Below are positions 1 through 37,039 of a stretch of DNA of 37,039 bases, piece by piece. The stretch is from Ruminiclostridium sp. GTDB taxonomy: Bacteria; Bacillota; Clostridia; Oscillospirales; Ruminococcaceae. The translations under genes were made by a program, and so were the position numbers. Positions within the stretch are counted from its first letter, which is position 1, and each line of letters begins with the position of its first letter. A model generated the notes under the pieces. It did not search any database, was not told the origin of the DNA, and worked only from the letters and a program-made list of their open reading frames with translations. The stretch is taken from the NCBI GenBank assembly GCA_017395555.1, contig JAFPUE010000075.1, forward strand, positions 1 to 37,039, written 5' to 3'.

Positions 1-42
1 CGGTTCGATAATAAAAAACATTCATTGACCGGGGGAAAACGA

Positions 43-2673
43 ATGGCAACAAAAGAGCTGAAATGCAAAATAAAGGACGCGGCGAAGGATCTTGAACTTA
101 CGCCGAACGATATCATAGCGATAGTAAAGGAGCGCACGGGTTCTGAGAAAAAATCCGGGCAGTCTCTTACTGTTGCGGAAATGAATATCGTGCTTGAACA
201 TATCACGCAGGGCAGTCAGGTGGAGAACTTCGATGCCTACTTTGCGGCAAGAGCCGATAAGCCCGCTCCCAAAGCCGAGCCTAAAAAGGAGAAGCCTGCA
301 AAAGCTGCCGCGGAGGACAAAAATACTGCCGAGAAGGAAAAGGCGGATAAACCCGCGAAGGCTGCGGATAATAAGGACGTGAAGCCTGCCGCGGTGAAGG
401 AAGCGAAGCCGGAGAGCAAGCCGGAAGCCAAACCCGCGGAGAAGCCTGCCGCACAGCCCGCTCCGAAACAGGAGACCAAGCCGGCCGATAACCGTCCCGC
501 GCCTGCAAAGCCGCAGGATACAAAGCAAAATAAGAAGCAGGAGAAGCCTGCGTCCCCCGAAAACAAACGCAGGGAGAACAAGCCTGTTCCGCGTCCCATG
601 GAAGCGAAGGTAGATCTCAGCACCGTAAAGACGAACGAGCCGCCCAAGGCGAAGGTCAAGGGCGAAGCCGTACAGAGAGGCGAGGTTGTTACAAAGCGCG
701 TCGATACGAGAGGCAGCTATGTCGATCTCGACAAGTACAACGAACGCTATGAAACTATTGCTACGCAGAAGAACGGCAACAACCGCAGAGACGAGTCGTT
801 CTCGAAGAAGCAGAAGATAAACCAGAAATCGCAGCAGAACAAACGCGACAAGTTCGGTGGAAAGAACCGCGAGACCGAAGCGCAGAAGCTCAAACGCCTT
901 GAACTTGAACGCGCGAGAAAGCAGCAGCTCAAGGTGCAGATACCCGACGAGATCGTTGTTTCCGAGCTTGCCCAACGCCTTAAAGTCACCGCTACCGAGG
1001 TCATCAAGAAGCTCATGTCGCTCGGCGAAATGTGTACGATAAATCAGGTGATAGACTTCGATACTGCGGCACTTGTTGCCGAGGAGCTCGGCGCTAAAGT
1101 CGAGAAGGAAGTTGTTGTTACGATAGAAGAGCGTCTGTTCGAGGACGACGAGGACAAGGCGGAGGATCTTCAGCCCCGCTCGCCCGTTGTTGTCGTTATG
1201 GGTCACGTTGACCACGGAAAGACCTCGTTACTCGACAAGATACGCCACGCTTCCGTTGCAAGCGGAGAAGCAGGCGGTATCACGCAGCACATCGGCGCTT
1301 ACCGCGTGAACGCGGGCGGCAAGGATATCACATTCCTCGATACGCCCGGACATGAGGCATTCACCGCTATGCGTGCAAGAGGCGCGAATATGACGGATAT
1401 CGCCATACTCGTTGTTGCCGCGGACGACGGTATCATGCCGCAGACGATAGAGGCTATAAACCACGCGAAGGCTGCGGGGGTAAGCATTATCGTAGCGATA
1501 AACAAGATGGATAAAGAGGGTGCGAACCCCGAAAAGATAAAGCAGGCACTTACCGAGCATGACCTCGTTATCGAGGAATGGGGCGGCGATATTATCTGCG
1601 TTCCCGTTTCCGCAAAGACCGGCGAGGGTATTGATACGCTGCTCGAAATGGTCAACCTTACCGCGGAAGTGCTCGATCTCAAAGCCAACCCCGACAGACT
1701 CGCAAAGGGCGCTGTCATCGAGGCACGTCTCGACAAGGGCAGAGGTCCTGTGGCTACGCTGCTCGTACAGAACGGTACTCTGCACACCGGCGATGTTATT
1801 ATCGCGGGTACGTCCGTCGGTCACGTTCGTGTAATGCGCGACGACAGGGGCAAGGTAGTAAAGGAAGCGGGACCGTCGGTTCCCGTTGAGGTAATGGGTC
1901 TTTCCGAGGTGCCGAGCGCGGGCGACAGCTTCGCTGTTGTCGAGGACGAGAAGCTCGCAAGAGAGCTCGTTGAAAAGCGTAAGTTCGACGCCAAGGAGGA
2001 GCAGTTCAAGCTCTACAAGAAGGTAACTCTCGACAACCTCTTCTCGCAGATAGAAGAAGGCGAGATGAAGACGCTGCCGATCATCGTAAAGGCGGACGTT
2101 CAGGGCTCTGTGGAGGCTGTAAAGCAATCGCTTGAAAAGCTGTCCAACAACGAGGTGCGCGTACAGGTCATCCACGGCGCGGTAGGTGCGGTAAGCGAAA
2201 GCGACGTTATGCTCGCTAATGCTTCCAACGCTATCATCGTAGGCTTCAATGTTCGTCCTCATCCCGATGCGGCGGAGAGCGCGAAGCGTGACGGAGTTGA
2301 TATCCGTCTGTACCGCATAATCTACGACGCTATCGAGGAAGTCGAGGCTTCGATCAAGGGTATGCTTGCTCCGAAGTACAGAGACGTTGACTGCGCACGT
2401 ATCGAAGTGCGTCAGGTATATAAGATCACAGGTGTCGGTGTTGTTGCGGGCTGTTATGTACTGTCCGGCAAGGTTGAGAGAAAGTGCAATATCAGAGTCG
2501 TTCGTGACGGCATAGTCGTTGCGGAGGACAAGATAAGCGGACTCAGACGCTTCAAGGACGATGTCAAGGAAGTTGCCGAAGGCTACGAGTGCGGTATCAG
2601 CCTTGAAAAGTTCAGCGATATCAAGGAAGGCGACATCTTCGAGGCTTACATCACAGAAGAATACAGAGATTAA
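43..2673 (+). CDS. infB: Translation initiation factor IF-2
   Basis: GTPase that places initiator fMet-tRNA on the 30S subunit and promotes 50S joining in the cytoplasm. The 876-residue product has an N-terminal IF2_N helical domain (about 1-55), a long low-complexity Lys/Ala/Pro/Glu linker (about 75-270), a second IF2_N domain (about 300-355), then the G domain: G1 GHVDHGKT at 387-394, G3 DTPGHE at 433-438, G4 NKMD at 487-490 and G5 SAKTGEG at 523-529. The C-terminal part matches the usual IF2 domains II to IV. I start at ATG 43, which sits 7 nt after a GGGGG Shine-Dalgarno stretch at 31-35; an in-frame TTG at 25 lies upstream of that site and is unlikely. The gene heads the visible part of a nusA-infB type operon; upstream members would lie outside the window. 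The charged linker is long but typical of this family in Clostridia. Confidence 0.98.
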
Positions 2674-2686
2674 TTATCATAAAGGT

Positions 2687-2760
2687 GCAGCGTTACGCTG
2701 CCGCGGATGCAGGGCGGCGTCAGCCCTGCCGCCGTCTGCGTAAGACAAGCGCGTAAGCGC
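2687..2760. repeat. Cluster of three short hairpins between infB and rbfA
   Basis: Three GC-rich inverted repeats follow each other in the 106-bp spacer. The first is GCAGCG/CGCTGC at 2687-2701 with a 3-nt TTA loop. The second is GCAGGGC/GCCCTGC at 2709-2729. The third is GCGC-GTAA-GCGC at 2749-2760, with a GNRA-type loop. None is followed by a T tract, so they do not look like intrinsic terminators. They may act as RNA processing or stability elements inside the operon transcript, or be remnants of an intergenic repeat. The rbfA Shine-Dalgarno sequence starts 6 nt after the last hairpin. Confidence 0.6.
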
Positions 2761-2779
2761 CGTAGAAGGAGGCGCAGTT

Positions 2780-3166
2780 TTGGCTAATCACAATTTAAGC
2801 AGGCTGACCGAGGACGTTAAACGCGAGATCTCGGCAGCCCTTCCCGCTATAAAAGACAAGCGGGTAAGCGGGGAGATCGTCTCGGTATCGAGAGTGGAGA
2901 TAACCAGCGATCTTTCATACTGCAAGATATACGTTTCTGTGCTCGGCGACGAGGAGAAAACGGAAGGCGCGGTAGCTGCTCTCGAAAAGTCGGCAGGCTT
3001 CATTGTAAGGCGCATAAATGCGCGTATAAAAATGAGAAAGATGCCGAAGCTGATATTCCTGCCGGACAATTCACAGGAATACTACGAGAAGATCACAGGT
3101 ATCATAGACTCGCTCCATATAGGCGAAGACAAAAACGGCGGCAGCGAGGACGAAAACAACGAATGA
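2780..3166 (+). CDS. rbfA: Ribosome-binding factor A
   Basis: Small KH-like protein that binds the 30S subunit during 16S rRNA 5'-end maturation. The 128-residue product matches RbfA across its length: the N-terminal helix with LTEDVKREIS, the strand with VSVSRVEITSDLSYCKIYVSV, and the KMRKMPKLIF segment before the final helix. The tail after about residue 115 is acidic and short. The start is TTG at 2780, supported by a strong AAGGAGG at 2766-2772 with 7 nt spacing, and no ATG fits better. It sits between infB and a DHH phosphoesterase, the normal Bacillota context. The upstream hairpin cluster may affect its expression. Confidence 0.95.
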   Translation: MANHNLSRLTEDVKREISAALPAIKDKRVSGEIVSVSRVEITSDLSYCKIYVSVLGDEEKTEGAVAALEKSAGFIVRRINARIKMRKMPKLIFLPDNSQEYYEKITGIIDSLHIGEDKNGGSEDENNE

Positions 3167-3185
3167 CATAAGGAGAGTATGAGCG

Positions 3186-4145
3186 ATGAAGTCTGAACTT
3201 ATTGCGGTAAGCGAAGCCGATGATTTCATAAAAGCGCATGACAACTTTGTTATAATTTCCCACGCGAACCCGGACGGAGATACGCTCGGCTGTGCTTTCG
3301 CGCTGTGCCGCGCACTCCAGAAGCTCGGAAAAAAAGCTAAATATATCTGCGCGGACGAGATATCCCACCGCTACGACTTCATGAAAAAAGCCGTTGAGGT
3401 GCAGGAGTTCGAGCCGCAGACATATATCACCGTTGATGTTGCCGACAGAAAGCTGCTCGGCGATCTCGACAAGCAGTACGGCGATAAGATTGACCTTGCG
3501 ATAGATCATCACATCTCGCACGTCGATTTCGCGAAGCGTCTGCTGCTCGCGCCCCATGCGGCTGCGGCAGCCGAGACTGTATATAAAGTAATACTTGAGC
3601 TCGGCGGCGGGGAGCTTTTCGATCCGCAGATCGCTGCGTGCCTTTACACCGGCATTTCCACGGACTCCGGCTGCTTCAAGTATTCCTGCGCGACACCGGA
3701 GACTCACCGTATCGCCGCGGAGCTGCTTGAATACGACTTTGACCACTCGGAGCTCGATTATGTGTTCTTCGATCTGAAAACAAAATCCCGCATTGCTCTT
3801 GAGGAAAAGATATACAGCAGCATTGAGTTCTATTTCGACGGCAAGTGCGCACTTGTGTCGGTGACCAAAGACCAGCTCGATTCCGTTGACCCCGAGGACG
3901 TGAACGGCATATCGGCAATACCGCGCTGCATAGAGGGCGTGGAGGTCAGCGTTGTTATGAAGCAGCGCGGCAACGGGAGCTGGAAGGCATCACTGCGTTC
4001 AAACAGAGATATTAACGTGCAGAAGATATGCTCAACCTTCGGCGGCGGCGGTCACGAGCGCGCGGCAGGCTGCTCATTCGGCAGTGCAAGCCTCGAAGAG
4101 GCAAAGGAACGCATAGTTGCGGAGATCGGAAAGGTGCTCGGATGA
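3186..4145 (+). CDS. nrnA: DHH/DHHA1 phosphoesterase, NrnA-like (oligoribonuclease / pAp phosphatase)
   Basis: Predicted cytoplasmic metal-dependent phosphoesterase. Family members degrade short RNA or linear dinucleotides (nanoRNA, pGpG, pApA) and some hydrolyse 3'-phosphoadenosine 5'-phosphate. The 319-residue protein carries the DHH-family motifs: HANPDGD at 27-33, DVAD at 84-87, DHH at 107-109 and a further Asp at 160 in TGISTDSG. The C-terminal DHHA1 domain has the substrate-binding GGGGHERAAG at 286-295. The start at ATG 3186 follows AGGAG at 3171-3175. The gene lies between rbfA and truB, the usual place for nrnA-like genes in Clostridia, and its stop overlaps the truB start (ATGA). 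The residues do not settle which of the two activities dominates. Confidence 0.9.
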   Translation: MKSELIAVSEADDFIKAHDNFVIISHANPDGDTLGCAFALCRALQKLGKKAKYICADEISHRYDFMKKAVEVQEFEPQTYITVDVADRKLLGDLDKQYGDKIDLAIDHHISHVDFAKRLLLAPHAAAAAETVYKVILELGGGELFDPQIAACLYTGISTDSGCFKYSCATPETHRIAAELLEYDFDHSELDYVFFDLKTKSRIALEEKIYSSIEFYFDGKCALVSVTKDQLDSVDPEDVNGISAIPRCIEGVEVSVVMKQRGNGSWKASLRSNRDINVQKICSTFGGGGHERAAGCSFGSASLEEAKERIVAEIGKVLG

Positions 4146-5143
4146 ACGGAGTCATTTGTATTTACAAGGAAAAAGGATATACCTCATTCGACGTTGTTGC
4201 GATAATGAGAAGGTTCTGCGGAACAAAGAAGATAGGTCACGGAGGGACCCTCGATCCGATGGCGGAGGGGGTTCTTCCGATTTTTGTCGGAAATGCCACA
4301 AAGGCGGTGGATTACTGCCCGGACAGCACGAAGGAATACCGCGCGGGGATACGCTTCGGCGTTACCACCGATACGCAGGATTTCACGGGAAAGGTGCTCT
4401 CAACGTGCGACGATGTCGTACCAAGAAACGCAATGTACCGGCTGCAGAGCAAGTTCACCGGTGAGATGATGCAGACCCCGCCCATGTACAGCGCGGTGCA
4501 GGTGGACGGCCAGCGGCTTTACGAGCTCGCCCGCAAGGGTATCGAGATCGAGCGCGAACCGAGACCGATAAAGATAAGCTCGATAGAATTTGAGGAATTC
4601 GACGACAACACCGCGACAATGTTAGTCTCGTGCTCAAAGGGAACATACATCAGAACGCTCATACACGATATGGGCGAGGAGCTCGGCACAGGCGCGATAA
4701 TGACAAGCCTTGTGCGCACGCGCTCCGGAAATTTCACACTGCGCGACTGCTACCGGCTCGAAGAAGTCCGTGCCGCCAGCGAGACAGGCGGGCAGGACGC
4801 GGTGGAGAAGCTGCTGATGCCGCTCGACATTATATTCAACTCTCTCCCTGCGGCGAGACTGAACGACACGCAGACGAGAATGTTCTTAAACGGTGTTGTG
4901 CTCGATATCAACCGCGTCGAGCTCGACAGGGACGAGGGACCCTACCGCATACTTTCCTCCGCGGGAAAGGTGATCGCGATAGGAAACAGGGGCGAGGAAA
5001 ACGATCTTGCCGTGATACAGAGATTTTTCGGCACGGAGGAGCGCCGCCTGACGGAGGAATCCGCACAGGAGAACGGTGTCCGGATCGTGTCAGACAGCAA
5101 GCTCAAAGACGTAAATAATCTTAAAGGCGTAAGAATGGTATAA
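4142..5143 (+). CDS. truB: tRNA pseudouridine(55) synthase
   Basis: Converts U55 to pseudouridine in the T-arm of tRNAs. The 333-residue product shows the TruB catalytic motif GGTLDPMAEGVLP at 35-47, with the nucleophilic Asp at residue 38. It also has KEYRAGIRFGVTTDTQD around 64-80 and the YELARKG and RTLIHDMGEELG segments. The C-terminal part (about 240-310) looks like a TruB_C/PUA-like domain, followed by a polar tail of about 30 residues that I do not recognise and that makes the protein slightly long for the family. The start at ATG 4142 overlaps the stop of the upstream nrnA-like gene, so translation is probably coupled. An in-frame extension upstream to 4028 would run inside nrnA and is rejected. 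Confidence 0.96.
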   Translation: MNGVICIYKEKGYTSFDVVAIMRRFCGTKKIGHGGTLDPMAEGVLPIFVGNATKAVDYCPDSTKEYRAGIRFGVTTDTQDFTGKVLSTCDDVVPRNAMYRLQSKFTGEMMQTPPMYSAVQVDGQRLYELARKGIEIEREPRPIKISSIEFEEFDDNTATMLVSCSKGTYIRTLIHDMGEELGTGAIMTSLVRTRSGNFTLRDCYRLEEVRAASETGGQDAVEKLLMPLDIIFNSLPAARLNDTQTRMFLNGVVLDINRVELDRDEGPYRILSSAGKVIAIGNRGEENDLAVIQRFFGTEERRLTEESAQENGVRIVSDSKLKDVNNLKGVRMV

Positions 5144-6051
5144 TGCAGACCGATAATATACAGAGTAAAACAGCCGCGGCTCTCGGATTTTTCGACGGGC
5201 TGCACATAGGTCATCAGGCGGTCATACACAGCGCCGTGGAAGCCGGAAAGCGTCTCGGGACACCCGTGTCCGTGATGACGTTCAGAGGTGAGCCGGAGCT
5301 GCCGAAATTCGGCGGCAGGCACGATATTTGCCTTATGACGTATGATGACAAGGAAAGACTGCTTACCGGGCTCGGTGCGGAGCATATCTTCGCGTATGAG
5401 TTCCGGGATATACGGGATATGTCGCCGGAAGATTTTTTCCGGAACATTGTGATCGAAACAATGAACGCGGCTTACATAAGCTGCGGCGAGGATTTCCGCT
5501 TCGGAAAAGGCGGCAGCGGCGACGCTGAGCTGCTCGGCAGACTGTGTGCGCAGCACGGTATCGAGCTTGAAATAATCCCGCCCGTTTGCGCGGAAGGAGT
5601 TCAGGTAAGCTCATCGCTTATCCGCGGGCTTATCCGTGACGGCGATATCGAAGCTGCCGCGGAAATGCTCGGGCGCAGACCCTCATACACTCTCCCGGTG
5701 CTTCACGGCAGAAAGCTCGGGCGTGAGCTCGGCTTCCCGACGATAAATCAGGAGATACCGCCGTTCATGGTGCGGGCGAAGCGTGGTGTGTACGCGAGCG
5801 TTACCGAGCTTGACGGCAGGGAATATCCGGCGATAACGAATATCGGCGTAAAGCCGACGGTCAAGGAAGACGACGCGGAGAATATGGAAACGCACATCAT
5901 CGGCTTTGACGGCGATCTTTACGATAAATGGGTGAAGGTCAGCCTTTGCCGGTTCATGCGCGAGGAAAAGAAATTCGGCGGAATTGACGAGCTGAAAGCG
6001 CAGCTCGAAGCCGACAGAAAAACTGTTCTCGGGTATGAGTTCACCAAGTAA
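5143..6051 (+). CDS. ribF: Bifunctional riboflavin kinase / FAD synthetase
   Basis: Phosphorylates riboflavin to FMN and adenylates FMN to FAD. The 302-residue protein has an N-terminal nucleotidyltransferase domain with GFFDGLHIGH at 15-24, the HxGH-type site, and SSSLIRG at about 156-162. The flavokinase domain follows with GRELGFPTIN (GFPTIN at 197-202) and GVYASV further on. The length is normal for bacterial RibF. The start ATG at 5143 shares one base with the truB stop (TAATG), so translational re-initiation is likely. This truB-ribF pair is standard in Bacillota. I see no FMN riboswitch upstream, which fits its place inside an operon. Confidence 0.96.
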   Translation: MQTDNIQSKTAAALGFFDGLHIGHQAVIHSAVEAGKRLGTPVSVMTFRGEPELPKFGGRHDICLMTYDDKERLLTGLGAEHIFAYEFRDIRDMSPEDFFRNIVIETMNAAYISCGEDFRFGKGGSGDAELLGRLCAQHGIELEIIPPVCAEGVQVSSSLIRGLIRDGDIEAAAEMLGRRPSYTLPVLHGRKLGRELGFPTINQEIPPFMVRAKRGVYASVTELDGREYPAITNIGVKPTVKEDDAENMETHIIGFDGDLYDKWVKVSLCRFMREEKKFGGIDELKAQLEADRKTVLGYEFTK

Positions 6052-6185
6052 TGAGGGCGTTTTCATTACACTTTCATATAAATTTCACTTTTATGTAGTA
6101 ACATCAATAGAGGTGTTTTCCGGGAATACTACGGAGAACGCAGAATATGTTCCGACTAAATCAAACTCAAAAGGAGCAGGATAAA

Positions 6186-7181
6186 ATGATAGAAGTCAGA
6201 CATCTGACAAAGAGCTACGGCTCGAAAAAAGCGGTAAACGATATATCATTCACCGCCGAGGACGGGCAGGTGCTCGGGTTCCTCGGACCGAACGGTGCGG
6301 GAAAATCCACGACAATGAATATCCTTACCGGATATATCTCCTCTACAGAGGGGCAGGCTTTCATCAACGGAGTTGATATCCTCGAAGACCCGATAAAGGC
6401 AAAGAGCTTTATCGGCTATCTGCCGGAGCAGCCTCCGCTGTACTACGATATGACAGTCAATGAATATCTGAGCTTTGTGTACAGCCTCAAAAAATGCAAG
6501 CTCCCCAAGAAGTCGCATCTGAACGAGATCTGCGAGATCGTGAAGCTGACGGACGTGCGCGGAAGGCTCATAAAGAACCTGTCAAAAGGATATAAGCAGA
6601 GAGTCGGATTTGCGCAGGCGCTTGTCAGCAACCCGAAGGTGCTTATCCTTGACGAGCCGACGGTAGGACTTGACCCGAAGCAGATCATAGAGATACGCAC
6701 GCTTATCAAGCGTCTCGGAAAGAACCATACCGTGATACTTTCCTCGCACATACTGCCGGAGGTACAGGCGGTATGTGACCGCATAGTTGTCATAAACAAG
6801 GGCAGGATAGTTGCCAACGACAACGCGGACAGCCTTGCGCGCAACCTCTCCGCAGATCACAAGCTGGTTATTCACATTGAGGGCGGCAGCGACGAGATAA
6901 AGAAGATACTTGAAAGTATTCAGGATATAGAGCGCGTATTTGTCGGCAGGCAGATCGACGAGCGCGTGTATGAATACCACGTTGAAGCGAAGGAGGGCGC
7001 GGATGTGCGCCGCGATATATTCAGGAAGCTCGCCTCGCGCAACTATCCGATACTGATGATGCGCTCGAACGAGCTTTCGCTTGAAGAGGTATTCTTAAAG
7101 CTCACAACCGGTGACGAATACGGAGGAGCCGAGAAGATAGAGACAAAATTCGACAGGCTCGAAAAGGGGGAGAATAAATAA
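6186..7181 (+). CDS. ABC transporter ATP-binding protein (GldA-like)
   Basis: ATPase subunit of an ABC-2 type membrane system. The 331-residue protein has Walker A GPNGAGKST at 34-42, a signature-type LSKGYKQR at 132-139, Walker B ending LDEPT at 155-159 and the switch His in LSSH near 188. After the nucleotide-binding domain there is a C-terminal extension of about 110 residues that is common in GldA/CcmA-type exporter ATPases. The start at ATG 6186 has AAGGAG at 6171-6176 with 9 nt spacing. An in-frame ATG at 6147 has no ribosome binding site and is rejected. The stop overlaps the permease start by one base (TAATG). The linked GldF-like, GldG-like and DUF4340 genes define the Gld-type context. 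Gld ABC proteins are known from Bacteroidota gliding, but the role in Clostridia is not established. Confidence 0.9.
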   Translation: MIEVRHLTKSYGSKKAVNDISFTAEDGQVLGFLGPNGAGKSTTMNILTGYISSTEGQAFINGVDILEDPIKAKSFIGYLPEQPPLYYDMTVNEYLSFVYSLKKCKLPKKSHLNEICEIVKLTDVRGRLIKNLSKGYKQRVGFAQALVSNPKVLILDEPTVGLDPKQIIEIRTLIKRLGKNHTVILSSHILPEVQAVCDRIVVINKGRIVANDNADSLARNLSADHKLVIHIEGGSDEIKKILESIQDIERVFVGRQIDERVYEYHVEAKEGADVRRDIFRKLASRNYPILMMRSNELSLEEVFLKLTTGDEYGGAEKIETKFDRLEKGENK

Positions 7182-7885
7182 TGATCGCAATAATGAAGCG
7201 CGAGCTTTCCGCTTATTTCAAATCCCCGATAGGATATGTGTTCATCGCGGTATCCTTCCTGTTTTCGGGCTTGTTTTTCTGGTATTTCGCCCTCAGCGTG
7301 GGAAGCACGGATATTTCCTTCGTATTTCTCGGAATGTTTTATGTTTATATGATATTTGTGCCGGTTCTCACGATGCGCCTTATGGCGGACGAGAACAAGC
7401 AGCGCACCGATCAGCTTCTGCTGACTGCGCCGCTCGGGCTTATGCGCCTTGTGGCAGGCAAATTTCTTTCCGCGTATATCGTATTCATTCTCGGTGACAT
7501 CGTAATGCTGAGCTACGGCATTGTCCTCAGCTTTTTCGCGACGGTGAACTGGGCGATAATCCTCGGCAACTTCGTTGCCCTCGCTCTTATCGGAGCAATA
7601 TTCGTATCCGCGGGATTGTTCGTCTCTACTCTCACCGAGAGCCAGATGGTTGCCGCAATAGGATCCATAGCTCTCAACGCCGCCCTCGCGCTCATCAACG
7701 TTCTCTCGTCGGTGATCCCGGTGCAGGCAATATCCGATGTTATCAAGCAGCTTTCGGTTTTCGACAGATACTACGAATTCACAACCGGGATATTCAGTCT
7801 CGGCGGCGTAATCTTCTTCATAAGCGCCGTCATCATCTTCCTCTTCCTCACCGTCCGTATCCTCGAACGCCGCCGCTGGGCATGA
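7181..7885 (+). CDS. ABC-2 type permease (GldF-like)
   Basis: Membrane subunit partnering with the upstream ATPase. The 234-residue protein starts with a short amphipathic stretch (KRELSAYFKSPIGYVF), the hallmark of ABC-2 and GldF permeases, followed by about six hydrophobic segments. The last one ends at a basic tail, RILERRRWA. ATG 7181 overlaps the ATPase stop by one base, so the two are probably made at matched levels. The substrate cannot be read from the sequence. A conserved structured repeat begins directly after its stop codon (7886-7994) and separates it from the GldG-like gene. Confidence 0.85.
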   Translation: MIAIMKRELSAYFKSPIGYVFIAVSFLFSGLFFWYFALSVGSTDISFVFLGMFYVYMIFVPVLTMRLMADENKQRTDQLLLTAPLGLMRLVAGKFLSAYIVFILGDIVMLSYGIVLSFFATVNWAIILGNFVALALIGAIFVSAGLFVSTLTESQMVAAIGSIALNAALALINVLSSVIPVQAISDVIKQLSVFDRYYEFTTGIFSLGGVIFFISAVIIFLFLTVRILERRRWA

Positions 7886-7994
7886 GCGCGGAAGCCCGCG
7901 CGGGCGACTGCTGTATTTCAGAGATACATCTGCGGGCAGCCGCAGCAAGAAACGCAGTGGGGTTGGCAAAGATTTCATTGATTACAGAATGAAA
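7886..7994 (+). repeat. Structured intergenic repeat, copy A
   Basis: First of two copies; the other is at 11226-11332. It begins with a hairpin GCGCGG-AAGC-CCGCGC (7886-7901) right after the permease stop. A conserved core follows at 7910-7967: an 11-nt 5' block GCTGTATTTCA, a variable stem CTGCGG/CCGCAG (7930-7945), and a 20-nt 3' block at 7948-7967 that is identical in copy B and contains GCAGTGGGG. The 5' and 3' blocks can pair (CTGTATTTC with GAAACGCAG, one A-C mismatch). A small hairpin TTTCATT/AATGAAA follows at 7973-7994. I do not recognise it as a named RNA family. Confidence 0.7.
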
Positions 7995-8031
7995 GATTGT
8001 GTGCAAGCTAAAATTCAAGGAGTTTAGATAA

Positions 8032-9684
8032 ATGTCTGAAAATGAAGATATAAAGATCGGGCAGTCCGACGAGGTTGTAACGGAAGAGACTTCCGAAAAG
8101 CCGCAGGAGACTGCAAAAACGGCAGAAAAGCCGGTAAAAAAACCTAAAAAAGCCGGTAAAAATCCGTTTAAAAGCAGAAAATTCAAGCACGGCTCGCTGT
8201 CGGTGGTTTTCACCGTTATGTTCATCGCGGGTATCGTGCTCATTAATATCATTCTGAACCTCGTGCTCGAAAGATTCAACGTCGAAGCCGATCTCACCTC
8301 CGGCTCGATATTCACCCTCGGCGACGAGACCGTTGATTATATCAGTCACCTCGATGACGATATCAGCTTCTTCGTCACCGCCGACAAGGACGAGCTCAAA
8401 GGCGCGGGTCAGCTCTACGAGCAGACGGTTGAGTACCTCGACAGAATGACTGCGCTCAACAGCCGTTTCAGCGTAAAGTATGTGAACCTGCTCAAGGATC
8501 CCGACTTTACAAACGACTACGTCGAGACACTCCAGAATTATCAGGTCATCGTCCGTAGCGGAAAGACCGACAGATACCGCATACTCTCCATAAATGACTT
8601 TATGAAGTATAAGCTCAGCGACGGAAATACCTACGATTACAGCGAAGCGAGCATGTATGTGAACTACGGCGGATATACCGTTACCGATTATTCGAGCGTT
8701 GCCGAGGAGCAGCTTGTCTCCGCTATCATGTCGGTATCTCTCGACGATCCGACAGTCGTTACCTTCGTCAAGGGCTACGGCGAATCCAACAGCACCGCCC
8801 TCGAAACTATCCTCACCGATAACGCCTATGTGACGCAGGAAGCCGAGATCGAGCGAATTGAGGCTATACCGGAGAACACCGATATCCTCGTTATCCACGG
8901 TCCCACAAAGGATTACAGCCTCGACTCCATAACAAAGATAGATACATGGCTGTCAAATAACGGAAAATACGGCAAGAACCTTATATATATCGCAACTCCC
9001 GATACTTCGGAGACACCGAACCTCGACGAATATCTCGCCGAGTGGGGAATCGAGGTAGGACGCGGATATATCCTCCAGTTCGACGAGAACCACGCGTATT
9101 ATACCGGCTCCGCGCTCCCCGTTATGCAGGATATCGAAATGAAGACAGATACAGCATACTACGAGGCAATGAAAAAGTCGGCTGGCTCGTCCTTCATTGG
9201 CTACTACGTTCGCCCCGTTATCAAGCTCTGGGAGAACGAGGGCAACCTTGCCAACGTATCCATTGCGAGCGCTTACGGCGATAGCTGCATTATGTTCCCG
9301 TTCACTGCGGACGAGGGCTGGGCTCCGTCGGAGGATAACTTCGCGGCGTATGACGTTATAGTCGAAGCATCAAAGGTGCAGTTCGCAGACAACAATCAGC
9401 CGACATACAGCAAGGTAATTGTCTGCGGAAGTGACCAGCTCTTTACCGACTATTTCACCACCGCCTCCAATTACAGCAACGGCGAGGCTGCACTGTCCCT
9501 GTTCGATGCCAACTCCGAGAACAACGGCAAAACGATAAGCATAGTTGAAAAATCCTTTGCCGCGGAGACATATCAGATAGACCGCAGCACGCAGATCGCG
9601 ATAGGCGTTGCGTTTGCGATAGTAACACCGGTAGTCATCATAATTATCGGAATAATCGTATGGCTCAGGAGAAGAAGATTATAA
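8032..9684 (+). CDS. GldG-family ABC-system auxiliary membrane protein
   Basis: A 550-residue membrane-anchored protein of the GldG/ABC-auxiliary type. It has a Lys/Pro-rich cytoplasmic N-terminus (1-53), a transmembrane helix at about 56-76, and the family's typical juxtamembrane segment DLTSGSIFTLGDETVDYI. A large extracytoplasmic alpha/beta domain follows, and a C-terminal transmembrane helix (about 523-546) ends in WLRRRRL. In Bacteroidota GldG associates with GldA and GldF; here the function is unknown. ATG 8032 follows AAGGAG at 8017-8022. Its stop overlaps the start of the DUF4340 gene (TAATG). The gene is separated from the permease by the structured repeat copy A, unlike the tight coupling elsewhere in the operon. 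Confidence 0.85.
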   Translation: MSENEDIKIGQSDEVVTEETSEKPQETAKTAEKPVKKPKKAGKNPFKSRKFKHGSLSVVFTVMFIAGIVLINIILNLVLERFNVEADLTSGSIFTLGDETVDYISHLDDDISFFVTADKDELKGAGQLYEQTVEYLDRMTALNSRFSVKYVNLLKDPDFTNDYVETLQNYQVIVRSGKTDRYRILSINDFMKYKLSDGNTYDYSEASMYVNYGGYTVTDYSSVAEEQLVSAIMSVSLDDPTVVTFVKGYGESNSTALETILTDNAYVTQEAEIERIEAIPENTDILVIHGPTKDYSLDSITKIDTWLSNNGKYGKNLIYIATPDTSETPNLDEYLAEWGIEVGRGYILQFDENHAYYTGSALPVMQDIEMKTDTAYYEAMKKSAGSSFIGYYVRPVIKLWENEGNLANVSIASAYGDSCIMFPFTADEGWAPSEDNFAAYDVIVEASKVQFADNNQPTYSKVIVCGSDQLFTDYFTTASNYSNGEAALSLFDANSENNGKTISIVEKSFAAETYQIDRSTQIAIGVAFAIVTPVVIIIIGIIVWLRRRRL

Positions 9685-11225
9685 TGGGCAAGAATGCAAA
9701 GATAATAATTTTTTCGCTGATCGGACTTGCTGTACTCGGCGGAGTTGCAGCCGTTCTTATGCTGACGGCTCCGGCGGACAAGCAGCCGGCGGAAGAATCG
9801 GAGACCTCTGTGGTATCCGACGAAGAAGCTGCTGCAGCCGCGGCGGAGCTCGTTCTCTGCAAAAGAACCGAGACCGAAGCGGAGCGTATAGATGTCACCA
9901 ACCCTATCGGCAGCTATACGATAATCCCTGCGGGAGAAAAAGACGGCGCTGTCGAATGGACGATATCCGGGCTTGAAAATGCTCCGCTCGATACTGCATC
10001 ACTCTCCGCATCTGCGGGATATGCCGTTGATCTCGAAGCCTCGGAATTTGTCATAGAGGTCTCGGACAGCTCTGAGCTCGCGAAATACGGACTGGCGGAG
10101 CCTGCCGCGCAGATAAAGACGAAATTCTCCGACGGAACGGAATTTGCGCTCAAAGTCGGTATCGAAGTGCCAAATATGACATCTTACGTTTACGCAACGG
10201 CGGACGATAAGAAGGTCTATACCGTTATGAAGAGCAAGACCTCGGGCTATACGGGAAGCGCGCTCGGATATGTGCAGACAGAGACGATACCCGCATACGA
10301 CTCCGAAAGCGGCGAAGCAGTCGATAAAATGACGATAGAACGCATTGATCTCGAAGAGCCGATAGTAATAGAGAGCATTGAACCGGAGGAGGACGAGGAC
10401 ACGATACAGGTCTATTCGTTCCGCCTGACAAGCCCGTACACGGCTTATGCCGATCTTACGGACGCGCCGAACTTCATATACGGACTGTTCGGACTGACGG
10501 CAACCTCGGCTGAATGTGTCGATCCCGACAAAGATCAGTGGGAGACTGCCGGATTAAACAACCCAAACTGCGTTGTTACCGTCGAGACGAATGTCAAGAC
10601 CTACACGCTCACAATAGGCGCGGCTCTTGTTGAGACGACGACTGACGAGGAAGGCAACGAGACGAAAAAGCTCAACGGCTTCTACGGAGTAACGAGCGAG
10701 ATACCGAATGTCATTTACCGTTTCGACGCAAGCAACATTCCGGCGCTTACGGTACAGCCCCAGGAGATAATGTCGAAGCTGTTCCTCATGCCGTATATCT
10801 ATTCGCTGAGCTCGATAGATTACAGCGACTCCGAGGGCAGAACGATCAATCTTGGCATTGAGACGATCAAATCCGCGGACGAGGAAGTCGGCGATATCCA
10901 CAAGTTCACGGTAAACGGCGAGACATGGGACGAGCAGGCGTGCAAGGACATCTATCAATATCTGATATCCGCGTCCGGCGAAGAGCTGTATTTTGACGAG
11001 GACAAGGGCGATCTTATTGCCGAGATAGTGTATAACTACAAGAAAAAGACCGACGGCGTTAACGGCAAGGATATCGTTCGTATCTACGAATCAAACACCG
11101 ACAGAAAGATCATACTCAATCTCAACGGCGAAAATCTGTACAAGACCCGCCAGATCTACGCTACACAGCTTCTCAAGAACATCGGTAACTTCCTGACCGG
11201 CGGCGAGATAACTTTGACGTATTAA
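9684..11225 (+). CDS. DUF4340 domain-containing membrane-anchored protein
   Basis: A 513-residue protein with an N-terminal transmembrane anchor (about 6-27), then an Ala/Glu/Ser-rich linker and a long extracytoplasmic region matching DUF4340, including the TVMKSK-type strand and repeated beta-rich segments. DUF4340 proteins commonly sit next to GldG in ABC clusters, and their biochemical role is unknown. I choose ATG 9684, which overlaps the upstream stop by one base and has AGGAGAAG at 9667-9674. An in-frame ATG at 9660 precedes that ribosome binding site and is less likely. The protein probably works with the GldG-like protein outside the membrane. The second copy of the structured repeat follows directly after the stop. 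Confidence 0.85.
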   Translation: MGKNAKIIIFSLIGLAVLGGVAAVLMLTAPADKQPAEESETSVVSDEEAAAAAAELVLCKRTETEAERIDVTNPIGSYTIIPAGEKDGAVEWTISGLENAPLDTASLSASAGYAVDLEASEFVIEVSDSSELAKYGLAEPAAQIKTKFSDGTEFALKVGIEVPNMTSYVYATADDKKVYTVMKSKTSGYTGSALGYVQTETIPAYDSESGEAVDKMTIERIDLEEPIVIESIEPEEDEDTIQVYSFRLTSPYTAYADLTDAPNFIYGLFGLTATSAECVDPDKDQWETAGLNNPNCVVTVETNVKTYTLTIGAALVETTTDEEGNETKKLNGFYGVTSEIPNVIYRFDASNIPALTVQPQEIMSKLFLMPYIYSLSSIDYSDSEGRTINLGIETIKSADEEVGDIHKFTVNGETWDEQACKDIYQYLISASGEELYFDEDKGDLIAEIVYNYKKKTDGVNGKDIVRIYESNTDRKIILNLNGENLYKTRQIYATQLLKNIGNFLTGGEITLTY

Positions 11226-11332
11226 GCGCCGGCGCCGAAGCCGGCGCTGGCAGTAGCTGTATTTCACAGTTGCTTCTATGGACGGCTCTCATAGAAACGC
11301 AGTGGGGTTGGCGATATATCATTCATAAAAAG
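11226..11332 (+). repeat. Structured intergenic repeat, copy B
   Basis: Second copy of the element at 7886-7994, in the same orientation and again directly after a stop codon. It opens with a 9-bp hairpin AGCGCCGGC/GCCGGCGCT (11225-11248), different in sequence from the opening hairpin of copy A but in the same position. The core at 11256-11312 keeps the 11-nt 5' block and the 20-nt 3' block (11293-11312) without change. The middle stem is TTCTATG/CATAGAA (11274-11296), which shares no sequence with the copy A stem. Conserved ends with a base-paired but sequence-variable middle suggest RNA structure. Confidence 0.7.
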
Positions 11333-11370
11333 AAAGACCGTTGAAATTAGCAGTTTCAACGGTCTTTTTC
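11333..11370. terminator. Bidirectional intrinsic terminator after the Gld operon
   Basis: A perfect 14-bp stem (11333-11346 with 11354-11367) has a 7-nt loop TTAGCAG. It is flanked by TTTTTC on the plus strand and by a matching A run on the left, so it can stop transcription from both sides. It ends the plus-strand ABC/GldG/DUF4340 operon and could also stop readthrough from the minus-strand deacetylase. Confidence 0.9.
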
Positions 11371-11498
11371 TGAACAAATCTCTGTAATCTGTCTTCCCAT
11401 TGATGTGAACAGAATAGTAGAAACAGGGTAACAATAAGAAGAATGATGTCAATGAGTCGCCGCCTATGCAAGAGCTGTCCCTTAAACCTCACTTGTGC

Positions 11499-11655
11499 GG
11501 CGGACTGACAGCGCGGGCTACCGCGCCGCCGGCCGCGTAGGCCAAAAAATCTTGAGCGAAGCGACTTCTCTTGAAAAAACGCATCCTTGGATCCAAGGTG
11601 AAACCTTGGTCGAGCCCGGGGCGAAGCTCCGGCAGGGATTGGGACAGAGTCCCAA
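11499..11655. repeat. Array of short hairpins in the 11.4-11.7 kb spacer
   Basis: The spacer of about 340 bp between the terminator and the deacetylase stop holds no convincing gene. It holds a chain of inverted repeats: GCGCGG-GCTA-CCGCGC (11511-11526), GGCC/GGCC (11531-11543), CCTTGG/CCAAGG (11585-11598), CCAAGG-TGAAA-CCTTGG (11593-11609), CCGGGGC-GAA-GCTCCGG (11616-11632) and TTGGGAC-AGA-GTCCCAA (11639-11655). Arms at 11585, 11593 and 11604 are mutually exclusive partners. A 110-codon plus-strand frame through here (11495-11827) runs into the deacetylase gene and has no ribosome binding site, so I treat it as spurious. Such arrays look like a mobile or shuffled intergenic repeat; the function is unknown. 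Confidence 0.6.
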
Positions 11656-11709
11656 ACAGCCGAAGGCATTTTCGTACTTAATCAAAATCGGTATTTATCA
11701 ACAGATTTC

Positions 11710-12852
11710 TCACTTAATCGGCGGGACATCGTCTTCGTACTGTATCTCAACGTACTCGTCGGTGTCTGTGTCGTTATCCTCCTCGGAAGGTACGATCTGC
11801 GGGATATCCTCGTACTGCTCGGTGTAAGTTCCGCCGCAGCCATAATTCTCTGCCGCGTACACAAGAGTCATATAGCACTCCATAAGCTCCTCGTATGTTG
11901 CCTCGCGCACGGCGTACAGCTCCGCTTCGTTAAGAAACGACTTGATCTCGTCAACGAGACCAACTCTGCCAACGGAGGACAGATCGTATATCTGCTGTAT
12001 CGTGAGGTTCTCGCGCATTTTCTCGAATGCGGAGTCAAGCGAGGAATTATAGTCGCAGTACACTATCGGGAGCGATACCGAGACTGCCGGGCGGTACTGC
12101 TGAACGCCGTTCTCGTCTATGATATAATTATTTGTGAATACAACTTCCTCCGCTTTGGCAAACTCAAATCCCTTCTGTTTCAGCTCGGTTATTGTCTGCG
12201 GGAGAGCTTCCGCCGTTACCCCGCAATCGTTGTGGAACAGGATTATCGAGCCGGAAGCGGCGCTGTCGGTCACGCGTTTTCTTACGGAATCCGCGTCCGG
12301 GTCATCGAGGTCTTTGCTGTCAACGTCCCACTGAACCGGGATATACCCCATTCCCTCTATCGTGGTCAGCGTCTTGTCGTCGTAATCTCCGAACGGTGCG
12401 CGGTACAGCGTCGGATCCTTGCCGGTGAGCGCTTTTATCTTCTGCGCTGCAGATTTTGTATCAGCGATAAGATCGTTGATATTCATTCCCTTGATATGTA
12501 TGTTCTTGTCGGAGCAGTTCTGCACGGAATGTCCGGCTTTGCTCATACTGCGCACGGCATCAGGGTGCGCATCGCAGAATTCTCCCGTTACAAAGAATGT
12601 CGCCCGGACGTTCGCAGCCGAGAGTGTGTCGAGCAGCTTGTCGGTGTCGGACGCGTCCCACGCGCAGGTGAATGTCAGCGCGACTTTGTTGTCTCCGCGC
12701 TCCGCACGGCACACCGGCATTTTTCCTGCTTCCGCAGACGCGGTCACCGAGCCGAATACCGCAAAAATTATTATCAGCGCTGCCGCGAGACATACCAGCA
12801 CCGTCAGCGTTACCCTCATTATCTGCTTTTTCGTCATTGTATATACAACCAT
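11710..12852 (-). CDS. Divergent NodB-type polysaccharide deacetylase homologue
   Basis: A 380-residue membrane-anchored or secreted protein with a hydrophobic helix at about 14-37 and a NodB/CE4 domain (about 55-215). The C-terminal part of about 165 residues ends in an acidic Asp/Glu-rich tail. CE4 enzymes remove acetyl groups from peptidoglycan or related glycans. The usual first motif TFDD (or TFDxAW) reads TFTCAWD at 60-66, and the HxxxH metal motif region reads NCSDKNIH at 112-119. Several usual metal and catalytic positions therefore look replaced. The later motifs RAPFGDY (151-157), DVDSKD (176-181) and the FHND His (207) remain. It may be a variant subclass or an inactive, binding-only homologue. 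ATG 12852 fits GAAAGGA with about 10 nt spacing; ATG 12861 is too close to that site. Confidence 0.8.
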   Translation of the reverse strand: MVVYTMTKKQIMRVTLTVLVCLAAALIIIFAVFGSVTASAEAGKMPVCRAERGDNKVALTFTCAWDASDTDKLLDTLSAANVRATFFVTGEFCDAHPDAVRSMSKAGHSVQNCSDKNIHIKGMNINDLIADTKSAAQKIKALTGKDPTLYRAPFGDYDDKTLTTIEGMGYIPVQWDVDSKDLDDPDADSVRKRVTDSAASGSIILFHNDCGVTAEALPQTITELKQKGFEFAKAEEVVFTNNYIIDENGVQQYRPAVSVSLPIVYCDYNSSLDSAFEKMRENLTIQQIYDLSSVGRVGLVDEIKSFLNEAELYAVREATYEELMECYMTLVYAAENYGCGGTYTEQYEDIPQIVPSEEDNDTDTDEYVEIQYEDDVPPIK

Positions 12853-12979
12853 TTCTATCATGTCCTTTCGGTTTCGTTATTTGATTGTATTCGGTATGTC
12901 CGGACAATATGCAGTTGTTTCTTTTATTTTAACATATTGCACAATTTATGTAAATCAAAATTGTGATAAAAATGGATTA

Positions 12980-13008
12980 TTGTCAAGTTTTTGTAAAATT
13001 ATTATATT
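12980..13008 (+). promoter_or_regulatory. Possible sigma-A promoter for an orphan transcript
   Basis: TTGTCA (12980-12985) and TATATT (13003-13008) are separated by 17 nt on the plus strand. A second pair, TTTACA (13014-13019) and TATTAT (13037-13042), also has 17-nt spacing. Both point toward the strong terminator at 13098-13150 with no gene between. The region is very AT-rich, so chance matches are possible. Confidence 0.35.
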
Positions 13009-13014
13009 CTCTAT

Positions 13015-13150
13015 TTACATTTCGCAGGGTTTATGATATTATGATTTATGAATTAAAATATCTATTTATTTTGAATAGCTTCTGATCATATATATCCAAA
13101 CCGGGATCCTCCCCACACACGAAAGTGCGCGGGGAGGATTTCCGGTTTTT
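13015..13150 (+). ncRNA. Candidate orphan small RNA
   Basis: Inferred transcript from the promoter-like pairs near 12980-13042 to the terminator at 13098-13150, about 100-135 nt. It has no open frame of useful length and no nearby plus-strand gene that the terminator could serve, since the last plus-strand gene ends at 11225 behind its own terminator. The 3' half folds into a long hairpin with a GAAA tetraloop, and its left arm contains CCTCCCC, a sequence complementary to Shine-Dalgarno sites. This is a prediction only; conservation and transcription are unknown. Confidence 0.3.
13098..13150 (+). terminator. Strong intrinsic terminator with no obvious gene
   Basis: ATCCTCCCC (13106-13114) pairs with GGGGAGGAT (13131-13139). 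An outer AAACCGG/CCGGTTT extends the stem, and an inner CAC-GAAA-GTG gives a GNRA tetraloop. A run of six T follows on the plus strand. On the minus strand the 3' side is only CGGTTTGG, so plus is the likely direction. Confidence 0.7.
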
Positions 13151-13190
13151 TGTAATTGACAGCTGATAAGTAGAGACAGCACTTATTGAC

Positions 13191-13225
13191 GTTTCTTTTC
13201 CCCGACTCCCGCGGGGAAAAGAAAC
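13191..13225. repeat. 13-bp perfect inverted repeat
   Basis: GTTTCTTTTCCCC (13191-13203) and GGGGAAAAGAAAC (13213-13225) form a perfect stem around a 9-nt loop. It lies downstream of the minus-strand SLH gene, after that gene's own terminator. There is no clean T tract on either side, so it may be a repeat-type hairpin or a second weak terminator. Confidence 0.6.
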
Positions 13226-13278
13226 AAAATATATTGCACTCTATTAATGTGAAATAAGTATTATAACGGAGAAAACAA

Positions 13279-13312
13279 CAGTACCGCAAAGGCGGCTGCC
13301 AATGCGGTACTG
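13279..13312 (-). terminator. Terminator of the SLH protein gene
   Basis: CAGTACCGCA (13279-13288) pairs with TGCGGTACTG (13303-13312), a 10-bp stem. Read on the minus strand it is followed by TTGTTTTC. It lies 40 bp after the stop codon of the minus-strand SLH gene. The rest of the spacer 12853-13352 holds the AT-rich deacetylase upstream region, the candidate small RNA and the 13-bp inverted repeat. Confidence 0.7.
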
Positions 13313-13352
13313 TCGGTGAGATAGAGATATTATTATGAGAGGTGTAAGCTGA

Positions 13353-15497
13353 TTATTTGGAGAGGTAGTTGTAAACGAATTTCAGTGCGTCTCCTCTGGT
13401 AAATGCGGCTGTCGGACGGAATTTTCCGTTTGAGCCGGTCATAAGTCCGGAAGCGTCGGCTATCGCGATATAACCGATGTACTTGCTCGAAGCCTTGACA
13501 TCGCTGAACTTGTTCTTGAATATCGAAGTCATTTCCGCAACTTCCTTGCCGTACTTTCCGGTAACGAGTATCTTCGCGGCAGCCTGTCTGTTGAGAGAGT
13601 AATCCTCTTTATATCCGGTCTCTCCGTAGAAGCCTATAAACTGCATAAGATTGGAAAAGTCGCCTGCTGTTATCGCCTTATTTTCGTCGAGCTTGCCGTC
13701 CTTGTCCATAAGGGTTATGCCGTACTTTTTCAGCTTCTCGGCAATAGTCTTGTACTTGCTGCCTTCAAGATCGGCGTATTCGCCCTGCTCGACTGCCTCA
13801 TCGTAAATTGTGCCGTTGTAATTCGTGCGCTTGCCGGTGAACGCGTCGATGTAGAGGATGCTGTCGGAAGCGTAAACGAGTGCTGTTACGACTTTCTTGG
13901 ACTTTGTATTGTAAGCGCAGCGGTATTTGAGACCGAGACCTACCTGCTTGAAGAAGCTCTTGTATGCTTCCGATTCGGAGATGATGTTATCGGGCTTCGG
14001 ATATTTTACATTGTCATAGTATGTGATACTGAAGCTCGTGATCAGACCGTTGTTGGAAATTGTGATAGCGGCATTCTCATTGTCACATTTTATACCGTAA
14101 GCCATACGGTTTACTGTATAGCTTCTGGAAGTAATGCGCGGGTTGCCGATAGGCTTTCCGTTATTGTCATACTTGTCATACTGCTTTTTCTCATAGCTCA
14201 GCGTGAGCTCGCCGAGATTGTCAAGGCGTTCCTTGTTAACTATCTTTTTCAGGTAATTTTTCGCCTTTGCGTCGGTTGCCGCAGCCTTCATGGAAGTGCC
14301 GTTATCCTGCGCCCAGCAGTCGAAGCTCATAAGATCGCCGGTCTCCGCGTTGTAGGTCATGCTGCCGTAAACATCGTTATAGTCATCGTCATAATCCGAA
14401 GCGGGAACGGTGAGGGTCTTGTATTCGCCGTTGAGGTCAATGTATTTTTCGGACTTGCCGGAGAAGGACACATTTCTGACATAAGCACCGAGCTGCTCGT
14501 TGAAGCTGCAGTACTGGTATGTTACCTCGGGATCGTCGGGGATATAGAATATGCCCAGCTTCTTGAGATCGTCAAGCTCCTTGTCCGCCTTTATGAGCGA
14601 GTCCTCCTTTTCGAGCTTCTCGATCTCCTCCTGTGTGAAGGTCACTGCTTTGTTAGCACCGGTATGAGGATTTGCATCGTCTGCGCACTCTTCCTCCGCT
14701 ACTATCTCAGCACTGCCATATTCGCCGTAGTCCTCATAAGTGGATAGCTTTCCGGTGAATGCGTTTATCTGACCGCTCTTTGTCTGACGATAGATAAGGT
14801 GCGGTGTGCGCTCCTTTGTCTCCCAGTCATAATCGAGAGTATATACAAGCTCAACGGGGAAGAGCTCCTGATAAGCTGCCTCCGCCTTTTCCTGCGAGAT
14901 AGCGCCCTTTGAATCGGAGAACGTCGCGCCGTTAATCCAGTTGAAGTTGTATCTTATCAGATCGCCGGTGTTCTTGTTTATGGTCACATATCCGGTCTGT
15001 CCGGTAACGTCGATATCGTTCGATACGCGCTTGAAGCGCAGGGTAGCTTCATTGCCGTAGAGGGAAATGGTGAACGAATCGTCGTCTATCTTTACATTGT
15101 TATAGATAGTCGGGTTCAGCTCTTTTATGTACTTCTTCGCGGCAGCCAACAGCTTCGCGTCGGAGAGCTTCGCAAATGACGGCTTCCATTCATTTTCATC
15201 GGAGTAATACTGGCTGAAATACGCGCTCTTGATGACCTTGCCGACGATGCTTACGGTTATGCGTTCGCCGTTTGTGCTGTCCTTCTTTTCCCATGTGAAG
15301 TTGTAGCGCGTACCGTTGTTCTCGGTAGAGGTGCGGTAGTTGAACTCGGAATACTCCTTCGGGATCTCAATTCTCTGCTTGACATAAGTAAGCTCTTTCT
15401 TCATTGCCTCGTCTTCTGCGGCGCTTGCGTAGATACCTACGGACGGTATTGCGAGTGCGGCTGCGAGAAGTGCGGCGCTTGTCCTTTTAAACTTCAT
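13353..15497 (-). CDS. Secreted YcdB/YcdC-like protein with C-terminal SLH domains
   Basis: A 714-residue exported protein. A signal peptide spans about 1-27 (MKFKRTSAALLAAALAIP, cleavage near ASA-AED). The body contains PepSY-like or YcdB/YcdC-type segments in which a GDLIRYNFNW-like or LYIDAFTGKR strand recurs after helices, suggesting at least two copies. The last 95 or so residues resemble S-layer-homology domains: FSDVKASSKYIGYIAIADASG, then GKFRPTAAFTRGDALKFVYN, preceded by a weaker copy. SLH domains anchor proteins to pyruvylated cell-wall polymers. The start at 15497 has GGAGG (15507-15511) with 9 nt spacing. An in-frame ATG at 15623 would put the signal peptide internally and is rejected. 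Its function on the wall is unknown; a protease-inhibitor-like or wall-binding role is only inference. Confidence 0.85.
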   Translation of the reverse strand: MKFKRTSAALLAAALAIPSVGIYASAAEDEAMKKELTYVKQRIEIPKEYSEFNYRTSTENNGTRYNFTWEKKDSTNGERITVSIVGKVIKSAYFSQYYSDENEWKPSFAKLSDAKLLAAAKKYIKELNPTIYNNVKIDDDSFTISLYGNEATLRFKRVSNDIDVTGQTGYVTINKNTGDLIRYNFNWINGATFSDSKGAISQEKAEAAYQELFPVELVYTLDYDWETKERTPHLIYRQTKSGQINAFTGKLSTYEDYGEYGSAEIVAEEECADDANPHTGANKAVTFTQEEIEKLEKEDSLIKADKELDDLKKLGIFYIPDDPEVTYQYCSFNEQLGAYVRNVSFSGKSEKYIDLNGEYKTLTVPASDYDDDYNDVYGSMTYNAETGDLMSFDCWAQDNGTSMKAAATDAKAKNYLKKIVNKERLDNLGELTLSYEKKQYDKYDNNGKPIGNPRITSRSYTVNRMAYGIKCDNENAAITISNNGLITSFSITYYDNVKYPKPDNIISESEAYKSFFKQVGLGLKYRCAYNTKSKKVVTALVYASDSILYIDAFTGKRTNYNGTIYDEAVEQGEYADLEGSKYKTIAEKLKKYGITLMDKDGKLDENKAITAGDFSNLMQFIGFYGETGYKEDYSLNRQAAAKILVTGKYGKEVAEMTSIFKNKFSDVKASSKYIGYIAIADASGLMTGSNGKFRPTAAFTRGDALKFVYNYLSK

Positions 15498-15660
15498 AAT
15501 ATTTATCCTCCGTTCTTCCTCCGCCGCAGGCAATGCTGTCGCGGAGGGAATAATTTTTGTTCTCCCCGTCATTCGGACGGGGATCTGTTCTGCGCATTTC
15601 GCCTGACTTTTGTAGGGGGTCATTTGTTTTTTGCGCTTCTATTATATAAAACGGTTTTTC
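15498..15660 (-). promoter_or_regulatory. Structured 5' leader of the SLH gene
   Basis: The spacer 15498-15922 has no gene. Next to the SLH start are two hairpins in the minus-strand leader: CCTCCGC/GCGGAGG (15518-15547), just upstream of the ribosome binding site, and CCCCGTC-ATTCG-GACGGGG (15564-15582). A TATAAT-like sequence near 15641-15650 could be the -10 of the promoter, but no good -35 is visible. The remainder up to the pilT terminator is AT-rich with nothing recognisable. Confidence 0.4.
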
Positions 15661-15871
15661 GGGGCAAAAGGTGACAGGATTTTTGAAAAAATTTTGGGAA
15701 TTTGAAACATTTCGTAGATTTTTAACAATTCAGCTGTGTTCTCCGTCTCTCGTCTGTGCATTATCACAAGAAGCAATCCCCGAATCCCGTCACGATTAAA
15801 AATCGTCGCCGCAGGCAAAGCAGGACGAACGCGACACCACAACTATTCATTATTCATTTTTCACTATTATC

Positions 15872-15904
15872 AAAACGCCCCCGGCTTTTGGTTGTCGCCG
15901 GGGG
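15872..15904 (-). terminator. Terminator of the pilB-pilT operon
   Basis: CCCCCGGC (15878-15885) and GCCGGGGG (15897-15904) form an 8-bp GC-rich stem. It is followed on the minus strand by GTTTTG, 19 bp after the pilT stop codon. Confidence 0.75.
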
Positions 15905-15922
15905 TGATTGTGATTTCTGTAA

Positions 15923-17002
15923 TTATGCCATCTGTAAGAATCTCTTGTACTCGGACGGATCCTGGCATCTTGAAAGAGCGAGCTCATTCGAGATACGGCC
16001 GTTGCGGACGAGACGTGCGAGATCCTGGTCAAGCGAGAACATTCCGTCCTTACGTCCGGTAGCTATCGAGCTCGGGATCTGGAATATCTTACCTTCACGG
16101 ATCATAGCGCGGATCGGGTCTGTTGCCGCCATAACTTCAAGAGCAGCTACACGGCCTCTGCCGTCTGTGGTAGCGCAGAGTGTCTGCGAAACAACTCCTA
16201 CCATGGAGTTTGCGAGCTGCGAACGGATCTGACCCTGTGAATGAGGCGGGTAAACGTCAATGATACGGTCAAGGGTATCAGCCGCGCCTGTCGTATGCAG
16301 TGTGGAAAGAACGAGATGTCCTGTTTCAGCGGCGGTTACGGCAGCATTTATAGTCTCGAAGTCACGCATTTCTCCGACGAGGATAACGTCCGGGTCTTCA
16401 CGGAGAGCCGCACGGAGCGCGCCTGCGAAGCTGTCAACATCGACGCCGATCTCACGCTGGTTGATCATGGACTGCTTGTGGTTGTGCAGATACTCGATAG
16501 GATCCTCGATCGTGATGATGTGGCAGTTCTTCTGGCGGTTGATGTAGTCTATCATAGCCGCGAGAGTTGTGGACTTACCGGAACCGGTAGGGCCTGTTAC
16601 GAGAACGAGACCTCTGGGCTTCAGTGCGAAGTCGCCGAGAATATCGGGCAGATACAGGTCTTTGAGTGTCGGGATATCGTTTCTGAGGAGTCGCATTGCG
16701 ACAGCGTGATATCCTCTCTGTCTATATACGTTTACACGGTGTCTGTGACCGGAGTTGGAAACGTATGAGAAGTCGGCATCGAGACCCTTCTGAATGGTCT
16801 GCTTGTGTTTTATAGATGTGATCTGGTTTATTACGTTAACAATGATCGGCTCGGTGCAGTCCGGATATCCCGATACTTTTTTGATGTTACCGTGCAGACG
16901 CACGATCGGAGGAAGTCCGGCGGTGAAATGAAGATCCGAAGCGCCCATTGCTCTTGTTTCGTCAAGGATCTGGTTAATGTCAATAGTATTGTTGTTGCTC
17001 AT
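15923..17002 (-). CDS. pilT: Type IV pilus retraction ATPase PilT
   Basis: Hexameric cytoplasmic ATPase that depolymerises type IV pili. The 359-residue protein has the PilT features: ASDLHFTAG near 21-29, Walker A GPTGSGKST at 137-145, the Asp-box region ITIEDPIEYLH (about 164-173), Walker B DPDVILVGEMRD at 203-214 and the His box GHLVLSTLHT. The C-terminal IRAMIREGKIFQIPSSI matches the PilT-specific AIRNLIREGK-type motif, which separates it from PilB. I start at ATG 17002, 7 nt after GGAG; the ATG at 17014 contains that GGAG itself. It lies 36 bp downstream of pilB in the same direction, giving paired extension and retraction motors. Confidence 0.95.
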   Translation of the reverse strand: MSNNNTIDINQILDETRAMGASDLHFTAGLPPIVRLHGNIKKVSGYPDCTEPIIVNVINQITSIKHKQTIQKGLDADFSYVSNSGHRHRVNVYRQRGYHAVAMRLLRNDIPTLKDLYLPDILGDFALKPRGLVLVTGPTGSGKSTTLAAMIDYINRQKNCHIITIEDPIEYLHNHKQSMINQREIGVDVDSFAGALRAALREDPDVILVGEMRDFETINAAVTAAETGHLVLSTLHTTGAADTLDRIIDVYPPHSQGQIRSQLANSMVGVVSQTLCATTDGRGRVAALEVMAATDPIRAMIREGKIFQIPSSIATGRKDGMFSLDQDLARLVRNGRISNELALSRCQDPSEYKRFLQMA

Positions 17003-17038
17003 TTTTTTCTCCATTCTGATTTGACCCGAAGGATATTA

Positions 17039-18730
17039 TTATACCGAGTATGTTGCCTTTACAAGCTCGTCCATTGTTGTTCTTCCGTCAAGAACCATGT
17101 CCGTAACGTTGTCACGAAGCAGTCTTGTACCGTTCTTTCGAGCCTGTATTCCTATCTGTTCAGCCGTTGCGTTTGCGGCGATAAGCTCCTTGATATCGTT
17201 CGTCGAAACGATGATCTCGTGGATAGCGGTTCTTCCCTTGAAGCCTGTGTTGTGGCAGGTGCGGCAGCCGCCTATGTGGTGCTGGTATATCTCAACCGGT
17301 TTGTCCTTGCCGACGAGCTTTAAGTCTGCGGGATCGGTAAGCAGTATCTTTTCGCGGCATTCCGGACAGAGCAGCTTAACGAGACGCTGTGCAATAACGC
17401 CGACGAGCGAGGAAGCAACCATGTACGGTGCAACGCCCATATCAACGAGACGCAGGATAGTGGAAGCGGCATCGTTGGTATGCAGTGTGGAGAGAACCAA
17501 GTGTCCCGTGATAGCCGCACGGATAGCGATATCGGCAGTCTCACCGTCACGGATCTCACCGACCATTACTATATCCGGGTCCTGACGGAGTATGGAACGA
17601 AGCGCGGCAGCAAAGGTCATGCCCGCCTTTTCGTTCATCTGACACTGGTTAACGCCGTCGATCTTCTTTTCGACAGGGTCCTCTGCCGTAACTATGTTTA
17701 CGTTAGGCTTTGAAAGTTCACCGAGCGTAGCATAAAGAGTTGTGGACTTACCGGAACCTGTAGGTCCGGTAACGAGCATAACGCCGTTAGGACAGCGTAT
17801 GATCTGCTTGAACATCTCGTAGTTGTAGTCCGTCATACCGAGATCGGTGATCTTTCTTGCCTTTTCGTCACCGGTGGCAAGAAGACGTATAACGCATTTC
17901 TCACCGTAAACCGTCGGTATCGTCGAAATACGAAGGTCCTGGTTTACGCCGTCAATAACGGCACTGGAACGTCCGTCAAGCGGGATACGCTTTTCGGCTA
18001 TGTTCATACCGCCGAGGATCTTTATACGGGTGATGAGCGAGCTGTGTACCGCGGGCTTGACCGCCATCTTCTCCACGCACTCGCCGTCTATACGGTAACG
18101 TATTCTCGTTCTGTCCTTGAATGGCTCGATATGGATATCGGAAGCTCTGTCGCGGTACGCGGACTCGATGATCGTATTAACGAGCTTAACAACAGGCGCG
18201 TTATCTATACGCTCTTCGGAGCCGTCGGATACCTGATCCTGCATGAGCGCGGCAGTGGAGTCGTACTCCTTTTCGATATCGCCCATAACGTTGGTAACGG
18301 TTGCCGCCGAATAAACTCTGCCTATCGCTTCGTTTATGGAAGAGCGGGTAGCGAGCTGGGCGTTTATCTCCATACCCGTCTGGATCTTCAGTTCTTCAAA
18401 AATGTAGAAGTTTACCGGGTCATTCGTCGCGACATACAGTCTGCCGTTGTTGATCCTGTACGCGATAACGCAGTTCTTCTTTGCTACAGCTTCCGGTATC
18501 TTCTTCACTGCCTCGGTCTCGATCTTTGTTGTGGTAAGATCAATGAACGGGACTTTAAGTCTCTGCGAAAGAGCCTGCGCAAGCTGGGTTTCGGAAACGT
18601 ATCCGAGATCGAGAAGCATATCACCGAGCTTTTTGCCCGTTTCCTTCTGCTTAACGAGGGCATCTTCCAGATGCTGCTTGGTGATGTAACCGCTTTCAAG
18701 CAGTATCTGACCTATGGGTATGTTTTTCAT
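17039..18730 (-). CDS. pilB: Type IV pilus assembly ATPase PilB (GspE family)
   Basis: Extension ATPase that drives pilin polymerisation. The 563-residue protein has an N-terminal MshEN/T2SSE_N domain (about 1-150), then the N2 domain and the motor. Walker A GPTGSGKST is at 322-330, the Asp box VTAEDPVEKK at about 347-356 and Walker B DPDIVMVGEIRD at 384-395; the His box GHLVLSTLHTNDA follows. The zinc-binding cysteines are CPEC (455-458) and CRTC (489-492). All features are those of an active PilB. The start at ATG 18730 has GGAGG with 8 nt spacing. It is transcribed away from pilD, with which it shares a 130-bp divergent spacer, and is followed by pilT. Confidence 0.95.
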   Translation of the reverse strand: MKNIPIGQILLESGYITKQHLEDALVKQKETGKKLGDMLLDLGYVSETQLAQALSQRLKVPFIDLTTTKIETEAVKKIPEAVAKKNCVIAYRINNGRLYVATNDPVNFYIFEELKIQTGMEINAQLATRSSINEAIGRVYSAATVTNVMGDIEKEYDSTAALMQDQVSDGSEERIDNAPVVKLVNTIIESAYRDRASDIHIEPFKDRTRIRYRIDGECVEKMAVKPAVHSSLITRIKILGGMNIAEKRIPLDGRSSAVIDGVNQDLRISTIPTVYGEKCVIRLLATGDEKARKITDLGMTDYNYEMFKQIIRCPNGVMLVTGPTGSGKSTTLYATLGELSKPNVNIVTAEDPVEKKIDGVNQCQMNEKAGMTFAAALRSILRQDPDIVMVGEIRDGETADIAIRAAITGHLVLSTLHTNDAASTILRLVDMGVAPYMVASSLVGVIAQRLVKLLCPECREKILLTDPADLKLVGKDKPVEIYQHHIGGCRTCHNTGFKGRTAIHEIIVSTNDIKELIAANATAEQIGIQARKNGTRLLRDNVTDMVLDGRTTMDELVKATYSV

Positions 18731-18798
18731 TTGCTGACCTCCGGGTTTATATTTCGGGAGCGGTGTTTTCCGCCCTCTGAATTATTTTCTTTAAAAGG

Positions 18799-18827
18799 TT
18801 GATATTATTTCCGATTTATGATAAAAT
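18799..18827 (+). promoter_or_regulatory. Likely pilD promoter
   Basis: TTGATA (18799-18804) and TAAAAT (18822-18827) are separated by 17 nt on the plus strand. The predicted start would be near 18834, about 27 nt before the pilD ATG and just before its AGAAAGGA ribosome binding site at 18845-18852. Confidence 0.5.
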
Positions 18828-18860
18828 AACAGTATAATCCATTCAGAAAGGATAATTGCA

Positions 18861-19946
18861 ATGTTAAGTATTTTTGACAATCGCTTCCCGTTCTGGTACA
18901 CGATCATCTTCATAGCGATGACATTTATTCTCGGAGCTGTAATCGGCAGCTTTCTCAATGTCGTAATAATCCGCGTACCGAGACATGAGCCTATCGCCGG
19001 CGCACACAACCGCAGCCATTGTATGTCCTGCGGTCATCAGCTCAGCGCCCTTGACCTTGTTCCGTTTTTCAGCTACATATTCCTTGGCGGAAAATGCCGT
19101 TACTGCAAGGCGAAGATCTCTCCGAGGTACTGGATCGTCGAGCTCATAACTGCTGTGACATTTACGCTGTCGATCATGACACTCGGGCTTTCCATAAATC
19201 TGCTGATAGCCTTCGTTCTCGCGGCAGCTCTGATAGTTGCGAGCGGTACGGATATCGACACAATGGAGATCCCCTACGGCTGCAGTCTCACTATCGCGGG
19301 GCTTGGAGTTATCGCTACCGTGATGTCGATCTTCACCGGAGATATGCCGTGGTATGATCATCTTATCGGAGCGGCAGCAGCAGCTATTCCCTTCGCGATA
19401 CTCGCGATGTTCGGAGCAATGGGCGGAGGCGATCTTCAGATAATGGCGGCTGCCGGACTCCTGCTCGGTTGGAAGAACATAATCCCCGCAGCAGCTATCG
19501 GCATCATACTCGGTGCAGTCGGCGGCTCGATAGAGCTTATCTCGGTTCCCAAAGGCACCAAGAAGCGTGCGCAGGAAAAGTCGTTGGAGATCGCGGAGAA
19601 GTGGTACGAGCAGCAGAAGGAGAACGGGATCTCGATACTTCCCGGTAAGACCGAAGCGATATTCGGCAGCATATTCAAGGGAAAATCCGATATCGAGAAG
19701 GAGTGCGTTGACGAGAAGTGCTGGAACGGCACGCCGAACATAGACGCTCTCAACGAGGCATTAAGCAGCGAGCTCTCCGATATATCGAAATTCGCGGTAT
19801 CTATCGTGCTCAGCGAAGAAAAGGTGACCAAGGTGACCTGCAAGCGTCAGGTAGTGTTCGGACCATATCTCTCTCTCGGTATCACGACCGCATTCCTTAT
19901 CGGCGGAAAGATAATCGCGTGGTACCTGGGTCTTATGGGTGTCTGA
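18861..19946 (+). CDS. pilD: Prepilin peptidase / N-methyltransferase PilD
   Basis: Membrane aspartyl protease that cleaves prepilins before the GFTL(V/I)E helix and usually methylates the new N-terminus. The 361-residue protein has TM1 with GSFLNVVIIRVPR (29-41), the cytoplasmic domain with two CxxC pairs (C54/C57 and C79/C82), and catalytic Asp candidates in TDIDTMEIP (131/133) and GGGDLQ (191). About 100 residues (230-330) are inserted as a polar, charged region before the last transmembrane helix, FGPYLSLG. This makes the protein longer than the usual 250-290 residues. It is the only plus-strand gene in the pilus locus, and a terminator follows. Substrates are presumably the two GFTL-type pilins encoded next door. 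Confidence 0.93.
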   Translation: MLSIFDNRFPFWYTIIFIAMTFILGAVIGSFLNVVIIRVPRHEPIAGAHNRSHCMSCGHQLSALDLVPFFSYIFLGGKCRYCKAKISPRYWIVELITAVTFTLSIMTLGLSINLLIAFVLAAALIVASGTDIDTMEIPYGCSLTIAGLGVIATVMSIFTGDMPWYDHLIGAAAAAIPFAILAMFGAMGGGDLQIMAAAGLLLGWKNIIPAAAIGIILGAVGGSIELISVPKGTKKRAQEKSLEIAEKWYEQQKENGISILPGKTEAIFGSIFKGKSDIEKECVDEKCWNGTPNIDALNEALSSELSDISKFAVSIVLSEEKVTKVTCKRQVVFGPYLSLGITTAFLIGGKIIAWYLGLMGV

Positions 19947-19966
19947 GCTTATTAAGAAAAACTATC

Positions 19967-19997
19967 CCGGAAGCTGCGGCTTCCGGTTATTTTTTTG
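19967..19997 (+). terminator. pilD terminator
   Basis: CCGGAAGC-TGCG-GCTTCCGG (19967-19986) is followed by TTATTTTTTT on the plus strand, 20 bp after the pilD stop. This is a classic intrinsic terminator. Confidence 0.92.
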
Positions 19998-20002
19998 CCT
20001 AA

Positions 20003-20064
20003 AACAGTGATAAGCGTACATGACCCTGTGCGCTTATCACTGTTCCCCGCGCTTTCGCGCGGGG
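20003..20064 (-). terminator. Double hairpin ending the main pilus operon
   Basis: AACAGTGATAAGCG (20003-20016) pairs with CGCTTATCACTGTT (20031-20044), a 14-bp stem. An adjoining hairpin CCCCGCGC-TTTC-GCGCGGGG spans 20045-20064. On the minus strand the long stem is followed by TTTTAGG. It lies after the last pilin gene and faces the pilD terminator, so convergent transcription is insulated. Confidence 0.75.
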
Positions 20065-20087
20065 TGATAGTGTGAGTTTAATGATTA

Positions 20088-21005
20088 TTACTTTCCGATC
20101 GTGACATCGGATACGGAATACTTTCTGACATTGTAGAGAACGACCATATCATAGCCCGCAGTAGTTTCGGTGGGGGATGACGGACGTGTTACCGAGGCGC
20201 CGGAAATAGACGGAACAGGAGTTATGAGCTGTGTTACGCCGTCCTCTGCGTACATCGGAGAACCGTCCGCATATTTCGCCGGCTGATACTTGACCTCGAC
20301 CTTGATATTCTCAAGACCGAAAGATACGTTCTCGGAGCCGGAACGATATATTGCGTACTGATCGAGCGGGTTTGTTCCCGTCTTGTTAGTGATAAAGTTG
20401 TAATAATCCTTTACATTGTCCTGCGTGATCTTACTGCCGCTGTCTCCGAAATCGTATGAGTCGATACGGAAATTGAGGTAAGCCTTCTGCTTCATCGGGT
20501 TTGACTCGGGCGCGAGATTGTCACAGGTGATAAAATAGGTGTAGTTGCCGTAGAAGTCATTGTTGTAAACGAGATTTACCGGTACCATAGTTGTTGCTTC
20601 GGGAGGCATTGTATCAGATGTTATAGCCAGATCATAAACCTTGAAATTACCTTCTGTGGTATCAAATTCGAATATCATCATTCTCGGGTTGTCATTCGAC
20701 GAGTGATGCTGGTTATACATATTCGCGTAAGCTGCTGTCTGATTCGAGGAATAATAATGCTCACCGACAAATACCTTGATATCGTTCGCAAAAGCGAGAC
20801 GACGCTCGATATAATTACCGAGGCAGTTATTGATCGTGATCGCATCACTGCGCGCATTGGTGTTGCTCATCATAGAGCGTATGGGCGTTGCGAACGCCAC
20901 AACACACGCCATGAGTATCGCTATTATAGCGATAACAACTACCAGCTCAACGAGCGTGAAGCCCTTGCGGGCGCGGCGCTTTGCGATTGATTTAAGTAAC
21001 TTCAT
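20088..21005 (-). CDS. Type IV pilin-like protein (class III signal peptide)
   Basis: A 305-residue prepilin. The leader MKLLKSIAKRRARKG is followed by FTLVE and a hydrophobic helix (about 16-37). Cleavage is expected after Gly15, with the conserved Glu at mature position 5. The globular part is far longer than a usual 130-170 residue major pilin and shows no family I can name. It ends in beta-rich segments with a Pro/Ser/Thr-rich stretch (RPSSPTETTAG). The start at 21005 has GAGGAGG with 7 nt spacing; that site overlaps the end of the upstream pilin gene, so the two are coupled. It is the last gene of the operon. It may be a major pilin with a large headgroup or a minor tip pilin. Confidence 0.88.
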   Translation of the reverse strand: MKLLKSIAKRRARKGFTLVELVVVIAIIAILMACVVAFATPIRSMMSNTNARSDAITINNCLGNYIERRLAFANDIKVFVGEHYYSSNQTAAYANMYNQHHSSNDNPRMMIFEFDTTEGNFKVYDLAITSDTMPPEATTMVPVNLVYNNDFYGNYTYFITCDNLAPESNPMKQKAYLNFRIDSYDFGDSGSKITQDNVKDYYNFITNKTGTNPLDQYAIYRSGSENVSFGLENIKVEVKYQPAKYADGSPMYAEDGVTQLITPVPSISGASVTRPSSPTETTAGYDMVVLYNVRKYSVSDVTIGK

Positions 21006-21019
21006 TTAAGCGCCTCCTC

Positions 21020-22276
21020 TCAGCTCTGGATCGTTATACTTGCATCGGTACGTGGTTTAGCAACGGAGAAGCTTGAGCTGCTCGTTCCGGAAGCCACCGC
21101 GAACCAGTAATGCGCGAGTCCGCCTTCATTCACATAATCGGAATCGAACGAGTTGTTGTTCGCGTAGTTTGTAAGATAAAATCTGACTTTAATATTGTTC
21201 CTTGTCGCGTTTGTTATTCCCGTTATCATAAGCAGAGAGGGCTTATCCGTAAGAGTGATATCCTCTGTTCTTATAAACGTTGAATACGGGTGGGTAGTTG
21301 TGCCTACGGTTTTTCCGTCAGCCGTCGTTCCGTTTGAAAGAATTGTTGCAAGGTATCCGCCCGGGAGCTTTATGGAAACGCTCGCGGTCTCACCGTCAGC
21401 AATAGTGTCGCTTACCGAAAGAGTAAGTGTGTAAACACCGGGGATAGACGCGTTCTTGTTGGGAACATACGTCCAGTCGGTATCGACATCTCTGTCAACG
21501 CTGTCGGAACAGTTGATGCTGATAAGATCCTTTACAAAATCCTCGTCACCCTGCGGAACGACACCGTATCTGATCGCGTTGGAGACCATACCGCTGATCA
21601 TAAGGTCAGCGTCGGCTGTAGGCGCCTTTGTGATCGGAACCTCATTGCCTCCGGCATCCTTTACAAGCTGTACCACGCTTCCGCCGTAGCAGTCCGGACA
21701 GGTGTAGCTTCCGCTGAACTTGTTGAAGTCGAAGTCGGTGCAGGTTCCTGTTTTTCCGCAGGAAAGGCACTGCATCTTGATTTCAGACTGCTGTATTACC
21801 TGATCGCACTTCGGGCACTTGAAGAAATTCGTTGTGCTGTCCTTGTCGAACCAGTAGCTTATCTTGTAGCTTGCCTTTTCGTCGTCGGACGCGCTCGAGT
21901 ATGTACTTGTCTCATAGATATAAGACATATAGTCGAGGTTGTTCGCATGATTCTTGCAGTTTACGTTCGTGCACTCGATAAAGTTCTTGTATCCGTCCAC
22001 TGTGCTGTATGTCATTGAAAAATTCTCGGAACCGAACTTCATATTGAGTGTCTTGGAATCGTCACCGTAAGTCTTCTTCGTACTGTCCTGGACTACATTC
22101 TGAACGAGATTGTTAAGGTCTGTCTCCGCGTCGCTCGCTTTCTTGGAAAGCTGGATCGTCTGGGACATTATCATAAGCACCATTCCGGTCAGAGCGGCAA
22201 ATACAGCGATCGCAATAACGCACTCTATGAGGGTAAATCCCTTTTTACCGGAGAGCACCTTCATCATTTTTTTCAT
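21020..22276 (-). CDS. Large prepilin with zinc-ribbon-like cysteine pairs
   Basis: A 418-residue prepilin with leader MKKMMKVLSGKKG, then FTLIE and a hydrophobic N-terminal helix (about 14-38). Cleavage is expected after Gly13. The soluble part contains an unusual Cys-rich region with C102/C107, CPKC (154-157), CLSC (170-173), C179 and CPDC (193-196), which reads like one or two zinc ribbons. After that come an FVKDLISINC segment and beta-rich C-terminal domains. The start at ATG 22276 follows an AAAGGAAAG site. The gene lies between the PilX-like gene and the second pilin. It may be a minor, tip-located pilin; metal binding is inferred only from the cysteine spacing. Confidence 0.85.
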   Translation of the reverse strand: MKKMMKVLSGKKGFTLIECVIAIAVFAALTGMVLMIMSQTIQLSKKASDAETDLNNLVQNVVQDSTKKTYGDDSKTLNMKFGSENFSMTYSTVDGYKNFIECTNVNCKNHANNLDYMSYIYETSTYSSASDDEKASYKISYWFDKDSTTNFFKCPKCDQVIQQSEIKMQCLSCGKTGTCTDFDFNKFSGSYTCPDCYGGSVVQLVKDAGGNEVPITKAPTADADLMISGMVSNAIRYGVVPQGDEDFVKDLISINCSDSVDRDVDTDWTYVPNKNASIPGVYTLTLSVSDTIADGETASVSIKLPGGYLATILSNGTTADGKTVGTTTHPYSTFIRTEDITLTDKPSLLMITGITNATRNNIKVRFYLTNYANNNSFDSDYVNEGGLAHYWFAVASGTSSSSFSVAKPRTDASITIQS

Positions 22277-22342
22277 AATATCGCTTTCCTTTCATTTTCC
22301 CGTTCCCGCCGTTAAGCGGGAACGGGATAGCCGTTGTGTTGT

Positions 22343-24946
22343 TTAACCGAGATAGTTCTTGCCTACTCCGCTTGTGATCCAGTAGCCGTCTGCGGGAGTG
22401 CTGTCGCCGCCGGGGGGTGTGTACTGTGTCATGGAACCTAAGATTTCGGAGATAACGGAGGGTTTGGGTTCGCAGTAATTGAAGAAACCATTTCTTGTAA
22501 TATAAGACGAAACTATCATTCCGCCGAATATCGGACAGTTTCCGCCCGGATCTGTTGTACCCTGATCGTATATACCGTTAGGTGCGTAGATGTAACCGCA
22601 GAAGGTGTTGTCGATACGGTTGCCGTCAACAGCCACACCGCCGTTCTTGTTGGATACGAGCATTATTCTGTCATCATAGCCGGACTTGGGCTGTGAGCCG
22701 CTCAGCATGCCTTCCATTACGCTCTGGGTCTGCCAATTGCCGGAGATCTGGGAAACCTGTTCTTCAGTGCCGACGGTCTCCTTCTGGTCTACGCAATACT
22801 TTGTGGTCTCGACCTCTGCCTGCAGCTTTGAATAGTCGATGACCTTGACCTTTGTTTCGCCTACCATAGCTTCGGTTACTTCGGGATCATAGGAAACATA
22901 CTTACCGGTGGTCGTGTTGTAGTTGCCGAGCTCAAACAATATGTTTCCGTCGCCAACGAGCTGTACCTTTGATTCACAGCCGTTGCCTGTATCGCCCTGT
23001 CTCCACGAGAAAGCATTGTTGCCGTTGCCGTCAGTCGCTGTGGAGGAACCGTCGTTGAAGTTCGCCTTCAGTACTACAGGCATCGTGTCTCCGCTGTTTG
23101 GAACGTTGAAGTTATAGATAAGGTTGTTTGTGTTATATGAACCGAGTTCAAAGTCGATCAGATAGCCGTCTTCATCGTAAGGAACATCAATTGTAACTGT
23201 ACCGCCGCTCAATGTTGCGGTTATTACCGTACCGTCCTTAGCGACAAATTCCGCACCGTCATCGGTCCTGTGAGCTTTTGTGCCGTCCTCATATTCTACA
23301 ACAACATTGCCGGAGGCGTCTACAAAACACTCTTCATCAAGTATTACTTCGCCGGTGTCAACAAGTTTTGCAACCTTATGATAATGTATTCCGCCCGCGG
23401 TATAGGACTGAGAAACCGTGATCTCACAATTTCCATACATACTGCCCCACGGACCGTAGTTCATACCCTTTGTCTCGGTAGTAACGATCGCACCGCCGGC
23501 AGCAACGATCGTACTGATAGAAGCCAGATCGGTGGGAGGAAGCGCGCCGTCGATCTCATCGAGGTTTACGGTAACGGTGTTCTTCATAGTATCGGCAGTC
23601 GCCGTATAGGTATCGAATGACGTTGTTTTTGTCTTGGACGATATCGCCGATGTAAGGCTTGTATCCTTTACGGTTTCCTCAAATTTATCCGTTTCCGTAT
23701 TGGCTTTGATAGACGATACGGGAACTGTTACGGAGTTGGGATCCCATGTGCCTTCCGAAGCGCTGCCGTTAGTGGACTTTGTGAAGCTGCCGTTTACATA
23801 GAGCTTTTTGCCGGAACCGACTTTGAATTCGCCTGTTGTGTTAAGCGAAAGATAAGTTCCGGACATAGCGCCGACATTGTTTACTCTGCTTGTAATATCC
23901 TCGTCCGCTCCGTAGTAGATGTTGCCCTGAACATGAACATTGGCGTTTATAGTTACCGTACCGCCGGAGCAGAGGTAAAGGTCGCCCATGATATATACGT
24001 CGCCGGCATCTAACGTGAAGCCGTTTCCGCCGAGGACGCAGTCGCCCTTCACATAAAGGTTATTGCCGTTAAGGTTAAGAGCGTTTGCGTTATTGCCGAC
24101 CGCAAAGTCGCCGCCGATATACCAGTCATGTCTTGATGTCGCTGTAGCCTTCGGGATATGCGTTGTGAATTTATCGAGATAAACCGAACCTGCGGCGGTG
24201 ATACCTCCGAGGAAGTCATTGCCGTTATGACTCGGGAATACCGTCCAGTCATTCTCGAAGTAAGCGTTGTCGCTTATCTCGTGGGACTTGATAACAACGA
24301 CTCTGGTGTGATCCTTGTCGAGCTTCTGACCTGCGAGCTTCTGACCCGTAGCAGTAAAGAATGTGTTGAAGGGAGAGGTGTTGTTCGGTGTCTTGTTCTT
24401 GCCCGCCTTGTTGAGCACCATATCCGATACGGTTATGGTGTTGTCGCGGTAGTAAGCTGTGGTCTTGATCTCGAAAACATAGATCGTAAGACCTGTGGAT
24501 GCGCCTGTGATAGCGTCCTTCTCCGCGTAGTTGTCCTGATGTGTTATCTCGACGGTTACCGCGTCGAGGATACCGGAAGCAACGGGAGCTTCGGTGGCGG
24601 CGGAGAGTATATCGTTACCGACCTTGCCGTCGATATTCGTGGACGTTCCCTTAAGCGTCGAGCCCTTTGTTGCTTTCAGCTTTTGGACTTCTTTCTTCAA
24701 GCCGTCATATTTGTTGGCACTCGAAGCATATGTGTCCTGTGTCAGAGCCTCGATCATCATATCGGAGACGGAGATCGCGGACAGATACATCTGCGAGAAA
24801 TCATAGTTGCTTACAACAGTCTGATAAGCGCTGCGTGCTGTGAAATACGCTGTAACCGCCATTGCGATAAGAAGCGACATTATCGCTATTACCGCGAACA
24901 GGACTGCTCCGCCGCGCCTTTTCAGCCGGTAGAAAAATTTAAGCAT
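22343..24946 (-). CDS. Giant PilX-like pilus protein with beta-helix-like repeats
   Basis: An 867-residue protein with a short basic N-terminus (MLKFFYRLKRRGG) and one hydrophobic helix (about 13-37), without the GFTLxE motif but arranged like PilX_N proteins. Residues of about 240-345 form Gly/Asn-rich short strands (NNLYVKGD, GDVYIMGDLYL, NVHVQGNIYY), resembling the beta-helical, polymer-forming segments of bactofilin-like domains. The C-terminal CGYIYAPNGIYDQ and CPIFGGMIVSSYITRNG match the repeat style seen at the ends of PilX-type proteins. The start has AAGGAGG 7 nt upstream, overlapping the pilO stop. It probably sits at or near the pilus tip or primes assembly. The family assignment is by architecture, not by strong sequence match. 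Confidence 0.75.
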   Translation of the reverse strand: MLKFFYRLKRRGGAVLFAVIAIMSLLIAMAVTAYFTARSAYQTVVSNYDFSQMYLSAISVSDMMIEALTQDTYASSANKYDGLKKEVQKLKATKGSTLKGTSTNIDGKVGNDILSAATEAPVASGILDAVTVEITHQDNYAEKDAITGASTGLTIYVFEIKTTAYYRDNTITVSDMVLNKAGKNKTPNNTSPFNTFFTATGQKLAGQKLDKDHTRVVVIKSHEISDNAYFENDWTVFPSHNGNDFLGGITAAGSVYLDKFTTHIPKATATSRHDWYIGGDFAVGNNANALNLNGNNLYVKGDCVLGGNGFTLDAGDVYIMGDLYLCSGGTVTINANVHVQGNIYYGADEDITSRVNNVGAMSGTYLSLNTTGEFKVGSGKKLYVNGSFTKSTNGSASEGTWDPNSVTVPVSSIKANTETDKFEETVKDTSLTSAISSKTKTTSFDTYTATADTMKNTVTVNLDEIDGALPPTDLASISTIVAAGGAIVTTETKGMNYGPWGSMYGNCEITVSQSYTAGGIHYHKVAKLVDTGEVILDEECFVDASGNVVVEYEDGTKAHRTDDGAEFVAKDGTVITATLSGGTVTIDVPYDEDGYLIDFELGSYNTNNLIYNFNVPNSGDTMPVVLKANFNDGSSTATDGNGNNAFSWRQGDTGNGCESKVQLVGDGNILFELGNYNTTTGKYVSYDPEVTEAMVGETKVKVIDYSKLQAEVETTKYCVDQKETVGTEEQVSQISGNWQTQSVMEGMLSGSQPKSGYDDRIMLVSNKNGGVAVDGNRIDNTFCGYIYAPNGIYDQGTTDPGGNCPIFGGMIVSSYITRNGFFNYCEPKPSVISEILGSMTQYTPPGGDSTPADGYWITSGVGKNYLG

Positions 24947-24958
24947 GACCGTTCCTCC

Positions 24959-25936
24959 TTAATAAACGGCAGGTCTCTGATCTACGACCACAGCTGTGCC
25001 GTCGGCATCAACAGTCTTAAGGCTCTGCATAGGTTCAACGCACAGGAAGGTAATTGATACATTTACCTTAACTTCCGTGTCGTCTTCAACCTTAACTTCC
25101 TTGGAATTAGCCTCGGAGCCTATCTGAAGCTCACCTGCTTCGTTGATATAGGCTGTGTCGGAATCCTCATCCTCCTCAATATTGGTGGTCATGGGGATCG
25201 TAAGACTGTCGAAAATGATTGCTCTTTCGTTTTTGTACATATCGTCTATGAACTGCATATAGTCCTTGAAAGTACCCTTTACCTCGTACGAAGCGGTTAT
25301 GGCAGCTACTGTCTGTGCTGTTTCATCTTCTGCGACAAATCTGCAGATAGCAGCCTTATATACCTTCTTCATTGTATCGGTGTACTTTGCGGGAGCTACT
25401 TCGTTGCCGTCCGAGTCGATGATGGTTGCTTCCGTTGCGGATGCAACGGAGATCGAGTAGGTTTTTCCGCCGTCCTTGAATTCGCCTGCGATCGGACCTT
25501 CTTCTTCGCTGCCGGCATCTCTTGCCGAAGCGCTGAAAGTCTTAAGATCGTACTCCGCTTCCGCGGGAATGGTATATTCAAGCGTCAGGTCTCTTGTCGA
25601 GAGTTTTTCGAGCGAGATCGTATGCGCTTCCAGATTGTGGGATGTCATGAAAGCCATTGCGAGCTCGGATGCTTCATAAGTGGTGAGATCCGGGAAGAAG
25701 CCGCCCTCAAGCTTTACAGCTTCATTCTTGCTGCTGGTGATGTCTGCGTCTATTGTATCAAGACGTGTGAGACGTTCGTCAAGCTGCGCCTTTTCGATAA
25801 GGTTCGCTTCAAGTACCGTTGTTTCCTTGCCAATGCGCTCAAAGCTGGGAACTACAAGGAGAAATGTTCCTCCGATAAGTATAAGACCGAGCAGTATAAC
25901 TGCAACTACGATCTTTTCGACCTTACTTAATCTCAT
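24959..25936 (-). CDS. pilO: PilO-like inner membrane alignment protein
   Basis: A 325-residue bitopic protein with a short cytoplasmic N-terminus, a transmembrane helix (about 9-30), a coiled coil (about 34-75, including LDERLTRLDTIDADI) and an extracytoplasmic alpha/beta domain. This is the PilO architecture. PilO pairs with PilN and links the cytoplasmic PilM ring to the fibre. It is longer than the roughly 200-residue PilO of Proteobacteria because of an inserted acidic segment around 140-260. The start at 25936 has AGGAGG with 8 nt spacing and lies 14 bp inside the end of the pilM-pilN fusion gene. The order pilC, pilMN, pilO supports the name although sequence similarity is low. Confidence 0.75.
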   Translation of the reverse strand: MRLSKVEKIVVAVILLGLILIGGTFLLVVPSFERIGKETTVLEANLIEKAQLDERLTRLDTIDADITSSKNEAVKLEGGFFPDLTTYEASELAMAFMTSHNLEAHTISLEKLSTRDLTLEYTIPAEAEYDLKTFSASARDAGSEEEGPIAGEFKDGGKTYSISVASATEATIIDSDGNEVAPAKYTDTMKKVYKAAICRFVAEDETAQTVAAITASYEVKGTFKDYMQFIDDMYKNERAIIFDSLTIPMTTNIEEDEDSDTAYINEAGELQIGSEANSKEVKVEDDTEVKVNVSITFLCVEPMQSLKTVDADGTAVVVDQRPAVY

Positions 25937-27464
25937 ATCCGTTACCTCCTCTGATTCTCATGCTGAGAGCAAACGAATATCTGTAGTCGCCTGCTTTTTC
26001 TTCTACCTTGACAGCCTTATTATCCTCTTCTTCCTTGATCTCTTCGCCGTCAAAGCCGTAGTATTCGATATCCTCGAAGTAATCCTGATCTATGAGTGCT
26101 CTTACATACTTCGTAGGTGTCTCGATGTCGTAGCAGCGTACTTCTATCGAAACATTGTACTGAGATATATCGATATCTTTCATAAGCTGAGCTTCGGGCT
26201 CAACAGATTCAAGCGCTTCAACGAGCTTAGCTCTTACCTCGGAATTTCCTTCCGGCAGGAAGTCGGAAAGTCTGTCCGCTTCGGCTATGCTGCGTGTGTA
26301 ATCCTGGATATTTGAGAGGATGAGCTCCTTCTCGGCGAGAAGAGCAAGCTTTGCATCGACTTCTTCGTTATGTACTGAATTATATACCGCTTCAGCCTCT
26401 GCCTTTATACCGTCGGCAATACCGTCACAAATGAACTTTGCGCCGACTACCACACCTATGGAGGCTACGCACGCTATACCCATACCGATCATGAATGTGC
26501 TTGCGGTCTTCTTTTCCTTAACAGCGGAAGCGTCGAGCAGGTTTACATGGTCAAAGTCTTTTCTAACTTTGAAGAACGCACCGATGGAGTTTGCATACTC
26601 CGCGAAATCAAAGTCACAGAAGGTAACGATGTTGTTGGGGATGTTGAGTATGTGCGAAGGAACGTTGAACGACGATACTGCGTTGGAAAGGGAGATGAAG
26701 TCTCTTACCTGACCGTAGAACATTATTTCCTTCAGCGGCTTTGCGTCCTTACGCTGACCGGTGAACTGCAGTGTACGGAAGATATTGTCGTAAACGGCCT
26801 GGTTCAGATAGTCCTCGTCGTTGTTGTAATCGTACGGATCGACTCTGACGTATCTCGAAAGTGAAAGCTGGTTGTCTTCATACAGGTTGATATTGATGAA
26901 GTCGTTGTCTATCTGTACGAGCATGAGGGGCATCGAAGCTTCGAGCTTCGGGGTGTTCAGTATAAGACGTGTGATACAGTTGTTCGACACGTTTATCTGC
27001 TGGAGCTTGATACCGAGCTGAGTGAACAGTCTTATGTAACCATCAACCATTCTCTGCGGTACTGCCGTCGCAAGGATCTTGAGCACGGGCTGCTCGTTTT
27101 CGTCCTTGTCTTCACCTATGATAGAGTATGAAATATTGTACTCTTTTGTGATACCCATTGTTGTGAGTATCATCGACTCGATAGCAGCCGAGTTGGAGAT
27201 CTTCTTCGGCTTCGGGATCGTAAGATCCTTATAGAGTATCGAACCGGAGTTGATGCAGACGATAGCGTCCTTTTCCTTGATGTTTCTTGCCGCGATGATA
27301 TCGGTGATCTCACCCGCTACCATGGGGATATCGGTAACATAGCCGTTGCTTATGCTTCCCGCCGTGAGATCACGCGTTTCTACTTCAAGTACGCGGATCT
27401 TGTTGCCGTTCAATGCGCCTCGTACAAGCCTTATCTGCTTGTCGGTAATATCAATTGATAACAT
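25923..27464 (-). CDS. Fused PilM-PilN type IV pilus assembly protein
   Basis: A 513-residue protein that appears to join PilM and PilN. Residues 1-300 have the actin-like PilM pattern, starting with MLSIDITDKQIRLVRG and including QIDNDFININLY and IFYGQ-type strands. Residues 307-311 read VNLLD, followed by ASAVKEKK. This resembles the cytoplasmic (I/V)NLLP-type peptide at the PilN N-terminus, which normally docks into PilM. A transmembrane helix (about 322-344), a coiled coil (about 350-400) and a small extracytoplasmic alpha/beta domain complete a PilN. The start ATG 27464 follows GAGGTG. The gene overlaps pilO by 14 bp. Keeping the docking peptide as a linker explains how the fusion could still form the usual complex. 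Confidence 0.8.
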   Translation of the reverse strand: MLSIDITDKQIRLVRGALNGNKIRVLEVETRDLTAGSISNGYVTDIPMVAGEITDIIAARNIKEKDAIVCINSGSILYKDLTIPKPKKISNSAAIESMILTTMGITKEYNISYSIIGEDKDENEQPVLKILATAVPQRMVDGYIRLFTQLGIKLQQINVSNNCITRLILNTPKLEASMPLMLVQIDNDFININLYEDNQLSLSRYVRVDPYDYNNDEDYLNQAVYDNIFRTLQFTGQRKDAKPLKEIMFYGQVRDFISLSNAVSSFNVPSHILNIPNNIVTFCDFDFAEYANSIGAFFKVRKDFDHVNLLDASAVKEKKTASTFMIGMGIACVASIGVVVGAKFICDGIADGIKAEAEAVYNSVHNEEVDAKLALLAEKELILSNIQDYTRSIAEADRLSDFLPEGNSEVRAKLVEALESVEPEAQLMKDIDISQYNVSIEVRCYDIETPTKYVRALIDQDYFEDIEYYGFDGEEIKEEEDNKAVKVEEKAGDYRYSFALSMRIRGGNGYEIK

Positions 27465-27531
27465 ATAGCACCTCTTGTTTATTTTGTTTTATCACCGGGC
27501 GCGTTTTCCGCGCCCGAATATTTACTTTGTA

Positions 27532-28725
27532 TCAGTTTCCGACGTTTGCCATACCACCGTAGAGGATCGGGAAGATACCTGCGAGTATCATACCTATCAT
27601 GATACCGAGGAAGATGATCATGAGCGGTTCCATGAGTCCTACGAGCTTTGCGATAGCCGTAGTAGCTTCATCTTCGTAGTAATCGGCGGATTTGTTGAGG
27701 ATCTCGTCCAGCGCACCGGATTCCTCACCGACCATGATGATCGATGTGAATACGCCGGGGAAGACGCCTATCTTGGTAATTGCAGCCGAAAGCGCTTCAC
27801 CGTGCTTTACGTCCTCTACGACACTTTCGTGGAAGAGGTTCGATATGTATTGGTTGTTCAGTGTATCCGAGGATTTCTCGATACAGTCTACCATCTGAAG
27901 ACCGGAAGCGTAAAGGTTAGCCATTGTTCTTGCGAAACGAGCTGTGTAGATTACGACGAGCAGCGGTCCTACCTTAGGCATCTTGACCTTCATCTCGTCA
28001 AACCAGAGCGCGAACCACGGTGTTTTTCTCAGGAAGTAGATAACGAGCACGATTATGCCCACACCGAGGATTATCGTCCACCAGTAAGGTATCAGGAAGT
28101 CACTTATCGAGAACATCGCAGCCGACAGCGGCGGAAGATCGTCTCCCGCGAGGTCACGGAACATCGGCATGATGAAGATGAACAGACCGAAGAATACGCC
28201 TATGAGCAGTACCATAAGTACAATAGGATAGATAAGTGCGCTCTTTATCTGGTTGTTCGTCTTGTTCTGATTGAGGTAATAGTCGGCAACACGCGTCATG
28301 ATAGCATCGAGGTTACCGGAAGCCTCACCCGCGGCAACCATGCTGACAAACAGGAGCGGGAAAACGCCGGGTCTTGCCTGTACTGCTTCCGAGAACGAAC
28401 GTCCCTTCTGAACGTCCTCGTAGATCTCCAGCAGCGCCGCCTTTGCCTTTTTGTTTTCCTCCTGCGAGTACAGGATGTGCAGCGATCTTACCAGGCTTAT
28501 ACCTGCTGTAAGCATCGACGCAAGCTGTCGGCAGATAAAAGCCAGGTCCTTTGTTTTGAACTTGTACTTCGCGTCTGACAGCTTCTCCTTGATCTCGGTG
28601 TACTCGGTACAGAAAAGGTTTTTCGCGCGTAGCTTCTCGGATAAGTCGAGATAGTCATCAGCGAATTCCTTTCCTCTTACCGTGGAACCGTTGACATCTG
28701 TGGCAACATAAGAATAGTATGCCAT
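27532..28725 (-). CDS. pilC: Type IV pilus inner membrane platform protein PilC
   Basis: Platform protein on which the PilB and PilT ATPases act. The 397-residue product matches PilC/GspF: an N-terminal MAYYSYVATDVNGSTVRG, two T2SSF domains with the repeated FSEAVQARPGVFPLLFVSMVAAGEASG-like and LSAAITKIGVFPGVFTSI-like helices, and three hydrophobic segments, including the C-terminal one around LMIIFLGIMIGMILAGIFPILYG. The start ATG 28725 has GGAGGG 6 nt upstream. It is the first gene of the main pilus operon, with tandem promoters about 90-130 bp upstream. Length and motifs are normal. Confidence 0.94.
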   Translation of the reverse strand: MAYYSYVATDVNGSTVRGKEFADDYLDLSEKLRAKNLFCTEYTEIKEKLSDAKYKFKTKDLAFICRQLASMLTAGISLVRSLHILYSQEENKKAKAALLEIYEDVQKGRSFSEAVQARPGVFPLLFVSMVAAGEASGNLDAIMTRVADYYLNQNKTNNQIKSALIYPIVLMVLLIGVFFGLFIFIMPMFRDLAGDDLPPLSAAMFSISDFLIPYWWTIILGVGIIVLVIYFLRKTPWFALWFDEMKVKMPKVGPLLVVIYTARFARTMANLYASGLQMVDCIEKSSDTLNNQYISNLFHESVVEDVKHGEALSAAITKIGVFPGVFTSIIMVGEESGALDEILNKSADYYEDEATTAIAKLVGLMEPLMIIFLGIMIGMILAGIFPILYGGMANVGN

Positions 28726-28817
28726 GTAAACCCTCCATTCGTATTTCTTTTTATTTACTCATGCGACGGGAAGACAGCAGCGCACTATCCCTCATACGCA
28801 CACTTGTATACGATACA

Positions 28818-28862
28818 ATTATAGCACAAAAGTCATTATACCACAATAGTGTATAATTACAA
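28818..28862 (-). promoter_or_regulatory. Tandem overlapping promoters of the pilus operon
   Basis: On the minus strand TTGTGG (28841-28846) and TATAAT (28818-28823) are 17 nt apart. A second pair, TTGTAA (28857-28862) and TATAAT (28835-28840), is 16 nt apart. The spacer of the proximal promoter contains the -10 of the distal one. The leader to the pilC start is about 85-100 nt. The two would compete or allow two levels of expression. Confidence 0.65.
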
Positions 28863-28900
28863 ATTTTCGCACCTCAATTTGTATAAAAATGAACATATAA

Positions 28901-28933
28901 TAATAACGCGGTTACAGCGCAGGTGCGTTATTA
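28901..28933. repeat. Inverted repeat in the pilC/GH130 divergent spacer
   Basis: TAATAACGC (28901-28909) and GCGTTATTA (28925-28933) form a 9-bp stem with a 15-nt loop, extended by AT-rich flanks. It lies upstream of the pilus promoters and about 150 bp upstream of the GH130 promoter. It could be an operator or a structural element. The rest of 28726-29199 holds the two promoter sets and AT-rich sequence with no gene. Confidence 0.45.
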
Positions 28934-29085
28934 TATATAAATGGTATAGATCCGTCCTTCAGGGATAATAAACTTTATGCGATTTTTATTTTCATTAGCT
29001 TTTAGCTGCCTAATTTAAGTAAATTATATGTTAATATTACCTAATCGGTACAGCGAAAATTGTCTGTTATTTTATTAAAAAACGG

Positions 29086-29114
29086 TTGACACCCGCGCTC
29101 CGATAAGCTATAAT
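29086..29114 (+). promoter_or_regulatory. Consensus sigma-A promoter of the GH130 gene
   Basis: TTGACA (29086-29091) and TATAAT (29109-29114) match both consensus hexamers exactly, with 17-nt spacing. Transcription should start near 29121, leaving a 79-nt leader. This is the strongest promoter seen in the window and suggests high expression of the phosphorylase. No obvious operator overlaps it. Confidence 0.9.
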
Positions 29115-29199
29115 AGTAATCACAGAGCACGCGTATCCGGCTTAAAGCGCTGCGCGTCAAAACAAAACCGATACTAAATTCACGAAAGAGGTAAGTGCC

Positions 29200-30207
29200 A
29201 TGAACGTAAAAATTTTTAATCAGCCCTCGCTCCCCAATATCCCGTGGCAGGATAAGCCCGCCAACTGCAAGGACGTTGTCTGGAGATTTGACGCCAACCC
29301 CATAATCCCCAGAGACCTTCTCCCCACAAGCAACTCCATTTTCAACAGCGCCGTTGTTCCCTTTGAATGCGGCGATTACAAATTCGCGGGCGTTTTCAGA
29401 GTAGATGACAAGGAAAGAAATATGGCTATACACGCCGGCTTCTCCAAGGACGGCATACACTGGGATATCAACGAGAAGCGCGTTGACTGGATCAACGACG
29501 ATCCCGAGACCGCTGAGGCAAATCCGTGGCAGTACGGCTACGATCCCCGCTGCGTATGGATCGAGGACCGCTTCTGGATCACATGGTGCAACGCCTACGG
29601 TTGGAAGCCCACTATCGGCGTGGGCTGGACAAAGGATTTCAAGGAATTCCACCAGTGCGAGAACGCCTTCCTTCCCTTCAACAGAAACGGCGTTATGTTC
29701 CCGCGCAAGATAAACGGCAAGTACGTTATGTTCAGCCGTCCTTCCGACAGCGGTCATACCCCCTTCGGCGATATGTACGTTTCACAGTCTCCCGATATGA
29801 GATACTGGGGTGACCACAGACACGTTATGGGACCGCTCAGAGGCTGGGAGTCCAAGAAGATCGGCGCAGGTCCTATCCCGATCGAAACGAGCGAGGGCTG
29901 GCTGGTATTCTATCACGGCGTTCTTGAGAGCTGCAACGGCTTCGTTTACAGCTTCGGTGCCTGCATACTCGACATCGACAAGCCGTGGAAGGTAAAGTAC
30001 CGCTGCGCGGAGTATCTCCTCAACCCGCGTGAGCTTTACGAGTGCATCGGCGACGTTCAGAACGTTACATTCCCGTGTGCGGCTCTCTGCGACGGAGACA
30101 CCGGACGTATCGCGATCTACTACGGCTGTGCGGACACCTGTGTATCCATGGCATTCTGTACCGTTGACGAAGTGGTTGACTACATTAAAAATCACTCTTC
30201 TGTGTGA
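29200..30207 (+). CDS. GH130 beta-1,4-mannoside phosphorylase
   Basis: Predicted intracellular enzyme that phosphorolyses beta-1,4-mannosides to mannose 1-phosphate. The 335-residue protein has GH130 five-bladed propeller features: [20 protein letters not shown] near 36-55, the catalytic Asp in GYDPR (Asp115), [19 protein letters not shown] (about 165-183) and [21 protein letters not shown] (about 220-240). The length is close to Ruminococcus albus RaMP2-type (GH130_2) mannooligosaccharide phosphorylases and shorter than RaMP1-type mannosylglucose enzymes. Substrate length, and whether it acts on N-glycan mannosyl-GlcNAc, cannot be decided from sequence. No signal peptide is visible. The start follows GAAAGAGGT with 7 nt spacing. 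It is monocistronic, with its own consensus promoter and terminator and no transporter or epimerase nearby. Confidence 0.9.
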
Positions 30208-30238
30208 TTGTCGAACATAATAATACCTCACGAAAAAT

Positions 30239-30270
30239 GCGCAGGCGTTTATAACGTCTGCGCGTTTTTC
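30239..30270. terminator. Bidirectional terminator between GH130 and vanZ genes
   Basis: GCGCAGGCGTT (30239-30249) pairs with AACGTCTGCGC (30253-30263) around a TAT loop, with one G-T pair. GTTTTTC follows on the plus strand and GCATTTTTCG on the minus strand. The vanZ-like stop codon (30249-30251) lies inside the hairpin. Confidence 0.85.
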
Positions 30271-30722
30271 TTTTTCTTAATCTTTGATACGATCATCAGG
30301 ATCGCTCCCGATATAGCGGCTCCGAAGCAGATACCCGCAAAATCTATCCATACATCCACTATGAGTGCGCCGCGTCCGGAAAAGAGCTGCACCGTCTCGT
30401 CCATAAATCCGATAAAAAGTCCGGCTGCAAACGGCATTGCCGCTTTCCTTATTTTCTGCTTTACTCCTTCCTCGTCTTTTACACGCGGGAAGAAGTACAG
30501 TCCGAGCAGAAGTCCCGCACCCGAATACTCGGTAAAATGCGCGAGCTTGCGCACGATGTGCTGTGTCAGTTTAACGGGGATATGGAGAAAATCGAGAACA
30601 GCCTGCATGATCTGCATTATCCAGCCGCTCTCCGCTGCCGAGCTTGACTGCGGGAGCAGGGAATGTCCCCAGATAAACAGCAGCACAACTGCCATTATGA
30701 TTATAAACGTCCTTTTTTTCAT
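30249..30722 (-). CDS. VanZ-like family membrane protein
   Basis: A 157-residue membrane protein with four hydrophobic segments. VanZ-family signatures are RKLAHFTEY (about 59-67), DETVQLFSGRGALIVDVWIDFAG (about 107-129) and a basic C-terminus. VanZ confers low-level teicoplanin resistance in enterococci, but most VanZ-like proteins have no proven function. There is no vancomycin cluster here. The ATG at 30722 directly follows the mntP stop (TAAATG), so the two are co-transcribed from the mntP promoter. The ribosome binding site is AGGACAG at the end of mntP. Confidence 0.88.
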   Translation of the reverse strand: MKKRTFIIIMAVVLLFIWGHSLLPQSSSAAESGWIMQIMQAVLDFLHIPVKLTQHIVRKLAHFTEYSGAGLLLGLYFFPRVKDEEGVKQKIRKAAMPFAAGLFIGFMDETVQLFSGRGALIVDVWIDFAGICFGAAISGAILMIVSKIKKKKNAQTL

Positions 30723-31313
30723 TTACACTGTCCTAAAAAAAACTCCGCTCACGAATATCTCGATACCTATTCCGATGAGTATAAGGCCGCCGAGTATCTG
30801 TGCTTTGCCGGAGAGCTTTGTGCCGAACTTGCGTCCGAGTGCGAGACCTGCAAGACAAATAACGAATGTCACGGCGGCGATAATGAGGGCTGCCGCGAGC
30901 GCTGACCACACATCGTAGTCCGCTATTGTGAAGCCGACGGAGAGCGCGTCGATAGATGTTGCAATACCTTGTATCATAAGCGCACCGAAGCCGACACCGA
31001 CTTTTTCGTCTTCATCTTTACCGGAAACGCCGTCAAAGATCATTTTTCCGCCTATGAAAAGGAGCAGTATGAGTGCGATCCACGGGATAAAGCTCTCGAA
31101 AGACGAGAACAGGGTCACGATAGTATGTACGCAGACCCAGCCGATCATCGGCATGAACGCCTGAAAGAACGCGAACGTACCGGCAATGAGGAATTGCTTG
31201 CCGCGCTTCATTCCGGGCTCATTGAGGCCGTTTGCGAGTGAAACGGAGAAGGCATCCATTGCGAGTCCTACACCGAGAAGCACGCTGTTGAGCAGAAAAG
31301 TAAATAACTCTAT
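30723..31313 (-). CDS. mntP: Manganese efflux pump MntP, probable ATA start
   Basis: Six-helix Mn(II) exporter of the inner membrane. The product has the two related MntP halves with MDAFSVS and SIDALSVG metal-site motifs and the TM3 segment FFQAFMPMIGW. Conventional start calling gives GTG at 31283 (186 residues), but that begins only 8 residues before MDAFSVS and truncates TM1. A good ribosome binding site, AAGGAAGGG (31321-31329), lies 38 nt before that GTG but exactly 7 nt before an in-frame ATA at 31311-31313. An in-frame TAA closes the frame just upstream. Starting at ATA gives MELFTFLLNSVLLGVGLAMDAF, a normal MntP N-terminus of 196 residues total. The ATA is inferred. No yybP-ykoY manganese riboswitch fits in the roughly 46-nt leader. 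Confidence 0.9.
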   Translation of the reverse strand: MELFTFLLNSVLLGVGLAMDAFSVSLANGLNEPGMKRGKQFLIAGTFAFFQAFMPMIGWVCVHTIVTLFSSFESFIPWIALILLLFIGGKMIFDGVSGKDEDEKVGVGFGALMIQGIATSIDALSVGFTIADYDVWSALAAALIIAAVTFVICLAGLALGRKFGTKLSGKAQILGGLILIGIGIEIFVSGVFFRTV

Positions 31314-31320
31314 TTTATAT

Positions 31321-31329
31321 CCCTTCCTT
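31321..31329 (-). promoter_or_regulatory. Ribosome binding site that selects the mntP ATA start
   Basis: AAGGAAGGG on the minus strand, with 7 nt to the ATA codon at 31313. The nearest usual start codon (GTG 31283) is 37 nt further on, outside working distance. Confidence 0.65.
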
Positions 31330-31365
31330 TATTGATCTGTGCAGTTTGTTTAAAATCGCCATATT

Positions 31366-31394
31366 ATTATACTATGTCCTGCCGGACTTGTCAA
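31366..31394 (-). promoter_or_regulatory. Consensus promoter of mntP-vanZ
   Basis: TTGACA (31389-31394) and TATAAT (31366-31371) on the minus strand are separated by 17 nt. Transcription should start near 31359, giving a leader of about 46 nt before the ATA start. Confidence 0.88.
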
Positions 31395-31410
31395 TGCAAA
31401 TTTAAAAGAA

Positions 31411-31446
31411 AAACTGCCTGATGTTTCTCGCATCAAGCAGTTTTTT
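31411..31446 (-). terminator. Terminator downstream of the MMPL operon
   Basis: ACTGCCTGATG (31413-31423) pairs with CATCAAGCAGT (31431-31441) with one mismatch. TTTTTCTTTT follows on the minus strand and TTTTTT on the plus strand. It ends the minus-strand operon whose last stop is at 31576; the 130 bp between hold nothing recognisable. Confidence 0.8.
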
Positions 31447-31575
31447 GATATCATGCAATATGGAATCTTGTACAAATTGAATAGCCGCCGTGATTTGTAG
31501 CTCCGGGAGTTCTTTATCGGGTCTTAGCGGACTCAGCGCCCCATCTCCAAAATCTCTTGAAAATCTCAAAGCCTC

Positions 31576-33810
31576 TCAATTCTTCTCGATAGCTTCTGTG
31601 CGGTAGATGAACTTGACGCTGCCGGTGCCGCCGGTGAAGGTCTCGTAATCCTGAGATACGGAGGAGACTGCCTTGAAGCGGTCAATGAGGCTGCCGATAT
31701 CGCCGTCAACTATGTCTATCAGCTTGGAGATGCCCTGCTCGTTGAACTCCCTGCAGCCGTCGGAGAGCTGTGCGGAACCGTCGTCGAGCTGTGTTATGCC
31801 GTCTATCAGAGCGGGAACCTTGCCGTTAAGCTCGCCGATACCGTCGTAAAGCTGCTGCGAGCCTGCCGAAAGCTGCTCTGTGCCGGTGCTGAGTGAGCCG
31901 AGACCGTCCTTTATCTGCTTAGCGCCGTCCGCTGCCTGCGCAACACCGTCGGTGTACTGCGCAAGACCGGTGTAGAACTTGTTGTAGCTGTCAAGCTGTT
32001 CTTTCAGCGCGTTCAGCTTTGCGACGCCTTCCTTTGCAGAACCGAGGGCTTCCTTGATCTTGCCCTGTACCTCGTCGGAATTGTAATTCTCCCCGATAAG
32101 CTCTGCTATCTTTTCGTCCGTCTTCTGCGCGATTATTGCCTTGACATCGTCGGACTGCATCTGCTGTTCGAGCGCCGCTTCAGCCTGTGCCTTGACTTCC
32201 GCGGACTGCATCTGCTGTTCTGCCGCAGCTTCAGCCTGCGCCATGACCTCCGGGGTCTGCATCTGCATTTCCACTGCCGCTTCTATCTTCTGCTGTACTA
32301 CCTCGCCTATCACGCCGGCTGCAATGCCCTGCTCGTACTTTTCGGGGGTCATTCCCTGTGTTTCAAGAACGCCCGCGAGCACCTTCGCCTTTACCGCTTC
32401 GTTTACCTTTTCGGTAACCGCTGCCTTAACACCCTCGTTGACATTCACACTGACCTGCTCTTTTACAGCCTTCGTGACTTCCGCTTCAACAACACCGCGT
32501 TTTGCTTCAACGGCTTCCGTTACCTGCTTCATTGCGGTATCCTGCGCGGTTTTCAGAACGCTGTCCCCGTCAAGAGAGGCTATGATCTTATCGAGCGTTT
32601 CCGCGTAATTGTCTATCGTCAGCTTGTAACCGGTGATACCTGCCGCTTCGAGCTGCGTGTTTGCAATGTCAAGAAGGGAACCGAATACCTGCTCTGAACC
32701 GGCTGTCAGATCGGCACTGCTCGACGTGAGCTTGTCAAGTCCTGCGGAGAGCTTGTCGGAGCCGGTATAGAGCTTCGCTGCGCCGTCTTTCGCATCGGCA
32801 AGACCGCTGTTCAGTCTGTCCGCGCCCTCATAAAGAGCGCCTGTGCCGTCCGTGAGAGCCGACGACTTTTCAAGCAGTTCGTTCAGACCCTCGTGAAGTC
32901 TGTCGGAACCGTCCATGAGCTGTTCCATAGCGCTGCCGAGCTTGTCGATATCCTCGCTTATCGTAGCTTCCGAATCGCCGAGATCTATGTCGATATCGTT
33001 GAATATCTCGTTAGTAGCGATCGTGACGGTATTCATAAGCTCGAAATCCGTAACATCTGCCGTTACCTCGAAATATCCGGGTATCTTCACCTTTTCGCTG
33101 TCCGCGGCATCAAGGCTCTCCGCGAGACCCGGGAACGCCGTACCGACGATAAATGTACGATCGCCGTCATTGACGGTTTTTCCGTTTACAACCTCAACAT
33201 TGCGGAATTTGTCGTTGTCGAGCATCATACCGGTTATTGCGGCGAACGGAACATATATTTTAGTCTTCTCCCCGTTTATTGTTCTTTCTTCATACTTGTT
33301 ATTTGTATAATCGAATCTGATCGTCACCTTTCCGCTCCTGCCGGCAAGCTCATCTGCGGAGATGTCGCTGCCGTCGAGCTTGTAGCTTACCGCCATAGTG
33401 AGCGGAAGCTGCTCGGTAGTCGTGCCGCGGTAGTAGATGTCGCTGCCGTTGGCGTTCCATGTTCTGGTATCGCCGTTCTCGGTGAAAGTCTCGTCACCCT
33501 TGACGTTCTCAACATCGCGGAGCAGGGATTCCTCGGTAAGTGTTGTGTCGCCGTCCGCGTTGGTCAGATGATCGCTGACAATGATCTTGTTTGTGCTGCC
33601 GTTTGCATTGGCAAGGACATAAACCGTCTCGTCCTTCTGCGGCTCATCTTCTTTTTCGGGCTCCGCAGTCTCCTCGACTGCTGGCAGCTCCTCTGTTTTC
33701 TGCTCATTGATGCTTTCGTTTACCGCGTAAGCGGCTGTTGCTCCGACTGCTCCCGCAAGCATTGTGCAGCAAGCAATATATGATATCTTTTTAATAAGTG
33801 ACTGTTTCAT
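31576..33810 (-). CDS. Secreted coiled-coil protein with YhgE/Pip-like LxxG repeats
   Basis: A 744-residue exported protein. The signal peptide is MKQSLIKKISYIACCTMLAG..., with cleavage near AYA-VNE (about 29). A Glu/Pro-rich linker and a beta-rich domain (about 60-290) follow. Then come long heptad-type repeats with L-x-x-G and L-x-x-L spacing (DGSDRLHEGLNELLEKSS, SGLADAKDGAAKLYTG, LSTGTEQLSAGSQQLYDG), as in the stalk of YhgE/Pip-type proteins. Around 520-575 three tandem copies of about 15 residues (QMQSAEVKAQAEAA type) form a helical insert. There is no C-terminal membrane helix. It follows the MMPL gene, so it may be the extracytoplasmic partner or stalk of that exporter. The start has AAAGGAAG with 7 nt spacing. 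Confidence 0.8.
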   Translation of the reverse strand: MKQSLIKKISYIACCTMLAGAVGATAAYAVNESINEQKTEELPAVEETAEPEKEDEPQKDETVYVLANANGSTNKIIVSDHLTNADGDTTLTEESLLRDVENVKGDETFTENGDTRTWNANGSDIYYRGTTTEQLPLTMAVSYKLDGSDISADELAGRSGKVTIRFDYTNNKYEERTINGEKTKIYVPFAAITGMMLDNDKFRNVEVVNGKTVNDGDRTFIVGTAFPGLAESLDAADSEKVKIPGYFEVTADVTDFELMNTVTIATNEIFNDIDIDLGDSEATISEDIDKLGSAMEQLMDGSDRLHEGLNELLEKSSALTDGTGALYEGADRLNSGLADAKDGAAKLYTGSDKLSAGLDKLTSSSADLTAGSEQVFGSLLDIANTQLEAAGITGYKLTIDNYAETLDKIIASLDGDSVLKTAQDTAMKQVTEAVEAKRGVVEAEVTKAVKEQVSVNVNEGVKAAVTEKVNEAVKAKVLAGVLETQGMTPEKYEQGIAAGVIGEVVQQKIEAAVEMQMQTPEVMAQAEAAAEQQMQSAEVKAQAEAALEQQMQSDDVKAIIAQKTDEKIAELIGENYNSDEVQGKIKEALGSAKEGVAKLNALKEQLDSYNKFYTGLAQYTDGVAQAADGAKQIKDGLGSLSTGTEQLSAGSQQLYDGIGELNGKVPALIDGITQLDDGSAQLSDGCREFNEQGISKLIDIVDGDIGSLIDRFKAVSSVSQDYETFTGGTGSVKFIYRTEAIEKN

Positions 33811-33849
33811 AGTTATCTTCCTTTCACATTTTCGGTTGACTGTTTTCCC

Positions 33850-33937
33850 TCCGCTTTTTTAAAAAGCGGAGTCGGGTTAGAGCTCGAGAAAGGGGTGAAG
33901 CCCCTTTCTCGTTCGGCTGACGGCATCTCAGATGCCG
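33850..33937. repeat. Three hairpins between the MMPL and coiled-coil genes
   Basis: TCCGCTTTTT/AAAAAGCGGA (33850-33870), CGAGAAAGGGG-TGAAG-CCCCTTTCTCG (33885-33911) and CGGCATC-TCA-GATGCCG (33921-33937) lie in the 137-bp spacer inside the operon. None is a clean terminator, although the first is T-rich. They may set the ratio of the two products by protecting or processing the mRNA. Confidence 0.55.
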
Positions 33938-33947
33938 CAGACGAGGA

Positions 33948-36059
33948 TCAATGGCTGTGCAGGAGCCTGCCTATGTGGGTGTGCGGCTTGTATTCGCTGC
34001 CGTTCATTCCCACTGTCGTGTGTCTTATCAGAGCGTCACACAGGAGCAGCAGAGCGGGGAGTATGAATATTACGCAAACCATGCTTATTACTGCGCCGCG
34101 TGCCATTAACATACACATCGAGCTTATGATATCTATGTCGGAATATACCGCAACTCCGAATGTTGCCGCGAAAAGTCCCATGCCGCTGACTAATATCGAC
34201 GGGATAGATGTCGTGAGTGCCGTGCGCACCGCTTCATGCTTGTCGGCACCGCCTATGCGCTCCGACTTGTATCTTGTGGTCATCAGTATCGCATAATCGA
34301 CGGTAGCGCCGAGCTGTATCGTGCTGATGCAGATAGGAGCTATGAACGGGAGCGACTGTCCCATGAAGTGAGGAAGTCCGAGGTTTATAAATGTTGCGAG
34401 CTCTATTACCGCGATCAGAATGAACGGGAGCGACGCACTCTTTTCTACAACCGCGATTATTACGAATATCGCAAGTACGGATACCGCACTTACTACACGG
34501 AAGTCATGACCTGTCGTTTCGATCATATCCTTTGTGCAGGGCGCTTCGCCTATGAGCAGACCGCCGTTGTCGTACTTTTTCAGTATCACGTTCAGCTCGT
34601 CGAGCTGCCTGTTGACCGCGTCACTCGCTACCTTGTATTCCGAGTTTACGAGTATCAGCTCCCATTTGTTGCTCTTGAGCTTCCCGGTCAATCTTTCCGG
34701 TATTACTTCCTCCGGTACCGCCGAGCCGATCACGCTTTCAAGTCCGAGCACATATTTAACTCCGTCAACCTTCTCCATTTCTCCGATCATCGAACGGACA
34801 TCCTTTGAAGGTGTGTCCGCGTCAACAAGGAGCATATGTGTGGAGGCTACGTCGAAATTCTCGCGGAGCTTGGAATTTGCTATCACATAATCTATATCAT
34901 CCGGCAGACATTCACCGAGATCGTAGTAAACCTCGTCGTTCGTCTTTGAATATCCGTAGTAAGCGGGGAATATGAGTATCGCGAATACCGCTATGAATAC
35001 GGGGAACACCTTTGTGATGCCCTTGGAGAGCTTGCTCATATCGGGTATCAGCGACTTATGCTTTGTAGCCTGAAGCGGCTTGTCGAGCAGAAGTATCAGC
35101 GATGGGAGCACCGTTACGCAGCCTATTACTCCGAGCAGAACGCCCTTAGCCATTACTATTCCGAGGTCTGCGCCAAGAGTGAAGGACATGAAGCACAGCG
35201 CGATAAATCCCGCTATCGTTGTTACCGAGCTTCCGAGAACGCTGGTGAGCGTTTCGTGAATTGCTTCCGCCATTGCCTTATTGTTGTCGCTTATTGATCT
35301 GAGCTTTTCATTGTAGCTGTGCCAGAGGAATATCGAGTAGTCCATTGTTACCGCGAGCTGGAGGACTGCCGACAGCGCCTTTGTGATGTAGCTTATCTCG
35401 CCCATGAAGTAGTTGGTACCCATATTCATCAGTATCATCATTCCGATGCTTGCGAGGAATACGAACGGCACCAGCCAGCTGTCGAGGAAGATCACCATTG
35501 CCGCACACGCGAGTATTACCGCTATGCCGACATATATCGGTTCCTCTTTTTCGCAGAGGTCTTTAAGATCGGTAACGAGCGCCGACATACCGGAGACGAA
35601 TGCCTGCTGTCCGGCAATACCGCGCACCTCTCTGATCGCGTCCATTGTAACGTCCGCGGAGGTGGAGCTGTCGAAGAATACCGCCAGCATCGAAGCGTTT
35701 CCGTTGTTGAACGCCGTATATACCTTTTCGGGAAGGAACTCCTTCGGTATCGTGATATCCGCCATATCCTGCCAGCAGAGAACGGTATCGACGTGCTCCA
35801 CGCCCTTTATCCGTTCCGCCATTGCGGCTATGTCCTTATCCGGCATATCCTCCACAACTATGAAGGAGAACGCGCCTTTTCCGAATTCGTTCATCAGCTC
35901 TTCCTGTCCCTTTACCGTGTCCATGTCCGACGGCAGGTAGTCGAGCATATCGTAGTTGATCCTTGTTCCGATCATACCGAGCAGCGCCGGTATCATAAGC
36001 ACGAGGCTCACTATGATGATCGGCACACGGTATTTCACGACTGCATTTGCAAATTTCAT
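33948..36059 (-). CDS. MMPL/RND-family transporter
   Basis: A 703-residue polytopic membrane protein with the RND-like MMPL layout: TM1 at about 12-31, a first extracytoplasmic domain (about 35-170), a block of about five helices (about 175-330), a second TM/loop unit, and a final block ending near residue 690. Typical MMPL segments are seen, such as AVTMDYSIFLWHSYNEKL with its charged Asp-Tyr pair, the equivalent TVDYAILMTTRYKSE in the second half, and VLGSSVTTIAGFIALCFM. MMPL proteins export lipids, siderophores or small molecules; the substrate here is unknown. The start at ATG 36059 has GAAAGGG 9 nt upstream. The upstream DUF308 gene and downstream coiled-coil gene are in the same operon. 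Confidence 0.9.
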   Translation of the reverse strand: MKFANAVVKYRVPIIIVSLVLMIPALLGMIGTRINYDMLDYLPSDMDTVKGQEELMNEFGKGAFSFIVVEDMPDKDIAAMAERIKGVEHVDTVLCWQDMADITIPKEFLPEKVYTAFNNGNASMLAVFFDSSTSADVTMDAIREVRGIAGQQAFVSGMSALVTDLKDLCEKEEPIYVGIAVILACAAMVIFLDSWLVPFVFLASIGMMILMNMGTNYFMGEISYITKALSAVLQLAVTMDYSIFLWHSYNEKLRSISDNNKAMAEAIHETLTSVLGSSVTTIAGFIALCFMSFTLGADLGIVMAKGVLLGVIGCVTVLPSLILLLDKPLQATKHKSLIPDMSKLSKGITKVFPVFIAVFAILIFPAYYGYSKTNDEVYYDLGECLPDDIDYVIANSKLRENFDVASTHMLLVDADTPSKDVRSMIGEMEKVDGVKYVLGLESVIGSAVPEEVIPERLTGKLKSNKWELILVNSEYKVASDAVNRQLDELNVILKKYDNGGLLIGEAPCTKDMIETTGHDFRVVSAVSVLAIFVIIAVVEKSASLPFILIAVIELATFINLGLPHFMGQSLPFIAPICISTIQLGATVDYAILMTTRYKSERIGGADKHEAVRTALTTSIPSILVSGMGLFAATFGVAVYSDIDIISSMCMLMARGAVISMVCVIFILPALLLLCDALIRHTTVGMNGSEYKPHTHIGRLLHSH

Positions 36060-36086
36060 CTTATCATGCCCTTTCTTTTATTTATA

Positions 36087-36683
36087 TCAGCGTGTATGCG
36101 CTGTGTTTACCGTTATGATGTCGTCCGGCAGCTGATTCTTGATTATCTTGACAGCCACCAGCACGGTCACGAGGTTCAGAAGACCTTCCGCGAAAAGCGT
36201 TATGCCGAGTATCACCGCGAGCACCGAGGCGCTGTCAACGGGATTGATTATCAGGAAAAATCCCGCAACGTCCGCCGCGACTGCCGCCGCAAGTATCAGC
36301 CACCACTTGCCTACTCCGAAAACCTTTGCGTCGATAGCCGTCTGTATTTTCAGCAACCCGTCCGCAAGTACGCACACCCCGAAGATCACTCCGATGAATC
36401 CGAGGAACAGCTCCGGTCTTACCGCCGCCGTGACTCCGAGTATTATCATCAGTATCCCTTCCGCGAGGTCATGCTGAAACGCAAGTCTGAACAGGTCCTT
36501 TGAGAAGTATCCTGCTATTTTTATAGCTCCGAACACTGCGGAAGCTATTCCGAGCGCCGTACACATCGCCGAAGCGAGGGTATCGGGTGCTGCCACAAGT
36601 ATTATTCCCGCCGCCATAAGCAGCGCGGACATTACGACATAGCCTATCTTCGCGGTTCTCATTGAAGTTACCGATCTCATCAT
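36087..36683 (-). CDS. DUF308 (HdeD-like) small membrane protein
   Basis: A 198-residue membrane protein with about six hydrophobic helices arranged as repeated pairs with short GxxxG-like linkers, as in DUF308/HdeD proteins. HdeD is linked to acid resistance in E. coli; the family is otherwise uncharacterised. The start is ATG 36683, 7 nt after GGGGAGG; a frame extending to 36734 has no such site. A TATACT-like -10 at 36735-36740 could drive the operon, but its -35 is weak. It is the first gene of the DUF308-MMPL-coiled-coil operon, with only 27 bp to the MMPL gene, and may be a regulator or accessory of that transporter. Confidence 0.8.
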   Translation of the reverse strand: MMRSVTSMRTAKIGYVVMSALLMAAGIILVAAPDTLASAMCTALGIASAVFGAIKIAGYFSKDLFRLAFQHDLAEGILMIILGVTAAVRPELFLGFIGVIFGVCVLADGLLKIQTAIDAKVFGVGKWWLILAAAVAADVAGFFLIINPVDSASVLAVILGITLFAEGLLNLVTVLVAVKIIKNQLPDDIITVNTAHTR

Positions 36684-36763
36684 ATTATCGCCTCCCCGGC
36701 ATCCTTTTGAGATCCCTTTTTTGTTTACAACCACAGTATATCACTGTTCCCGCAAAAAGAAAA

Positions 36764-36825
36764 CGGTCAGTTCACCCCGCCGTGTATAAAACTCATACAC
36801 GTTACGGTGAACTGACCGAATTTTT
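36764..36825. terminator. Long bidirectional terminator-like hairpin
   Basis: CGGTCAGTTCACC (36764-36776) pairs with GGTGAACTGACCG (36806-36818). An inner stem CGTGTAT/ATACACG (36781-36801) makes a two-tier hairpin. It is flanked by TTTTCTTTTT on the minus strand and AATTTTTGG on the plus strand. It probably ends a minus-strand gene beyond the right edge and insulates the DUF308 operon promoter. Confidence 0.75.
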
Positions 36826-36839
36826 GGCGTTGCCGGCTT

Positions 36840-37039
36840 GTCTGTCCGAATTTTAGGCAAACAGACAGTAAATGTCTGAAATTCAGTGTAATTTAAGAAT
36901 TAAGGCAATACCGCGCAAATAGACGTACGCATCTTGCTTGCATATTATTCCGTCATATTGCACATAAATTTCTTGACTTGCGCCAGCAAGCCTGCGAAAT
37001 TTCTGTACAATCTGACGAAAAATCTGACTGCGCAATCTC
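36840..37039. repeat. Right-edge non-coding region, probable intergenic repeat
   Basis: No gene is visible. A small hairpin GTCTGT/ACAGAC spans 36840-36866. A nested inverted repeat has outer arms AAATTTC (36966-36972) and GAAATTT (36996-37002) and inner arms CTTGC-GCCA-GCAAG (36977-36990). After it, AATCTGAC occurs twice within 25 bp. The pattern looks like a dispersed intergenic element, possibly cut by the window edge, but with only one copy here this is not proven. Confidence 0.4.

Follow-up and report, generated by a model that had tools for sequence, protein, structure and literature searches.

Two similar short sequences stand on either side of the gldG-DUF4340 gene pair in the stretch of 37,039 nucleotides analysed here (the window), which raises the question of whether they are conserved RNA structures, pieces of a transcription terminator or copies of a mobile repeat. 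The sequence-only reading had described each as a hairpin right after a stop codon followed by an identical 11-mer, a middle stem and a 3′ block, and both the copies and this order of parts were borne out. In copy 1, on the forward strand, the permease stop codon TGA (7883–7885) is flush with an opening GC hairpin, GCGCGG-AAGC-CCGCGC (7886–7901; −12.5 kcal/mol for 7886–7906), which is a type A 5′ module. It is followed by the conserved 5′ block TGCTGTATTTCAGAG (7909–7923) with the 11-mer GCTGTATTTCA at 7910–7920, a variable middle (7924–7948) in which CTGCGG (7930–7935) pairs with CCGCAG (7940–7945) under no family-wide rule, the conserved 3′ block GAAACGCAGTGGGGTTGGC (7949–7967), and an AT-rich 3′ end (7968–7998) carrying a 7-bp local hairpin, TTTCATT/AATGAAA; repeat coverage stops at 7999.

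Copy 2, on the same strand, is built alike. The DUF4340 stop codon TAA (11223–11225) is flush with a GC hairpin (11226–11247; −19.7 kcal/mol for 11226–11250), and then come the same 11-mer as the conserved 5′ block (11256–11266), a variable middle (11267–11293) and the same 3′ block (11294–11312), with TTCTATG at 11274–11280 pairing with CATAGAA at 11290–11296. Directly 3′ of this copy and outside the element lies a forward-strand hairpin with a T run that resembles an intrinsic terminator (11331–11370; −21.8 kcal/mol and z −7.7 for 11325–11375). Repeat coverage around copy 2 spans 11226–11674. Part of it, on the reverse strand at approximately 11383–11506, belongs to a different core family, F3, and flanks the 3′ end of a convergent gene for polysaccharide deacetylase (11710–12861); the sequence of this F3 member is also found after B modules, described below, elsewhere. 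When up to three mismatches were allowed, the 19-base 3′ block matched the window exactly twice, versus no match in 100 dinucleotide shuffles. The bracketing of the gldG-DUF4340 pair that had drawn attention to the locus proved incidental: the copies stand alone, each simply coming after a stop codon, and a single longer element enclosing both genes was therefore rejected.

Further copies in the genome and its relatives turned out to be numerous. The unit, which we call F1, consists of the 5′ block TGC(A/T)GTATTTCAGAG, about 25 variable bases (24–26 when AGAG is counted in the 5′ block, otherwise 28–30) and the 3′ block GAAA(C/T)GCAGTGGGGTTGGC; one clean empty site gives an element length of ~113 bp, and copies with the B or C 5′ module are longer. 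A sequence-only model made from 39 cores found at least 93 matches in the 2.6-Mb genome that contains the window (G000), 103 in a sister genome (G034) and at least 57 in a third (G082), part of these counts coming from a search with stricter filters; scoring covered up to 150 candidates in each genome. An exact search for the 14-mer GAAACGCAGTGGGG finds 25 instances in the first genome, and a reversed-pattern control finds none. Only 4 of 60 sampled genomes of the genus carry F1, one of them as a single copy; the three main carriers are draft metagenome-assembled genomes (MAGs) with completeness of 87% (G000), 96% (G034) and 79% (G082). F1 is a lineage-restricted repeat family of about 100 copies, carried by a few related Ruminococcus species of the rumen. 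The fixed end blocks stand as a family feature; where some listings show the 3′ block as invariant, this is because they were confined to copies with an exact 3′ block. The earlier statement that no named family matches also stands: Rfam gave no match at the gathering score in the whole window, and at permissive thresholds the best among the matches listed scored 25.4 bits where the cut-off is 59, with nothing credible. Judging from titles and the first lines of abstracts of open-licence papers, we found no report of such repeats in Ruminococcus.

The 5′ end of F1 occurs in three contexts, the A, B and C modules, and in 78 of 112 copies it is a B or C module with no opening hairpin. A hairpin at the stop codon is accordingly not common to all copies, because types B and C open with a longer and less defined 5′ stretch. 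The composition is modular, as at least four different cores follow one and the same module: among 134 B modules, F1 came next 112 times, F2 seven times, F3 four times, F4 four times and other sequences seven times, with F1 over-represented because the stretches were taken around F1 copies. Exchange is also seen between genomes, where half of the orthologous pairs with both sites occupied have unlike 5′ modules (15 of 30; 30 of 60 directed comparisons); copy 2 of the window, for example, is type A in its own genome and type B at the orthologous site of the sister genome. Orthologous sites often hold other modules or families altogether. A nested C insert is flanked by TA and looks more MITE-like.

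Is the shared architecture kept by selection on RNA structure? The sequence-only reading had held that the opening and middle stems differ in sequence yet stay paired, as such selection would predict, and that the 5′ and 3′ blocks can pair with each other. Part of this survives. Both window copies fold better than their shuffles (z −2.8 and −2.7; matched by 0 and 4 of 200 shuffles, respectively), and in the opening hairpin both sides vary while pairing is kept. The latter was seen over 41 type A copies, where full pairing is partly by construction because the best stem was picked in each copy, and where several of the stems so picked are something other than the true type A hairpin; in the control, arms dealt anew gave 0.675. 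The middle stem fared otherwise, its halves pairing no better within than between copies. For 159 distinct copies (33 of 192 were dropped for an N, a missing block match or a duplicate core), the mean folding energy of the middle halves was −5.35, versus −5.22 ± 0.13 when right halves were dealt anew, and 37 of 200 rounds reached the real value or lower; with the blocks included the values were −11.96 and −11.86, and 53 of 200 rounds were as low. Dealt halves thus fold equally well, and selection on the middle stem is not supported. The blocks can indeed pair but do not covary: ten block-to-block pairs were paired in 1324 of 1560 cells, and independence of the two sides would predict 1323.0 (14 of 192 copies dropped, the remaining 178 collapsed to 156 distinct). 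RNAalifold gave −1.61 kcal/mol for 39 cores and no compensatory pair. A conserved fold of the core was rejected on these three results, and a structured-RNA reading of the core is already largely refuted. For F1 as a whole, a conserved RNA, whether a cis element or a small RNA, maintained for its secondary structure seems improbable: the shuffles and the opening hairpin speak for it, but the two window copies take different global folds, the hairpin is replaced by another module in most copies, and Rfam holds no match.

The differences between middles fit a reassortment of half-units in the genome of the window, less so in the sister genome. In a Mantel analysis, the left-right association of middle halves was weak in G000, though nominally higher than in shuffles (r 0.06; 34 of 2000 as high), r 0.52 in G034 (0 of 2000) and r 0.23 in G082 (97 of 2000), so that near-free reassortment holds for the first genome only.

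The most striking feature of F1 is its position, and the earlier placement right after stop codons was upheld for most copies. With crude ORF calls in the DNA around 112 copies, 102 had an upstream ORF, codirectional with the copy in 80 and antisense in 22, and the copy started within 25 nt of the stop codon in 65 of the 80 codirectional cases versus 3 of the 22 antisense ones. Where an ORF stop lay no more than 400 nt from a type A copy, the hairpin started between −3 and +3 nt from that stop in 20 of 39 cases, after TGA in nine, TAA in eight and TAG in three; the remaining 19 lie more than 3 nt away, many of them after another repeat module. By raw counts from these calls, F1 appears to be extragenic and enriched 3′ of genes.

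A second regularity lies downstream. A terminator-like hairpin with a T run follows the core within 100 nt in 115 of 188 copies, versus 8 of 188 mononucleotide shuffles, at a median of 26 nt into the stretch searched; 73 of 188 copies lack one within that distance. This association would be expected if F1 were part of the native terminator, as a bipartite or bidirectional module. That explanation is very improbable, however, as no T run follows the opening hairpin, copy 1 lies inside an operon with no T-run hairpin visible by eye before gldG, and a terminator-like hairpin is present without the element in both species that have an empty site at rplL.

At rplL in G000, 113 bases separate the TAA from GCAGACTCAATACACAATC (boundary read by eye), placing the element at the junction of stop codon and 3′ UTR. 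The two sister species encode an identical RplL protein and lack the element there, G034 reading TAA GCAGCTCCAATACACAATC and G082 reading TAA TCAGCAATCTGAATACACAAT. Since a multiple alignment of the region placed the 113-base insert badly, the empty site was read straight from the sequences. F1 was present at rplL in 1 of 25 among the loci listed, of 30 taken from 65 genomes with a match. At the permease stop, 30 loci were taken and 21 examined, and F1 is present in three of these 21, namely in G000, G034 and G082. In some congeners without F1 (loci L146 and L152) this permease stop is directly followed by other GC-rich sequence that looks palindromic, so stop-codon targeting, if it occurs, may extend beyond F1.

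These sites also bear on whether the repeats do anything for their host. Orthologous copies are hardly closer than random cross-genome pairs (middle 0.615 versus 0.600, 3′ block 0.881 versus 0.885; 23 of 30 pairs usable), although in two orthologous pairs the middles are more than 90% identical, and likeness through common descent at these sites was rejected. Together with the lineage restriction and the frequent occupation of orthologous sites by other modules or families, this is what purely parasitic repeats with no host effect would show, their position reflecting tolerance of insertions or the insertion bias of a mobiliser. BOX and other repeats of the pneumococcus have been read in this way, though they are considered likely to affect cotranscribed genes (PMC3049150). 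We regard pure parasitism as possible but on the unlikely side. Tolerance alone does not easily account for the 20 of 39 type A hairpins that start within 3 nt of a stop, nor for the strand bias. The fixed blocks are also retained in copies whose middle and flank have drifted apart, a pattern that concerted evolution would give as well.

What might have moved the repeats was sought among known machineries. The Y1 transposase (PF01797) was found once in G000, with internal stop codons, and not at all in G034 or G082; 19 other genomes of the genus have PF01797 matches, and the 16 of these searched for the repeat were all without it. A REP/RAYT origin was rejected because the carriers have no intact Y1 gene. 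Reverse transcriptase (PF00078) was found in none of the three carrier genomes, two of them incomplete MAGs, versus 3 of 14 control genomes, and retro-copying or derivation from a group II intron, retron or DGR was rejected for want of this enzyme in the three carriers. A phage or plasmid origin was likewise set aside: copy 1 had no match in phages, copy 2 none in plasmids, and the exact two-block pattern none in viral contigs.

F1 resembles known repeat systems in several respects. Like the REPs of enterobacteria and Pseudomonas, it comprises many short hairpin-bearing extragenic repeats, some of them just 3′ of genes. REPs are described as 20–40 bp long and GTAG- or CGTC-tagged (PMC3733652), some being associated with a tyrosine transposase (PMC2817692), whereas the F1 unit measures ~113 bp or more, combines a pair of fixed blocks with 5′ modules that can be exchanged, and shows GTAG only in some type A copies (GGCAGTAGCTG versus GGCGACTGCTG, by eye), with no tagged palindrome of 20–40 bp. 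Compared by description, BOX of Streptococcus pneumoniae (and also RUP and SPRITE) comes close: BOX is reported to be modular, interspersed, lineage-restricted, foldable and overrepresented between convergent genes (PMC3049150), and F1 resembles it in these respects. BOX varies, however, in the number of its internal boxB modules while F1 exchanges its 5′ end, and the distance of BOX to genes is given as a gradually decaying distribution (PMC3049150) whereas F1 often starts at the stop codon. As MITEs are, F1 is small, non-autonomous and present in many copies, but the imperfect inverted repeat formed by its two blocks is internal rather than terminal and its 5′ end is exchangeable; target duplication at the single clean empty site, rplL, is no more than 0–2 nt.

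The observed features are the number of copies, their strand bias and flush position, the exchange of modules and the empty site in sister species. The explanation we favour, with somewhat more than even confidence, is that F1 comprises non-autonomous, interspersed, modular 3′-UTR repeats of a REP/BOX-like kind that act through structure at the stop codon. Each copy is put together from interchangeable parts: first a 5′ module, then a core whose variable middle is enclosed by two fixed blocks, and last an AT-rich end. The family may have spread by some process of transposition or gene conversion. Most copies lie on the sense strand, many precede a terminator, and the 5′ module begins at the stop, so that they would be part of the mRNA 3′ UTR. 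REPs less than 16 nt from a stop codon are reported to downregulate translation (Liang 2015, cited in PMC12306157). A stop-flush GC hairpin or equivalent module might act like the E. coli REPs found no more than ~15 nt from a stop, either by delaying the release of ribosomes or as a barrier to 3′ exonucleases; the output of the upstream gene would therefore change. In the window, copy 1 would exert this effect inside the operon, where it separates the ABC permease from gldG, and copy 2 would do so at the operon end. A small mobile structured element, one of the options of the sequence-only reading, is supported by this analysis.

A bolder and rather doubtful extension is that an insertion system delivers several families of modular, non-autonomous repeats precisely to the sense-strand junction of stop codon and 3′ UTR and keeps swapping them there. 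The 3′ UTRs of this clade would then be renewable cassettes, in which the landing site is fixed while both the 5′ module and the core can be exchanged.

If the insertion mechanism sets the position, F1 would be a mobile element that targets the end of translation and is not explained by the two machineries looked for, Y1 transposase and reverse transcriptase. If selection sets it, the copies (~100 per genome in two species, at least 57 in a third), together with the sites that are empty or swapped, would form a natural replicated experiment on stop-flush structure and gene expression outside E. coli. Much of the intergenic DNA in these rumen bacteria is a mosaic of repeats, with consequences for assembly, for binning and for the discovery of RNA families. 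F1 is best described as a new REP/BOX-like family of 3′-UTR repeats that probably act through their structure at the stop codon and may tune the ends of messenger RNAs.

Both copies of the repeat in the window, one starting at 7886 after the permease stop and one at 11226 after the DUF4340 stop, were found with the layout that the sequence-only reading had given them. They are members of a larger family, here called F1, and not an isolated pair. Searching the window's own genome (G000) for the 14-mer of the 3′ block gave 25 exact hits (24 full cores and one truncated, L009), and a sequence-only model of 39 cores gave 93 matches there. The same model gave 103 in Ruminococcus RUG12593 (G034), with at most 150 candidates scored in each of these two genomes. 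When 60 sampled genomes of the genus, the window's own included, were surveyed with stricter filters and at most 81 candidates scored, 57 matches were found in Ruminococcaceae UBA3215 (G082) and a single one in G077; apart from these two, G000 and G034, the remaining 56 genomes had no match. The lone G077 copy (L072, contig C53) may lie on a contaminant contig. Across 84,980 species genomes, a collection that may omit records of, or very near, the window's own genome, the exact two-block pattern occurred only in RUG12593 and UBA3215.

In total, 192 copies of F1 were counted in 168 merged stretches (528.8 kb). The core opens with the 5′ block and closes with the 3′ block and an AT-rich tail; between the two blocks lie 24–26 variable bases, or 28–30 when counting starts right after GTATTTC. 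Three different 5′ contexts are all joined to the core at the same point. Among the 112 copies examined first, 33 carried a GC hairpin (type A), 59 a module ending CCCCCTTTAAAAAAGGGGG..GACACCCTAAATAAA (type B), 19 the B module with a nested ~63-bp palindrome between TA and TA (type C), and one another context. The B module preceded F1 in 112 of 134 cases, the other core families F2, F3 and F4 in 7, 4 and 4, and other cores in 7, a tally in which F1 is over-represented because the stretches were fetched around it. By eye, F2 frequently lies 3′ of F1 in inverted orientation and has its middle in common with F1. A purine-rich GAGAGATTTTGAGAGATTT tract, often starting right at the stop codon, was seen 5′ of the B module in L040, L026 and many B-type copies. 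In L004 and L025, joint F1/F2 units are tandemly duplicated 3′ of the core with breakpoints near GGC, pointing to slippage, to recombination between modules or to artefacts of the assembly.

An upstream ORF was present in the fetched DNA for 102 of the 112 copies, codirectional in 80 and antisense in 22; F1 started within 25 nt of the stop in 65 of the 80 but in only 3 of the 22. Of 39 type A copies having an ORF stop within 400 nt, 20 had the hairpin starting at −3 to +3 nt of the stop, with each of the three stop codons represented, and many of the other 19 were preceded by another repeat module. A terminator-like hairpin followed within 100 nt 3′ of F1 in 115 of 188 copies (8 of 188 when shuffled). 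In the window, copy 1 sits between an ABC-2-like permease gene and a gldG-type gene on the same strand, and a strong terminator-like hairpin lies 3′ of copy 2 (11331–11370). A second mosaic, an F3 core with more modules, occupies 11383–11674 on the minus strand, 3′ of a convergent polysaccharide deacetylase gene; the 116-aa ORF within the repeats (11319–11669, minus strand) is probably not a real gene.

The rplL protein is identical across the three main carriers, G000, G034 and G082, and only G000 has F1 there, where it fills the 113 bases separating TAA from a 3′ UTR recognisable in the other two (boundary by eye); 24 of 25 rplL loci compared lack F1. At the permease stop (TGA or TAA), F1 is present in the three carriers and absent from 18 of 21 loci examined (30 fetched), some of which bear other palindrome-like sequence. 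Such GC-rich sequence directly follows the stop in L146 (G011) and L152 (G072), and begins a few bases after it in L156 (G083); part of that in L146 resembles a module seen 5′ of F1 in L006 and L029. The DUF4340 stop carries type A in the window's own genome and type B in G034, and the two copies had unlike 5′ modules in 15 of the 30 orthologous pairs in which both sites are occupied. Orthologous copies were barely more similar than random cross-genome pairs, with the blocks staying at 95% and 88% (23 usable pairs). From the differing modules and this low likeness, we infer that sites are re-occupied, converted or rapidly diversified. A counter-example is the pair L053 (G000:C86) and L052 (G034:C84), in which 241 bases around the core are identical while 1081 aligned upstream bases are just 86% identical, reflecting recent transfer, conversion or strong constraint.

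The sequence-only reading saw in the two copies a pattern expected from selection on RNA structure. The z scores for folding are good in both window copies (−2.8 and −2.7), but the two folds differ. Covariation was present in the opening hairpin, though its stems were selected as the best per copy; when the whole family was compared, the middle stem did not covary, and nor did the pairing of the 5′ and 3′ blocks. What is conserved in the blocks is therefore their sequence, which fits a recognition site or frequent conversion. Within the middle, the left half was only weakly linked to the right in the window's own genome (r 0.06) but strongly in G034 (r 0.52). By eye, conservation guided by structure is more plausible than in F1 itself for a palindromic module found in type C or downstream stretches, among them L008, L015 and L026: a small hairpin is followed by an outer stem enclosing a GCGCGCACGATGCGCGC-like inner hairpin, the outer stems vary (GGAAGTTTC, GTTGTCAC, TGACCGC, GTTGCTGC) while the architecture is kept, and one copy is nested within another.

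F1 is a real family, and our database and literature searches turned up no description of it; it is best supported as a REP/BOX-like non-autonomous repeat family living in 3′ UTRs. Y1 and RT genes, the two gene types searched for as a mobiliser, do not account for it. E. coli REPs lying no more than 15 nt from a stop, as described where PMC12306157 cites Liang 2015, offer a model of the expected effect; by analogy, a GC hairpin that abuts the stop may affect ribosome release and mRNA stability. The kind of element is a known one; what is unusual about F1 is that its 5′ ends are exchangeable and that it sits flush with stop codons on the sense strand.
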